Below, one piece after another: positions 1 to 57,730 of a stretch of DNA of 57,730 bases. Under the pieces are notes generated by a model that searched no databases, had not been told where the DNA came from, and saw nothing but the letters and a program-made list of their open reading frames with translations. The translations under genes were made by a program, and so were the position numbers. Position 1 is the first letter of the stretch; every line of letters starts with the position of its first letter. Location of the stretch: the NCBI GenBank assembly GCA_947471985.1, contig CANIZL010000036.1, forward strand, positions 1 through 57,730. The letters run 5' to 3'. The stretch comes from Verrucomicrobiota bacterium. Its GTDB lineage: Bacteria; Verrucomicrobiota; Verrucomicrobiia; Limisphaerales; UBA9464.

Positions 1-375
1 ACGATGGTTGGTTCAGACCCTGTCGATTATGTAGACGCGAAAGGACTGTGGTGGACTGGTGCCGCTATCATAGGCATCGAGCGGTTTGCAAAGGAGGCGA
101 TGCGCCAATGCGGTGCAGCATCTGCTCAAGCTGATTGCGAGTCGTGTTGCAAGTTGGCTTTCGTCGTTGCCCACGGCGCAATGGAGGCTGCTTACGCGGG
201 AACTGCTATCGAGACGGTTTCGCAGGGGGCTGTCGCCCCAGCAGCAGCGGCTAGTTTTGCGTTTGATAGTGTGATGTACTTATGGAATATGCTCGATCTT
301 TCTCGAGATTATGCCGATTGCGCAGACAAGTGCAGAATGAAGTGTCCAACTCAACCCAAGAACGACATCAGATGA
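1..375 (+). CDS. C-terminal end of an RHS/YD-repeat protein (partial)
   Basis: The frame is open from the first base, so this is the 3' end of a longer gene. The first visible residues, VGSDPVDYVDAKGLWW, match the closing motif of the RHS-repeat-associated core (usually YxxNDPVNxxDPxGLW). In RHS proteins the variable toxin or effector tip follows this motif. Here the tip is about 105 residues, with seven cysteines in two clusters (CESCC near the middle, CADKCRMKC near the end) and a central Ala-rich stretch. I do not recognise the tip as a known toxin family. Its stop codon overlaps the start of the next small gene by 4 bases (ATGA). The region is visibly less GC-rich than most of the window, as is common for exchangeable RHS tips. 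The RHS call is moderately sure; toxicity is inference. Confidence 0.6.
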   Translation, partial: TMVGSDPVDYVDAKGLWWTGAAIIGIERFAKEAMRQCGAASAQADCESCCKLAFVVAHGAMEAAYAGTAIETVSQGAVAPAAAASFAFDSVMYLWNMLDLSRDYADCADKCRMKCPTQPKNDIR

Positions 376-542
376 ATCGAAACGGACTCGCCTATTTATT
401 GCTCCAGATTGGTGTTCTGGTTATTGGGTGGATCATATTCGAGGTCCCGGAACTTAGAGAATCCCGTAGGAAGTGGGGCAGAAGCGTCTTCGGGTTCTTT
501 GTCGTTTTGTTAATGGTTTGGGTCTATCTTCGAGGGAGATGA
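372..542 (+). CDS. small membrane protein, candidate partner of the RHS tip
   Basis: This 56-residue protein starts at an ATG that overlaps the preceding stop (ATGA), which decides the start over a longer upstream reading. It has two hydrophobic segments (about residues 6-23 and 40-53) separated by a charged stretch rich in Arg, Lys and Glu, and ends in YLRGR. A tiny two-pass membrane protein translationally coupled to an RHS tip sits where an immunity protein usually lies. I find no family signature, so the immunity role is inferred from position only. Confidence 0.5.
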   Translation: MNRNGLAYLLLQIGVLVIGWIIFEVPELRESRRKWGRSVFGFFVVLLMVWVYLRGR

Positions 543-694
543 GCATTTTGGACTAAGGTATCCGTCTGGGGAGTACGTTAATTGCAGGTGGCGGGCGAGG
601 ATAAACTGCCCGGTTGTCATCGATTGTTCGCAGCTTTCAAGGTTATGGGTGTAAGTTCACCCACACGGGTGATGGGCCCCCAAGGGTCACCCCT

Positions 695-3600
695 TCACGC
701 CCATTGCGCGCACAGCAGCGTTGCTTGGGCCAGGACGGTTTGTACGGCTTCTTCCTGGAGGTCGGGCGGGTAGCCGTATTTGCTCAGGATGCGCTTCACG
801 AGGATTTTGATCTTGGCCCGGGCACTTTCGCGGAGGGTCCAGTCGATGGTCACGCTTTGGCGAACCTTGGTGATTAGTTCCGCGGCGATGACTTTCAATT
901 TGGCGTCGCCCATGGCCACGACGGCGGATTGGTTGGCCGCGAGGGCGTCGTAGAAGGCGATCTCGTCGTCGGTCAGGCCCAGGTCCTGGCCGCGCTTGGT
1001 GGCGGCATCGAGTTCCTTGGCCAGTCGGATCAGTTCCTCGATGACTTCCATCGTCGAGATGGCGCGGTTGTGGTAGGCGTTGAGGGCCTTTTTCAGCTTC
1101 TCACTGAAGACCTGACTTTGTACGAGGTTGCGCCGGGATCGGATTTTGAGTTCGTCTTTGAGCAGCTTTTCCAACAGCTCGGCGGCGACGTTCTTGTGCT
1201 TGAGACCCCGCACCTCGGCGAGAAAGCGGTCGTCGAGAATGCTGATGTCGGGCGCCTTCAGGCCGGCGGCGGTGAAGACGTCGATCACCTGGCCCTCGGT
1301 ACTTATGGCCTTGCTCACCAGCTGGCGGATGGCGGCGTCAATCTGGTCGGGGGTCCGCTGATTGGTGCCGCTCCGCTTGTTCAAGGCCGCTTGCAGCGCT
1401 TGAAAAAACGCGACGTCGTCCCGGATCTCCGTGGCCGCGTCGCTGGCGGCACACAGGGCGAAGGCGTGGGAAAGCTCCGTCACGACCTGCACCCAGCGAT
1501 GTTTGCCGTCCTCCTGCTCGAGAATGTGTTCCTGGCCGGCCGGAATGAGGGCGAGGCGTTCGGCCGGCTTGCCGGTGGTCCACTTGTCCCAATTGAAGCC
1601 GTGCAGCATGTCGCAGGCGATCCCGTGCTTTTCCAGCATCACGGCGATGGCTTTTGCGGTGTCGAAGGTTGGATTGCCCCGGCCACCGCTCTCGGTATAG
1701 GTAACGAGTGCCTTCTTGAGCTGATCGGCCAGGCCGAGGTAATCCACCACCAGACCGCCGGGCTTGTCCCGGAAGACCCGGTTCACCCGGGCGATGGCTT
1801 GCATGAGGCCGTGGCCCTGCATCGGCTTGTCGGCATACATGGTGTGCAGGCAAGGGGCGTCGAAGCCGGTCAGCCACATGTCGCGCACGATCACGATGCG
1901 GAACGGGTCCTTGGCGTCCTTGAACCGGTTCGCCAGCTGGCGGCGCTTGTCCTTGCTGCGGATGTGGGGCTGCCAGTCGGGCCCGTCGTCGGCGCTGCCG
2001 GTCATCACGACTTTCACCACGCAGGTTTTGCCCTTCCCCTCCTTCGCCAAGGCTTTGGAGGGCAGGTCGTCTTCGTCATCGGGAGCGCTGGCCCAGTCGG
2101 GGCGCAGCTGGATGAGCGCGTTGTGGAGGTCCACGGCGATGCGGCGGCTCATGCAGACGATCATGGCCTTGCCGTCCATCGCCTCCCAGCGCTTCTCGAA
2201 ATGCTCCACCAGGTCGGCGGCCACGAGCGCGATGCGTTTTGGATCGCCCACCAACGCCTCCACCGCGGCCCACTTCGACTTGAGCTTCTCCTTTTTGGTT
2301 TGCTCCTCGCCCTCAGTGATTTCCTCAAATTCCGCGTCGATCTTCGGCAGTTCGGCGGCATTGAGGCTGAGTTTGGAAATCCGGCTCTCGTAATAGATCG
2401 GCACCGTGGCCTTGTCCGCGACGGCCCGCTGAATGTCGTAGATGGAAATGTAATCGCCGAAGACCGCCCGGGTGTTCGCGTCCGTCTTCTCGATGGGCGT
2501 GCCGGTGAAGCCGATGAAGGATGCGTACGGCAAGGCATTGCGCAGGTTGCTGGCGAAGCCGTAGGACATCTCGCCGGTCCTTTCATTCACCTTGCCGGCA
2601 AACCCGTACTGGCTGCGATGCGCCTCATCGGCGATCACGACAATGTTCTGCCGGGCGCTCAATTCGGGCATCGGTTCGCCCTTTTCCGGCATGAACTTCT
2701 GGATGGTGGTGAACACCACGCCGCCGCTCGCCCGGTTCAACAGCTGCCGGAGATCCTCCCGGTCCGCTGCCTGCACTGGTGCTTGCCCGAGGATGTCGGC
2801 GCAGCGCTGGAACTGGCCGAACAACTGGTCGTCGAGATCATTGCGGTCGGTCAGCACCACCAGCGTCGGGTTCGCCATCGCCGGATGCCGCACCACGCGG
2901 GCGGCGAAGAACAGCATCGAGTAGGATTTCCCGCTGCCTTGCGTGTGCCAGACCACGCCCACTCGGCGGTCACCGACCTTCCCGCCGTGCATCCGGTTGG
3001 CCCAGAAGGTTCCCTGACCATCCCGAACGTCCGGGCCGCCGCCCATCCCGCTGGCGCGCACGGTCTCCTCGACCGCCGCGTTCACGGCGTGGAACTGGTG
3101 GTAACCGGCGATGATCTTGTGCAGCGCGCCAGAGTCCGGGTCTTCCTCGAAAACGATGAAATGGTGCAGCAGGTCCAGGAACCGCTGTTGCTCGAACACC
3201 CCGCGCACCAGCACTTCCAGCTCCAGCGCCGTCTTTGGTGCATCGCCCTCGCCGTCGACTGTGCGCCAGACCTTGAACCACTCCTGGCTTGCGGTCACCG
3301 AACCCATGCGCGCCTCCAAACCATCGCTTACGACGAGCGCCGCGTTGTAATGCAGCAGCGAGGGAATCTCCGCCTTGTAGGTCTGCAGCTGCGCGTAGGC
3401 GTTCCAGATCTTGGCATCCTCATCCGCGGCGTTCTTCAGCTCGATCAGGCCCAGCGGCAGACCGTTGAGGAATACCACGATGTCCGGCCGCCGGTTGTGC
3501 TGACCCTCGACCACCGTGAACTGGTTCACCGCCAGCCAATCGTTGGCGGCAGGGTGGTGAAAATCCACCAACCGGGCATGATCCCCGGCAATACTACCGT

Positions 3601-3919
3601 CGGGCCGGGGATACTCCACCGGGACGCCATCCCGGAGCATCCGGTGAAAGGCGCGATTGGTCTGGGTGAGAGACGGCATTCCCACCCGGAGGACCTTGCG
3701 CAACGCCTCGTCCCGGGCCTCCTCGGGCATGCTCGGGTTCAGCCGCCGGATGGCCTCGCGCAGGCGCCCCGCCAGCACCACCTCGCCAAACGAATCCCTC
3801 CCGCCATCGCGGGACGCCGGCTCATTCGGCCCGAAATCCGGACCGTGCCCGACGGCATACCCCAGCTCGCCGAACCATTCGAGGGCGGCGTCTTCGACGA
3901 TGGATTCGTTGAGGTTCAT
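695..3919 (-). CDS. hsdR: type I restriction enzyme, R (motor/nuclease) subunit HsdR
   Basis: The 1074-residue protein is full length for HsdR. It cleaves unmodified DNA after ATP-driven translocation, in complex with HsdM and HsdS. The N-terminal nuclease domain carries D145 (RPDIVVF) and E160-x-K162 (GLIELK), the PD-(D/E)xK set. The helicase motor follows: Walker A TQGSGKS at about 326-332, DEAH at 431-434, [17 protein letters not shown] and [10 protein letters not shown] motifs. The C-terminal third is the helical region that binds the methylase. It is the last gene of the minus-strand operon, starting 6 bases after the ariB-like stop and far from hsdS. The first 60 or so codons are present a second time at 6190-6377. 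All visible catalytic motifs look intact. Confidence 0.95.
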
Positions 3920-3925
3920 GTCCCG

Positions 3926-4807
3926 CTATACTGACAAGACAACTGATTGCGGAGGTGTCGGATACCGGCTTATCAGATTGCGAGTTTCACTTCTGACCGC
4001 GCGCTTGAGAAGTTTGTGGTCATTAGATTGGCAATGCCTCCAAACCATGTCGGCAAGTATCTGTGTGAGGGCGTCGTTTGGAATGGAAGTATTGCTTCCA
4101 CTTTCTTTCGCTGCAGCACGCAAGAATATGCGTCTCAGAACGCCTAACACTAGGTGCCCCTTAAGCAGATGGGTGATGCACCGGTCGCGCAAAAAGCCTT
4201 TTACCTCAGTTTGAGCTGCTTCTACCGCCTTTGGATCGAGTTGACCCTCTACAACTGCGACCAATGCCGCAACCTTCTCCGGATCAACGTCCGGTCGGGA
4301 GTGGTCCAAGAGCAAGTTCTCAATCTTATCAGGCAACACTGCGGGAGGCGATGGGGAACGACGGGCCGCGATGTCTAGCGCGACCGCGTGGAGTAACGCC
4401 TGCTTAAGGTGCTGTGTCACCCGCTGCATTTCAGCTCCGACCAAATCCTTGTTTTCGCCACACCGTGCATGGCGTAAGCAGGCGCGATTCACTGATACAT
4501 GCTCCCACAAGAAATTCTCAAACGAGTATCGCGGCAAAACCAGAACACAGCGGTGCGGGTTCGGTGACGGCTTTAGGATTTCGTAATCCCCGTCCAGGAT
4601 GACGACATACGGATGATCGTGGTCTACCAAAGCCTGCACGAGAGCCCTTGCGTTTTCAGCCCCGTGGAATGCTTCAATGCGACAGGGAATCCCGTCGGTG
4701 ATAGGCTCGTAGAAGAAAATGTCAGTGGGACCCTCTACCCAAATGGTCGGGACTTGGTGAAAGCGCCACTTCACGGCAAGGCCTTTCGGAGTTCTTGTGA
4801 ATGGCAT
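3926..4807 (-). CDS. ariB: DUF4435 TOPRIM-like protein, PARIS AriB-like effector
   Basis: This 293-residue protein has the DUF4435 layout: an N-terminal WVEGPTD motif with E25, then VVILDGDYE with D72 and D74. These supply the acidic residues of a TOPRIM nuclease fold. RYSFENFLWEH is also typical of DUF4435. In the PARIS defence system a DUF4435 protein (AriB) is held by an AAA ATPase (AriA) and released as a toxic nuclease when phage anti-restriction proteins are sensed. Here the ATPase gene ends 2 bases upstream and hsdR starts 6 bases downstream, so all three are probably co-translated. The gene is clearly less GC-rich than hsdR, which suggests separate acquisition. Assignment rests on family pairing and motifs; the symbol is by analogy. 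Confidence 0.65.
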   Translation of the reverse strand: MPFTRTPKGLAVKWRFHQVPTIWVEGPTDIFFYEPITDGIPCRIEAFHGAENARALVQALVDHDHPYVVILDGDYEILKPSPNPHRCVLVLPRYSFENFLWEHVSVNRACLRHARCGENKDLVGAEMQRVTQHLKQALLHAVALDIAARRSPSPPAVLPDKIENLLLDHSRPDVDPEKVAALVAVVEGQLDPKAVEAAQTEVKGFLRDRCITHLLKGHLVLGVLRRIFLRAAAKESGSNTSIPNDALTQILADMVWRHCQSNDHKLLKRAVRSETRNLISRYPTPPQSVVLSV

Positions 4808-4809
4808 AA

Positions 4810-6099
4810 TCAGAGTCGCGCTAGGTCGATCACCCTTTCACCAAAACCGGCCGCAATATCCGGAGAATGCGTGGCAACAATGAATTGGCATCGGCTTGCC
4901 AGCTTTGTCAGTGATCCAAGAAGCTTCTCTTGCCAGTTCACGTGTAGCGACAATTCGGGCTCGTCGGCAACGTAGACAATCGAAGAAAGCCCGGAGAGAA
5001 GCGCCTGCGTTAAGAGGATTAGGATTTGTTTCTCACCTGAGGAAAGATGCCTCCATTCGAGCGGTCCCCGTTGTTTCCTTTCTGGGGTGATGATAATTTC
5101 GCCCCTGTCCGAAACGGCTACCGATTTTTCATTTAGAAATGAGTTTACTATCGATTCGTATTCATGTAGTGCTGCAAACAATTGCCCGCGTTTTGTTTCG
5201 AGCTCTTGAGCGAACTCAACGATTGAACGTGTTCGAGCTATTAGAGGGATGATAAGTATGGTCTCAAAATCAAACCCCTTCGGTCCCGATTTCAGCTTTG
5301 CGATTGCAGCCTTAGCAGCATCGAAGTGTTCAGTGATTCGCCCTTCCATCCGCGCGTCGACAAGCCCAACGTCGCGAAATGCCTGCAAGAGTTTTTGCTT
5401 GTCAGATTCTGATGGTGGAACAAGAGATGCTAGATTATTGAGTACCCGATCATGGTGCTTGTCAAACAGAATATTTTCTAGTGCGTGCCGTTGGAATCCC
5501 TTGCGAAGCTCCGATAGCTCTGCGTTCAACGACAATCGATACCGCTGAAGTTCTTCAACCAAAGACGCCAAACATTCGTCGACCGATTCGAGCGGCCTCC
5601 GGTGCAGGGGTCTGCGGGCCACCTCTTCCTCTTCAGCGATTGGTAGTCGCCGGCTAACGGGCAACCACACAGCGGGAACAAGTCCCCGGAGTTGCTTTTG
5701 AAGGTCTTGAATATCAAACCGGAAGTGTCGTCGAAGAACTTCGGAAGGCACGTCGACAAGCGCACGCCCTTCTGAGAAGTGCTGAAATTGCACCAACGGA
5801 ATTTTAAACGTTTGCTCACCAACGCTGATTTGAAGATCCTCGGGTGACTGAATGACTGAGACGGTTTCAGTTTCGCCGCCCTCAAATGATTTTAGGCCGA
5901 TCAAGACTTCGGAGAACTCGGTTTTGCAAAGCCGGGCGATGTTGGCCGTCAAAGTATCGTAGAGGATGTTGATTAATGTCGTCTTGCCCGATGCGTTTGG
6001 CCCAATTAACACGTTCACGTCTTTGAAGAACGTGATCTTGTAGTTTTTGTATCCCCAGAGTTGTTTTACAGAATAGTTATCTATGTAGTATTTACTCAT
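4810..6099 (-). CDS. ariA: AAA_15/AAA_21-type ATPase, PARIS AriA-like sensor
   Basis: The 429-residue protein is an SMC/ABC-like ATPase. It shows Walker A GPNASGKT at 33-40, a signature LSSGEKQ at about 352-358, Walker B ending in DEPE at about 379-382 and the H-loop ATHSPD near the C-terminus. Between Walker A and the signature lies a long helical insert, as in single-chain defence ATPases. The start (MSKYYIDN) is chosen because its ATG overlaps the stop of the upstream remnant (ATGA); a longer reading adds 14 unlikely residues. In PARIS, AriA forms a scaffold that sequesters AriB. The length is close to known AriA proteins. Composition is AT-richer than the hsd genes. An unrelated OLD-like pairing cannot be fully excluded. 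Confidence 0.65.
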   Translation of the reverse strand: MSKYYIDNYSVKQLWGYKNYKITFFKDVNVLIGPNASGKTTLINILYDTLTANIARLCKTEFSEVLIGLKSFEGGETETVSVIQSPEDLQISVGEQTFKIPLVQFQHFSEGRALVDVPSEVLRRHFRFDIQDLQKQLRGLVPAVWLPVSRRLPIAEEEEVARRPLHRRPLESVDECLASLVEELQRYRLSLNAELSELRKGFQRHALENILFDKHHDRVLNNLASLVPPSESDKQKLLQAFRDVGLVDARMEGRITEHFDAAKAAIAKLKSGPKGFDFETILIIPLIARTRSIVEFAQELETKRGQLFAALHEYESIVNSFLNEKSVAVSDRGEIIITPERKQRGPLEWRHLSSGEKQILILLTQALLSGLSSIVYVADEPELSLHVNWQEKLLGSLTKLASRCQFIVATHSPDIAAGFGERVIDLARL

Positions 6100-6377
6100 A
6101 ATTTTCTGGTGCTTGTTTGGCGCGGGGAGATCTCCCCGCAAAGCAGCTTTGGCAGCAGCGTGTCGCGGAGGGAAGCGAGGGCGCGGGATGGAATGGCCGG
6201 ATTCAGTCGCTGGATGGACTCGCGCAGGCGCCCCGCCAGCACCACCTCGCCAAACGAATCCCGCTCCGCCGCCGGCTCATTTGGCCCGAAATCCGGCCCG
6301 TGCCCGACCGCATACCCCAGCTCCCCGAACCATTCGAGGGCGGCGTCTTCGACGATGGATTCGTTCAGCGTGGACAT
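6096..6377 (-). pseudogene. chimeric remnant: hsdR 5' end fused to hsdS 3' end
   Basis: The 93-codon frame has two sources. Residues 1 to about 61 ([18 protein letters not shown] through RLNP) are almost identical to the start of the intact HsdR at 3919, except for a few changed or missing residues around position 36. Residues from about 65 (LASLRDTLLPKLLCGE) match the extreme C-terminus of the intact HsdS (LAALRDTLLPKLLSGE). The fused frame stays open and its stop overlaps the ariA-like start (ATGA). It begins 12 bases after the DUF3037 stop. It cannot have HsdR or HsdS function. It may serve only to keep ribosomes moving through the operon. It is best read as a recombination scar. Confidence 0.85.
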
Positions 6378-6389
6378 GCAGGCATCGCA

Positions 6390-7253
6390 TTAAGGCAGCT
6401 TGGCTGCCTCAGCGAAGACCGCTTCAGCTTGAATAGTATTCTGAATGTTCACCAAGCGGGACATACCGCCCAGCAACCTCAGCGTCTTCTCGACTTCCGT
6501 CTCGCTCTGTCGTTCTGGCGTCTCATCGACGATCAGCACCGCTTGATCAGAGGTCACCACTTTCCCATTGATCAGGCTTTCCAGAGTCCACGCCATGGCA
6601 TCACGACTCTTTTGGATGCGCCCCTTGGTCTTCGGAATGGAGAACCGCTGAAACAGGCGCTCAATCGTTCCATTCGCCAGCGCATGGCTGAAGACATACT
6701 CTTCCTCCACACCCCCGCGAGTGTATTTCACCGGGTAGCGGTCTTTGAAATGAGGGTGTGCTTTCAACTGCGTCTTCATCAGCAATTCATCACAGCGCGC
6801 TTCAAAACTGCGGTCCTTGGGTTCTTCGGCAGAGGCTGCCTCCAGCACCAGTTGCGCGAAAAGCTGATTCGCCACGGCGGGCAAATCCTCTTCGCCGACT
6901 TGGTCCATCACGGCTCCGGATTCCAAGAGCATGAAATTCCCCTGAGCAGTCTCACGCAGCGCATCCATGAAGGCTGGCGATGACGCCGGGATCAGCTCAC
7001 CACCGCGCAGGGGCAAGATAGAGTTTTCTGACAACGCATCCCGCCAATAGCGCACCCATTGGCGGTAGGCGTTGTGTGAGGTCACCCAGTCCGGGATGGA
7101 ACGCCCATCCACATCACCGGGACGGCCCAGATTCTCTGCGAGGAAACGCGCCTCGATTCCCAAAGGCGACCAGATCACCACGCCAATGTTGCGCGGCTCA
7201 AACCGGTGCATGTCCGGGATGTATTTCGCGAGAAAGTATTTGGTCGTTTTCAT
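6390..7253 (-). CDS. DUF3037 domain protein paired with a HipA-like kinase
   Basis: This 287-residue protein opens with KYFLAKYIPDMHRFEPRNIG, the N-terminal pattern of DUF3037 (a short Tyr/Pro motif followed by EPxNVGV). The rest is mixed helix and strand with no catalytic motif I can name. The start MKTTKYFL is chosen because its ATG overlaps the stop of the kinase gene (ATGA); an in-frame ATG five codons earlier is possible. DUF3037 genes commonly lie next to HipA-like kinase genes, so the two are probably a functional pair. Whether it is an antitoxin, substrate or adaptor is not known. The pair forms the first cargo module between hsdS and hsdR. Confidence 0.7.
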   Translation of the reverse strand: MKTTKYFLAKYIPDMHRFEPRNIGVVIWSPLGIEARFLAENLGRPGDVDGRSIPDWVTSHNAYRQWVRYWRDALSENSILPLRGGELIPASSPAFMDALRETAQGNFMLLESGAVMDQVGEEDLPAVANQLFAQLVLEAASAEEPKDRSFEARCDELLMKTQLKAHPHFKDRYPVKYTRGGVEEEYVFSHALANGTIERLFQRFSIPKTKGRIQKSRDAMAWTLESLINGKVVTSDQAVLIVDETPERQSETEVEKTLRLLGGMSRLVNIQNTIQAEAVFAEAAKLP

Positions 7254-8023
7254 AGTGGCAGACTCCATTGTGTAATGGCCTTAAACTCGGCCCGGTTATC
7301 ATTCACCAGCTTGCGGATATTATCGCGCCTTGCCTTCAAAAAGCCAGCGGCGGCATCGCCTTCAGCCGCACTCATGCCGTACGGCAAGGCATCGCGGCAG
7401 ACATCTTCTATGTAAAAGTTGGGCGTGGATTCGATGCGCTTCATCCAGTTTTCGAAGTGAACACCGCTGTTCACCGCATCCAGCAGGCAGTGACGATTCC
7501 GCCCAGACTCCAGCGGTTCACCGGTTTTCCAGGAAATGCCCAGAGTGTCCCTGTGCTCGGCCAACCTCTCCACGCCCTTGTTCTTGGCATAGCCAAACAA
7601 CGCGTGACCGTGATCAAACACACTCATGAGCGGCGGGGTCGCCAGCAAATCCAACGCAAGGTTCTTTGGATTGCGGTCGAGGTTCGCGATCCAAATGTCG
7701 AACAGCAGCACTCCCGCAGAAAGCGACGGCAGCAGGCGCACACAATCGGATGGCTTCACCGGAGGCAGATCATTTCCCGTGAGATTGAAGTTCAGCGATG
7801 CAAACCAAGCCTCTCCACCCTCTTCAGCAACCACGCCCAGTGGCGGCACCGGCAGACGAAGGAACCGTCCCAGCTCGCCGCAGATCATCTCGTTCGGGAT
7901 GCAGTAAGGCGCGTTGTCCACGTTCTTCTTGCCAACCGCCGCCACGGTTAGATGCATGCCGCCAGCAATCCCGATGTTCAGCGGGTCTTTGACGCTCAGA
8001 AGGCGATAGTTGATGACTGGCAT
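7250..8023 (-). CDS. HipA-like Ser/Thr kinase (HipA_2 family)
   Basis: The 257-residue protein is shorter than classical HipA (about 440) and fits the compact HipA-like kinase family. Visible features are an N-terminal lobe with NEMICGELGRFLRLPVPP (the NE and LGLPVP pattern of HipA kinases), the catalytic loop IANLDRNPKN (D, R and N as in HipA DRHxxN) and the DHGHALFGY metal-binding motif. HipA kinases phosphorylate proteins such as aminoacyl-tRNA synthetases; the target here is unknown. It starts 11 bases after the hsdS stop and overlaps the DUF3037 gene by 4 bases. No HipB-type DNA-binding antitoxin is nearby, so DUF3037 may be the partner. Kinase assignment is solid, biological role is inference. 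Confidence 0.75.
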   Translation of the reverse strand: MPVINYRLLSVKDPLNIGIAGGMHLTVAAVGKKNVDNAPYCIPNEMICGELGRFLRLPVPPLGVVAEEGGEAWFASLNFNLTGNDLPPVKPSDCVRLLPSLSAGVLLFDIWIANLDRNPKNLALDLLATPPLMSVFDHGHALFGYAKNKGVERLAEHRDTLGISWKTGEPLESGRNRHCLLDAVNSGVHFENWMKRIESTPNFYIEDVCRDALPYGMSAAEGDAAAGFLKARRDNIRKLVNDNRAEFKAITQWSLPL

Positions 8024-8034
8024 TGCAGGTGATT

Positions 8035-9354
8035 TTAGAGGGTTGATTTGCTCTCTGCGAGTCCGATTCCATCCCCCACGCTCAACTCGCCGCTCAGCAG
8101 TTTCGGCAGCAGCGTGTCGCGTAGGGCAGCGAGAGTGTGGGATTGGGTCTCGTTTTTTGAAATGCGGGCTAGTAGGGGACGGACTGCGGATCCAAACGAT
8201 TGCTGAAGTCTGAATGAAGGCGTGATGATCTTTAGTTCTCCAAGTCGGTTGCGGCTAAGTTCTGTTTGCCCTGTCGAGCCTTCACCGAGTGCCTCAATCT
8301 CGGTTTCACGGCCAGTAAGATTGATGCCGAGGAACAGCGGATCTGTATCCAGTCCTGCACGAACAATTGTGACGTGAGAATCTACAATCGCCGGCTCGGG
8401 TAGATAAAACAGTTGGGCAACACGGCCAAGCGTTCCCATTCCCGTGGAATTGACTAAAATATCGTGAATCTGGAGGGCGCGGTCATTAATTGGTTTTACG
8501 GTGGAGTCGTGCCGGCGGGATTTGGTAAAATCCACTCGGTGATCACGAATACATTTCTGGTTCAGGACACACACACCACCTTGTTCGAGGTAAGAAGGTC
8601 CGATGCCTCGACTCAAATATCGTGTTAGGCTGCTGAGCGAACGTACGGTCCACCCTTTCGGGATATGTCCGGCCTCGGAGTCTTGGAACGAATCGGGAAA
8701 GAGGCTGGCGGTGGCGGCGTCCATGCCCACGGGCTGGCGGCCGTCGATTTTGGCGCGGACGAGGTCGAGATCCACGAACCAGCTCTGAAACAGCGCCCGC
8801 GCCATTGCTTCTAGCGTCGCGTTCATCCGCCGGTTTAACTCGATCTTGTCGTCCAGCTCTTTAAGCAACTCGACGATGCTCAATCGCGTCTTGGTCATCG
8901 GAGGCACCGGGTAATCGAGAAAGTCGTCCCGACTGAGTGCGACAACTGCACTTCCTGTCGCTCGCCCGTCGCAGTAGTCCCTGTATTGGGGCGTGCGGAG
9001 AATCCAGTAGAGGAAGTTGATCGCCTTCGGATTGTTTTCACGAAACTCCAGTTTTACCGTGTCCTGTGTAAGCCGCCCGGAAGGAACTGAAGGCGGCACT
9101 CGCGCGACCGAGCCAATCATCTTTCCGTCCTTTGTTGCGCCCTTAAGTGAAACAAAAAGATCGCCGGGAAATAGCATGAGCTTTTGAGGACACTCCCCGC
9201 CGTACGTCTTGAAGTCGCCTTCACGGAATCCTCCTCCGGGGCGGATTGAACCGAGACCGAGCAAGGCAGGCCCCGGCTTACCGACAAGATTGCCCTTGTA
9301 GGTGATGCCTCGCTGCAAGGTGACATAGTCACCAACCGTGCCCTTATCCGCCAT
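8035..9354 (-). CDS. hsdS: type I restriction-modification specificity subunit HsdS
   Basis: The 439-residue protein has the usual HsdS layout. A first target-recognition domain (about residues 5-150) is followed by a conserved spacer helix (LLKELDDKIELNRRMNATLE, ending near FQSWFVDLD). A second recognition domain (about 225-380) precedes a second helix with LAALRDTLLPKLLSGE. The two helices act as a ruler that sets the gap between the two DNA half-sites. The start codon lies inside the short upstream frame at 9344-9466 (11-base overlap). The final residues are mirrored in the remnant at 6096-6377, showing that the 3' end of an hsdS has been copied or recombined downstream. Confidence 0.93.
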   Translation of the reverse strand: MADKGTVGDYVTLQRGITYKGNLVGKPGPALLGLGSIRPGGGFREGDFKTYGGECPQKLMLFPGDLFVSLKGATKDGKMIGSVARVPPSVPSGRLTQDTVKLEFRENNPKAINFLYWILRTPQYRDYCDGRATGSAVVALSRDDFLDYPVPPMTKTRLSIVELLKELDDKIELNRRMNATLEAMARALFQSWFVDLDLVRAKIDGRQPVGMDAATASLFPDSFQDSEAGHIPKGWTVRSLSSLTRYLSRGIGPSYLEQGGVCVLNQKCIRDHRVDFTKSRRHDSTVKPINDRALQIHDILVNSTGMGTLGRVAQLFYLPEPAIVDSHVTIVRAGLDTDPLFLGINLTGRETEIEALGEGSTGQTELSRNRLGELKIITPSFRLQQSFGSAVRPLLARISKNETQSHTLAALRDTLLPKLLSGELSVGDGIGLAESKSTL

Positions 9355-9466
9355 AACCCAACTCTCTCAGGTTTGCCTTGCTTTGCTTCTCCAGTTTCGC
9401 GGACTCGGCGAATCCGCCTTCGCCAACGCTACGGCGGGCAGGCTGGGCGGTGGTCAATGCACTCAT
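9344..9466 (-). CDS. 40-codon ORF carrying a second HsdM C-terminus
   Basis: This frame starts with an ATG overlapping the hsdM stop (ATGA) and ends with a TAA inside the hsdS start region. Its second half, [18 protein letters not shown], is a clear relative of the true HsdM C-terminus [18 protein letters not shown]. Its first half ([18 protein letters not shown]) comes from a GC-rich stretch reading GCCTGCCCGCCGTAGCGTTG, which looks like a dispersed intergenic repeat. The simplest reading is that the hsdM 3' end was duplicated or exchanged, leaving the older end fused to a repeat. It may still matter for translational coupling of hsdM to hsdS. Function as a protein is doubtful. Confidence 0.7.
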
Positions 9467-11121
9467 TTGTATCCGAGTCCTTTCAGGTTGGCGCGAATCG
9501 CGGATTCGAGTTTGGCCGACTCCGCAAACTGACCTTGCAGTTCGGCGACGAGGCGCGGCATCTTTTCTTCAAACGGGTCGCCGTCGTCTTCGACTTCCTC
9601 TGCGCCGACGTAACGTCCCGGCGTGAGGACGTGGCCGTGCGCGGCGATTTCGGCGTTGGTGGCCGATTTGCAGAAGCCGGCCACATCGGCGTAGGCGGCT
9701 GTGGGGTTCTTGGTTCGTGGTTCTTTGTTCTTGGTTGGAGGGTCAGAGAGCCAGGCGTGGTAGGTGGAGGTGATTTTCTCGATGTCCGCGTCGGTCAGCT
9801 CGCGGTGAACGCGGTCGACCAGGGTGCCGAGTTTGCGGGCGTCGATGAAGAGGGTTTGCCGGCGGCGGTCGCGGAAGCCGCGTTTGGCGTCCGCGTTCTT
9901 GTTCTTCGCGAGGAACCACAGGCAGACGGGTATCTGAGTGCTGTAAAAGAGCTGGCCGGGGAGGGCGACCATGCAGTCCACGAGGTCGGTCGCGATAATG
10001 GCGCGGCGGATTTCGCCTTCGCCGGATTGATTGGAGGACATGGCGCCGTTGGCCGACACGAATCCCGCCACGCCATTGGGCGCCAAGTGGTGGATGATGT
10101 GCTGGATCCAGCCGAAATTGGCGTTCCCCGTTGGCGGGAGACCGTAGCGCCAGCGGACGTCGTCGTCCTTGCGGAACCAGTCACTGACATTGAAGGGGAA
10201 GTTGGCCAGGATGTAATCGGCCTTCAGATCCGGGTGGAGATCCTCGCGGAAGGTGTCGGCCGCGTGGGTACCGAGATCGCCTTCGATGCCCCGGATGGCG
10301 AGGTTCATGAGGGCGAGCTTCCAGGTGGTGGGATTCGATTCCTGCCCGAAAATGGCGATATCGCCGACCTTGCCCCCGTGGGCCTCGATGAACTTCTCGC
10401 TCTGCACGAAAAGCCCGCCCGACCCGTTGCAGCAATCGTAAATGCGCCCCTTGTAGGGCGCGATCATGAACACGAGCAGCTTGTCGATGCACTGCGGGGT
10501 GTAGAACTCGCCCCCGCGCTTACCCTCCGCGCTGGCGAAGCGTCCGAGAAAGTATTCGTAAACCCGGCCGAGGATGTCCTTGGAGCGGTGGCTGGCCGCC
10601 CCGGTGCCTTCACCCGGTTTTTCCCCGCCGCCGCGTCGGGCGGGATCCTCCGACCGGCCGACCAGTTCGATGGTGCCGATGACGTCGATGAGTTCCCCCA
10701 GCCGATGCTTGTCGAGGGCCGGGCGGGCGTAGTCCTTGGGGAGGACGCCTTTGAGGCGCGGGTTGTCGCGCTCGATGGCGACCATGGCGTCGTCGACGAG
10801 TTTGCCGATGGTGGGCTGCTTGGCCTGGCCCTGCAGATAGGACCAACGGGCCGCCTTGGGCACCCAGAAGACGTTTTCGGCCTTGTATTCGTCCTGATCC
10901 TCTGCATTGGCGCCGGCGTAGTCGCCCTTGCCGGCCAGCAGCTTGGCGCGGTGTTCCTCGAAGGTGTCGGAGATGTACTTGAGGAAGATGAGCCCCAGGA
11001 CGACGTGCTTGTACTCCGCCGCGTCCATGTTGTTGCGGAGCTTGTCGGCGGTCAGCCAGAGCTTGGCCTCGAAGCCCAGGTTGGCAGAGGAATCAGCTTT
11101 TGTTGGTGCGATCTTGGCCAT
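9463..11121 (-). CDS. hsdM: type I restriction-modification methyltransferase subunit HsdM, with altered catalytic motifs
   Basis: The 552-residue protein matches HsdM over its length. It has the N-terminal helical domain ([20 protein letters not shown]), the GGEFYTPQ motif before the catalytic core and [20 protein letters not shown] after it. It should transfer methyl groups from S-adenosylmethionine to adenine N6. Two key motifs differ from the usual form. Motif I reads DCCNGSGG at 229-236 instead of DPCCGSGG, and motif IV reads NFPF at 307-310 instead of NPPF. About residues 459-475 contain a [12 protein letters not shown] insert that looks repeat-derived. NFPF is reminiscent of the NLPY motif of KsgA enzymes, so activity is not excluded. 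It is the first gene of the nine-frame operon. Confidence 0.92.
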
Positions 11122-11545
11122 TTTGATCTTTCCGGAAACGGTGTCGGGCGCGCCCCGAATTGGCGGGAATCTGCATCCCCGGAGGACCGTGGTAGTCCCT
11201 GCGGGATACCAACTTGGAGCAAAGCACGGTGCGACCCGCCCGGGCCATCGTCAACAAACGGGGAGGGGAATTGCGAAGGGGGGGAGGAGGTGGCCGGATC
11301 GGCTGGGAATGCCGCCTACCGCGACACCGCAAGATTGGCTGAGCCACCGCCTAGTTCAAGAAGCAGACGAGTGCGGCCGGTTTGCCATTGTCGCTTCCTA
11401 TCGAGCTGCTGTCGCTGGAGGCGGCGATCCGTCGCAGGAGATTTGAATGGCTTCATTTTTGCCCCAAAACCTAGCGGCTCCACCCGGCTGAATTCCCGCA
11501 TGCTTGCCGAAATGACAGGTTCTTTCAAAGGCCGGCTTGGTGTGT
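11122..11545. other. intergenic region upstream of hsdM
   Basis: No supported gene lies in these 424 bases. An imperfect hairpin (GGTAGTCCC, three bases, GGGATACC) sits at 11191-11210. The operon promoter should be here, reading leftward, but I could not pick out a convincing -35/-10 pair. Short frames in this stretch have no coding features. Confidence 0.5.
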
Positions 11546-14500
11546 TCAAGGCTTGAACAACCGATAGAACTGCCGAGCATCGTCTGGCGATACCGTCAGC
11601 TTGTACTGACCGCCTTCTAGAAGTGGAATGCTAAGCACCGGCTGCCAGTTCGCTGTCGGCAGTGTGGAAGAAAACTGTAGGGAGTAATCGGTCGCGCTGA
11701 CAGGCCATAAGATGACGGCGTTCGCCGAGCCTTGGACGCGTTTAAGCACCAGCCTTGGCACTTGTTTTATCACCCCGAACAAAGTGACGGTGTGACCACC
11801 GCCTGCAGCGATTGCTGTGATTCCGTTCTGTGCGGCAATAGGCACGCTCGATTGGCCTTCGTAATCGTCCCCCCAAGCCAACACCGAACCGTCGGCCTTT
11901 AAGGCCACCGTATGCTCGCCCCCCGCAGCAATGGCTGTGATCCCGCTATGCGCTGCGAAAGGCACCGTCGTTTGGCCTGAACTGTTATCGCCCCATGCCA
12001 CCACCGAGCCGTCTGACTTCAACGCAACGACGTGGTCTGCTCCCGCAGCGATGGCCGTGACACCGCTTTGGGCAGTGAACGGCACATCGGTCTGGCCGTA
12101 GTGGTTGTCCCCCCAGGCGATCACCGAACCACCCGATTTCAAGGCGACCGTATGATCGCTGTAGCAGCCCGTAGCGATAGCTATCACCCCGCTCTGGGCC
12201 GCGAGGGGCACCGTGGTCTGGCCGGAAGCATTGGAGCCCCAAGCCAACACTGAGCCGTCGGTTTTCAAAGCCACCGTATGTAACCGTCCGGCGGCAACTG
12301 CCATGATACCGCGCTGGGCCACGAGAGGCACCGTCGTTTGGCCTGAACTGTTATCGCCCCATGCCACCACCGAGCCGTCTGACTTCAACGCAACGACGTG
12401 GTATGCTCCCGCAGCGATCGCTGTGACCCCATTCTGAGCGGTGACCGGCACAACGGTCTGCCCCGAGGCGTTGTCCCCCCAGGCGATCACCGAACCACCC
12501 GATTTCAAGGCGACCGTGTTATGTGCACCTGCCGCAATCGCTGTGACCCCACTTCCTGCCGCGACCGGAACATAAGTTTGCCCGTAGCGATCACCTCCCC
12601 ACGCCATCACTTGGCCGACGAGGGGCGGAGTCACGGTCAACGCTGCCTGCTTGCTGATCGCCTTGCCCGCAGTGTTAATCACAACCACGTCATAATTGCC
12701 GACATGTTGGGGATCCGCCAACGGCAGGGTATAGGTGGCCTTGTCGGCTCCTGCGATGGCGCCCCCATCTTTGCGCCATTGATAGTTCAATGGATAGCCG
12801 GTCGCCTCCACGACGAAGCGGGCGGGCTGTCCTGTGCGCACGGTTTGGCTCACGGGCTGCCAGATGATATTCGGCGCGGTCGTCTTGCCCAACGCCAAGG
12901 TGTGAGAGCCCCCTGCGGCGACAGCCGTCACTCCGCTCAGTGCCAAGGCGGGGACCTCGGTCTGACCATACTCATCATTTCCCCACGCCACTACTGAGCC
13001 ATCGCTCTTCAAGGCGACGGTGTGAAATGCTCCGGCCGCGATTGCCACTACTCCGGTCTGGGCTGCGTCAGGCACAGAGTCTTGTCCATAGAAGTTGTTG
13101 CCCCACGCCACAACCGAGCCGTCGGCTTTCAACGCGACCGAATGGACTTCGCCAGCGGCGATTGCCACCACTCCGGTCTGGGCCGCCAAGGGGACAACGG
13201 TCTGTCCTTGAAAGTCTTGGCCCCACGCCACGACCGAGCCGTCGGCCTTCAACGCCACGGTATGATACTTGCCGGCGGCGACTGCGACCACTCCGACCTG
13301 GGCCGCGAGGGGTACGGTTGTCTGTCCGAAGAAGTTGTTGCCCCACGCCACGACCGAGCCATCAGTCTTCAACGCGACGGTGTGATAGTATCCTGCGGCA
13401 ACCGACGCGACTCCGTGTTGTGCGGCGGCTGGCACGATGGATTGTCCATAATTCATTTCAGACTCTGGGTTCGCCAGGCTTGGGTAGAGCCTGACGTCAA
13501 ATGTTCCCGCGCCCCACGTCACCACCGAACCATCTGCCTTCAACGCCACGGAAGACGCCTCGCCAGCGGCAATCGCACTCACTCCGCTCTGTGCCGCAAG
13601 CGGCACGTCAGTTTGGCCATAACCATTGCTCCCCCACGCCACCACGGAACCATCGGTTCTCAAGGCGAGTGAGTGGCCATGATGCCGAGTTACTCCGGCT
13701 GCGCGAACGACACCTCCGGCTGCGATGGCTATTACTCCGTTCTGCGCGGCGACGGGCAGGTCCGTCTGGCCGTAGAAATCGGCTCCCCATGCCACCAAGG
13801 AAAATGCAGGGATGGCCGCCTTCACCGTCAGTATCGCCGGTGCCGCGTTGGTCACGCTCCCGAGGGGGTTACTCACAATGACAGAGTAGGCGCCGGCCTG
13901 GTCGGCGGCCGCAGCATCCAGTTCATAGGTGGCATTTGTCGCTCCGGGGATGTCGTCCCCGTTCTTGCGCCACTTGTAAGTGAGAAAGTGGCCTGTGGCC
14001 GTCACCGAGAAACGGACGCTCCGGCCCTCATTGACCGTTTGGCTCAGCGGTTGCGTGATTATGTCAGGCGCAGTTGGGACAACAAGAGCCAAAGTCTGGC
14101 TATAACCAGCGGCAACCGCAGCCACCCCGCTTCGCGCTTCAAATGGTCTATCGTCGTAACTCGAGGGGTCTGCCCCATTGAATGATACTGCATCCCACGT
14201 CACCACCGTGCCGTCCATCTTCAATGCCACTGGGCTATGCAACCCCGCAGCGATTGCACTTACTCCACTCTGCGCTGCGACCGGCACCACTGGAACACTG
14301 CCCCAGCCAACCACCGAGCCATCAGCCTTTAGCGCCACGGTGTAATTCCCACCTGCTGCAATTGCGGTTACTCCGCTCTGCGCCGCGATGGGCACGTCTG
14401 CTTGTCCGAATTTGTTGTATCCCCATCCGATAACGGAGCCATCTGCTTTTAGGACCACAGTGTGTTGCTCTCCCGCTGCAACCGCCATCACTCCGCTTAG

Positions 14501-16159
14501 GGCTGCGATGGGCGTGGGATAGCCAGCATTGCCGGTTCCCCATGCCACCACCGAACCGTCTGTCTTTAGGGCCAGCGTTTTATCACCGCCTGCGGCAATT
14601 GCAGCAACCCCGCTCTTCGCCGCAAGCGGCACTGTCGATTGCCCGCGATCATTGAGCCCCCAAGCCACCACTGAACCATCACTCTTAAGAGCCACGCTAT
14701 GGTTATATCCTCCCGCGATTGCAGTCACCCCACTCCGAGCCGCAACGGGAACAGTAGTTTGTCCGTAATTAGTCGCTCCCCAAGCCACGACTGAACCATC
14801 GGTCTTCAAAGCCAAGCTGTGAAATGCTCCGGCCGCGATTGCCATGACTTCGCCCTGAGCGACCGCCGGCACTTCCGACTCTCCGTAGACGCCGGCGCCC
14901 CATGCCACTACAAAGCCGGAGAGCGCCGGGTTCACTGTGAGCACTGCTGGCGGAGTGCTGGTAACGCTCCCGAGGATGTTGCCCACCACCACGGTGTAGT
15001 TTCCTGCTTGGCCAGGCTGCACCGGGCCAAGATTCAGGAGTGTGTTGGTTGCCTTCGGAATTTCGACCCCATCCCTAAGCCATTGGTAGCTCAGAACGTA
15101 ACCGCTGGCCGCCACCGTGAGGCTTGCATTCTGCCCGACATGCAAGGACTGACTTACGGGCTGCTGGGTAATGTTGGGGGCGGTCGGCGTGACCAGCGCC
15201 AACGTATGGGTTCCTCCCGCCGCAACTGCCGCAACCTTGCCCAGCCCTTTGGGCTCCGTCGATTGCCCAGTGCTGTTTGCCCCCCACCCCACCACCGAAC
15301 CGTCGCTCTTCAAGGCTACCGCGTGGGTGGTCGCCGCCGAGATCGCAATCACTCCGCTCTGGGCGGCGGCAGGGACATTCGTGATGCCGTATATGTCGCC
15401 CCCCCACACCAAGACAGAGCCGTCGCTTTTTAGGGCCATGGTGTAAGCGTAGGCAGCAGCAATCGCCGTCACTTGGCTTTTAGCCGCGTCGGGCACAGTC
15501 GTTTGGCCGTGTTGGTTGTTCCCCCACGCCACCACGGAGCCGTCGCTTTTCAAGGCCACTGTGTGGGAGTATCCTGCGGCGATTGCGATCACCCCGCCCT
15601 TAGCCGCAAAGGGCACTGTGATTTGGCCATCAAAGTTGGCCCCCCAGCCCACCACCGAACCGCTGGATTTTAGTGCTACCGTGAAAAAGCCGCCTGCTGC
15701 AATCGCGGTGACGCCGCTTTGGGCGACGGCAGGCACATTTGTCTGGCCATTGCTATTGCGTCCCCAGGCCACCACGGAGCCGTTGGTCTTTAAGGCTACG
15801 GTGTGGCTCACGCCCGCTGCGATTGCCGTCACTCCGCTCTGCGCGGCTGCGGGGACGATGGATTGCCCGAAATCTGGCTCGATTCCCAGATTCGTGAGGC
15901 CCCCTCCCCACGCAATCACCGAACCATCGGTCTTTAGGGCCAAGCTATGGGTTTCGCCCGCAGCAACTGCCACCACTCCGCTCTGGGCGGTGACTGGCAC
16001 ATCGGTTTCGCCGTAATAGTCGCCTCCCCAACCGACAACCGACCCTGCGGCCGCGCCCAGAACGGTGTTGGCCCCAGCAAGACAAATCCATAATGCGGGC
16101 CAGACGACGCCCATAAGCGGTGAATGATGGGAGCGAAAGTAATTGAGTAGAATCCGCAT
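11546..16159 (-). CDS. giant secreted RCC1-repeat protein with Ig-like linkers
   Basis: The 1537-residue protein starts at MRILLNYF, followed by a hydrophobic signal-peptide segment ending near VLGAAAGS. The body is built from RCC1-type units with the consensus AIAAGxxHTVALKxDGSVVAWGxNxxGQTxVP. I count 28 AIAAG-type units in four sets of seven. The sets are separated by three Ig-like domains (each opening near QPVSQ or QPLSQ, with W in YxWxxxG, and ending in VTNxxPAxLTV). Seven units make one closed RCC1 propeller, so four propellers joined by Ig spacers are expected. The end (NAVILWPVSATDYSLQFS to RQFYRLFKP) is a small beta-rich domain seen on other secreted proteins in this window. A role in adhesion or surface binding is inference. 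An in-frame ATG ten codons upstream is an alternative start. Confidence 0.88.
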   Translation of the reverse strand: MRILLNYFRSHHSPLMGVVWPALWICLAGANTVLGAAAGSVVGWGGDYYGETDVPVTAQSGVVAVAAGETHSLALKTDGSVIAWGGGLTNLGIEPDFGQSIVPAAAQSGVTAIAAGVSHTVALKTNGSVVAWGRNSNGQTNVPAVAQSGVTAIAAGGFFTVALKSSGSVVGWGANFDGQITVPFAAKGGVIAIAAGYSHTVALKSDGSVVAWGNNQHGQTTVPDAAKSQVTAIAAAYAYTMALKSDGSVLVWGGDIYGITNVPAAAQSGVIAISAATTHAVALKSDGSVVGWGANSTGQSTEPKGLGKVAAVAAGGTHTLALVTPTAPNITQQPVSQSLHVGQNASLTVAASGYVLSYQWLRDGVEIPKATNTLLNLGPVQPGQAGNYTVVVGNILGSVTSTPPAVLTVNPALSGFVVAWGAGVYGESEVPAVAQGEVMAIAAGAFHSLALKTDGSVVAWGATNYGQTTVPVAARSGVTAIAGGYNHSVALKSDGSVVAWGLNDRGQSTVPLAAKSGVAAIAAGGDKTLALKTDGSVVAWGTGNAGYPTPIAALSGVMAVAAGEQHTVVLKADGSVIGWGYNKFGQADVPIAAQSGVTAIAAGGNYTVALKADGSVVGWGSVPVVPVAAQSGVSAIAAGLHSPVALKMDGTVVTWDAVSFNGADPSSYDDRPFEARSGVAAVAAGYSQTLALVVPTAPDIITQPLSQTVNEGRSVRFSVTATGHFLTYKWRKNGDDIPGATNATYELDAAAADQAGAYSVIVSNPLGSVTNAAPAILTVKAAIPAFSLVAWGADFYGQTDLPVAAQNGVIAIAAGGVVRAAGVTRHHGHSLALRTDGSVVAWGSNGYGQTDVPLAAQSGVSAIAAGEASSVALKADGSVVTWGAGTFDVRLYPSLANPESEMNYGQSIVPAAAQHGVASVAAGYYHTVALKTDGSVVAWGNNFFGQTTVPLAAQVGVVAVAAGKYHTVALKADGSVVAWGQDFQGQTVVPLAAQTGVVAIAAGEVHSVALKADGSVVAWGNNFYGQDSVPDAAQTGVVAIAAGAFHTVALKSDGSVVAWGNDEYGQTEVPALALSGVTAVAAGGSHTLALGKTTAPNIIWQPVSQTVRTGQPARFVVEATGYPLNYQWRKDGGAIAGADKATYTLPLADPQHVGNYDVVVINTAGKAISKQAALTVTPPLVGQVMAWGGDRYGQTYVPVAAGSGVTAIAAGAHNTVALKSGGSVIAWGDNASGQTVVPVTAQNGVTAIAAGAYHVVALKSDGSVVAWGDNSSGQTTVPLVAQRGIMAVAAGRLHTVALKTDGSVLAWGSNASGQTTVPLAAQSGVIAIATGCYSDHTVALKSGGSVIAWGDNHYGQTDVPFTAQSGVTAIAAGADHVVALKSDGSVVAWGDNSSGQTTVPFAAHSGITAIAAGGEHTVALKADGSVLAWGDDYEGQSSVPIAAQNGITAIAAGGGHTVTLFGVIKQVPRLVLKRVQGSANAVILWPVSATDYSLQFSSTLPTANWQPVLSIPLLEGGQYKLTVSPDDARQFYRLFKP

Positions 16160-16690
16160 GAGCGCTTTTGGTGGGAATTTGCTTTTCAATGCTCCGCGGA
16201 ATGGGAGATTTGCCTTCGCGGATTGGAATATTCTTGGTCAGGTTGCGGCGCTTGATCCGGTACAGCAAGGGCTTTCGAGGCTCTCTCCGTTCTCGACCCA
16301 ATGTGAGTGGTGGAGTGACAATAAAAGCGCGTAAGATGAGGGGCGATCCGAATTCAGCTGGGGGCGTGCGGCGGTAGGTGTAGCGCGAGGGCTTCGATGG
16401 GGTCCTGAAATATCCCCGGCTCCGCCTTCTCGGGTGCGTGGAGCGGGGCAATCAAAGGAGGCGATGCTGGCGGTCGTAGGCAGCTATCGATCTGCGTCGT
16501 ACGACGCAATTCCGCCCGCAAAGCTGGCCCCTCCACCGACCCTTTATCCCCATTTGAACCTGAGCCCTTCAGGCCTCGAAAACAGGCCAAATATTTGGCG
16601 ATTATTTGGTAATGCGCCCGAGTGCACCCCACTGCGCCAGAGTGCGCCCAGAAATCGGCGGTTTTCGCGATGGCGGCCCAAAACGCAAAT
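16160..16690. other. intergenic region between RCC1 gene and tRNA
   Basis: About 530 bases without a supported gene. It should hold the leftward promoter of the RCC1-repeat gene. The notable element is the perfect 16-base palindrome at 16493-16508. A pair of near-repeats (GAGTGCACCCCA and GAGTGCGCCCAG) lies at about 16619-16653. I see nothing else. Confidence 0.5.
16493..16508. promoter_or_regulatory. perfect 16-bp palindrome, possible operator
   Basis: The sequence TGCGTCGTACGACGCA is a perfect inverted repeat with no spacer. It lies in a gene-free stretch, about 330 bases upstream of the RCC1 gene start. Such dyads often bind dimeric regulators, but nothing in the sequence shows which. Chance occurrence is possible. 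Confidence 0.3.
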
Positions 16691-16713
16691 AAGCCGCTGG
16701 AATCCAGCGGCTT
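16691..16713 (-). terminator. hairpin terminator downstream of tRNA-Met
   Basis: An 11-bp perfect stem (AAGCCGCTGGA / TCCAGCGGCTT) with a one-base centre lies 24 bases past the tRNA 3' end on the minus strand. It is followed by ATTTGCGTTT, a weak U-tract. Position and symmetry fit a Rho-independent terminator. Confidence 0.6.
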
Positions 16714-16737
16714 AAAGCGTTGCAATACAACAGAAAG

Positions 16738-16814
<77 letters not shown>

Positions 16815-16898
16815 ACCACGTAGATAGGGAGGTCACTCATCTTCAGCAAATGGTTTTTCCTCCTTTCTCGTCCGCCGTCCGCTTCGCACTGTGCCCAT

Positions 16899-17546
16899 AT
16901 GCGTATCATCGGTGGCGACGCGGGGGGGCGGTTGCTCCGGACTCCAGAGGGTCTCGGCGTGCGGCCCATGCCCGATAAGGTCAAACTCGCCGTCTTCAAC
17001 AGCCTCGGCGATCGGGTGGTCGATGCGCGTGTCCTCGATCTCTTCGCGGGCACCGGCGCGCTCGGGCTGGAGTGCCTAAGCCGCGGCGCACGGCAGCTCA
17101 CGAGTTACGAGCGGTCCGAAAAGCATGCCCGTTTCTATCGCGCCAATCTGGCGTCGGCCGCCCTGCCGGGGATCGAGGTGTCCTTGCGCGTGCAGGATGT
17201 CTTCGTCGGGGTGCCCCAGCTCGCTCGCGAGGGGCGGCAGTTCGAATTGATCATCGCCGATCCACCGTATGGCGATAAGACCCGGCCGGGGAAGCGGTCG
17301 GAATCGCTCGCGCAACAGTTGCTGGATGTGCCCGAGTTGCCCGGGATGCTCGCGCCGGGGGGGCGTTTCGTGTTGGGGCACACCAAACGGGATCAGGTCA
17401 CCATCCCCGCGCATTGGGTCGCCGTGAAGGAACTGAAACACGGCGACACCATCATCCGTTTTCTGGAGCGACCCGAGTCTCCGCCGGCGGCCGCGGCCGC
17501 GACGGCGGACTCCGCTCCGGCTCCGGAAGTGCCGGTCGCTTCCTAA
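16899..17546 (+). CDS. rsmD: 16S rRNA (guanine(966)-N2)-methyltransferase RsmD
   Basis: This 215-residue protein is a Rossmann-fold methyltransferase. It opens with MRIIGGDAGGRLL, the typical RsmD N-terminus that touches rRNA. It then has RPMPDKVKLAVFNSL (the RPT..VREALFN motif), the S-adenosylmethionine loop DLFAGTGALGLE at about 47-58 and the catalytic DPPYGD at about 127. The enzyme methylates G966 of 16S rRNA in the assembled small subunit. The C-terminus carries an Ala/Pro-rich tail of about 20 residues that is not part of the fold. The start gives the family's usual N-terminus. It is close to the next gene (18 bases), so the two may share a transcript. Confidence 0.9.
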   Translation: MRIIGGDAGGRLLRTPEGLGVRPMPDKVKLAVFNSLGDRVVDARVLDLFAGTGALGLECLSRGARQLTSYERSEKHARFYRANLASAALPGIEVSLRVQDVFVGVPQLAREGRQFELIIADPPYGDKTRPGKRSESLAQQLLDVPELPGMLAPGGRFVLGHTKRDQVTIPAHWVAVKELKHGDTIIRFLERPESPPAAAAATADSAPAPEVPVAS

Positions 17547-17564
17547 ACCTAGTCCTCGGCCCAA

Positions 17565-18548
17565 GTGAATGTTCTCCGCTCCGTGATCTTCGCCGGGCTG
17601 GCGATCGTGGCTCCGGGGCGGTTCGCCGGGTTTGCGGGTTTCGCGGCCGATGTCGTTGTGCCTCCGCCCATGTCCGCACTCGTGATTCAGACCGCCGCGG
17701 CGGATTCCGCCCTGCAAACCACGCTGAATCGGTGCGTGGCTGCCGAACTGGCGCGGCCCCGGACCAACGCCTGGTCCGCGGGGCAGCTCGCCGTTTCGTT
17801 GATCGATCTCACGTCTGGTCAACCAGTGCGGGCGAGTGTGCGGGGGAGCGAACTGGTGTATCCGGCGAGTGTCGTAAAATTGTTCTACCTCGCGGCCGCC
17901 GAACAGTGGTTGGAGGCGGGGCGTCTCACCGATTCCGCCGAGCTGCAGCGGGCGTTGCGGGACATGATCGTGGATTCGTCCAATGACGCGACGCATTACG
18001 TCCTGGATTTGCTGACCGGCACCACCAGCGGTCCGGAACTCGCACCCGAGGCGCTGCGCTCCTGGGCGGAACAGCGGAATGGGGTGAATCGTTGGATCGC
18101 CACGCTCGGGTATCCGGCCGGGATCAACGCGAACAAGAAGCCGTGGAGCGACGGTCCGTACGGGCGGGAAAAACAGGCGATCGACGCTTTCCAGCCGAAT
18201 CGGAATCTGCTCACCACCGACGCCACCGCCCGGTTGCTGACCGAGATTGCGCTGGGGCGCATCGTTACGGCGGAGCGGTGCGGTCGGATGCGCGCGCGGT
18301 TGAGTCGGGATCCGTGGGCGGCGCCGACCGCGGAGGATCAAATCACGGGCTTCATCGCCAATGGACTGCCCCGGGGGGCGAAGCTCTGGAGCAAGGCCGG
18401 TTGGACCAGCGAGACGCGGCATGATGCGGCGCTGATCGAACTGCCGACGGGTCGGCGCGTGGTGCTGGTGATCTTCACGACCGGTCACGCGACCGAGGAG
18501 GATTTGTTGCCGTCATTGACGCGCTCCCTGTTGGCGGCGCTGCCGTAG
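17565..18548 (+). CDS. secreted serine hydrolase, class A beta-lactamase fold
   Basis: The 327-residue protein has a hydrophobic N-terminus consistent with export. Motifs of the penicillin-recognising fold are visible: the nucleophile motif S102-V-V-K105 (in YPASVVKLFYL), an SxN-type motif S138-S-N140 and KAGW near residue 284 in place of KTG. The ExxLN motif of true class A beta-lactamases is not seen; the corresponding stretch reads AFQPNRNLLT. It is therefore more likely a peptidase or esterase acting on cell-wall peptides than a resistance enzyme. It lies 18 bases after rsmD and 32 bases before the radical SAM gene. Product is called with good confidence at the fold level only. Confidence 0.75.
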   Translation: MNVLRSVIFAGLAIVAPGRFAGFAGFAADVVVPPPMSALVIQTAAADSALQTTLNRCVAAELARPRTNAWSAGQLAVSLIDLTSGQPVRASVRGSELVYPASVVKLFYLAAAEQWLEAGRLTDSAELQRALRDMIVDSSNDATHYVLDLLTGTTSGPELAPEALRSWAEQRNGVNRWIATLGYPAGINANKKPWSDGPYGREKQAIDAFQPNRNLLTTDATARLLTEIALGRIVTAERCGRMRARLSRDPWAAPTAEDQITGFIANGLPRGAKLWSKAGWTSETRHDAALIELPTGRRVVLVIFTTGHATEEDLLPSLTRSLLAALP

Positions 18549-18580
18549 CGCGGCGGTCGCCCTTCACGAATACGCCGGCC

Positions 18581-19627
18581 ATGAATCATCGCGGAGCCAC
18601 CCACAATCCGGCGAACCGCTTTTTCACCACGCATCGCGAGGTGGATGCCGACAACGTGGATCTCGACCCCGCCGAAGAGCCGTCGCCGCGGACGGAGTTC
18701 ATTGCGGATCAATCCCAATCGGCGCTGACGAGCAATGATTCGCCGGACGTGGGTTTCGATTGGAGCGTGAATCCGTATCGGGGTTGCGAACATGGCTGCG
18801 CGTATTGCTACGCCCGGCCGACGCACGAGTACCTGGGCTACAGCGCCGGGGTGGATTTCGAAACGAAGATCCTGGTCAAGCACGATGCACCGGAGCTGCT
18901 ACGCCGCGAGCTGTCGCGGCCGGGATGGAGACCGGCCGTGGTGAATCTGAGCGGGGTGACGGATTGTTATCAGCCGATTGAACGGCGTTTGCAGCTCACG
19001 CGCCGTTGCCTCGAGGTGCTCGCGGAGTTCCGCAATCCCACGATCATCGTCACCAAGAACACGTTGGTGGCGCGGGACGTCGATGTGTTGGGGGAACTGG
19101 CGCGGCATCAGGCGGCGGCGGTTTTTCTGAGCGTCACCACGTTGGATCCGGAATTGCGCGCGATCCTCGAGCCGCGGGCGTCGCCGCCGGCGGCGCGGTT
19201 GCGGGCGATTCGTCGGCTGGCGGACGCGGGGATACCGGTGGGCGTGCTCATCGGTCCGGTGATTCCGGCGATCAATGACCACGAGATCCCGCGGATTGTC
19301 GACGCGGCGGTGGCGGCGGGGGCGTCGTTTGCGAGCTACACGTTCCTGCGACTTCCGGGGGCGGTGCGGCCGGTCTTTGAGGCGTGGTTGGCGCGGCATT
19401 TTCCGGATCGCCAGGAGAAGGTGCTGGGCCAGATCCGGGCCTTTCGGGATGGGGCGCTGAACCGGAGTGAATTCGGGGAACGGATGCGGGGCAGTGGTCC
19501 GGCGGCGGATCGGTTGAGTCAGCTGTTTCACGCGGTTTGTCGTCGGCACGGGATCGACGGGCAGTGGCCGCAACCGTCGGTGGCGCATTTTCGGAGGGTG
19601 GAGAGGGGGCAGGGGGAGTTGTTTTAG
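18581..19627 (+). CDS. PA0069-family radical SAM protein (SplB-like)
   Basis: The 348-residue protein carries CEHGCAYC (C69, C73, C76), the CxxxCxxC motif that binds the 4Fe-4S cluster and starts S-adenosylmethionine cleavage. It is preceded by FDWSVNPYRGC and followed by YARPTHEYLG, the hallmark of the PA0069/spore-photolyase-like group. A TIM-barrel body with VTDCYQPIE and GVLIGPVIPAINDHE follows. The family is common beside DNA-repair genes, but its substrate is not settled and nothing here resolves it. The extreme C-terminus is basic and Glu/Gly rich. It is the last gene before a G-rich tandem repeat. Confidence 0.88.
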   Translation: MNHRGATHNPANRFFTTHREVDADNVDLDPAEEPSPRTEFIADQSQSALTSNDSPDVGFDWSVNPYRGCEHGCAYCYARPTHEYLGYSAGVDFETKILVKHDAPELLRRELSRPGWRPAVVNLSGVTDCYQPIERRLQLTRRCLEVLAEFRNPTIIVTKNTLVARDVDVLGELARHQAAAVFLSVTTLDPELRAILEPRASPPAARLRAIRRLADAGIPVGVLIGPVIPAINDHEIPRIVDAAVAAGASFASYTFLRLPGAVRPVFEAWLARHFPDRQEKVLGQIRAFRDGALNRSEFGERMRGSGPAADRLSQLFHAVCRRHGIDGQWPQPSVAHFRRVERGQGELF

Positions 19628-19650
19628 GGAGGGTCACGCGGAGGCGCGGT

Positions 19651-19745
19651 GGAGGGGTGGAGTGATGGAGGGGTGGAGTGATGGAGGGGTGGAGTGATGG
19701 AGGGGTGGAGTGATGGAGGGGTGGAGGGATGGAGGGGTGGAGGGT
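19651..19745 (+). repeat. 16-bp G-rich tandem repeat, six copies
   Basis: Six head-to-tail copies of GGAGGGGTGGAGTGAT occupy this stretch. The first four are exact, the fifth changes AGTGAT to AGGGAT and the last is one base short. The strand is almost pure purine plus T and has many GGG runs, so it could form a G-quadruplex or slip during replication. It lies between the radical SAM gene and lemA. The short stretch just before it, TCACGCGGAGGCGCGG, is a fragment of the hairpin repeat found at 52.7 kb. Confidence 0.85.
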
Positions 19746-19825
19746 GAATGGGCGGGGCGCAAATTACAAAAGGGGGGTGAATTTCCGATGTTCCTTTTCC
19801 GGGCATTCCCGTTATCCTCGGCGCG

Positions 19826-20449
19826 ATGAAAATGTTCGCGATTGGTTGCAGTGGGCTGCTGGTCCTCTTTCTGCTCGTCGTGGGGGTCGGCGGATGTTCC
19901 AGCTACAATGGACTGGTGACCAAATCCACCAAAATCGATGAATCCTGGGCGCAGGTGCAAAACGTCTATCAGCGACGTTCGGATCTGATTCCCAATCTGG
20001 TGGCCACCGTTTCCGGTGCGGCCAATTTTGAGAAGTCGACGCTGACCGCGGTCACCGATGCCCGCGCGTCCGTGGGCCGGGTGCAGATCGATGCCAGCCG
20101 GGCGCCCACGGACGCCGCGAAGTTGGAGGAATACCAGAAGTCGCAGGGACAATTGGCGTCGGCGTTGTCGCGGCTGCTGGTGGTGGCCGAACGTTATCCC
20201 GATCTGAAGGCCACCGCGTCCTTCCGCGATCTGCAGGTGCAATTGGAAGGCACCGAGAATCGCATCACGGTGGAGCGGCAGAAGTTCAACGAGGCGGTGC
20301 AGCGGTACAACGCGGACATCCGGCAGTTCCCCAACGTGCTGTTTGCCGGCGCGATGGGCTTCGCTGCCAAGCCGTATTTCGCCGCGAAAGAAGGGGCCGA
20401 CACGGTCCCCAAGGTCGACTTCACCACTCCCGCGCCGGCCAAACCGTGA
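19826..20449 (+). CDS. lemA: LemA family lipoprotein
   Basis: The 207-residue protein has a hydrophobic leader ending in a lipobox (VGVGGC, C24), so it is probably lipid-anchored. The LemA domain follows: SYNGLVTKSTKIDESWAQVQ, RRSDLIPNLV and ENRITVERQKFNEAVQ are all family signatures, with a long helical hairpin and a final FPNVLFAG segment. LemA proteins have no proven enzymatic role. They usually sit next to TPM-domain (YgcG) proteins, as here. The next gene starts 4 bases after the stop, so the three genes through 21715 form an operon. Confidence 0.92.
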   Translation: MKMFAIGCSGLLVLFLLVVGVGGCSSYNGLVTKSTKIDESWAQVQNVYQRRSDLIPNLVATVSGAANFEKSTLTAVTDARASVGRVQIDASRAPTDAAKLEEYQKSQGQLASALSRLLVVAERYPDLKATASFRDLQVQLEGTENRITVERQKFNEAVQRYNADIRQFPNVLFAGAMGFAAKPYFAAKEGADTVPKVDFTTPAPAKP

Positions 20450-20453
20450 CGCC

Positions 20454-21278
20454 ATGCGTCGCGTTGATCTTTTGCGGTGGTTCCTGCTCCTGCTGACCGC
20501 CTTGCGGGCGGCGGCGGTGGAGGTGATGCCCCCGGCGCCGACCCGCTTCTTCAATGATTACGCGGCGGTGGTTTCGACCGCGACGGCCGAGCGGTTGAAT
20601 TTCCAGTTGCGCGAGTTTCAGCGCACGAATTCCACCCAGGTGGTGGTCGCGGTGTTTCCCAAGATGCAGACGGACTCGTCCATCGAGGACTACGTCCACC
20701 GCATGTTTGTGGCGTGGAAGATCGGCCAAAAAGGGAAGAACAACGGCGTCCTGCTGGCGGTGTTCACGCAGGATCGGAAGCTGCGGATCGAGGTGGGTTA
20801 CGGTCTGGAAGGCGCGCTGCCGGACGCGCTGGCGCGGCGGATCATCGATGACGAGATCAAACCGCAGTTGCGGCAGAGCAACTACACGGTGGGCCTGGCG
20901 GCCGGGGTGAAGGCGATTCTCGCGGCCACGAAGGGCGAATACAAGGCTGGGCCGGAAGCGGAGGAACTGACGGGCCTGCAGGGGTTCCTGAAGAAGTACG
21001 GCGCCAGCGAATACGTTCCGTTCTATGCGGTCGGCGGGCTCATGGTTTTCCTGCTGGTGGTCAATATTCGGGCCGCCCGAAATGTCCGGCGCGGCGCCGT
21101 GTATGACAGTCGCGGACGCCATGTTCTCGACTCCGGGCCCTACGGGCAGTGGTGGGGTGGATCGTCGGGCGGCGGCTGGGGCGGTGGGGGAGGCGATTCG
21201 GGTGGGGGCGGGGACAGTGGTGGCTTTTCGGGCGGCGGCGGCGATTCCGGCGGCGGCGGCGCGAGTGGAAGTTGGTGA
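20454..21278 (+). CDS. TPM-domain membrane protein, YgcG-like
   Basis: The 274-residue protein starts at the ATG 4 bases after lemA; a longer upstream frame is only overlap. A signal peptide (residues about 8-22) precedes a TPM domain (about 28-150) with FNDYAAVVS, STQVVVAVF, GKNNGVLLAVF and RKLRIEVGYGLEGALPDA. A membrane segment lies at about 185-205 (FYAVGGLMVFLLVV). The tail is Gly/Ser/Asp-rich and ends in ASGSW, the classical YgcG ending. TPM domains of this group are thought to act in envelope maintenance. The next gene begins 2 bases after the stop. Confidence 0.9.
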   Translation: MRRVDLLRWFLLLLTALRAAAVEVMPPAPTRFFNDYAAVVSTATAERLNFQLREFQRTNSTQVVVAVFPKMQTDSSIEDYVHRMFVAWKIGQKGKNNGVLLAVFTQDRKLRIEVGYGLEGALPDALARRIIDDEIKPQLRQSNYTVGLAAGVKAILAATKGEYKAGPEAEELTGLQGFLKKYGASEYVPFYAVGGLMVFLLVVNIRAARNVRRGAVYDSRGRHVLDSGPYGQWWGGSSGGGWGGGGGDSGGGGDSGGFSGGGGDSGGGGASGSW

Positions 21279-21280
21279 TC

Positions 21281-21715
21281 ATGAAATCCGACGAACTCAT
21301 CAGTAAACTGGACGAGGGACGCCTGGTGGAAGCCATCGCGGCGGCGGAACGACAAACGTCGGGCGAGATCCGCGTCTGCATTTCGCAGCGGCCGTGGGAC
21401 GATCCGCTGGCGGCGGCGCGGCGGCGGTTTCAGGAACTGGGCATGCAAAAGACCGCGCAGCGCAATGGCGTGCTGATTTTCTTCGTGCCGGAGTCCCGTC
21501 AGTTCGCTGTGTGGGGCGATGTGGGCGTGCACGAAAAGTGCGGGGAGGACTGCTGGAGGGGGATCGTCGACGACATGGTGCCGTTCTTGAAAGCCGATCG
21601 CTACACGGACGCCGTGGTTCGGGCCATCGCGCGGGTGGGGTCGGAGTTGGCCCGGCATTTTCCCCGCGCGTCCGATGATCGGGACGAACTGCCCAATACG
21701 ATTGTGGGGGATTGA
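21281..21715 (+). CDS. stand-alone TPM-domain protein
   Basis: This 144-residue protein starts at the ATG 2 bases after the preceding stop. It has no signal peptide or membrane segment. The TPM fold is shown by RLVEAIAAAERQTSGEIRV, QRNGVLIFFVPESRQFAVWGD and a C-terminal helix with AIARVGSELARHFP. It is the short third member often found in LemA-TPM-TPM clusters. Its two cysteines (VHEKCGEDCW) are close together. Function is unknown beyond the cluster context. Confidence 0.85.
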   Translation: MKSDELISKLDEGRLVEAIAAAERQTSGEIRVCISQRPWDDPLAAARRRFQELGMQKTAQRNGVLIFFVPESRQFAVWGDVGVHEKCGEDCWRGIVDDMVPFLKADRYTDAVVRAIARVGSELARHFPRASDDRDELPNTIVGD

Positions 21716-21775
21716 AGGAAGTTCTTGGTTCTTCGTTTTTTGTTCTCCGCGTTCTCCGCGGCTCCGCGTGCAAAA
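21716..21775. repeat. half-copy of the CACGCGGAG hairpin repeat
   Basis: The stretch GTTCTTGGTTCTTCGTTTTT followed by TTCTCCGCGTTCTCCGCGG and CTCCGCGTGCAAAAATG matches the right arm of the hairpin elements at 52.7-53.0 kb. The left arm is absent here. The leading GTTCTTGGTTC motif is also seen inside hsdM at 9698-9745. Confidence 0.7.
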
Positions 21776-21866
21776 ATGGGTCGGTTTTCGCATTGGCAAA
21801 TGCAGAGATTCACGCCGGTGGGAAAACCAGCGGGACAGGGGAGTCGGCCTCCGCGGACGGGATGCG

Positions 21867-23276
21867 TTATTGGGCGGGGAGGAGGCGGTAGAAACTGGCG
21901 GGTTTTGTCGGTGGGGTGGGATCGACGAAAAAGGCCGCTCCGTCCGGGGCTCCGCCGGCGACGGCATCCAGGGGTTGCCAGTGGGGCGTGACGAGGTCCG
22001 ACGCCCGTTCAATGCGGTAGCCGCGGCCAAAGACGCCGGTCCAACTCAACCGCGTGCCTTCACGGGGATCCACCGTCACCTGCACGTTCGTCACCGGCGG
22101 AGGTGGAGTCGTGGCCGCGACTTGAAACACGTAGCCGCTGTCGTTGGCGACGACGATCAGGTTGCCGTTGGGGGCCAGGGTGACGGCGCGGGGTTGCGAG
22201 AAATAATCGAGATCCACCAGCGGCGGATGCAGTCCGTCGGTGAGCGAATAAATGTCCTTGTTGCCGCGGCCGCGCAGGTATTGGTGGAGGATTCCCTGGG
22301 TATCCACGAACCAGACGCTGCCGTTGCGGTGGCCGCAGAGGAAGTAAGAACCATCGGCGCGGAACGCGATGCCGCGGGGGCCCTCGATGAAGCTCTCGAG
22401 CGCGGCCTGGCCATCGGCGGGCGGGACCTGCTCCACATTGCCGGTCATGCGGGTGCGCTGGTCCGGTCCATCGATGCGGAAGACACCCGTTGCTTCCTTA
22501 AAGACGTCCTCTTCGGCGCGGTCGCAGACGTAGAGGTGTCCGTCGACGGGATTGACGGCGAGGTTGGCCGGGTTGCGGAACCCGACGGCCTTGCGGCACA
22601 CCAGTTCGATGCCTTTCGCGGGCGTCCACTGTTTGACGACGGCACCGTCGGCAAAATTGTTGGGCACACCGTCGACGACCAGCGGTTTGAATTCGTGGGT
22701 GTAGTAGATCAGGCCTTCATCGGGGCGGACCCAGAGCGCCCGTCCGGAGGGATGCCAGTTGGGTTCCGGATCGTTGACGACGGTGGTCATGATGCCGTTG
22801 GTGTCGACGCGCCGGATGCGGTGGTTGCCGGGATCGAGCAGGTACACGATTCCGTTGGGAAAGACAAACAGCCCGTTGGGACTGGCGATTTCGAGCTGAG
22901 TGGCGGGTGCGGGGCCGTCGCCATTGAACCCGGCCTCATGCGTGCCGGCGAAGGTGTGGATGCGTCCGTCGGGGGTGATTTTGAGGATCGCGTGGCTGGA
23001 TTTGTCGGCGATGTAGACGTTGCCGTAGGCGTCGGCGGCGGCGATGTGCGGATTGGAGAGCCCGGTGGATTTCGCCAGCGCGCCCTCGGATTCCGCGGAC
23101 CAGAAATTGATGGCCGTCCCATCGGGGTTGGTGGTGGTCGGGTGATGGACGCCGGCCAGGGTGCGGGTGGTATCGAAGTGGCTGGAGAGTTCCTCAAATT
23201 CGCCGGCGCGGGCGGTGGACAGGGCGAAGAGCGGGACGAGGGAAGCAAGCAGGTACAAGGGCAGGCCGGTGGTCAT
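21867..23276 (-). CDS. secreted NHL-type beta-propeller protein
   Basis: The 469-residue protein is started at MTTGLPLYLL, which gives a clean signal peptide (cleavage near STARA); a longer frame would run into the divergent gene. The body has NHL-like units such as GLSNPHIAAADAYGNVYIAD, GFNGDGPAPATQLEIASPNG and ILVVAND-type blades. They suggest a six-bladed propeller. The C-terminal about 75 residues (TRLSWTGVFGRGYRIERAS to ASFYRLLPAQ) form a small beta-rich domain shared with the RCC1 protein. A binding or extracellular enzyme role is possible but not shown. It is divergently transcribed from the gene at 23419. Confidence 0.82.
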   Translation of the reverse strand: MTTGLPLYLLASLVPLFALSTARAGEFEELSSHFDTTRTLAGVHHPTTTNPDGTAINFWSAESEGALAKSTGLSNPHIAAADAYGNVYIADKSSHAILKITPDGRIHTFAGTHEAGFNGDGPAPATQLEIASPNGLFVFPNGIVYLLDPGNHRIRRVDTNGIMTTVVNDPEPNWHPSGRALWVRPDEGLIYYTHEFKPLVVDGVPNNFADGAVVKQWTPAKGIELVCRKAVGFRNPANLAVNPVDGHLYVCDRAEEDVFKEATGVFRIDGPDQRTRMTGNVEQVPPADGQAALESFIEGPRGIAFRADGSYFLCGHRNGSVWFVDTQGILHQYLRGRGNKDIYSLTDGLHPPLVDLDYFSQPRAVTLAPNGNLIVVANDSGYVFQVAATTPPPPVTNVQVTVDPREGTRLSWTGVFGRGYRIERASDLVTPHWQPLDAVAGGAPDGAAFFVDPTPPTKPASFYRLLPAQ

Positions 23277-23418
23277 GGCAAGTGGCGCGATCCAAAGTGT
23301 GCGGTTGAAGGTCACACTACGGAGCGGGCGGGGGAACGCAAACGTCACGCGGCGTGGGGTGGGGCGGGTGGTCGCCTTTCGCTTCCGTGACCGGCGATTC
23401 TGTGCTTCCTTGCCGCCC

Positions 23419-24819
23419 ATGAGTGAACGGCCAGATACGCACCAGAAGGCCCTGCAGATCAATCTGGATCCCGCCAAGTATGGTGCCTTCGCGGAGATCG
23501 GTGCCGGGCAGGAGGTCGCCCGTTGGTTCTTCCGCGTGGGCGGCGCCAGCGGGACCATCGCCAAGACGATGAGCGCCTATGACATGCTCGTCAGTGACGC
23601 CATCTACGGTCAGTCGGAGCGATATGTCTCCCTCCAGCGTTTGGAAGCGATGTTGGGGCACGAATACACGCTGCTGGTGGAGCGGTTGGCGGCCAAACGG
23701 GGCGGGGATACCCGTTTCTTCGTTTTTGCCAACACCGTTACTGCCCGCGGTTACAAGCGGCGGGATGAAACGCACGGCTGGATGGGCATCCGTTTCCAGA
23801 CCGCGCCGGGTTCGCCGCCCAGCGATGTCGTGCTGCACGTGCGCATGTGGGATCGGGAGAATTTCCAGCAGCAGGAGGCCTTGGGCATTCTGGGGGTCAA
23901 TCTGATCCACTCGGCGTTGTATCTGCACTGGCATCCGGAGGCGGTGGTGAATGCGTTGCTCGACAACCTGTCGATTGATCGCATCGAAGTGGACATGATC
24001 CGGTTTCAAGGACCGGCGTTCTCGCGGGTGGACAACCGGTTGCTGGCGCTGCAGCTCGTGGAGAAGGGGCTGACGAATGCCGCGATGTTCCTTCCGGGCG
24101 GCGATCTGGTGCAGCCGGCCGATGCTTTGCACAAGAAGTGCATTTTGGTCGAGCGTGGTTCCTTCCGCCCGGTGACCAAGGTGACCGTGGACATGTTGAA
24201 CTCCGCCCGCGCCCAGTTCGTGCAGGAGCCGAAGGTGACGGGGCAGGAGGTCATGGTCCTGATGGAAATGACCCTCAAGAACCTGACTTCCGAGGGCAAG
24301 ATCAATCACCAGGACTTCCTGGATCGCGTCGACATGCTCGGATTGCTCGGGCATCCGGTGCTGATTTCGAACTACGGCGAGTTCCATCGGCTGGCGGCCT
24401 ATCTTTTTCGGTACACGAAGATGCCGGTGGGTTTCGTCATGGGCGTCCCGACGCTGCGGGAATTGTTCGAGGAAAAGTATTACGAGGAACTGGAGGGCGG
24501 CATTCTGGAGAGCTTCGGCCGCATGTTCCGCAACGACCTCAAACTGTACGTCTATCCCCTGCGGGATCCCGGGACCAGCGCGCTGATCACGGCGGGCAAC
24601 CTGCGGGTAGCACCCCATTTGCGGCACTTGTACCTCTATCTGACCGAAAACCACCATATTGTCGGGCTGCGGGACATCGATCCGGAAACCCTCCGCATTT
24701 TCAGTCAGGACGTGCTGCGCATGATTCAAGGCCGGGAGCCCGGCTGGGAGGCCATGGTGCCCGAGCGGGTGTCGGCCCTGATCAAGGAGCGGCAGTTGCT
24801 GGGGTATCAGGGAACCTGA
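23419..24819 (+). CDS. conserved cytosolic protein of unknown function
   Basis: The 466-residue protein begins MSERPDTHQKALQINLDP. It belongs to a family I recognise from cyanobacteria and other phyla by YGAFAEIGAGQEVARWFFR, AKTMSAYDMLVSDAIYG, QQQEALGILGVNLIHSA and ERGSFRPVTKVTVDML. Automated pipelines often label such proteins TonB-dependent receptors. However, there is no signal peptide, plug or barrel pattern here, so that label should not be trusted. It has no recognised catalytic motif. The start is the first ATG after a non-coding leader and sits where homologues begin. The gene is divergent from the NHL protein, sharing a 142-base intergenic region. Confidence 0.8.
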   Translation: MSERPDTHQKALQINLDPAKYGAFAEIGAGQEVARWFFRVGGASGTIAKTMSAYDMLVSDAIYGQSERYVSLQRLEAMLGHEYTLLVERLAAKRGGDTRFFVFANTVTARGYKRRDETHGWMGIRFQTAPGSPPSDVVLHVRMWDRENFQQQEALGILGVNLIHSALYLHWHPEAVVNALLDNLSIDRIEVDMIRFQGPAFSRVDNRLLALQLVEKGLTNAAMFLPGGDLVQPADALHKKCILVERGSFRPVTKVTVDMLNSARAQFVQEPKVTGQEVMVLMEMTLKNLTSEGKINHQDFLDRVDMLGLLGHPVLISNYGEFHRLAAYLFRYTKMPVGFVMGVPTLRELFEEKYYEELEGGILESFGRMFRNDLKLYVYPLRDPGTSALITAGNLRVAPHLRHLYLYLTENHHIVGLRDIDPETLRIFSQDVLRMIQGREPGWEAMVPERVSALIKERQLLGYQGT

Positions 24820-24933
24820 TGGCACCCGCGAAAACACCTTCGACCTCGCGTCCGGCGACCGCCCGGCCGGGAGTCGAGACCTTTGATTGAACTCCTTGCC
24901 CCGTTCGCGGTCGTTTGTCCTAGTTCAACGCTC

Positions 24934-25920
24934 ATGGAATCCGTAGCCAATCTGAATGCCGCTGTGGCGGATGCCGGTGCCTTTGTGCCGCCGCTGCTTA
25001 CCGAGATCGGTCGCTGTGTCGTCGGTCAGAAATATCTGGTCGAACGCCTGCTCATCGGGCTGCTGGCCAATGGTCACGTCCTGCTCGAGGGCGTGCCCGG
25101 GTTGGCCAAGACGCTGTCCGTGAAGACGCTGGCCAAGGCGCTCGACGTGAAGTTTTCCCGCCTGCAGTTCACGCCGGACATGCTGCCGGCCGACGTCGTG
25201 GGTACGCAGATTTACAATCCCGGAGCCGGCACGTTTACGACGCGTCGCGGTCCGGTGTTCGCGAATCTGGTGCTGGCGGACGAAATCAATCGCGCCCCGG
25301 CCAAGGTGCAGTCGGCCCTGCTGGAAGCGATGCAGGAACGCCAGGTTACGATCGGAGATCAGACGTACAAGCTGGAAGAACCCTTCCTGGTCCTCGCCAC
25401 GCAGAATCCGATCGAACAGGAGGGCACCTACGCGTTGCCCGAGGCGCAGGTGGATCGCTTCATGCTGAAGCTGCGGATTGGGTATCCGAGCCGGGCGGAA
25501 GAGCGATTGATTTTGGACCTGATGGCCCGCACCAATGGTTTTCCCACGGCCCGGACGGTGGTCACGCCGGCGGAGATTCTCAAGGCGCGGCAGGTGATCA
25601 ACGAGCTGTACTGCGATGACAAGGTGAAGGACTACATCGTGGATCTCGTTTGTGCGACCCGCGATCCGGTGGCGTACAAACTTCCGCTGCAGGGATTGAT
25701 TCAGATGGGAGCAAGTCCGCGCGCCACCATCGCCCTGGCGCTCGCGGCCAAGGCGCATGCGTTCATCCGCGGCCGTGGCTTTGTGACGCCGCAGGATGTG
25801 AAGAGCATCGGCATGGATGTGCTGCGGCACCGGATCACGCTGACGTACGAAGCCGAGGCCGAGGAAAAGACCACGGAAGACATCATCCAGCGCATCTTTG
25901 ATGAACTGCCGGTGCCGTGA
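24934..25920 (+). CDS. moxR: MoxR-family AAA+ ATPase
   Basis: The 328-residue protein has the MoxR core: VVGQKYLVERLLIGLLANGH, Walker A GVPGLAKT, the QFTPDMLPADVVGT segment, Walker B LVLADEINRAP, sensor motif ATQNPIEQEGTY and the lid domain after PEAQVDRFML. These ATPases act as chaperones for VWA-domain partners. The start MESVANLN is preferred to an ATT/TTG-type start 17 codons earlier. It heads a four-gene set (MoxR, DUF58, a single-pass membrane protein, VWA) that matches the start of a Bat-type aerotolerance operon. Confidence 0.93.
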   Translation: MESVANLNAAVADAGAFVPPLLTEIGRCVVGQKYLVERLLIGLLANGHVLLEGVPGLAKTLSVKTLAKALDVKFSRLQFTPDMLPADVVGTQIYNPGAGTFTTRRGPVFANLVLADEINRAPAKVQSALLEAMQERQVTIGDQTYKLEEPFLVLATQNPIEQEGTYALPEAQVDRFMLKLRIGYPSRAEERLILDLMARTNGFPTARTVVTPAEILKARQVINELYCDDKVKDYIVDLVCATRDPVAYKLPLQGLIQMGASPRATIALALAAKAHAFIRGRGFVTPQDVKSIGMDVLRHRITLTYEAEAEEKTTEDIIQRIFDELPVP

Positions 25921-25974
25921 GCCGCGGACCGGTGCCCGGGTTGCCCCAGACACGACCGGCCCTTCCTCCCCGCG

Positions 25975-26928
25975 ATGATTCCCAAGGAACTGCTCAAGAA
26001 GATCCGACAAATCGAGATCCGGACGCGCCGGCTCGTGCAGGAATCCATGGCGGGGCAGTATCACTCCGCCTTCCGCGGCACGGGCATGGACTTCGACGAA
26101 GTCCGCGAGTACCAGCCGGGCGACGAAGTGCGGGCGATTGATTGGAACGTCACGGCGCGGATGAACCACGCGTTCGTGAAGAAGTTCCGCGAGGAACGCG
26201 AACTCACGGTGCTGCTGGTGGTGGATTTGTCGGCCTCGCTTCGGTTTGGTTCCGGCGATCAGTCCAAGCGCGAACTCGCGGCGGAAATTGCGTCGGTGCT
26301 GGCCTTTTCCGCGGTGCGCAATCAGGACCGCGTGGGTCTGCTGCTCTTCACGGAGGGCGTCGAAAAATACATTCCGCCCCGCAAGGGTCGCGGACACGTG
26401 CTGCGGGTGATTCGGGATATCCTTTGGCACGAACCCAAATGGCGCGGGACGTCGCTGAACGGCGCGTTGGAGTTTGTGAATCAGATCCTGCCGCACCGGG
26501 CGGTGGTCATCGTGGTCAGCGATTTTCTGGGCGAAACGCAGCCTGGCCGGCGCGATGTCCCGATGCACCTGCAGCCCCGGATAGGGCGCGGGGAAACCGC
26601 GGGACGACTCTCGCTTTCGGTGCTGCGACAGACCACGCGGAAGCATGACGTGGTGGCGGTGCAAGTGGCGGATCCCCGGGAGACCGAGCTGCCCGCACTC
26701 GGACGGCTGGTGCTCCAGGACGCGGAAACGGGCGATGTGGTGGAGATTAACAGCAGCGACCGCCGTCGCCGGGAAGCGTTTACCGCGCGGGCGGAACGGG
26801 CGCAGGAGGAACTCGACCGGCTGTTCCGGGCCGCCAAGGTGGACGCCTTGCATGTGCGCACCGGACAGGCGTATGAGCGCGAGTTGACGCGCTTCTTTCA
26901 CGATCGCGAAAAGCGCCGTCGGCATTGA
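25975..26928 (+). CDS. DUF58 domain protein (VWA-like partner of MoxR)
   Basis: The 317-residue protein has the DUF58 signature FRGTGMDFDEVREYQPGDEV followed by RAIDWNVTAR. It then has a VWA-like fold with a degenerate metal site (VVDLSASLRFGS). It carries no membrane segment. DUF58 proteins bind MoxR ATPases and are almost always encoded directly after them, as here (54 bases). The C-terminal part, EELDRLFRAAKVDALHVRTG, is typical. The role is probably substrate or adaptor in the MoxR chaperone pathway. Confidence 0.9.
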   Translation: MIPKELLKKIRQIEIRTRRLVQESMAGQYHSAFRGTGMDFDEVREYQPGDEVRAIDWNVTARMNHAFVKKFREERELTVLLVVDLSASLRFGSGDQSKRELAAEIASVLAFSAVRNQDRVGLLLFTEGVEKYIPPRKGRGHVLRVIRDILWHEPKWRGTSLNGALEFVNQILPHRAVVIVVSDFLGETQPGRRDVPMHLQPRIGRGETAGRLSLSVLRQTTRKHDVVAVQVADPRETELPALGRLVLQDAETGDVVEINSSDRRRREAFTARAERAQEELDRLFRAAKVDALHVRTGQAYERELTRFFHDREKRRRH

Positions 26929-26942
26929 CGAATTTGTCCCCC

Positions 26943-27704
26943 ATGAGGCCTGAAGGTTTGGATTGGCTCCGGTTGACGGGGCGTAGGTTGGCGGTGCCGG
27001 CGGGCGTGCTGCTGTTCGCGGGACGTTGGGTGGCAGCGCTGGCGGCGGTGGCGCCGACGCCCTTGCCGGGATCGATGCCCGGGGCGGTGCCGGGTGCGGC
27101 GCCGGACGCCGGACCGACGTTGCCCCACGGCATCCGTGGCGCGGTGGAGGTTCCCGATCCCTGGCAAACGTATCGGCTGGTGGGCTTGGTCCTGTTGATT
27201 GCGGGGATCTGCGCGCTGGGCTTTTGGCTTTGGTGGCGGCGGCGCGGTCCAGCGATGGCCGGTCCGGGGATCCGTCCCGATGACGCCGCGCGGCAGCGAC
27301 TGCAGCGGGCGTTGGACCTGTTGGATCAACCGCAGGTTTTTGTGGCGGAGGTTTCCGCGGCGGTGCGGGCTTATCTCGAGGACCGCTTCGGTTGGCGTGC
27401 GCCGGACCGGACCACGGAGGAGTTCCTGGCGGAACTGCAGCAGAACGGTGAACTGGCGACGACCGATCGGGAGTCCCTGGGACACTTCCTCGGGGCATGC
27501 GATCTGGTGAAATTTGCCGGCGTGCGACCGGGACGTCCGGAGTTGGAGGAATTGCACGGGGCCGCGCTGCGCATGGTGAATGAACTGACGGCGGCGGTCC
27601 GACCGGAACCGCCGCCGCTGCCGGCCGCGTTGCCGGCTGTGTCCGCGGGAGTCGCTCCGGCGGCGGTCCCACCGTCCCCCCCTGAACCGGGAGGTGGCCA
27701 ATGA
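26943..27704 (+). CDS. single-pass membrane protein of the MoxR/VWA operon (DUF4381-like)
   Basis: The 253-residue protein has an N-terminal hydrophobic stretch, a Pro/Gly/Ala-rich linker and a clear membrane segment (LVGLVLLIAGICALGFWLWW) followed by RRR. A helical cytosolic domain (RAYLEDRFGW, RTTEEFLAEL) and a Pro-rich tail follow. This arrangement fits the DUF4381 proteins found between DUF58 and BatA genes. A TTG overlapping the preceding stop is an alternative start; the ATG is preferred. It overlaps the next gene by 4 bases (ATGA). Confidence 0.7.
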   Translation: MRPEGLDWLRLTGRRLAVPAGVLLFAGRWVAALAAVAPTPLPGSMPGAVPGAAPDAGPTLPHGIRGAVEVPDPWQTYRLVGLVLLIAGICALGFWLWWRRRGPAMAGPGIRPDDAARQRLQRALDLLDQPQVFVAEVSAAVRAYLEDRFGWRAPDRTTEEFLAELQQNGELATTDRESLGHFLGACDLVKFAGVRPGRPELEELHGAALRMVNELTAAVRPEPPPLPAALPAVSAGVAPAAVPPSPPEPGGGQ

Positions 27705-28699
27705 GGTTCGAGGCGCCTTGGTGGTTCCTGCTGTTGGCGGCCCTGCCGTTGCTGTCGTGGCTGCGGCGACGGTATTTTCGTGAGGCGGTGTTTACGTATT
27801 CGTCGCTGACCTTGGTCAAGGGCATCACGGAAATCCGTCGCAGTCGCGCCGCCGCCGTGCTCGCGGGCCTGCGCTGGGTGGCGCTCGTACTGCTGATCGT
27901 GGCGCTCGCCCGACCCCAGATCGGTCAGGGCTCGGCGCCGCTGCGGGCCAGTGGCATCGATATTGTGATCGCCCTGGATCTCTCCGGCTCGATGCGCGCG
28001 GAGGATTTTCAGATGAACGGCGAGCGGGTGAATCGCGTGCGGATTGCCAAGGATGTCATTGAGCGTTTTCTCGACAAGCGGGTGAGTGATCGGATCGGTT
28101 TGGTGGTGTTTGCCAGTTCGGCCTACATCGCGTCGCCGCCGACGTTGGATCACGGCTTTGTGCGCCGGAATCTCGATCGCATGGATGTCCTGAACGAGCC
28201 GGGCACGGCGATTGGTTCGGCGCTCTCGGCGGCGGTGAATCGATTGCGGGAATTGAAATCGAAATCGCGCATCGTGATTCTGATGACGGATGGTCAGAAC
28301 AACGCCGGCAAGGTGACGCCGTTGACCGCGGCGGATGCGGCGAAGGCGCTGGGGGTGAAGGTGTACACGATTGGGGTGGGCACGCACGGCACCGCGCCGA
28401 CGCCGGTGGGGCAGGATCCGTTCACCGGACAGATGCGGTATCAGAACGTCCCGGTGGACATTGATGAACCCACGCTGCAGGAGATTTCGTCGCGCACGGG
28501 CGCCAAGTACTACCGGGCGGATACCACGGAGACGCTGCGGAACATTTATTCGGAGATCGACCAGTTGGAGAAGACGGAAGCGGTGACCAAGCGCTTTGCC
28601 TACTGGGAGGAAATCATGCCGTATTTTGCCGGCGCGGGATTGTTCCTGCTGCTGTTGGAAATCGTGTTGGGACAGACGGTCTGGCGGAAGCTGCCCTGA
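27701..28699 (+). CDS. batA: VWA-domain membrane protein, BatA-like
   Basis: The 332-residue protein has two N-terminal membrane segments and one at the C-terminus. Between them is a VWA domain with a complete MIDAS site: DLSGSM, the T in EPGTAIGSAL and MTDGQNN. The first residues, MRFEAPWWFLLLAALPLL, are typical of BatA. It overlaps the previous gene by 4 bases. In Bacteroides such genes belong to the Bat aerotolerance operon; BatB, BatC and BatD are missing here, since convergent genes follow at once. The symbol is by family and not by proven function. Confidence 0.85.
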   Translation: MRFEAPWWFLLLAALPLLSWLRRRYFREAVFTYSSLTLVKGITEIRRSRAAAVLAGLRWVALVLLIVALARPQIGQGSAPLRASGIDIVIALDLSGSMRAEDFQMNGERVNRVRIAKDVIERFLDKRVSDRIGLVVFASSAYIASPPTLDHGFVRRNLDRMDVLNEPGTAIGSALSAAVNRLRELKSKSRIVILMTDGQNNAGKVTPLTAADAAKALGVKVYTIGVGTHGTAPTPVGQDPFTGQMRYQNVPVDIDEPTLQEISSRTGAKYYRADTTETLRNIYSEIDQLEKTEAVTKRFAYWEEIMPYFAGAGLFLLLLEIVLGQTVWRKLP

Positions 28700-28753
28700 A
28701 CCGGGCGACGGTAAAAATCAGGTTTACTTGGGGATCGCCGTCCGGGGCCGCGC

Positions 28754-29524
28754 CTAATCCGTTTCGTTCAACAGGTCGCGGACGAAAGGATCCGTGCTGT
28801 CGAGCACGGCCTGGCGACTGCCCAATTCCACCCAGCGACCGTTGTGGACGAGAGCGAACGATCGGCCGAGGGGGAGCAGGGGGCGCAGCGCATCGCAGGC
28901 GATCAGCACCGTCCGGGGCACGCCGCCGAAGAGCGGATGGCCGGAGAGAAAACTGCCGAGCAACGCCCGCCACCAGCGCACGTGGACGGAATCCAAGCCC
29001 GCGAGGGGATTGTCGAGGAGCAGCACCTCCGGTTTCAGCGCCAGCGCGCGGGCCAGGGCCACCCGCCGCGACCACGCCCGGGAAAGGCGGCCGGGCAGGA
29101 GGTGGGCGTACGGTTCCAATTCCAGTACTTGGAAAATCTCCGCCACCGCGGCGGTGGCGTCGTTCAGGCTCAGGTTTCGATGATACCGCAGGGGCAGGGT
29201 GATGTTTTCCCAGACGGTGAGATTGGGAAACAAACGGCCGGCGCCGTCGAACACCAGCCCGAAGCGTCGGCGCAGGGCGTCGGTGGCCGGGGTGTCGTCG
29301 GTCATGCACGGCTGACCAAACAGGCGCAATTCGCCCGCCAGGATGGGGTGCAATCCGGCGGCAGTCTCCAGCAGGACGGTTTTACCGGACCCTTGCAGAC
29401 CGGTAATGACCCAGCAATCGCCCGCGGCGACTTCCCAATCGACCGCCTGGAGAATCGGCAGTCCCGGGCTCCGTGGATGCGCCACGGAGAGACCGGACAT
29501 GGTGATGGGGGCCTCCGCCTTCAT
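28754..29524 (-). CDS. MlaF-like ABC transporter ATPase with degenerate motifs
   Basis: The 256-residue protein has Walker A GLQGSGKT at 42-49 and Q/D-loop regions typical of the Mla/MCE ATPases. Two motifs are off: the signature reads LSRAW instead of LSGGQ, and Walker B ends in LLLDNP, so the catalytic Glu is an Asn. The usual H-loop His is also not obvious (TVLIACDALRP). The start overlaps the permease stop by 4 bases (ATGA); a long frame reading further upstream only shadows the permease. It may bind but hydrolyse ATP poorly, or the family may differ from the textbook form. Phospholipid transport is inferred from the partner. Confidence 0.8.
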   Translation of the reverse strand: MKAEAPITMSGLSVAHPRSPGLPILQAVDWEVAAGDCWVITGLQGSGKTVLLETAAGLHPILAGELRLFGQPCMTDDTPATDALRRRFGLVFDGAGRLFPNLTVWENITLPLRYHRNLSLNDATAAVAEIFQVLELEPYAHLLPGRLSRAWSRRVALARALALKPEVLLLDNPLAGLDSVHVRWWRALLGSFLSGHPLFGGVPRTVLIACDALRPLLPLGRSFALVHNGRWVELGSRQAVLDSTDPFVRDLLNETD

Positions 29525-30426
29525 AGGAACACGTAGAGAACGAGGAACACGACATCGATGACCAGACTGGACACCAGGCATTGGGCCACGGTGCGGGCGG
29601 TGACGTCGCCGATTTGTTCCAAGCGCAGCGGTTCCGCCAGTCCGCGGTAGCAGATGATCAAGGCAGTGGAGGCTCCCAGCAGCAGGGTTTTGAGGCCGAG
29701 CAGGGGGAAATCCACCCAGCTCAACGCGCGGATCACGCCGCCGAAGTAATCGTCGAGCGTCAAAACGGATCCGTGGGCGAACCCCATCAAGTAGCCGCCC
29801 AGCAGCGACGTCAGGACCAGATACAGGGTCAGGACAAAGACGGAGACGGTGAGGCCGATGACCCGGGGGACGACGAGCAGGTGGATCGGATCGATGCCCA
29901 GGGCCTCCAACGCTTCGACTTCGCCGGTGGCCCGCGCGGTGCCGAGATCGGTGACCATCGCGGTGCCCACGCGCGTCAACACGACCAACGCCGCGGCGAG
30001 GGGCGCCACTTCGCGAATGATCAGCGGCGCCATGATGGTGGAGAAGAGTTTGATCTGCCCGTGTTCGATCAACAAGAGGAGCACCTGGCCGATGATGATG
30101 AAGCCGAGACCGAAGCCCATCAGGCTGATGAGCGGCAGCAGACCGATGCCGGTCCGGTAGATTTGTTCCCGGACGAGGGGATGGATCACCCGCGGTGCGA
30201 CGGACCATTTTTGGATGGCGGTGACGAGGGTGATGAGGGTGAAAGCGGTCAGCCGTTGCAGGCCCTCGGCCGTGTTGTTCACCCAGCGGCCCAGTTGACG
30301 CACGGGATACAACAGTCGGGCGAAAAATGTGAGCAAGGCGGATGACGGCGCGCGACCCCGGGCCGGATGGGACGAGGGGGCCGCGGGGGCCGGGCTCGCG
30401 GGCAAGGGGGTGGGCGCAGGTTCCAC
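29521..30426 (-). CDS. MlaE-family lipid ABC transporter permease
   Basis: The 301-residue protein has a Pro/Ala-rich N-terminal tail, then five to six membrane segments. The MlaE family signature is clear: GFGLGFIIIGQ, PLIIREVAPLAAALVVLTRVG, ATGEVEALEALGIDP and LVVPRVIGL. MlaE permeases move phospholipids between membranes in complex with MlaF, MlaD and MlaB. No MlaD (MCE) gene lies in the window, so the substrate-binding part is elsewhere or missing. It is the first gene of a two-gene minus-strand unit and is divergent from the helicase gene. Confidence 0.9.
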   Translation of the reverse strand: MEPAPTPLPASPAPAAPSSHPARGRAPSSALLTFFARLLYPVRQLGRWVNNTAEGLQRLTAFTLITLVTAIQKWSVAPRVIHPLVREQIYRTGIGLLPLISLMGFGLGFIIIGQVLLLLIEHGQIKLFSTIMAPLIIREVAPLAAALVVLTRVGTAMVTDLGTARATGEVEALEALGIDPIHLLVVPRVIGLTVSVFVLTLYLVLTSLLGGYLMGFAHGSVLTLDDYFGGVIRALSWVDFPLLGLKTLLLGASTALIICYRGLAEPLRLEQIGDVTARTVAQCLVSSLVIDVVFLVLYVFL

Positions 30427-30510
30427 GGATCACAGGCTAGACGGTGACTGCCCCGTTGAACAGCGAAGGAGCGGTCCCCGGAATAAATCTTCGGTGAGTT
30501 TTATAAATCC

Positions 30511-33156
30511 GTGACTCGCGAAAAGACAATTCCCCGCCACTTTCGGCCCGTGAATTCGACGGGCGATCGGCGCAACGCAGCGGAGACGCCGGCGCCGGCA
30601 GGGTTGCAGGTCGTGGCGATCCCGGATCTCTGGCAGCAACAAGCCGTGGGCCATCTCCGGGCGGGACGCGATGTCGTGGTCAGCGCCCCCACGGGCGCGG
30701 GCAAGACGCTCATTTTTGAACTTTGGTCCCAACAGGGAAAGAACCGGCACCAGGCCATTTACACGGTGCCCACGCGGGCGCTGGCCAATGACAAGCTGGC
30801 CGAATGGCGGGCGCGCGGGTGGAATGTGGGGATCGCGACCGGCGACCTCTCGGAAAACCTGAACGCACCGATCCTCGTCGCCACGCTGGAGACGCAGAAA
30901 CAACGGCTCATCGAGGGCGATGGTCCGGCGTTGCTGGTGGTGGACGAGTACCAGATGATCGCCGATCCGGATCGGGGGTTGAATTACGAGCTCGCCATGG
31001 CCTTGGCGCCGCCGGGGACGCAGTTGCTGCTGTTGTCCGGCTCTGTGGCGAATCCGCATCACCTGGTCCAATGGCTGACCCGACTGGGACGTCGGGCGTC
31101 GCTGGTCAAACACGACGTGCGTCCGGTGCCGCTGGATGAAGTGCAGGTCGGGCAGCTCAGTTACCAATTACCCTCGGAAATCCGGGGCTATTGGCCGCGG
31201 GTGGCCGCTAAGGCTTTGGCCGAGGATTTGGGCCCCATTCTGTTCTTCGCCCCGCGCCGTGCGCATGCGGAGGAGTTGGCGGCGGAACTGGCGCGCCAGC
31301 TACCCATTCCCAACCCGCTGGTGCTGTCCGACGCGCAGAAACGGCTCGTCGGGGAACACCTGGCCAAGTTGCTCAAGTCCCGCGTGGCGTATCACCACAG
31401 TGGCATCAGCTATGCCATCCGTGCGGGCGTCATCGAACCGCTGGCAAAAGCGGGGCAATTGCGGGCCGTGGTGGCGACCATGGGGCTCGCGGCCGGCATC
31501 AATTTCAGCCTGCGTTCGGTGGCCATCACGGCGGCCGATTACAAGCGCGACGGGCAGGTGGTGCCGCTTAAGGCGGATGAAATCCACCAGATGTTTGGTC
31601 GCGCCGGGCGCCGCGGGCTGGATGATTCCGGGTTTGTGCTGGTCACGGCGAACGAACTGCGGATCCGCGACGGTCATCCGGTGCAGTTGGCCCGCAGCGG
31701 GATGGTGGATTGGAGTGCGCTGCTGTCGCTGATGGCTGCGGCGGCCGCGGCCGGGCGTGATCCCTACGCGGAGGCGGTCCGGGTGCAGGAACGGTTGTTC
31801 ACCACCAAGCCCATTTTCCTCGGGGTCGAAGCGTCGTTGAAGTATCCCAACACGCCGTGCGGATTGCGCACCGACAGCGAGCGGGCCCGGCACGTGCGCA
31901 AGCGGGTGCGGGAAATGCAGAATTCAGCGGGGGATTGGGAGAATTACCCCTTCTGGCAGGATCGTCGTTTGGGCGACATTTTCACCGCCTACTGCCCGCC
32001 CGCGTTTCCGCCGACGGACGCGCCGCGCATCCGGGGCGATGCCGCCGTGATTTCGCCGCCGGTGGTGCTGACGCCGTCGATGGCGCAGCCGGTGAAATAC
32101 GAAGTGCCGCCAACCGAAACGCTGCGCCCGGTCCTGACCGAACCGGCGGCGCTCGACAAGGTGGGGATCGGGGGACTCGCGGTGATCGCCGATTCCCCGC
32201 ACGGGCGGCTCTGGGGACGCTCGTTGGTGGTGGCGGAACGGCTGGGCGATGATCGCGTTTTGCTGGCGAAACCGATGCGCCGGATGGTGGGTTGGAATGG
32301 GCGGGAAGCGACGCTGGCGGTGTTTGAGGCAACGATTCTGCCGGTGATCACGCAGAAGCTGGCGGAACTGCGCACGCCGGTGGTGCGCTTTGAACGGCAC
32401 GCCACCAAGATCATCGCCCTGGTCAGTCTCGCCGATCAGATCATCAAGGTGCCCGTCGACAGCCGTGGCGTGCCCCTGTGGAAGCCGGTGGAACGGGAGG
32501 TTTTTCCGGCCGATTGTGCGGTGTGTCCGCACGTGGCCCAGTGCAAGGAACTGCCCACGGCCACGGGGACGGCGCTGCTTTGGCGCCGGCTCGAATTGGT
32601 GGATCCGCTCGGGGTGCCGACCCGGCGCGGGCGCGTGGTCAGCTTTTTCTCCGGAGGCGACGGCCTCGCCGTGGCGGCGGCGTTGGAGGATTCCACATAT
32701 CCGCTGGATGAATTGGTTTACGACCTGGCGAATCTGGACGCCGGCTTCCGCTTCTGCGGGGAGGACAGCCGATGGGGCGGCCGCCTGGCGTTGGCGTGCC
32801 AGCAGAAATACGCGTTGCAGAGCATCACGGGGTATCTGGATAACGGCTTGCCGCCGAAATACGGCGCGGGTGCGAATACGGTGGTGCGCATTCTTCAGAA
32901 GGATCCGTTCGCCAAGCACCGCTTTGTCACGGAGTTCCTGGGCGCGGGCGACATTGATCGGATCGTGATTGAATGGCGCAGTCTGCTGCGGTCCGTGGCG
33001 AACGCGCCGAAGTTGGATTGGCCGCGCTGGACCGAATTTCAGCACCTCGCCAAGGCCACGCTGCAAACCACGGAATCGCCAACGATCACCGATCTGCCGC
33101 CGCTGGAATTGCACCAGACGCGGCGGGTGGATCACCGGCTGAAATTGCGGCGGTGA
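30511..33156 (+). CDS. Ski2/Mtr4-like DExH helicase with C-terminal Cys cluster
   Basis: The 881-residue protein has Walker A APTGAGKT at 59-66, DEYQ at 145-148 in place of DEAH, LSGSVANP as motif III and QMFGRAGRRG as motif VI. This places it among Ski2-like superfamily 2 helicases, which unwind RNA or DNA. The C-terminal half is long and has a CAVCPHVAQC cluster that could bind zinc or an iron-sulfur centre. The start is a GTG directly after a TATAAA box (30502-30507), so either the transcript is nearly leaderless or translation begins further in, for example at the GTG at 30550. The neighbours give no hint of substrate. Confidence 0.85.
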   Translation: MTREKTIPRHFRPVNSTGDRRNAAETPAPAGLQVVAIPDLWQQQAVGHLRAGRDVVVSAPTGAGKTLIFELWSQQGKNRHQAIYTVPTRALANDKLAEWRARGWNVGIATGDLSENLNAPILVATLETQKQRLIEGDGPALLVVDEYQMIADPDRGLNYELAMALAPPGTQLLLLSGSVANPHHLVQWLTRLGRRASLVKHDVRPVPLDEVQVGQLSYQLPSEIRGYWPRVAAKALAEDLGPILFFAPRRAHAEELAAELARQLPIPNPLVLSDAQKRLVGEHLAKLLKSRVAYHHSGISYAIRAGVIEPLAKAGQLRAVVATMGLAAGINFSLRSVAITAADYKRDGQVVPLKADEIHQMFGRAGRRGLDDSGFVLVTANELRIRDGHPVQLARSGMVDWSALLSLMAAAAAAGRDPYAEAVRVQERLFTTKPIFLGVEASLKYPNTPCGLRTDSERARHVRKRVREMQNSAGDWENYPFWQDRRLGDIFTAYCPPAFPPTDAPRIRGDAAVISPPVVLTPSMAQPVKYEVPPTETLRPVLTEPAALDKVGIGGLAVIADSPHGRLWGRSLVVAERLGDDRVLLAKPMRRMVGWNGREATLAVFEATILPVITQKLAELRTPVVRFERHATKIIALVSLADQIIKVPVDSRGVPLWKPVEREVFPADCAVCPHVAQCKELPTATGTALLWRRLELVDPLGVPTRRGRVVSFFSGGDGLAVAAALEDSTYPLDELVYDLANLDAGFRFCGEDSRWGGRLALACQQKYALQSITGYLDNGLPPKYGAGANTVVRILQKDPFAKHRFVTEFLGAGDIDRIVIEWRSLLRSVANAPKLDWPRWTEFQHLAKATLQTTESPTITDLPPLELHQTRRVDHRLKLRR

Positions 33157-33211
33157 TGGGGGGGCGATGGAAGGAAGAAGGAGGAAGGAAGAAGGAAGAA
33201 TTTTCAGCGGG

Positions 33212-33730
33212 CGGGTATTGCAGTTTTTGGAACGTTGTGGGTGCGGTGGTGCGTCATTGCAAAGCGGTGGAGGACAACCGCAGTCCAAGACGCTGGCGCG
33301 ATTGCTGACGCGGCGGGAAAATTCCGCGAGGTTGTGGACTGCGGCAGTCCTCTGCCGCTTTTCTCCGGAACTGGGCGAGCCGGACCGATGCACGGATATT
33401 TAAGGGGGCGGGTATTGCAGTTTTTTGGAACGTTGTGGGTGCGGTGGTGCGTCATTGCAAAGCGGTAGAGGACAACCGCAGTCCAGGACGCTGGCGCGAT
33501 TGCTGACGCGGCGGGAAAATTCCGCGAGGTTGTGGACTGCGGCAGTCCTCTGCCGCTTTTCTCCGGAACTGGGCGAGTCGGACCGGTGTGCGGATTTTCC
33601 CAGGGGGGGCGGGTATCGCAGTATTTGGAACGTTTTTTGTGCGGTGGTGCGCAATTGCAAAGCGGTGGAGGACAACCGCAGTCCAGGACGCTGGCGCGAT
33701 TGCGGACGCGGTGGGTGGGGGTCGCGAGCT
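33212..33730. repeat. array A: 2.6 copies of a ~199-bp hairpin-containing repeat
   Basis: Units start at 33212, 33409 and 33610 with CGGGTATTGCAG or a one-base variant. The third unit is cut off after GCGGACGCGGTGG. Each full unit holds a long inverted repeat: AAAGCGGTAGAGGACAACCG plus CAGTCCA on the left, TGGACTGCGGCAGTCCTCTG plus CCGCTTT on the right, about 47 bases apart. The array follows a purine run (GGAAGAAGGAAGAA). Short frames in it have no protein features. An array with the same layout lies at 46831-47350. Nothing else was seen between 33157 and the gene at 33917. Confidence 0.9.
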
Positions 33731-33916
33731 ATAAGGTCCTGGGTTCCAGCTCAATCCGTTTTCCCCGTCTCGCAGAACAAAAATCTCTGCTTGTACTTCC
33801 CGGGGTGGTGTGTCAATCATAGCGGAATCTCACCGCTTGGCCCCGTGCGCACACCATTTCACCCTGCGTCGACCTCTCAAAATCCATAATTGGATCATTC
33901 CCAAACCACTCCAGTC

Positions 33917-34750
33917 ATGATGTCTCAATCTCCTGTTTCCCGCCCGCTGTGGCTGCGGGCTTTTACCCTGATCGAGTTGTTGGTGGTCATCGCCATCATC
34001 GCCATCCTGGCCGGCATGCTCCTGCCCGCTCTCTCCAAGGCGAAGCAAAAGGCGCAGGGCATCGTCTGCATGGGCAATGGCAAGCAGATGGGGCTGGCCT
34101 TCCAGTTGTTCTGCGGGGACAACAACGACGTGCTCCCGGGCGATCTCGATGGCCAGACGGGCATCGGGGAGACCAACATTACGTGGTGTGTCGGGTGGCT
34201 CGATAACACGACGTATCGGCAGGACAACACCAATGTCCTCTTCCTGATGGCGTCGCAGTTGGGTCGGTACGCGGGGGCTCCCGGGGTCTACAAGTGCCCG
34301 GCGGATCGCAGTCTGAACAAGGGTAAAACCGGGATGCCGCGCGTGCGTTCGATTTCCATGAACGGTTACCTCGGTGAACGGGCGGGTCCGTACTCCGGTG
34401 GCTATACCCAGTTCAAGAAGTTGAGCCAGATCCAAAAGGCTTCCGGCACCTGGGTGTTTCTGGATGAACGCGAAGACAGCATCAACGACGGCTGGTTCGC
34501 GGTGAACATGGATGGGTACGAACCCAACAAACCGGCGGCCTATACGATCGTCGATTTCCCGGCCAGCTACCACAACGGCGCCGGTGGTTTTTCCTTTGCC
34601 GATGGACATTCGGAAATCCGCAAATGGGTGGATCCGCGGACCCGGCCGGTGTTGAAGCCAGGGCAACCGCTCGCCCTGGGTCAGGCCTCTCCGAACAATC
34701 TGGACGTGGGCTGGCTGCAGGAACGCACGTCCGTTCCGCTGGCTAAATAG
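33917..34750 (+). CDS. type II secretion prepilin-like protein with H-x9-DG motif
   Basis: The 277-residue protein starts at the first of two ATGs (MMSQSPVS). The prepilin motif [15 protein letters not shown] is followed by a hydrophobic helix and LPALSKAK. Cleavage before the Phe would leave Ala at -1, not the usual Gly. The C-terminal region has the Planctomycetes/Verrucomicrobia hallmark, here [16 protein letters not shown]. It ends with WLQERTSV, a motif that recurs in the paralogue at 39504. Such proteins are abundant orphan pseudopilins; their role in surface assembly or secretion is unproven. A terminator follows. Confidence 0.88.
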
Positions 34751-34794
34751 TGGCCGACCGGCTGGGCACGCCGGAATCGGGAATCTTTTTTCGT

Positions 34795-34824
34795 GGGGTT
34801 CGTGGTGACACGAACCCCTTTTTG
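34795..34824 (+). terminator. intrinsic terminator after prepilin-like gene
   Basis: A perfect 10-bp stem (GGGGTTCGTG / CACGAACCCC) with a GTGA loop is followed directly by TTTTTG. It lies 44 bases after the prepilin-like stop and before the TPR gene, so it should separate the two transcripts. Confidence 0.85.
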
Positions 34825-34870
34825 CTTGTGTCCCTCCGGCGGCGTGCGCCATTTCGGCGCCTCATCTGAC

Positions 34871-36328
34871 ATGTCCACTTCCACCGCGCGCGCCGTTCAC
34901 GCGTCCCCCACCGGGACCCGGGACGGGCGTCGTGGGATCGGTCGCTGGACGGCGTTGCTGCTGCTGATTTCCCTGGGGCTGGCCGGGGGGCTTTACCTGG
35001 CGCTCCGTCCGCCGCTGCTGGAGGTGCCGTCGCTGGATTCGGTGGAGTCGCAGGATCCGCAAGTGCGCCAGCATTTGACGGAACTCCTCGCGCCGATCCA
35101 GGCGCATCCCCGGGACCCGGCCGCCCGTGCGACGTGGGGCATCGCGCTCGCGGCCAACGGGCTGTGGAAGAATGCCCGGCAGGCCTTCCTGGACACGGCG
35201 CGCCAAGCTCCCCGGCAACCGTTGGCCCCGCTGTATGCTGCCGTCGCCCTGCAGGAAATGGCGGATGCCCGGGGTGCGCTGGTGGAATTTCAAGCGGTCA
35301 CCCGACGATTCCCTGATTTCGCTCCGGGTTGGTACCGCGTCGCGGAAATGCACTTGCGCGAGGGGAATCTGCCGGAGGCCGAGGTGGCCTTTCAGGAACT
35401 GGGACGCCTCGCTCCCACCGAGTGGCGCGGGCCGGCCGGCTTGGGTGAGATCCGGATTCGGCAGGGGCGGGCGGCGGAAGCCCTCGGCTTTTTGGAGCGG
35501 GCGATCGCGCTGGATCGTTCGGCCAAACCGGCGCGGTATCTGCTGGGGCAGGCGTATCGTGCCGTTGGTCGCACCAACGAAGCGCGCATCGCCATTGCGG
35601 CCGGAACCGGCGAGGCCCGTCAACCGATGCCGGACCCTTGGGGGGACGCGGCCCCGCAACATGTGCGGACCCTGCCGGATTTGCTGGTGCAGGCGGATGG
35701 CCTTTCCAGTGCGGGTCGACCGGATCTCGCCGTGCGCCTGTTGCGAACGGCCTTGCCGTTTCATCCGGGCCACGCGGGACTGCTCAACCAATACGCGGTG
35801 GCCTTGAATCGATCCGGTCAGGCGGCCTTGGCATTGCCCATTCTGGACCAACTGCTGGCGCAGGATCCCCGGGCGATGGCGCCCCGGATCACCCGCGTTT
35901 ATACCCACGATCTGCTGGGTCAGGTCGAAGCGGGCGCCGCCGATGCCCGTGAAGCGATTCGGCTCGCTCCCGGCATGGCCCAGGCGCATCTGGCCTTGGC
36001 CGACGCCTTGCTCGCAGCCGAGCGGGACGCGGAAGCGGTGGGGGCGCTGGACGAAGCCCTGAAGTGCGATCCGGGCAATGCCGAAATTCACGTCGAAGCG
36101 GCCGAGATCCTTTGGCGCAATCTTCACAACCCGGCGGCGGCCTTGGTCCACTTGGAACGGGCGATTGAACTCAATCCGGGCTTGGCCCGCGCTTATCTTC
36201 TGGTGGGACAGTTGCAGGTCGAGCGGGGCGATCCGGCGGCTGCGCGGCAAGCCGTGGCGGTGCTGCAGCAGTTGGCCCCGGAATTACCCGGCCTCGGGGA
36301 ATTGGCGCGAAGCCTGAATCGGCCATGA
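34871..36328 (+). CDS. membrane-anchored TPR protein
   Basis: The 485-residue protein has a short basic N-terminus, one membrane segment (WTALLLLISLGLAGGLYLAL) and then many tetratricopeptide-type helical pairs, for example GWYRVAEMHLREGNLPEAEV and AYLLVGQLQVERGDPAAARQ. The start MSTSTARAV is preferred because the longer frame runs through the terminator. The stop overlaps the next gene by 4 bases (ATGA). TPR proteins paired with ASPIC/UnbV proteins recur in this phylum, but the joint role is unknown. It is probably anchored with repeats outside the cytoplasm. Confidence 0.85.
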   Translation: MSTSTARAVHASPTGTRDGRRGIGRWTALLLLISLGLAGGLYLALRPPLLEVPSLDSVESQDPQVRQHLTELLAPIQAHPRDPAARATWGIALAANGLWKNARQAFLDTARQAPRQPLAPLYAAVALQEMADARGALVEFQAVTRRFPDFAPGWYRVAEMHLREGNLPEAEVAFQELGRLAPTEWRGPAGLGEIRIRQGRAAEALGFLERAIALDRSAKPARYLLGQAYRAVGRTNEARIAIAAGTGEARQPMPDPWGDAAPQHVRTLPDLLVQADGLSSAGRPDLAVRLLRTALPFHPGHAGLLNQYAVALNRSGQAALALPILDQLLAQDPRAMAPRITRVYTHDLLGQVEAGAADAREAIRLAPGMAQAHLALADALLAAERDAEAVGALDEALKCDPGNAEIHVEAAEILWRNLHNPAAALVHLERAIELNPGLARAYLLVGQLQVERGDPAAARQAVAVLQQLAPELPGLGELARSLNRP

Positions 36329-38091
36329 AAAGGGCTATGAAATTCGGGGGCTTGCTCCTCGGTCTGGTCACGGTCGTCGCCGGTTGTGGGAAACCACGAG
36401 CCGTCGGTAACGGGGGCGATTCCACGGCGCCGGCTCGTCCTGCGGCGAACGCTCCGGCGCCGCTATCAACGGCCCGTGTTTCCGCACCGCCGTGGTTCAC
36501 CAACGTGGTCGCCGGCAGCGGCCTCGATTTTCAACATCGATCGGGCCAGGCGGGCCATTTCTGGTTGCCCGAAATGGAAACGGGCGGCGTGGGCCTGATC
36601 GATTTCGATGGCGACGGACTGCTGGACGTCTTTTGCGTTAGCGGCGGGTCCCTGGACCCGGCGCATCCCGTCGCCCCGGGGCACCGTCTCTACCGTAACC
36701 TGGGCCACTGGCATTTTGCGGATGTCACCCACGCCGCCGGACTGGACAGTCCCGACGGCTACGGCATGGGCTGTGCGGTGGGCGACTACGATGGCGATGG
36801 CCGGCCGGATCTGTACGTCACCCAGCTGGGCTCAAACCATCTCTACCACAATCAAGGGGACGGAACGTTTATCGATGTCACCCGCACGGCCGGGGTGGCG
36901 GTTCGGTCGTGGAGTACGGCGGCGGCGTTTGTCGACTACGACGGCGACGGCCGGCTCGATCTCCTCGTGGTCAATTACGTCAAGTGGTCGCCGGAAGCGG
37001 AGATGGAGTGCTTCTCAGCGGGTGGGCGACGCGATTATTGTTCGCCGCGAAATTACCAGGCCGCCGCACCGCCGGTGCTGTTTCACAATCAAGGCGACGG
37101 CACGTTTGCAGATGTTACCGCCGCAGCGGGACTGGATCGCGCCTACGGCAATGGCCTGGGCCTGGCCACGGGTGATTTTGATCACGATGGCCGGATCGAT
37201 TTCTTCGTCGCCAACGACGCCACGCCGAATCAACTCTGGTTGAATCAGGGCGGGGGACGTTTCCGGGATGAAGGACCGCTGCGGGGTTGCGCCTTGAATT
37301 CCATGGGTGTGCCGCGGGCGGGCATGGGCGTGGTGGCGGAGGATTTGGGACAACGCGGCTGGCTGGATTTGTACGTCACGCACCTGGTGGGGGAGGGGAA
37401 TGGATTTTTTCGCAATCAAGCGGGGAACTTCCTCGACGCGGTGACGCCGGACGGCCCGATGGCGGGCAGCCTGCCGTTTACGGGCTTCGGCGTGGCGCTG
37501 GCGGATTTTGATAACGATGGCGAGCTGGATCTGTACGTGGCCAACGGGCGCGTGCGCCGGGGCGCGGGCGAGTTGAATCCCCTCGATCCCTATGCCGAGC
37601 CGAACACGTTGCGACGGGGCCTGGGGGGCGGTCGCTTTGACGTGGTGCTGCCGACCGGAGGAACCGCGGAAGCGCTGGTGGCCACGAGCCGGGGCCTGGC
37701 CGTCGGCGACCTGGATAACGACGGCGCCCCGGACGTGGTGGTGGTGAACCGCGATGGCCCGGTGCATCTCCTGCGGAATCTCGTCGGCGACCAGCGCTCG
37801 TGGATTCAGTTCCGCTTGAGCGGGCGCGATGGCCGCGAGGTGCGCAACGCCATTCTGCGCTGGGAAAGCCAGGGACGAACGCAGTGGCGGCAATTGCAGC
37901 CCAACCAGGGCTATTGTTCGAGTCAGGATCCCCGGGTGCATTTCGGTCTGGGGACGGGCGCGAAAGAGGGGCGGCTCTGGGTCCGGTGGGCGGACGGACA
38001 GGCCGAGGATTTTGGGATCCGGGAAGCGGGCCAGTTGCACGCGATCCGGGCCGGTGCGGGTCGGCCGGCGCCGGGGGTGTTTTCGTGGTAA
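36325..38091 (+). CDS. ASPIC/UnbV (CRTAC1-like) FG-GAP repeat lipoprotein
   Basis: The 588-residue protein has a leader with a lipobox (VVAGC). FG-GAP/VCBS units follow with calcium-binding-type loops: DFDGDGLLDVF, DYDGDGRPDLY, DYDGDGRLDLL, DFDHDGRIDFF, DFDNDGELDLY and DLDNDGAPDVV. These build a seven-bladed propeller like CRTAC1. The C-terminal ASPIC/UnbV domain (GYCSSQDPRVHFGLGTG) is clear. It overlaps the TPR gene by 4 bases, so both are translated together. The product is probably an outer-membrane or surface lipoprotein; ligand unknown. MKFGGLLL four codons later is an alternative start. Confidence 0.92.
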   Translation: MKRAMKFGGLLLGLVTVVAGCGKPRAVGNGGDSTAPARPAANAPAPLSTARVSAPPWFTNVVAGSGLDFQHRSGQAGHFWLPEMETGGVGLIDFDGDGLLDVFCVSGGSLDPAHPVAPGHRLYRNLGHWHFADVTHAAGLDSPDGYGMGCAVGDYDGDGRPDLYVTQLGSNHLYHNQGDGTFIDVTRTAGVAVRSWSTAAAFVDYDGDGRLDLLVVNYVKWSPEAEMECFSAGGRRDYCSPRNYQAAAPPVLFHNQGDGTFADVTAAAGLDRAYGNGLGLATGDFDHDGRIDFFVANDATPNQLWLNQGGGRFRDEGPLRGCALNSMGVPRAGMGVVAEDLGQRGWLDLYVTHLVGEGNGFFRNQAGNFLDAVTPDGPMAGSLPFTGFGVALADFDNDGELDLYVANGRVRRGAGELNPLDPYAEPNTLRRGLGGGRFDVVLPTGGTAEALVATSRGLAVGDLDNDGAPDVVVVNRDGPVHLLRNLVGDQRSWIQFRLSGRDGREVRNAILRWESQGRTQWRQLQPNQGYCSSQDPRVHFGLGTGAKEGRLWVRWADGQAEDFGIREAGQLHAIRAGAGRPAPGVFSW

Positions 38092-38163
38092 CGGCGCGGG
38101 GTTTCTGCGACGGCCCGATTGCATAAACTTTGCCCCGTCGACGGTCCTCGCTAATTTTCACCC

Positions 38164-38592
38164 ATGAAATCACCCGCCGAGATGCTTCGCAGCTTCCTGC
38201 TGTCCACTGTCGTCGCTGTGGTCCTTTCCGGATGTGGTGCCCGGGACGAAAACGCGCCGAAGAAGATCGATGTCTCGGCGCAGGTGAGCCAGCTCAAGGG
38301 CACGGCGGATGCGAAAAGCACGGCGCTCACGGAATTGGCGGCCGGCGGGCCCAATGCCGCGGCGGCGGTGAATGACATCATTCCCCTCCTGAAGGACGAG
38401 GATCACGTGGTGCGTCGACTGGCCGCTTATGCGTTGTGCCAGATCGGTCCGGCGGCGAAGGCGGCCATCCCCGCGCTCAAGGAACTGATGAACGATCCCG
38501 ATCGCAGCACCGTCACCACGGTGATCAATGCGATCAATGCCATTGCGCCGGGTTCGATCGAGGGCGTGAAGGTGATCAACACCACCCAATAA
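38164..38592 (+). CDS. small HEAT-repeat lipoprotein
   Basis: The 142-residue protein has a signal sequence with lipobox LSGC, then about 115 residues of HEAT-type helices. The clear unit is DEDHVVRRLAAYALCQIGPA, followed by AIPALKELMNDPD. HEAT repeats mediate protein contacts; no catalytic residues are seen. The C-terminus ends in VKVINTTQ. A hairpin terminator follows directly and is shared with the convergent FKBP gene. Confidence 0.82.
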   Translation: MKSPAEMLRSFLLSTVVAVVLSGCGARDENAPKKIDVSAQVSQLKGTADAKSTALTELAAGGPNAAAAVNDIIPLLKDEDHVVRRLAAYALCQIGPAAKAAIPALKELMNDPDRSTVTTVINAINAIAPGSIEGVKVINTTQ

Positions 38593-38596
38593 AAAA

Positions 38597-38627
38597 TCCG
38601 CCGCCCACCCGGAGGTGGAACGGCGGA
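38597..38627. terminator. bidirectional hairpin terminator
   Basis: The inverted repeat TCCGCCG ... CGGCGGA encloses an inner CCACC/GGTGG pairing. It is flanked by AAAAAA on the left and by GGGAAAATTT on the right, so it can end transcripts from both the lipoprotein gene and the convergent FKBP gene. Confidence 0.75.
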
Positions 38628-38649
38628 GGGAAAATTTCCTCGGCGGGGC

Positions 38650-39342
38650 TTACTTCACGCTGAGCAGTTCGACGTCGAACAGCAGGGTGCTGTTGGCCGG
38701 GATCGGTCCCTGGCCGTTTTCGCCGTACGCGATCTTCGCGGGAATGGCCAGCTGCCATTTGTCGCCTTCCTTCATGAGCAGGAGCGCCTCGGTCCAGCCC
38801 GGGATGACGCCGCTGACCGGGAACTCAATCGGCTCACCGCGATCCACGGAGGAATCGAACTTGGTGCCGTCGATCAAGGTGCCCGTGTAGTGCACTTTCA
38901 CGGTGTCCTCTTTCTTCGGGGCCTTGCCGGTGCCGCTCTTCAGCACCTTGTATTGCAGACCGGAAGCGGTGGTCTTCACGCCTTCCTTCTTGCCGTTGGC
39001 GGCCAGATAGTCTTCACCCTTCTTGAGGTTTTCCGTGCCGGCGGATTCCGCCTTCTTGGCGAGCACCTGCTGCAGTTCCGCGAAAACATCCTTCACTTCG
39101 GCTTCGGTCAGGGGCGATTTGCGCCCGGCCAGCACGTCGTCGATGGCCGCGACGACCACCTTGGTGTCGAGTTCCACGCCCTGTTGCTTGAAGCTGCGGC
39201 CGATTTGCGTGCCGATCGCATAGCTGGATTTGGCACGAAAATCCTTAAGTTCGAGCGGGGCGGCGGCTTTGAGCGACATAGTGGTAGCGGTGAAGATCGC
39301 GATGCTCAGGGCACTCGCGGAGAGAATAGATCTGGCCATCAT
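38650..39342 (-). CDS. exported FKBP-type peptidyl-prolyl isomerase
   Basis: The 230-residue protein starts at MMARSILSAS, giving a signal peptide. An N-terminal FkpA/Mip-like dimerisation domain (YAIGTQIGRSFKQQGVELD) comes first. The FKBP domain follows with TASGLQYKVLKSGTGKAP, VHYTGTLIDGTKFDSS, GVIPGWTEAL and AYGENGQGPIPANSTLLFDV, all active-site positions present. It folds proline-containing proteins outside the cytoplasm. It converges on the HEAT lipoprotein and is divergent from the prepilin-like gene at 39504. Confidence 0.93.
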   Translation of the reverse strand: MMARSILSASALSIAIFTATTMSLKAAAPLELKDFRAKSSYAIGTQIGRSFKQQGVELDTKVVVAAIDDVLAGRKSPLTEAEVKDVFAELQQVLAKKAESAGTENLKKGEDYLAANGKKEGVKTTASGLQYKVLKSGTGKAPKKEDTVKVHYTGTLIDGTKFDSSVDRGEPIEFPVSGVIPGWTEALLLMKEGDKWQLAIPAKIAYGENGQGPIPANSTLLFDVELLSVK

Positions 39343-39503
39343 ACTTAGTTGAGGAAAGGCGGCGCCCCTCCGGCCGCGCACGGTCAAGTACGCCCCCGGG
39401 GAGGTCAAGGCAGGGAATCGCGGAATCGGACGGCGCGTTGCGGGCCCGGGCAACGCCCATTCTTTCGCTGACACCCGAGGTTCCCGTCCCATAGTAGCCG
39501 CCA

Positions 39504-40322
39504 ATGATGCCCCGCGATTCACACCCGCCCAGTCACCCGCCGGGTGGCGCGTTCACCTTGATTGAGCTGCTCGTGGTGATCGCCATCATCGCCATTCTGG
39601 CCGGTCTGCTGTTGCCCGCACTGTCCCGCTCCAAGGGCACGGCTCTCGCGGTCGCCTGCGCCAGTCAGCATCGGCAGCTGAATCTGGGCTGGGGCATGTA
39701 CGCGGACGAAAACAGCGAGCGGCTCGTCAATAACCACGGCGTCGGCGAGACCCGTCAGCGAACCAACACCTGGGCGAACAACCTGCTCGACTGGGGCGAC
39801 AGCGATGGCAATACCAACACGGCCCTGCTCACCGGCGGGCTGTTGGGCAAGTACGTGGGCGGCTCCTGGAAGGTTTTCAAATGTCCGGCCGATACCGTCC
39901 GGGCGGACAACGGACCGCGCATCCGCAGCGTTTCGATGAACTGCCTCGTCGGCGATCCGGGTGAACTCACCAACAAGTTCAATCCCTCGTACACGCAATA
40001 TTTTCGTCGGGCGCAGATGACCCAACCGGCGCACACGTTTGTGTTTTTGGACGAACATCCGGATTCCCTGAATGACGGCTTCTTCATGAACCGCCTCGAA
40101 GAGGCGCCGCGCTGGGGGAATCTCCCCGGCTCGTGGCACGGTGGATCGGTGGCGATGTCGTATGCCGACGGACACGGGGAATCGCACAAGTGGGTCGTGG
40201 GCGGACCGGAAGGAACGGTGCGCCCGCCGGTGAAGGGCGGGGCGGGGGCGATTTTCCCGGCGGTACCCACGACGGATTGGGATTGGCTCAAGGAGCGAAC
40301 CAGCGTGTTGGCGTCGCCCTGA
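39504..40322 (+). CDS. type II secretion prepilin-like protein with H-x9-DG motif (paralogue)
   Basis: The 272-residue protein has [16 protein letters not shown] near its start, again with Ala before the Phe. The family's C-terminal motif reads [16 protein letters not shown]. It shares VFLDE..DSLNDG and the ending WLKERTSV with the protein at 33917, so the two are clearly paralogues. It is an orphan pseudopilin with no secretion genes nearby. The next gene starts 42 bases after the stop behind a strong purine-rich ribosome-binding stretch (GGGGGAAGGGGGAAGGG). Confidence 0.88.
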
Positions 40323-40364
40323 GCGGGGCCGGCGGATGAAGGGGGAAGGGGGAAGGGCGATCCC

Positions 40365-41222
40365 ATGATGGTGTACCTCAATGGCGACTTTGTGGCGGAG
40401 GCCGAGGCGCGGGTGCCGGTAACGGACCGCGGTTTTTTGCTGGGCGACGCTCTCTTTGAAACGCTCCGGGTGGCCAACGGCGTGCCACTTTTGTGGGAGG
40501 CGCACCTGGAGCGATTTACCCGGGGGCTGGCGCTTTTGCAGGTTTCGGGTGCCGGTGCGCCCGGCGACTGGCAGCGAGCCGTGCGGGAATTACTGCGACG
40601 GAATGCCCTTCGGGAGGCGGTGGTGCGGATCACGGTGACTCGCGGTTCCGGTGCCCGGGGCTATTCGCCGCGGGGTGCCGTGCATCCGACGGTGGTGATC
40701 ACGGCGCACCCGGCCCCGGCGCCGTTCGGCGACCTGGGATCGCGGCCGGGCTGGCACCTGATCACGTCGCGTTATGCCGTGCCGCCGCCGCAGCCCCTTT
40801 CCGGGATCAAGCACGCGAACCGATTGCTTTCCGTGCTCGCCCGGATGGAAGCGGACGCCGTCGGCGCGGATGAGGCGCTGATGCTCGGCGCGGCCGGGCA
40901 GGTCGCGGAGGCGTCGGGGAGTAACGTGGGCTGGTTTGAAGGCGACACCCTGGTGACGCCCGATGCCGCCACGGGCGCGCTTCCGGGGGTCCTGCTGGAC
41001 TACGTGGGGCAAACCGCCCGCCGCCTGGGGTGGGCCTGCCGGACGGCTTCCGTGCCGCCGGGCCGGTTACAATCCGTGGTCGGGCTGTTCCTGACCAACA
41101 GCATCCACCTGTTGGTTCCGGTGGCCCGGTTCGACGACCACCCCGTCCCGGGCAGCCCGAAAATTGCCATTTTGCAGGCAAAATTGCGTGAGTCCTTGCT
41201 CTCCGGGCCGGGTGGCGGGTGA
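40365..41222 (+). CDS. class IV aminotransferase (PabC/IlvE/Dat fold)
   Basis: The 285-residue protein has the class IV PLP fold: MVYLNGDFVAEAEARVPVTD and RGFLLGDALFETLRV at the start, SGIKHANRLLSVLARMEA with K149 as the likely PLP lysine, and VAEASGSNVGWFEGDTLVTP before the C-terminal half. The family includes 4-amino-4-deoxychorismate lyase, branched-chain and D-amino acid aminotransferases. The sequence resembles the PabC/Dat side, but substrate choice cannot be settled here. The gene is preceded by an A/G-rich ribosome-binding stretch. Confidence 0.85.
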   Translation: MMVYLNGDFVAEAEARVPVTDRGFLLGDALFETLRVANGVPLLWEAHLERFTRGLALLQVSGAGAPGDWQRAVRELLRRNALREAVVRITVTRGSGARGYSPRGAVHPTVVITAHPAPAPFGDLGSRPGWHLITSRYAVPPPQPLSGIKHANRLLSVLARMEADAVGADEALMLGAAGQVAEASGSNVGWFEGDTLVTPDAATGALPGVLLDYVGQTARRLGWACRTASVPPGRLQSVVGLFLTNSIHLLVPVARFDDHPVPGSPKIAILQAKLRESLLSGPGGG

Positions 41223-41409
41223 AGCTCTGCGGACCTTGTACAGGCCAAAGGACGACAAGGTTTCCAAAAAAACGCCACTGGCCAGAAGCCGAAAGCAAGG
41301 CAGATTAGGAAGATACCGTCGGGGATTTCGGATCCGGCCATCGCGGTGCTGTGAGGCACCTGCGGGTTGGCCGGTCGGTGGGATCCCCGCGCTAAATTGA
41401 ATTAACGAC

Positions 41410-42480
41410 ATGTCAGAGACTTCGTCTGTAACGCTGCTAGGCCGCCTTCAACAGGCGGTAAGCGGAGTCATTCACTGGTTGGACTCCGATTACCGTGCGG
41501 AAGAACTGCTGCAACTGCCGAAACAGCCCGATAAGGTCGAGTGGGTTCGGTCCATTCCGTTTGCGATTCTGCACCTGGGCTGTCTGGGAGTCATCTGGAC
41601 GGGCTGGAGCTGGACGGCGGTCGGCGTGGCCGTGGCGCTCTACTTCATCCGGATGTTCGCCGTCACCGGCTTCTTTCACCGCTACTTCTCCCACCGGACC
41701 TTCAGCACGTCCCGGCCGATGCAGTTCCTGATCGGCGTCTGGTGCGGCACCTGCGTCCAACGGGGCGCCCTCTGGTGGGCCTACACCCATCGGCATCACC
41801 ATGCCCACTCGGACGATCCCGAGGACAAGCATTCCCCGCGGCAGCACGGCTTCCTGTGGGCGCACATCGGCTGGATCACCAGCCGGGAAAATTTCCCCAC
41901 GGACTATCGCAAGATCAAGGATCTGGCGAAGTTCCCCGAGCTGGTGTGGTTGAATCGGTTCGACACCACGATCCCGGTGGTGTTTGCGGTCTCGCTGTGG
42001 GTGCTCGGGGTGGCGTTGCATCGCTTCGCGCCCAGCCTGGGTACCACGGGTTGGCAGATGCTGGTCTGGGGCTTCTTCATCAGCACCACGGCGTTGTTTC
42101 ACGGCACGGCGACCATCAACTCGCTGGCCCACGTCTTCGGCCGCAAGCGCTACGACACCGGGGATGATTCCCGGAACAGTTTCCTGCTCTCCCTGGTGAC
42201 CATGGGCGAGGGCTGGCACAACAATCATCACCAACACATGGGCGCCGTGCGTCAGGGATTCTACTGGTGGGAAGTCGATCTCACCTACTACCTGCTGCGC
42301 ATGATGTCCTGGACCGGACTCATCTGGGACCTGCGGCCCGTGCCGAAGGATGCCTACAATCCGGCCAAGCAGCTGCGGGGCCAATTGGCCGCCGCCACCG
42401 CTCCGGCCCCGGCCCCAGCCCAGGATCAGGCGAACGGTTCGCGTCCGCGGATTCCCCGTCCGTCCTTGGAGAATTCGTAA
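41410..42480 (+). CDS. acyl-CoA/acyl-lipid fatty acid desaturase
   Basis: The 356-residue membrane protein has the three histidine boxes of delta-9-type desaturases: HRYFSH at 90-95, HRHHH at 127-131 and HNNHH near residue 265. These bind the di-iron site that inserts a double bond into fatty acyl chains. Membrane segments flank the boxes. The C-terminus is a Pro/Ala-rich tail. A strong terminator follows, so it is probably a single-gene unit. The oxidoreductase and hydroxylase downstream suggest a lipid-modification neighbourhood. Confidence 0.92.
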   Translation: MSETSSVTLLGRLQQAVSGVIHWLDSDYRAEELLQLPKQPDKVEWVRSIPFAILHLGCLGVIWTGWSWTAVGVAVALYFIRMFAVTGFFHRYFSHRTFSTSRPMQFLIGVWCGTCVQRGALWWAYTHRHHHAHSDDPEDKHSPRQHGFLWAHIGWITSRENFPTDYRKIKDLAKFPELVWLNRFDTTIPVVFAVSLWVLGVALHRFAPSLGTTGWQMLVWGFFISTTALFHGTATINSLAHVFGRKRYDTGDDSRNSFLLSLVTMGEGWHNNHHQHMGAVRQGFYWWEVDLTYYLLRMMSWTGLIWDLRPVPKDAYNPAKQLRGQLAAATAPAPAPAQDQANGSRPRIPRPSLENS

Positions 42481-42512
42481 GCGGTCGTTCGTTGCGGTTT
42501 CCCCGTGCTTCC

Positions 42513-42549
42513 CGCCTGAATCCATCTGTGGATTCAGGCGGTTTCGTTT
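42513..42549 (+). terminator. intrinsic terminator after desaturase
   Basis: A perfect 12-bp stem (CGCCTGAATCCA / TGGATTCAGGCG) with a TCTG loop is followed by GTTTCGTTT. It lies 32 bases after the desaturase stop. Confidence 0.85.
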
Positions 42550-42743
42550 AGCAACGAGGCGGCCCACGCAAAGTCCCGGCTGCCGCGTGAAGGAATTTGC
42601 CAAAAATGCCGGGCTCGGTGAGGCGTTTTGCCCCGGAAGGGCTAACCTCCCCCCGTGAAACAAAAGGCTCAGGGCAGATTGGTTAACTCACAGTTGCTTC
42701 GTTTCCTTGGTGCCCCTCGGTAAGAACATCCTTGGTTTTCCGC

Positions 42744-44048
42744 ATGAATCGTCCCCGTGTCGCCATTGTGGGTACCGGCATTGCCGGACTCAGCTGCGCG
42801 TATTTTCTGCACCGGCGCTTCGATGTCACGCTGTTCGAACTGGAGGCGCGGGCGGGCGGACACACGCACACCGTGGATGTGCCGGAGCCCGGGCGACACG
42901 TGGCGTTCGACACCGGCTTCATGGTGTTCAACCACGTGACCTATCCGTTGTTGACCCGCTTCTTTCGCGAACTCGAGGTGCCCACCCAGCCGACGTCGAT
43001 GTCCTTCAGTGTGCAGCATCTGCCCAGCGGTTTGGAGTACAACGGAACGAGTCTGAACCATCTGTTTGCCCAGCGCCGCAACCTGTTGCGTCCGTCGTTT
43101 TACCGCCTGTTACTGGCGGTGAATCGCTTCAACGAAGAGGCGGTGCCGGCGTTGGAGGAGGCGCAATGGCAGGGGATGACGGTCGCGGAGTACGTCCGTG
43201 CCCGCGGGTATGGTGACGGGTTCCTGCAATTGTACCTGATTCCGATGAGCGGCGCCGTGTGGAGCACTCCGCCGGAACTGATGCTGGAATTCCCGGCGAT
43301 CACCCTGCTCCGTTTTTTTCATAATCACGGCTTTCTCGGACTCCAGACGCAGCATCCCTGGTGGACGGTCACCGGCGGGGCGCGGGAATACATCCGGCGG
43401 CTGCGTCCGGTCCTCGGCGCGCACCGGTTTCGGCTGCGGACGCCGGTGGTGGCGGTGCAACGTCAGGCGGGTGGGGGAGCCCAAGTGCGCACGGCGGACG
43501 GGCGGGCGGAGGACTTTGATCGCGTCGTGCTGGCCACCCATGCCGACCAGGCGCTGTCCCTGCTGTCGGACGCGGATGCGACCGAACGGTCCGTTCTGGG
43601 GGAATTCCGTTATCAGGCGAATCTCGCGACGGTGCACACCGATGCCGCGGTGATGCCCCGGACCCGACGCGCGTGGGCCAGTTGGAATTATCGCATTGCG
43701 ACCGGACCCGACGGAAAACCCCGCCCGCAAACGGTCTACTGGATGAACTCTCTGCAGGGCGTGAGTGATCGGGTGCCGTATTTTGTGTCGGTCAACGGGG
43801 AGGACACGATGGATCCGTCGAAGGTGATCCGGCGCATTCCGTATCGGCATCCCTTGTTCAGCCAGGGGGCGCGGGCGGCGCAACAGCGGCTGCCGGGATT
43901 GAATCACCGCAGCCCCGGGCAGGCGGTGTACTTTGCGGGCAGTTACTTTCGCTACGGCTTCCACGAGGACGCCTTCGGCGCCGGCCTGGCCGCCGCTCGA
44001 GCGGTCGCGGGCGAGCGTTTTTACGATCACGCGCCTTGGCCGGAGTGA
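42744..44048 (+). CDS. COG2907 FAD-dependent oxidoreductase (amine-oxidase-like)
   Basis: The 434-residue protein starts at MNRPRVAIVGTGIAGLS, a clean GxGxxG FAD-binding motif. FELEARAGGHTHTVDV and FDTGFMVFNHVTYPLL are signatures of the COG2907 group. The closing VYFAGSYFRYGFHEDAFGAG contacts FAD again. COG2907 genes are often found near cyclopropane fatty acid or carotenoid-like lipid genes. Here a desaturase lies upstream and a fatty acid hydroxylase-type gene lies convergent downstream. Substrate unknown; a lipid substrate is inferred from context. Confidence 0.85.
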   Translation: MNRPRVAIVGTGIAGLSCAYFLHRRFDVTLFELEARAGGHTHTVDVPEPGRHVAFDTGFMVFNHVTYPLLTRFFRELEVPTQPTSMSFSVQHLPSGLEYNGTSLNHLFAQRRNLLRPSFYRLLLAVNRFNEEAVPALEEAQWQGMTVAEYVRARGYGDGFLQLYLIPMSGAVWSTPPELMLEFPAITLLRFFHNHGFLGLQTQHPWWTVTGGAREYIRRLRPVLGAHRFRLRTPVVAVQRQAGGGAQVRTADGRAEDFDRVVLATHADQALSLLSDADATERSVLGEFRYQANLATVHTDAAVMPRTRRAWASWNYRIATGPDGKPRPQTVYWMNSLQGVSDRVPYFVSVNGEDTMDPSKVIRRIPYRHPLFSQGARAAQQRLPGLNHRSPGQAVYFAGSYFRYGFHEDAFGAGLAAARAVAGERFYDHAPWPE

Positions 44049-44087
44049 AGGGGGGGAGCCGTGTGGGAGCGCTCGGTAAAACGCCCC

Positions 44088-44864
44088 TCAACTGCCGGAG
44101 GTGACGGAGCGGAGGCGCTCTTCGTAGCGGGGGTGATGCGTTCCCATCAGGCGGTCCCAGAAACTGAAGAAGAAGCCGTAGTTCCCCCGGCTGTATTGAT
44201 GGTGCACGATGTGGCTCGTGGGGGTGCTGAGCACCCGCGAAATCCAGGAGTCCGCAAAACGGCGCGGCATGAATTCGTAGCCGGAATGGATGGTGACGTT
44301 GATGCCGAATTGGAACATCATGAAGAGGGCCCACGGTACGGGATGGACGGGATAAAGAACCGCGACGAGGGGCATGATGCCGGCTTGAACCGCAGCTTCC
44401 AGTGGGGCGAAGGCGTAGGAGGTCCAAGGGGAGGGGTTGTGCGACCGATGATGCGTGTGATGAAACCAGCGGTAGAGCGCCCGCGAGTGGAGGAGTCGGT
44501 GCGTCCAATAGAAATAGGCGTCGTGGACCACGATGGTGACCGGCAGGCTCAGGAAAAACCACCACCAGCCGTACTCATTCATCGTGACATAGATCCGGGT
44601 CCAGCCGTGGAGCTTCATCCACCAGGTCAGAACCACGAACAGGGCGAAAATGATGACGGAAATACCGGAATAGAAGATCTCCCGCGCCATGTCGGCTCGT
44701 TCGGGGTAGTCGGCGATAATTTTTCGATGTTTCCAGCTGCGGCGAAAGAGGACGTAGCCGGACAACCACGCCGCGCCGGCGATGAGCACGTAAAAGCCCG
44801 CCATTACGGCGATATTGGATCCGAGCACTTGGGCGGCGCGGTTCAGGAAAATGTCCGAAAGCAT
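44088..44864 (-). CDS. sterol desaturase/fatty acid hydroxylase family protein
   Basis: The 258-residue protein has four or so membrane segments and the histidine motifs of the fatty acid hydroxylase superfamily: HDAYFYWTHRLLH, HHTHHRSHNPSP and HIVHHQ. They hold a di-iron centre for hydroxylation or desaturation of lipids. It converges on the COG2907 gene with 39 bases between stops. The full motif set suggests an active enzyme; the lipid substrate is unknown. Confidence 0.9.
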   Translation of the reverse strand: MLSDIFLNRAAQVLGSNIAVMAGFYVLIAGAAWLSGYVLFRRSWKHRKIIADYPERADMAREIFYSGISVIIFALFVVLTWWMKLHGWTRIYVTMNEYGWWWFFLSLPVTIVVHDAYFYWTHRLLHSRALYRWFHHTHHRSHNPSPWTSYAFAPLEAAVQAGIMPLVAVLYPVHPVPWALFMMFQFGINVTIHSGYEFMPRRFADSWISRVLSTPTSHIVHHQYSRGNYGFFFSFWDRLMGTHHPRYEERLRSVTSGS

Positions 44865-45348
44865 ACCGTTCTTTTGGGGAACAACGGGGGGCGGATGGGC
44901 TTGTCAAGCGTCAAGAGGGCGATGGCGTTTGCGACCGCTCAGCGGCGGTTTTGATGAGTTGCCGCTGATTGCCGGCCGCATTTGACGTGGTTTACCAAGT
45001 GGAAAATCAAGAAACGGAGAGGCTCGCCATCGGTGAATGGACCGTGGGTCCACTTGACTCGCCGGTAAATTGAGCAGTCCGCGGAGAGGATTTTGAATCA
45101 AAAGTTGCTGTTGACTGGTGCTCCCAATCATTTTTCGTAGCGCCGCCATAGTGAGTGGGGCTACGCCTTGTTCGATGACTTTTCGAATTGTTGAAGTGGT
45201 GTTTCATTTTCTCGGCTATAGCTGTGGGAGCTCTTTGTGGGCCGTAGGATGGCTGGAAATTCAACGAGCTGCTTGGTTGTGGTCCGGCCAATGGTTCGTG
45301 GCCAACAGTTAAAAAGTATGGACATTGAGCGTTGGGAATTCAAATTAT
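44865..45348. other. AT-rich intergenic region
   Basis: No supported gene lies in these 484 bases. Composition becomes AT-richer from about 45.04 kb and stays so through the gene at 45349. A short frame at 45118-45312 is hydrophobic at its end but has no start signal or family match, so I do not call it. Confidence 0.4.
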
Positions 45349-45705
45349 ATGAGTAAAATTGCCGCAAAGCTTAAAAATCAGCCAGGTAAAAGTTATATAT
45401 TTAATCACAATGGCCAGGTTAAGGAGTTTTTGATGACACTGGGTTTGGAAGCCGCTTTTAGTCGATCACCACTCAATTCATCAACGGAGAGGACGATGCA
45501 AGTCATTCAGCACCTTTCTCACGAAACTCACTTTGTCGTGGTGCAGTTGTGTCTGGGTTGCGACGATCCTGCCGTGGATGGCTACGTAGCGATGTGCCTT
45601 CCAAAGGCAACGTTCAGCCTGAAAGAATTTCAATTGATTTATGAAGAACTTCATGAACAAACCCTGGACACGGGATTTTGGGAGTCTCGTTTAGAATGGA
45701 GTTAA
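45349..45705 (+). CDS. hypothetical protein in an AT-rich patch
   Basis: The 118-residue protein starts at MSKIAAKLKNQ. It has no signal peptide or membrane segment. It has a mixed helix/strand look with HFVVVQLCLGCDDPAVDGYV in the middle and an acidic C-terminal helix (LIYEELHEQTLDTGFWESRL). Codon use is far more AT-rich than its neighbours, which suggests recent acquisition. Size and composition resemble orphan immunity-type or island cargo proteins, but no family is recognised. It ends 176 bases before the esterase start. Confidence 0.55.
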   Translation: MSKIAAKLKNQPGKSYIFNHNGQVKEFLMTLGLEAAFSRSPLNSSTERTMQVIQHLSHETHFVVVQLCLGCDDPAVDGYVAMCLPKATFSLKEFQLIYEELHEQTLDTGFWESRLEWS

Positions 45706-45881
45706 ATGTCGCGAGATTTTTCACACTAGGGAACGGTAAACCTTTGTCGCCGGCTGGTCTGCGTGATCGTTCCGGGGCCTTGTTGATAATGCCTCTCAAT
45801 ACCCGGACGGGTTCGGCTTCCGCGGGCTCCGCGCGGGACAACTCCATTCGCCTCACCTCCGCGGTCGGGTACCGTGCCGGA

Positions 45882-46790
45882 ATGGCGGAGTGGCATGATT
45901 TCCGGCGACGCTCGATCACGGTCCTGGGGGCGGTGACGCTCCTCGCCTTTGGCCCGTTGGCGGCGGATGCCCTCCGAGTCGCGTGTATTGGCGATAGCAT
46001 CACGGCGGGGGCGGGCGTGGCGAATCCGTCCGCGGACAGCTATCCCGCGCGGCTGCAGAGCCTGCTTGGGGCGGGATATGTGGTGGGTAATTTTGGCGTG
46101 TCGGGTCGGACGCTGTTGAAGCGTGGCGATTATCCGTACTGGCAGGAACCGGCGTATGCGCAAAGCCGGAATTTCGCTCCTGACATTGTCCTCATCGCCC
46201 TGGGGACCAACGATGCCAAAGCGGAGAATTGGCGTTTTGGCGCGGATTTCGCCGGGGATTACGCGGAGTTGATTCGAAGCTACACCACGCCCAATCGCCA
46301 ACCGCGCGTCTTGCTCGTGACGCCGTGCCCGGTGTTTCTCGATGGGGCGTATGGGATCGATGTCACGGTGTTACACCGCGAGATCGCACCGGCGATCCGC
46401 GATCTGGCGATGCAGCTGGGCCATGAGGTCGTGGATTTTCACGACCGGCTGCAGGGGCACGCGGAATGGTTTCCGGATACGCTGCATCCCAATACGCGGG
46501 GCACGGCGGTTATGGCGGCGGTGGCTTGGAGCGTGGTGGCGCGGGCGGGCGCGCCTGGGGCGGCGCCGCGCTTGGAGGTGGGCCGACTTCCGTCGGATCG
46601 CGTTAATATTTCGTGGCCGGCTGATCGGGCGGGGTGGGTCCTGCAGAGTGCCACGCCGGGGAACGGTTTCCCGTGGGTGTGGACGGTGGCGGATCAGGCT
46701 GCGGTTAGTGAGGGAGGGCGGGTGGGGGTGACGGTCGGGGTGGGGGCGGCGGGGAAGGTTTGGCGGCTTTGGTGGCCGGCGGGGGAATGA
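45882..46790 (+). CDS. secreted SGNH/GDSL hydrolase with C-terminal beta domain
   Basis: The 302-residue protein starts at MAEWHDFRRR and has a signal peptide ending near ADA. The SGNH blocks are clear: CIGDSITAG (catalytic Ser), GVSGRT, ALGTNDAK and DTLHPNTRG (Asp and His). It is an esterase of the type that removes acetyl groups from polysaccharides. A C-terminal domain of about 70 residues (RVNISWPADRAGWVLQSAT to VWRLWWPAGE) resembles the ends of the RCC1 and NHL proteins. A longer upstream frame overlaps the AT-rich gene and is not preferred. Confidence 0.85.
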   Translation: MAEWHDFRRRSITVLGAVTLLAFGPLAADALRVACIGDSITAGAGVANPSADSYPARLQSLLGAGYVVGNFGVSGRTLLKRGDYPYWQEPAYAQSRNFAPDIVLIALGTNDAKAENWRFGADFAGDYAELIRSYTTPNRQPRVLLVTPCPVFLDGAYGIDVTVLHREIAPAIRDLAMQLGHEVVDFHDRLQGHAEWFPDTLHPNTRGTAVMAAVAWSVVARAGAPGAAPRLEVGRLPSDRVNISWPADRAGWVLQSATPGNGFPWVWTVADQAAVSEGGRVGVTVGVGAAGKVWRLWWPAGE

Positions 46791-46830
46791 AGGGTGAAGG
46801 AAGAAGGAAGAAGGAAGAATTCTCGGCGGG

Positions 46831-47350
46831 CGGGTATTGCAGTTTTCAGAACGTTTTTTGTGCGGTGGTGCGTCATTGCAAAGCGGTAGAAGACAACCGC
46901 AGTCCACGACGCTCCCGCGACGTCTGACGCGGCGGGTAAATGCCGCGAGGTTGTGGACTGCGGCAGTCCTCTGCCGCTTTTCTCCGGGAATGGACGAGCC
47001 GGACCGATGTGCGAATTTTCCCAAGGGGCGGGTATCGCAGTTTTCGGAACGTTTTTTGTGCGGTGGTGCGTCATTGCAAAGCGGTAGAGGGCGACCGCAG
47101 TCCAGGACGCTGGCGCGACTACTGACGCGGTGGGGGATGACCGCCAGGTTTTGGACTGCGGCAGTCTTCTACCGCTTTTCTCCGGGAATGGGCGAGCCGG
47201 ACTGATGCACTGATTTTCCCAGGGGGGCGGGTTGCAGTTTTTGGGAACGCTGTTTGTGCGGTGGTGCGCAATTCCAAAGCGGTGGAGGACAACCGCAGTC
47301 CAGGACGCTGGCGCGATTGCGGACGCGGTGGGGGATGGCCGCGAGGTTGG
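46831..47350. repeat. array B: 2.6 copies of the ~199-bp hairpin-containing repeat
   Basis: Units start at 46831, 47029 and 47228. As in array A the third unit is cut off after GCGGACGCGGTGG. Both third units share the variant GTGCGCAATT where the others have GTGCGTCATT. The array again follows a purine run (GGAAGAAGGAAGAA). It fills most of the gap between the esterase and the dehydrogenase genes; the last 65 bases before 47416 hold no further feature I can name. Confidence 0.9.
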
Positions 47351-47415
47351 GAATTCTGCCGATCCAGCGCACACGGCTTCGACCAGTGGGGATTTTCTGC
47401 CATCCCTTTGCGGTC

Positions 47416-48456
47416 ATGATCGATGCCAGACTTTCGGTTTTCCAGGGCGTGGGCCAGCCGTTTGCCTTTGTCGCGCATCCCGTGGGGGCCGCGCCGGGGC
47501 CGGGCGAGTGCCTGGTGCAGATCTCACTCGCCAGCGTTTGTGGCTCGGATTTGCATACCGTGGATGGGCGTCGGAGTGGCCCGACGCCGGTGGTCCTGGG
47601 GCATGAGGGGGTGGGACGGGTGTTGGCGGTCGGTTCGGGGCGCGAGACCGGATTGGTGGGGCGACGGGTCACGTGGACGCTGGCCGATAGCTGCGGGGTG
47701 TGTCGGTGCTGTCGGGAATGGGATCTGCCCCAGAAGTGCGAGCGTCTGTTTAAGTACGGCCACGCCCCGTTTCACGATGGAACCGGATTGAACGGCACCT
47801 ATGCGTCGCACGTGCTGCTGCGGGCGGGAACGACAGTCCGGCCGCTTCCGGAAACCGTGACGGACGAAATGGCGGTCTCCGCTAATTGTGCGCTGGCCAC
47901 GATGGTGGGGGCCGTGGAAGGCCTCGGCGGGCCCGGCGAACTCGCCGTCATTCAAGGGGCGGGACTGCTGGGGTTGTACGGGTGCGCGTTGTTGAAGGAA
48001 CTCGGATGGCGCCGGGTGGTGGTCGTTGATACGAATCCGGCGCGATTGGAATTGGTGACCGATTTCGGCGGCGAGCCGGCGCTGAATTCCGCCTGCTCAG
48101 TCGTGCCCAGCGGCACGGCCGATGCGGTGTTCGAAGTGACCGGGCAGGGGGCCGTCATTGCGGAGGGTCTGGATCTGCTGCGTCCACGGGGGCGTTATCA
48201 ATGGGTGGGCATGGTGCACGCGGCCTCGCGATTTGAGTTGGTGGGGGAAGTGGTGGTGCGGAAGTGCCTGACGATTCAAGGCCTGCACAATTACGTGCCC
48301 CGGCATCTGGGCGCGGCCGTCGAGTTTCTGCAGCGCCAGGGCGCCCGGTTGCCTTGGGAACGCCTGATATCGCCCGCATTGCCGTTGGAGTCGCTGGATG
48401 CGGCGATGGCCTTGGCGCGAACCGGTCGCTGGGCGCGGGTCGCGGTACGTCCCTGA
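47416..48456 (+). CDS. zinc-binding alcohol dehydrogenase of phosphonate clusters
   Basis: The 346-residue medium-chain dehydrogenase has the GHEGVGRVLAVG zinc-site segment, a structural-zinc region (CGVCRCCREWDLPQKC) and a nucleotide-binding GAGLLGLYG. The overall form (ISLASVCGSDLHTVDGRR, LNGTYASHVLLRAGT) matches the alcohol dehydrogenase proposed to act in phosphonate catabolism (HpnZ-like). The adjacent PhnZ-like gene and DUF5690 transporter support this. The start MIDARLSV lies just beyond repeat array B; a longer frame would run into the repeat. Confidence 0.82.
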   Translation: MIDARLSVFQGVGQPFAFVAHPVGAAPGPGECLVQISLASVCGSDLHTVDGRRSGPTPVVLGHEGVGRVLAVGSGRETGLVGRRVTWTLADSCGVCRCCREWDLPQKCERLFKYGHAPFHDGTGLNGTYASHVLLRAGTTVRPLPETVTDEMAVSANCALATMVGAVEGLGGPGELAVIQGAGLLGLYGCALLKELGWRRVVVVDTNPARLELVTDFGGEPALNSACSVVPSGTADAVFEVTGQGAVIAEGLDLLRPRGRYQWVGMVHAASRFELVGEVVVRKCLTIQGLHNYVPRHLGAAVEFLQRQGARLPWERLISPALPLESLDAAMALARTGRWARVAVRP

Positions 48457-48519
48457 AAGCAAGCGCGGCGTAGTTCGGCGTTGCCAAAGTGTAACTTGTG
48501 ACGTTCGGTATCGAGTCGC

Positions 48520-49083
48520 ATGCATGTTGCCATGAACCCCACCGAGGTGGTGAACGAAATCCTGGGTGTTTTCCGGGAGCACGGACACCGCGCCTACGGC
48601 GAGCAGGTCACTGAACTGCAGCATGCGCTGCAGTGCGCGACCCTCGCGCGTCATGGCGGCGAGGACGACTTCGTCGTCGCAGCCTGCCTGCTGCATGACT
48701 ACGGACATCTGGTGCACGGGCTCGGCGAAGACATCGCGGATCGCGGTGTCGATGGCCGGCACGAATGTGTGGGAGCCAATCGTCTGTCCGCGTGGTTTCC
48801 GGCGGACGTGGTGGAACCGATCCGCAATCATGCGGCGGCCAAGCGGTATCTGTGCTGGAAGGAAACGGGGTATTACGACGGTCTTTCCGCAGCGTCCCGC
48901 AAAAGCCTGGCGCTCCAAGGCGGTCCGATGAACGACGCGGAAGCCCGGCAGTTCGAGGCCGATCCGCAGTTTGATCGCTCCCTCCGGGTGCGGCGGTATG
49001 ACGATGCCGGCAAGCAACCCGATCTGGTAACCCCGGAGCTGGAATCGTGGCGGCCCTTATTGGAATCGCTCGTGGGTCACTGA
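48520..49083 (+). CDS. phnZ: HD-domain phosphonate oxygenase, PhnZ-like
   Basis: The 187-residue protein has the HD metal-binding set (H35, H59-D60, further His downstream) and the AYGEQVTELQHALQ segment. In PhnZ the matching Tyr and Glu control the di-iron site and substrate entry. PhnZ cleaves 2-amino-1-hydroxyethylphosphonate to glycine and phosphate. No PhnY 2-oxoglutarate dioxygenase gene is in the window, so the first step must be encoded elsewhere or differ. MNPTEVVN, four codons in, is an equally good start. It sits between the dehydrogenase and the transporter. Confidence 0.82.
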   Translation: MHVAMNPTEVVNEILGVFREHGHRAYGEQVTELQHALQCATLARHGGEDDFVVAACLLHDYGHLVHGLGEDIADRGVDGRHECVGANRLSAWFPADVVEPIRNHAAAKRYLCWKETGYYDGLSAASRKSLALQGGPMNDAEARQFEADPQFDRSLRVRRYDDAGKQPDLVTPELESWRPLLESLVGH

Positions 49084-49122
49084 TTTCGGGCGGTCGGAAA
49101 TTTGTTGTTTCAAAAGCCTATT

Positions 49123-50421
49123 ATGTCCTCCTCTGCCACCGCTCCGGTTCCGCGTCTCCGCTGGATCGAACACCCTTGGGTGCTGTCGATTTGGTGCGTG
49201 GTGGCCGCGTTCGGCTCCTACGCCTGCATGTACGGCTTTCGCAAACCGTTCACGGCCGGCACCTATCTGGACCCCATGACCGGGGTGAGTTTCAAGGCGT
49301 GGCTGGTGACCGCCCAGGTGTTGGGGTACACGGTTTCGAAGTTCGTGGGCATCCGGGTGATTGCCGAGATGCGACCGGAGCGACGGGCGGGGATATTTTT
49401 GGGATTGATTGCAGTCGCGGAGTTGGCGCTGCTGTTATTCGCCATCACCCCGGCGCCGTACAACACGGTGTGCCTGTTTTTCAACGGACTACCCTTGGGG
49501 ATGGTTTTCGGCCTGGTGCTGGGCTTTCTGGAAGGTCGACGCCAGACGGAAGCGTTCGTCGCGGGTTTGTGCGCGAGCTTCATCCTGGCGGACGGCGTGA
49601 CGAAGTCGGTCGGGGCGGAACTGTTGAAGCGCGGCGTGCCGGAGAACTGGATGCCGTTCTCGGCGGGACTGGTCTTCCTGCTGCCGCTGGTGGGATTCGT
49701 AGCGATGCTGCGGATGATTCCGGCGCCCAATGCGCGGGACGTGGCGGAGCGCTCCGAGCGGTCGCCCATGCTGCGCACGGATCGGCGGGCCTTTCTGCGC
49801 CGGCACGGGCTGGGGCTGGGGCTGATGACCGTGGTGTTTCTGCTGGTGACGATTCTGCGGAGTTTGCGGGCGGATTTCGCGCCGGAAATTTGGAAGGCGC
49901 TGGGGACGACGGGGGAACCCTCGGTGTTCACCCGATCCGAGATCTGGGTGGCGTTGGGCGTGATGGTGGCGAGCGGCATGGTGGTGCTGATCCGGGATAA
50001 TCGGCGCGCCTTTTTCACCGCGCTGTCGATGGTGACCGCCGGGCTGATGCTGACCACGGCAGCGGTGATTGGCTTGCGGATGGGGCAGATCAATGGCTTC
50101 GCCTTCATGGTGTTGGTCGGCGTGGGTTTGTACGTCCCGTACGTCGCCTTTCACACCACCATTTTCGAACGGCTGGTGGCGATGACCCGCGAGAAGGCGA
50201 ACATCGGATTCCTTATGTATCTGGTCGATGCCATCGGATACCTGGGTTACGTGGCGGTGATGCTGGGGAAGAAGTATTTTTCGGTTAAAGGAAGTTTTCT
50301 CGATTTCTTCACCACCTTCTGCCTGGCGGCGGCCGGGATTTCGATTGTCGCGGTGGTTGCGGCCATGTTGTTCTTCCGCCCGGCCCATCGCACGACGGTG
50401 CTGACGCCAGCGGCGGAGTGA
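49123..50421 (+). CDS. DUF5690 family MFS-type transporter
   Basis: The 432-residue protein has about 12 membrane segments, a basic central loop (RRAFLRRHG) and the family start WVLSIWCVVAAFGSYACMYG followed by FRKPFTAG. DUF5690 proteins often lie beside PhnZ and the associated dehydrogenase, so uptake of a phosphonate or release of a product is likely. The start MSSSATAP follows the PhnZ-like stop by 39 bases; a TTG 7 codons earlier is less likely. It probably closes the operon. Confidence 0.85.
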   Translation: MSSSATAPVPRLRWIEHPWVLSIWCVVAAFGSYACMYGFRKPFTAGTYLDPMTGVSFKAWLVTAQVLGYTVSKFVGIRVIAEMRPERRAGIFLGLIAVAELALLLFAITPAPYNTVCLFFNGLPLGMVFGLVLGFLEGRRQTEAFVAGLCASFILADGVTKSVGAELLKRGVPENWMPFSAGLVFLLPLVGFVAMLRMIPAPNARDVAERSERSPMLRTDRRAFLRRHGLGLGLMTVVFLLVTILRSLRADFAPEIWKALGTTGEPSVFTRSEIWVALGVMVASGMVVLIRDNRRAFFTALSMVTAGLMLTTAAVIGLRMGQINGFAFMVLVGVGLYVPYVAFHTTIFERLVAMTREKANIGFLMYLVDAIGYLGYVAVMLGKKYFSVKGSFLDFFTTFCLAAAGISIVAVVAAMLFFRPAHRTTVLTPAAE

Positions 50422-50724
50422 ATTGCGAAACGCGGCTTCACTTGCCCCCACGGTCGGCAAGGAAACGAAGAGGCACTCGGTGGCCCTGTTTTTGCACTGC
50501 CGGAAACGGTTCGCCGCGCGGGAGAAACGATGACGGGGCAACGACCACTGCGACTGCACGGTTTCTTCGTTCGCTCCGTTCCCCTCGGTAAAGGCAGCTC
50601 GGGCCTTCCGTCGGGAACCGGCGAACCCGGCCCGCGTCGTCGGACGTCTCCCTCGACCGCGCCGCCGCTGCTGCTGGCGCAGGGCGGCCGGTGTTTCACG
50701 CCGATTGGCCGGGAGAGGTTTTCT
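50422..50724. other. convergent intergenic region
   Basis: These 303 bases lie between two convergent genes. A weak inverted repeat (CTTGCC / GGCAAG) at about 50442-50462 could be part of a terminator. No gene or clear repeat is seen. Confidence 0.4.
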
Positions 50725-52503
50725 TCACTTCGTCGCGGCTGCGGGGTCAAACCGGGCGCCGGACAGATCCAGTTGGTAAATCATCCCGGCGTAGCCCACC
50801 ACGTAGAGGTTTCCCGCGGCATCATTGGCGATGCAGGTGATGGCCTGAGGGGAGGTGGCGAGCTGACGGATCTCCTTGAGGGAGCGCTGATCGTGGGTCA
50901 GTCCCCAGACGCGTTTGGATTGATAATCCCCGAAAATATACACCCCGTAGAACGAGGAGTGGACATCCCCGCGATAAACGTGCCCGCCGATAACGGCCGA
51001 GCCGTGTTTGCGACGCGTGGCGAAGAGGGGGGCCACGTACTCAGCGCCGTCCCGACGGTGCGTTTGCGAGAACAGCTCGAAGCCTTCATAGACGTTCCAG
51101 CCGTAATTCTCCCCCCGGCGGACGAGATCGATTTCATCGCCCCGCTCCTGTCCCAGATCCGCCACCCAGAGATCACCCGTGAGGCTGTCGAAACTGAAGC
51201 GCCAGGGCTCGCGAAGTCCATAGGCCCAGATCTCCGGTCGCGCGTCCGTGCGTCCGAGAAACGGATTATCGGAGGGAATGCCGTACGGCAGGTCGGCCGC
51301 GGGATGGTCCACATCGATGCGCAGCATTTTGCCGAAGAGGCGTCGCAAATCCTGGGCCGATCCCTGCGGATCGAAGTTCGGAGCGGAGTCGCCCATGCCG
51401 AGATAGAGGAAGCCGTCGGGCCCGAATTGGATGCACCCGCCGTTGTGATGTTCCGCCACGCTGGGGATGGTCATCAGCCGTCGGGGCGGTTGTCCGGAGT
51501 CGCGGGCGAAATCGGCCGTCACCTGCCGTTCGAGTAACAAGGTGGTGATCTTTCCCACTTCCATCACTTGTTGTTTGACGTAGTACTTGCGGTTTTGGGC
51601 GAACTGCGGATGAAAGGCGATCCCCAGCAGGCCGTTCGGACCGCGCGCGCTAAAGACTTCCGGGGTGAAATCGGCGAACAGCGTTTTGTCCGCGTGCCCC
51701 GCGGACTTTTCCACGCGCCAGATGACGCCGGCCTGATGCGCCACCAGAAACCGATCCGGGAAGCCCGGGACTTGACCCATCCAGACGAGGCCGGTGGTGG
51801 CAGCGCCCGGGGTGCCGGCCGGAGCGGAAGCCACCTTCAGTTCGGCATCGAGGAGCGGCCGCAGAACGGCAGGAGGATTCAGCGCCGGGATGTTTTCCGG
51901 CATGCCATGAATATGTGAGAGGGCGTGGTCGGGTTGTTTGAGGCTCACCAGATATTCGATCAGGTCGGTGAACTCCGCCGGCGTCAGCCCGGTCTGCAAG
52001 CCTTCCGGCATCAGGGAAATATTGCTGCCGCGCTGCTCCCGGATGTCGGACGTGGCGATGCGAATCTTTTGTCCGTCGGCGATCATCAGCTCCACGGCGG
52101 AATCGGTCGCGAGCTTGAGCACCCCCTGGTATTCCTCACCCGATTTGGTGGTGACGAGGGTGGTGCTGTAGCCCACGGCAATCGTGGCGGACGGCTGCAG
52201 GACGGCGTCGATCAATTCGCGGCGCGCAAATCGATCACCGACCGCGGCCAGGTCCGGCCCCGCCCGGAGCCCGAGTCCATCGAGCGAATGACACTTGGAG
52301 CAGGCCAACCGCTTTTCGTCGGCGAAGAGCGTCCGTCCGCGAGCGACTTCGCCGTCGCGGGTCATGGCGGCCTGGCGATAGTCCTCGGGCGTGGTGGGTT
52401 TGCCGGTGGGCGGGTTCGCCTGGCCCAGCACCAGGAGACCCCCGCCCGCCAGCGAGGCGACGATGGGCGAGTAGCGGAGAAAACGGACGAGCACGGAGTT
52501 CAT
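50725..52503 (-). CDS. secreted cytochrome c / sorbosone-type sugar dehydrogenase
   Basis: The protein of about 592 residues begins MNSVLVRFLRYSP with a signal peptide. A cytochrome c domain with heme motif CSKCH follows (about residues 60-190, with LMPEGLQTGLT). The second half is a glucose/sorbosone-dehydrogenase propeller: LLGIAFHPQF, EHHNGGCIQFGPDGFLYLGMGD, GKMLRIDVDHP and WAYGLREPWRFSFD. Such fusions oxidise sugars and pass electrons to the heme. The longer upstream frame has no signal peptide and is not preferred; MPSMNSV three codons earlier is possible. Confidence 0.87.
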   Translation of the reverse strand: MNSVLVRFLRYSPIVASLAGGGLLVLGQANPPTGKPTTPEDYRQAAMTRDGEVARGRTLFADEKRLACSKCHSLDGLGLRAGPDLAAVGDRFARRELIDAVLQPSATIAVGYSTTLVTTKSGEEYQGVLKLATDSAVELMIADGQKIRIATSDIREQRGSNISLMPEGLQTGLTPAEFTDLIEYLVSLKQPDHALSHIHGMPENIPALNPPAVLRPLLDAELKVASAPAGTPGAATTGLVWMGQVPGFPDRFLVAHQAGVIWRVEKSAGHADKTLFADFTPEVFSARGPNGLLGIAFHPQFAQNRKYYVKQQVMEVGKITTLLLERQVTADFARDSGQPPRRLMTIPSVAEHHNGGCIQFGPDGFLYLGMGDSAPNFDPQGSAQDLRRLFGKMLRIDVDHPAADLPYGIPSDNPFLGRTDARPEIWAYGLREPWRFSFDSLTGDLWVADLGQERGDEIDLVRRGENYGWNVYEGFELFSQTHRRDGAEYVAPLFATRRKHGSAVIGGHVYRGDVHSSFYGVYIFGDYQSKRVWGLTHDQRSLKEIRQLATSPQAITCIANDAAGNLYVVGYAGMIYQLDLSGARFDPAAATK

Positions 52504-52726
52504 GGACGGCATTCGTTCCAACAGATTCGAACCATTCAACGGCCTGCGGTGACCAAGTCCTCCCGAGCGGAACTGCGGGAGCCGGCCAACGGAGTCGTGG
52601 AGTGAACAGCCACCTTGACGGTGCGGGAGCGACTTCACAATGCCGGCCTGCGCGGTGATTCACTGACGGGATGGGAAAACAGCTTCTTCGCCGATCTTTC
52701 GCTGGGTGTACGGCGGTCTGGAGGGT

Positions 52727-53044
52727 CACGCGGAGGCGCGGAGACGCGGAGGGGGGAGAGGCGTTGGGGTATGAACATTTCGGTTTTCTCCGCGTTCTCC
52801 GCGGCTCCGCGTGCAAAAATGTCTTTTTGGTGGGTGTGTTTTGGAAAAGAGGCACGCGGAGGCGCGGAGACGCGGAGGGGGAGAGGCGTTGAGGTATGAA
52901 CTTTTCGGGTTTCTCCGCGTTCTCCGCGGCTCCGCGTGCAAAAATGTCTTTTTGGTGGGTGTGCTTTGAAAAGGGGCACGCGGGGGCGTGGAGGGATTTA
53001 GTTCTTGGTTCCTCGTTTTTTTGCTTTCTCCGCGGCTTCGCGTG
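52727..53044. repeat. three CACGCGGAG hairpin elements
   Basis: Three elements lie at 52727-52812, 52853-52938 and 52977-53044 (the first two 126 bases apart). Each runs from a left arm (CACGCGGAGGCGCGGAGACG) to a right arm (CTCCGCGTTCTCCGCGGCTC, then CGCGTG). The arms can pair into a long hairpin. The spacers are alike (GCAAAAATGTCTTTTTGG). The third is more diverged and carries GTTCTTGGTTCCTCGTTTTT, also seen at 21716. The region from 52504 to 53271 has no other supported feature. Confidence 0.85.
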
Positions 53045-53271
53045 CGGAATGGGCTGATGGGATGGGGTGTTCACCCCACTGGGAGTTCCGGGCGGGGAAT
53101 TAAGCTGGGCGGACGCTTCGAAGCCGGCGGATGGCGTGGTTATGGGTTCCACGCCGCAGATGAGCCACGGCATTCGGGTGTGGCGGCGGGACGCTCACGC
53201 GCCTCGCCGTCCTTTTGCGTCGACGTTTGTCGACGTTGGAGCGGTCCAATGTGGTGGAAATCAGCAACGAC

Positions 53272-56200
53272 ATGCAGCACCTGCGCTTTCGCTGGCCAGC
53301 CTGGCTCACGGGAAGTCCGCATCCGCGCCCCGAGCTCGGCGAGCCGCCGCTGCGGGGGGAATTGTTCAGTGTTGAGCAATTATCCCGCTACGCCCAAACC
53401 CTCGCGACGAGTCACGCGGTGGTCACCCGACCGGGTTCGGATCAATTGCTCAGCCGTTTGGGCCAGAACGAGGACATCCTCCGGGCCTTCAATCGGAGCA
53501 CCCTCGAAGTGGGGCAGAGTCGTCGGGTCACCCCCGCCGCCGAATGGTTGCTTGATAATTTCTATCTGATTGAGGAACAGGTGCAGTTGGCGCGGCGCCA
53601 TCTGCCCCGGGGCTATAGCCGGGAATTGCCCTGGCTGGTTAACAGTGCATCGGCCGGATTTCCCCGGGTCTACGACATTGTGCTGGAGTTGATCTCGCAC
53701 GTGGACGCTCAGATCGATGCCGAGCCCCTGCGCGCGTTCATCGCCGCCTACCAGTCGGTGGCTTCGCTGAAGCTGGGTGAGCTATGGGCGATCCCCATCA
53801 TGTTGCGGCTGGGGTTGATCGAAAACCTGCAACGGGTCACGAGCCGGCTCATTCTCGCGCGGGCGGATCGGGACCTCGCGGACCGGTGGGTGGATCGCCT
53901 GCAACAGATGGCGGAGAAGAATCCGTCGCTCCTCGTGGTGGTGGTGGCGGATATGGCGAATTCGCACCTGCCGATCTCGAGTCCCTTCGTCGCCGAGTTC
54001 TGTCAGCGCCTCTCGCGCCAGAGTCCGGTCCTGCACCTGGCGCGCACGTGGATGGAACAACGGCTCGCCGAGCACGGATTGTCCATTGAGCAGCTGGTGC
54101 ACCTGGAAAGTCAAAGCCAGGCGGCCGATCAAGTGTCCGTCAGCCACAGCATCACAAGTCTGCGGCAGTTAAGCGCCTTCAACTGGAAGGAGTTTGTAGA
54201 GGCCTTGAGTGTGGTTGAGGCGACGCTGCGCACGGATCCGGCGGATGTTTACCGGACGATGGATTTTACCACCCGCGATCGTTACCGACATGTCATTGAG
54301 TATTTCGGCCGTCATTGCGCGGCCTCGGAATCGGAAGTCGCCCGCGGCGCAATCGAACTGGCGGGCGAAGCTGCGCGGCTGAAAGGGGTGAAGGATCGCA
54401 CGGCGCACGTGGGGTTCTACTTGATCGATCGGGGGCAGGCGGAACTCCGACGGCGCGTGCGGGCGCGTTGGCCCTGGTCTTCGAGTCTGGAACGGGCGAT
54501 CCGGCGTTTCCCGCTCACGTATTACACCGGGGGCATCGGGTTGTTGACCCTGTTGACCACGCTGGGGTTTCTGGCGGAGGCCCAGGCGCTGGGAGTGTCG
54601 GAAGGGCGGCTATTCCTGCTCGAACTGCTGGTGCTGATCTGCACCAGTCAATTGGCGGTCGCATTGATGAATTGGCTGACCACGCTGCTGGTGCAGCCGC
54701 ACCTGCTGCCGCGGCTGGATTATTCCGCAGGCATCGGCGTCGAAGGCCGGACGATGGTGGTGATACCAACATTGTTGTCGACCCTGGAAGGGGTGGATCA
54801 ACTGGTGGAGACACTGGAGATTCACTTTCTGGCGAATCGAGATGCCCAGCTGCAATTTGGTTTGCTGACGGATTTTGGGGACGCTCTGACGGAGCACCTA
54901 CCCGGGGATGAACCCCTGCAACGTCGGGCGCGGGAGGGGATTGAACGGCTCAATCGCAAGTATCAACTGGACCGGCCGGAGATTTTCTACCTCTTTCACC
55001 GACCCCGTCGCTGGAATGTGGGGGAGGGGATCTGGATGGGCTATGAGCGGAAGCGGGGCAAACTGGTGGAGTTCAATGCCGTCCTGCGGGGCGGCGGGGC
55101 GGAACGGTTCGCCGAGATTGTCGGCGACACGGCGTCGCTGAATTTGATCCGTTATGTCATAACCCTCGACACGGACACGCAGTTGCCCCGGGATGCCGCG
55201 CGCGAGTTGGCGGGCATGATGGCGCACCCGTTAAACCGACCGGTCTTCGATGCCGACCGGGGCGTCGTGGTGGAGGGCTATAGCATCCTCCAACCCCGGG
55301 TGGGTGTGAGTTTGCCGAGTTCCCGGCGCTCCTGGTTTGTTCGCCTCTTTGCGGGTGACGCGGGCATTGATCCCTATACCCGGGCGGTTTCGGACGTCTA
55401 TCAGGATCTGTTTCAGGAAGGTTCCTTCATCGGCAAGGGCATCTATGACGTCGATGCCTTTCAACGGGCGATGCATGGGCGTTGCCCGGAGAATGCTGTG
55501 CTCAGTCACGATTTGTTGGAAGCGTGTCACGCCCGTTCGGCGCTGGTTACGGATGTCCAGTTCTATGAGGATCATCCGTCGCGCTATAATGTCGACATTG
55601 CGCGACGGCATCGCTGGATTCGCGGGGACTGGCAGATCGCGCCGTGGTTGCTGCCGCGGGTGCCGGCGGTGGATTGCAGCCGGCTCGCGAACCCTCTGTC
55701 CGTGCTCTCGCAGTGGAAGATTTTTGATAATCTCCGGCGCAGTCTGGTGCCGGCGGGTTTGGTGCTGTTGTTGCTGGGTAATTGGTGGCTTTTCCCCGAA
55801 TTGGGCGGCCTTGGATCCTGGCTGGTGCTGGCGGTGATCGCCCTGCAGGGGGCACTGGCCGCCGTGCTGGGCGGGGTGCGCAAGGCGTCGGATCGTCCGT
55901 GGACCGCGCACGTCCGCACCGTGGTGCAGTCGGCCCTGCGGCAAGCGGGACAGATTTTTCTAACCTTGGCGTTTCTGCCCTATGACGCGTACATCGGTCT
56001 CGATGCCATCGGGCGGACGCTGTACCGACTGCGGGTGACGCGCCAACGACTCCTGGAATGGCGGACGTCGAGTGATTCCGAATTGACGGCCCGGACGGAT
56101 TGGGTGGGATTTTTATCGGCCATGTGGATGGTGCCCGCGCTGGCGCTGCTGAGTGGAGGGGCGCTTTTGCTGATTCAGCCTGACCAGTTTTGGCTGGCGC

Positions 56201-57600
56201 TGCCGATACTGATCGCGTGGCTGCTGGCGCCGGTGATTGCCTGGTGGATTAGTCAACCCATCGTCCTCCAGGCGCCGGATCTGACGGCGGAACAACTGAT
56301 GTTTCTGCGCCGCATGGCCCGTCGCACCTGGGGGTATTTTGAGGATTTCGTAACGGCAACGGACCACTGGTTGCCGCCGGACAACGTTCAGGAGATTCCC
56401 GCCCTCGCCGTCGCGTCGCGTACATCACCGACCAACATGGGTCTGTCGCTCCTGGCGAATCTGGCAGCGTGGGATCGGGGGTATCTTTCCGGCGGTGGTC
56501 TGATCCGTCGCACGCGTGACGCGCTGACGACGATGCAGGGATTGGAGCGATATCGGGGGCATTTCTATAACTGGTATGAAACCCGAAATCTTCAGCCCTT
56601 GTTGCCGCTCTATATTTCCAGTGTTGATAGTGGGAATTTGGCGGGGCATTTGCTGACGTTGGGTGCCGGTCTGCGGGAACAGGCGGATGCGCCGATCCTG
56701 CCGGATCAGGTGTGGTTGGGACTGGCGGACACGGTGGGTGTCCTCTTGGAGTATCGCCCGGACCACCCGGCCTGGCTCCAGCTCGGTCGGGATCTGGCCG
56801 CGCCACCAGTCGGGTTGCGAGCGGCGCAGACCCGGTTGGAGCGCTTGGTGGGGCTGCGCGATGGCCTCGCAATCGTGCCCTCGGAGGGGGATGTGACCGA
56901 CGCAGATTGGGCGCCCACGCTGGTGCGTCAGGGCGGGGATTATCTGGCGGATCTGGGACAGCTGGCGCCGTGGCTGGCGCTGGCCCCGCCCGTACCCAAT
57001 CCGGCCGGGGTGGGGGAGGGGGCGCCCTTGATCAGGCGTCGCCTGCACGAGCGTTTAGCCGCCTATGAGCGGGCGCCCACCCTGCGAGATCTGGCCGTGG
57101 TGGCCACGTTGTTGCAGCCGCTGATCGATGAAACCCTCGCGGCGCTGCCGGTGGGGGCGGATCCCTCCATCGCGGCGGAACGGGATTATCTTCAGGCGCT
57201 CGCCCGCTGTTTTCGTGAGGCGGAAACTCAAGCGAAGCAACGACTCGTCGAACTCGAATCGCTGGCCCGGCAGTGTGACGAACTGGCGGTGATGGATTTC
57301 ACCTTCCTGTTCGATATCACGCGGGACTTGTTTTCCGTGGGGTTCAACGTTGTCGAACGCCGGTGTGACAACAGCTTTTATGACCTGCTGGCGTCGGAGG
57401 CGCGCCTGTGCAGTTACGTCGCCATCGCGTTGGGGCAGGTGCCGCAGGAACACTGGTTTGCGCTGGGGCGCCTGCTGGTGGCCTCGCGGGGGGAACCGAT
57501 CCTGGTCTCGTGGAGCGGATCGATGTTTGAGTATCTCATGCCGCTGCTGGTGATGCCGAATTATGAGAACACGCTGCTCGATCCAACGGTGTCTGTCTAG
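53272..57600 (+). CDS. cyclic beta-glucan synthase (NdvB-like), truncated before the GH94 half
   Basis: The visible protein is about 1442 residues, roughly half the usual length of cyclic beta-1,2-glucan synthases. It has the N-terminal ELFSVEQL and LLDNFYLIEEQ blocks, membrane segments, a glycosyltransferase domain (VITLDTDTQLPRDAARELAG, GKGIYDVDAF) and a glycoamylase-like region (PLYISSVDSGNLAGHL). The end matches the family up to MPNYENTLLD; homologues then continue for about 1300 residues through a GH94 phosphorylase domain, but here PTVSV and a stop follow. The start MQHLRFRW is the first ATG; a GTG seven codons earlier and a TTG further up are alternatives. It is probably inactive in making cyclic glucan. 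Confidence 0.85.
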   Translation: MQHLRFRWPAWLTGSPHPRPELGEPPLRGELFSVEQLSRYAQTLATSHAVVTRPGSDQLLSRLGQNEDILRAFNRSTLEVGQSRRVTPAAEWLLDNFYLIEEQVQLARRHLPRGYSRELPWLVNSASAGFPRVYDIVLELISHVDAQIDAEPLRAFIAAYQSVASLKLGELWAIPIMLRLGLIENLQRVTSRLILARADRDLADRWVDRLQQMAEKNPSLLVVVVADMANSHLPISSPFVAEFCQRLSRQSPVLHLARTWMEQRLAEHGLSIEQLVHLESQSQAADQVSVSHSITSLRQLSAFNWKEFVEALSVVEATLRTDPADVYRTMDFTTRDRYRHVIEYFGRHCAASESEVARGAIELAGEAARLKGVKDRTAHVGFYLIDRGQAELRRRVRARWPWSSSLERAIRRFPLTYYTGGIGLLTLLTTLGFLAEAQALGVSEGRLFLLELLVLICTSQLAVALMNWLTTLLVQPHLLPRLDYSAGIGVEGRTMVVIPTLLSTLEGVDQLVETLEIHFLANRDAQLQFGLLTDFGDALTEHLPGDEPLQRRAREGIERLNRKYQLDRPEIFYLFHRPRRWNVGEGIWMGYERKRGKLVEFNAVLRGGGAERFAEIVGDTASLNLIRYVITLDTDTQLPRDAARELAGMMAHPLNRPVFDADRGVVVEGYSILQPRVGVSLPSSRRSWFVRLFAGDAGIDPYTRAVSDVYQDLFQEGSFIGKGIYDVDAFQRAMHGRCPENAVLSHDLLEACHARSALVTDVQFYEDHPSRYNVDIARRHRWIRGDWQIAPWLLPRVPAVDCSRLANPLSVLSQWKIFDNLRRSLVPAGLVLLLLGNWWLFPELGGLGSWLVLAVIALQGALAAVLGGVRKASDRPWTAHVRTVVQSALRQAGQIFLTLAFLPYDAYIGLDAIGRTLYRLRVTRQRLLEWRTSSDSELTARTDWVGFLSAMWMVPALALLSGGALLLIQPDQFWLALPILIAWLLAPVIAWWISQPIVLQAPDLTAEQLMFLRRMARRTWGYFEDFVTATDHWLPPDNVQEIPALAVASRTSPTNMGLSLLANLAAWDRGYLSGGGLIRRTRDALTTMQGLERYRGHFYNWYETRNLQPLLPLYISSVDSGNLAGHLLTLGAGLREQADAPILPDQVWLGLADTVGVLLEYRPDHPAWLQLGRDLAAPPVGLRAAQTRLERLVGLRDGLAIVPSEGDVTDADWAPTLVRQGGDYLADLGQLAPWLALAPPVPNPAGVGEGAPLIRRRLHERLAAYERAPTLRDLAVVATLLQPLIDETLAALPVGADPSIAAERDYLQALARCFREAETQAKQRLVELESLARQCDELAVMDFTFLFDITRDLFSVGFNVVERRCDNSFYDLLASEARLCSYVAIALGQVPQEHWFALGRLLVASRGEPILVSWSGSMFEYLMPLLVMPNYENTLLDPTVSV

Positions 57601-57730
57601 TTTCACAGGTAAGCTTTCATTGCAATGCGGAAGTGGCTCAGGGCGGCCGTCCAGCGCAGAGCGCGGATAATTCCGTTGCGCAGCGCCCGGATAAACTGGG
57701 CGGTCAATTGCACGATTGCCGGAAGTTTCT
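57601..57730 (-). mobile_element. possible end of an insertion sequence (partial)
   Basis: On the minus strand an open frame enters from the right edge and ends in a TGA at 57605-57603. About 41 residues are visible, basic and helical (for example ALRNGIIRALRWTAALSHFR), resembling the C-terminal end of a transposase but not diagnostic. It starts exactly where the cyclic glucan synthase reading breaks off, which suggests an insertion. The element boundary and family cannot be determined from the part visible. Confidence 0.35.

Follow-up and report, generated by a model that had tools for sequence, protein, structure and literature searches.

A probable recombination scar between stacked defense cargo slots in a type I restriction operon of Verrucomicrobiota

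A 93-codon frame in the window (the whole stretch of DNA analyzed here, 57,730 nt of a Verrucomicrobiota contig) is very probably a recombination scar between two defense cargo slots that were stacked stepwise in one type I restriction operon. The frame, at 6096-6377 on the reverse strand, runs from ATG to TGA and joins the 5' end of hsdR (R') to the 3' end of hsdS (S'). Defense genes cluster, and to our knowledge it is mostly unclear how single modules join such clusters without harming their neighbors.

The hsd operon of the window and its chimeric frame

All genes of the operon lie on the reverse strand, in the order hsdM - hsdS - [HipA-like, partner] - R'S' - [ariA, ariB] - hsdR (Table 1). 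Full-length, co-directional hsdM, hsdS, and hsdR identify a type I restriction-modification (RM) operon, whose activity is predicted from these genes. The second slot holds PARIS, recognized by PADLOC as an AriA ATPase gene adjoining an AriB DUF4435 gene, with DUF4435 itself at 22.7 bits, under the Pfam cut-off of 27. In the accessible text of the literature searched, the trigger of PARIS (AriAB) is a phage anti-restriction protein. The operon carries unrelated defense genes between hsdS and hsdR on the same strand.

This order agrees with the first-pass annotation, which read the locus as hsdS - HipA/DUF3037 - hsdR'-hsdS' - ariAB - hsdR, but the labels of the first slot fared less well. HipA is borderline (HipA_2, PF20613, 26.9 bits against a cut-off of 27). 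The partner gene, there called DUF3037, had no Pfam match at E 0.1, and PF11236 had zero matches anywhere in the window's genome. Upstream of hsdM, at 11546-16189 (-), lies a 1547-aa frame with repeated 'GSVVAWG...' units that appears RCC1-like by eye.

Table 1. Features of the hsd operon in the window.
Feature	Coordinates	Strand	Evidence and remarks
hsdM	9463..11121	(-)	Opens the hsd operon; Pfam N6_Mtase 4e-98, HsdM_N
hsdS, full length	8035..9354	(-)	Pfam Methylase_S 2.6e-6; PADLOC Specificity_I 9e-103
S-box (hsdS 3' end)	about 8077-8148	(-)	Term coined here
HipA-like kinase, slot 1 cargo	7250..8023	(-)	Pfam HipA_2 3.6e-6; PADLOC PDC-M03A 1.7e-7
Partner gene, slot 1 cargo	6390..7268	(-)	45% identical homolog directly before G054 hsdR
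R' (hsdR 5' end, codons 1-62)	6190..6377	(-)	165/179 nt identical to resident hsdR; HSDR_N
S' (hsdS 3' end, in frame with R')	6096..6189	(-)	48/58 nt identical to resident hsdS over 6132-6189
ariA (PARIS ATPase), slot 2 cargo	4810..6099	(-)	PADLOC AriA 5e-39; AAA_21 1.8e-24
ariB (PARIS effector), slot 2 cargo	3926..4807	(-)	PADLOC AriB 3.5e-7
hsdR, full length, 1074 aa	695..3919	(-)	HSDR_N 2.6e-45; T1RH-like_C 9e-127
R-box (first about 75-190 nt of hsdR)	within 695..3919, 5' end	(-)	Term coined here

At the nucleotide level, positions 6368-6190 align to hsdR 3913-3726 (92% identity over ungapped columns, with two small gaps) and positions 6189-6132 align to hsdS 8143-8086 (83%). The two blocks abut with a gap of 0, and the stop codon of the frame overlaps the ariA start as ATGA. 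In a whole-genome search, the scar peptide gave E values of 2e-32 for the resident hsdR and 0.002 for the end of the resident hsdS. In the reverse search of the hsdS-hsdR interval, the resident HsdR found the scar at 5e-31 and HsdS at 2e-5. Consistent with these matches, Pfam HSDR_N covers residues 4-74 and PADLOC Specificity_I about residues 63-87, the latter with the last part of those profiles. The likeness of the frame to both genes is not due to chance. An in-frame fusion of an hsdR 5' end to an hsdS 3' end, as first proposed from the sequence, is thus borne out by the alignment, with its directly abutting breakpoints, and by the reciprocal matches.

Cargo arrays in related genomes

We searched the scar peptide against 293 genomes of the order, mostly many-contig drafts and including the window's own (an assembly of 180 contigs). 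It matched in 78 of them at E 0.001. On a number of contigs, two or three short hsdR-like frames shared a strand, at spacings of typically 1-2.5 kb; these contigs, plus others with a full hsdR, were retrieved and mapped. The resulting loci extend from a plain single slot to an array of about five (Table 2). Cargo over the arrays includes PARIS, CBASS, pAgo-SIR2, TIR, Schlafen, GmrSD, AbiEi/ii, AbiJ, HipA, Fic, and RhuM. Names come from Pfam searches of 40 proteins from array loci, except that RhuM (G005, G196, G155, and L057) and the AAA pair of G155 were named by blastp likeness to proteins of G228. The 237-aa partner in the AAA_21-like pair had no Pfam match.

Table 2. Gene order in representative hsd loci (cargo in brackets).
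Locus	Arrangement	Remarks
G005	hsdM-hsdS-[ariA, ariB]-R'-[RhuM]-hsdR	Two-slot array
G195	hsdM-hsdS-[pAgo, SIR2]-R'-[TIR, Schlafen]-hsdR	
G116	hsdM-hsdS-[DUF6119]-R'-[HNH, DUF2326]-hsdR	
G196	hsdM-hsdS-[139 aa]-S'-[SDH protease]-R'-[RhuM]-hsdR	
G060	hsdM-hsdS-[208 aa]-S'-[SMODS/AGS_C CBASS]-S'-[fused AAA/DUF4435]-R'-[several genes]-R'S'-[HipA]-hsdR	About five slots
G155	hsdM-hsdS-[318 aa, AbiJ]-R'-[deaminase]-R'S'-[AAA_21-like pair, two RhuM-like genes]-hsdR	
L057	hsdS-[RhuM]-hsdR	Plain single slot

Orphan hsd pieces lay between hsdS and hsdR in 11 of 32 loci (the window included) in which a single contig held hsdS together with 300 or more hsdR residues. This sample is non-random, favoring multi-match contigs and adding most full-length matches among the matches listed, with ten full-length ones left out. 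Stacking of cargo slots in the hsd operon is supported by these loci and extends further than the first-pass annotation had proposed; the relatives it predicted, with one slot (for example L057) or several and with partial hsdR and hsdS copies between cargos, do exist. The evidence for stacking is a comparison of distinct loci.

Several mapped loci show further features. A second hsdR family, with the N-terminus HAYTEDQLVEQPAIGLFAELGW, has several R' copies per locus in L127 (G119:C118), L128 (G097:C97), and L053 (G234:C324). It is about 31-32% identical to the window hsdR in L127 and L128 and has its own R'S' joints, clear in L128. In-frame, repeat-like short inserts (..LTRPLPRGEE.. or ..LTPTLCQGERES..) lie inside hsdR' copies at L045 +8400, L048 -3042, L049 +3817, and L042 -2611. 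In L047 (3274-3644; G042:C52), an hsdR 5' piece adjoins residue 727 onward, as if the middle had been lost, and the break is near the R'S' joint position. A similar piece in L105 (6282-6563, reverse orientation; G508:C90) adjoins hsdR residues 1050-1074. Downstream of the full hsdR in L103 (11269-13350; G304:C100) are frames of 117 and 434 aa, equal in size to the HipB/HipA pair in L041, plus a 19-codon hsdR 5' piece; from this locus, stacking may extend beyond hsdR.

Reading frames, joints, and sources of the orphan ends

The short frame could instead be a functional small gene, its translated HsdR N-terminal peptide acting as a translational coupler between modules or joining the restriction complex as partner or decoy. 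We regard this reading as unlikely, although it is compatible with a scar origin and several features favor it. The R' frames are mostly open, with 1 stop in 28 over 35 codons. At 0.38, their per-site nonsynonymous/synonymous ratio does not clearly exceed the value of 0.27 for intact hsdR (p 0.07 by permutation, with 28 R' used out of 34 and 17 hsdR out of 19, the others dropped for indels or strong divergence), but a low ratio may have been inherited from intact parents. R' frames overlap their neighbors by ATGA at 14 of 33 starts and 13 of 33 stops.

Clear chimeras are also in frame more often than chance would predict: seven of nine (the window, L037, L042, L046, L050, and two in L128; binomial 0.008), or five of six when shared joints are merged (binomial 0.018). 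These counts leave aside possible cases in L127 and L053, an eroded one in L082, and L098, which was found by a pattern demanding an in-frame joint. Against a functional small gene, the chimeras of L070 and L078 are out of frame, S' pieces also occur alone, and R' end points vary from about codon 19 to 90 with differing tails.

A second recurrent arrangement, without S', comes closest to a conserved gene. Nine R' in eight genomes have a similar short tail and precede rhuM-like genes, eight of the nine with ATGA; the arrangement could represent either a scar of older date or a translated leader that has been conserved. By eye, the tail itself looks like a piece of rhuM. This one tail type aside, we saw no small gene with the same ends and context across genomes and none conserved outside such loci, the outcome that would have spoken against stacking. 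A stand-alone conserved gene is unsupported since the ends vary, and a translated scar is possible. Collectively, these features of the frames lend modest support to scars serving as translated links between modules.

One joint recurs among the chimeras. In five genomes (the window, G228, G268, G155, and L098), hsdR NPAIP is followed directly by hsdS SR.LA.LRDTLLPKL. This joint precedes four cargo types: ariAB, an AAA_21 gene with its partner (G228 and G155, which share 53% and 38% identity in the two genes), GmrSD, and a Schlafen-like gene. In G155 it is now frameshifted. A scan of an 84,980-species collection, from which near relatives of the window were possibly left out, found the in-frame pattern on three contigs, all from MAGs, matching G228, G268, and L098.

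A joint position shared by five genomes, with four types of cargo following it, is what might be seen if a site-specific recombinase loaded cassettes at hsd ends and R'S' acted like an attachment site, as in integrons. We consider this very unlikely. Other joints (G282, G060, and G114) differ in position and sequence, and end points vary, so that a constant boundary site is not apparent beyond the one recurrent joint. Tyrosine recombinase (PF00589) matched on one of eight array contigs and serine recombinase (PF00239) on none, with neither on the window contig, although a recombinase could act in trans. The sole match (G196:C354:10507-11019) is on the opposite strand, upstream of the hsd array. 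A recombinase encoded at the locus was set aside because seven of the eight contigs had no match. As for microhomology, the NPAIP/SR joint has little by eye. Two clear joints in L128 lie at 7 and 8 bp common to hsdR and hsdS; among possible joints between these stretches, with present-day hsdR and hsdS standing in for the parents, 0.1% have at least 7 bp and 0.02% at least 8 bp.

RM loci often decay and duplicate, and several hsdR genes here appear frame-broken. The pieces might thus be remnants of hsd loci that duplicated and decayed in the usual way, with no connection to the loading of cargo, a reading to which we give equally little credence. Searching the intervals of the 32 loci with HsdR, HsdS, and HsdM yielded 17 R' (within HsdR query residues 1-142) and 6 S' (about the last 50 HsdS residues), all in operon orientation, and no HsdM-derived pieces. 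Among the S' counted, that of L085 is weak (1e-4) and did not reappear in later mapping. Excluded from the count were a weak match of L048 to hsdR residues 241-312 (3e-5); matches at interval edges to the resident hsdR start, the hsdS end, or alternate-frame ORFs taken as the locus's "own" HsdS; a match lying within the resident hsdS of L127; and a match of 20 residues in L128, where the 1100-aa query ORF is no genuine hsdS. Such a bias toward hsdR 5' and hsdS 3' ends, in a single orientation, is not what random decay would be expected to give.

Relationships among the R' argue in the same direction. Twelve R' come from loci that retain an hsdR 5' end. For none of them was this hsdR the closest (rank 2-18 of 18), and for nine the closest was the hsdR of L058, a consensus-like sequence. 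The R' therefore do not resemble recent duplicates of the hsdR in their locus. Judged from these sequences, they may have come from donors at other hsd loci, or the start of the resident hsdR may have been replaced afterward; local duplication of the resident hsdR is unsupported for the 12. An assembly artifact, conceivable for so fragmented a draft genome, is extremely unlikely, as R' and the resident hsdR differ at 14 of 179 sites and the pattern occurs in many separate genomes; a copy of the hsdR 5' end is also present in a Deinococcus plasmid record that is complete.

That record belongs to a wider survey. Across the phylum, the R-box matched in 37 of 387 genomes, two of which (the window's genome and G042) are of the order. 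Five of the other 35 (G377, G437, G304, G508, and G526) had a short-frame match, a candidate orphan copy, and G377 is a clear array. A plasmid search with the hsdR N-terminus matched 421 places across 415 records, which leaves no more than six records with a second place. Deinococcus grandis plasmid pDEGR-2 (L136) carries an R' at 8051-8317 that covers residues 2-90 and shares 91% identity with the hsdR of its own locus. It sits in the hsdS-hsdR interval along with several unnamed cargo genes, and its frame is annotated as a hypothetical protein. The pattern is thus not confined to one phylum. At 91% identity, this R' would also fit local duplication.

Stepwise loading and its relation to known systems

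Both cargo modules of the window have a counterpart at another hsd locus. The single other ariB homolog at E 1e-8 in the 293 genomes (50%, beside a 76% ariA homolog) is in slot 1 of the G005 hsd array, where ariAB directly follows hsdS. The G005 hsdS-ariA boundary (AAAATTATGAGTAAGTACTACAT) matches the S'-ariA boundary of the window (AAAATTATGAGTAAATACTACAT). The partner gene likewise has a single other homolog at E 1e-10, in G054, where it follows a HipA-like gene (53% to that of the window) and directly precedes an hsdR that is 40% identical to the window hsdR; no hsdS was recognized in G054. An upstream 469-aa frame in G054 looks DNA methyltransferase-like by eye.

Among 14 hsdR genes, synonymous-codon identity at about codons 1-20 and 11-30 was 0.82 and 0.75, the top of 101 codon windows (median 0.57). 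In hsdS it was 0.82 at the 3' end and higher, 0.90, in the central conserved region. Raised synonymous identity at hsd ends fits recombination there, and at the hsdR start it may alternatively reflect translation-start constraints. The use of hsd ends as homology arms, part of the original proposal, would accordingly be a tentative reading of the raised synonymous conservation at the hsdR 5' end.

We infer a mechanism that combines homologous recombination with a microhomology join. Loci of the form hsdS-cargo-hsdR have closely similar hsd ends in common. An incoming locus recombining at both ends would replace the cargo. If one end paired by homology and the other joined at a short microhomology in the hsdR 5' or hsdS 3' end, cargo would be added, and a leftover R', S', or both would stay behind as a scar. 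Many R' have no recognizable S' after them. Repeated additions would yield a stack, and an existing R'S' joint could spread by ordinary homologous recombination. In-frame joints and ATGA overlaps would let translation of the operon continue through the scar. A route of DNA uptake and selection for coupling would presumably complete the process.

More tentatively, type I RM operons may be integrase-free defense cassette platforms. S'-cargo-R' units would then move from one locus to another, and even from phylum to phylum, through RecA-type recombination at hsd ends, R'S' would be a portable, in-frame translated linker, and a restriction operon would grow an ordered immune array. We see this broader picture as possible, somewhat short of probable.

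In defense islands and hotspots, different defense modules lie at one place between conserved flanking genes. Here, the flanks are two RM gene ends, the modules are co-directional within an operon, and truncated hsd ends mark the boundaries. Integron cassette arrays are ordered, co-directional modules with a short recurrent boundary, whereas the boundaries here are gene fragments with varying end points, and most array contigs lack the tyrosine recombinase match. In homology-facilitated illegitimate recombination during natural transformation, one homologous anchor and one microhomology join add foreign DNA; here, such events would recur at one operon and build a defense array. The phrase does not occur in the 12 open-access papers listed by the search concerned.

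Single modules embedded in type I RM loci include the Rlo "R-linked ORFs" (among them RloF) of Campylobacter, PrrC, TgvAB of V. cholerae, and DarTG2 in the RptR island (PMC4619093, PMC12707154, PMC11411939, and PMC12255303). The hsdS-hsdR gap has already been suggested as a potential recombination hotspot (PMC12255303); PMC9577141 concerns a laboratory construct. Like the modules described here, these are defense cargo inside a type I RM operon. In contrast, the accessible text of these reports describes one module per operon, without hsdR' or hsdS' scars, several slots, or R'S' chimeras. The accessible text of the open-access literature searched likewise holds no report of hsdR/hsdS scars or multi-slot stacks. 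Within that literature, the first-pass remark that no description was known stands as regards the scars; it fails for the slot, since genes between hsdS and hsdR have long been known. Embedded defense genes are known; the evidence seen here for stepwise loading is unusual.

The scars seem to preserve single loading events at base resolution in one operon, and they make the idea of an hsdS-hsdR hotspot a testable mechanism. They account for puzzling short HSDR_N frames in annotation. Orphan hsdR 5' and hsdS 3' ends also provide a sequence signature for finding unknown defense modules.
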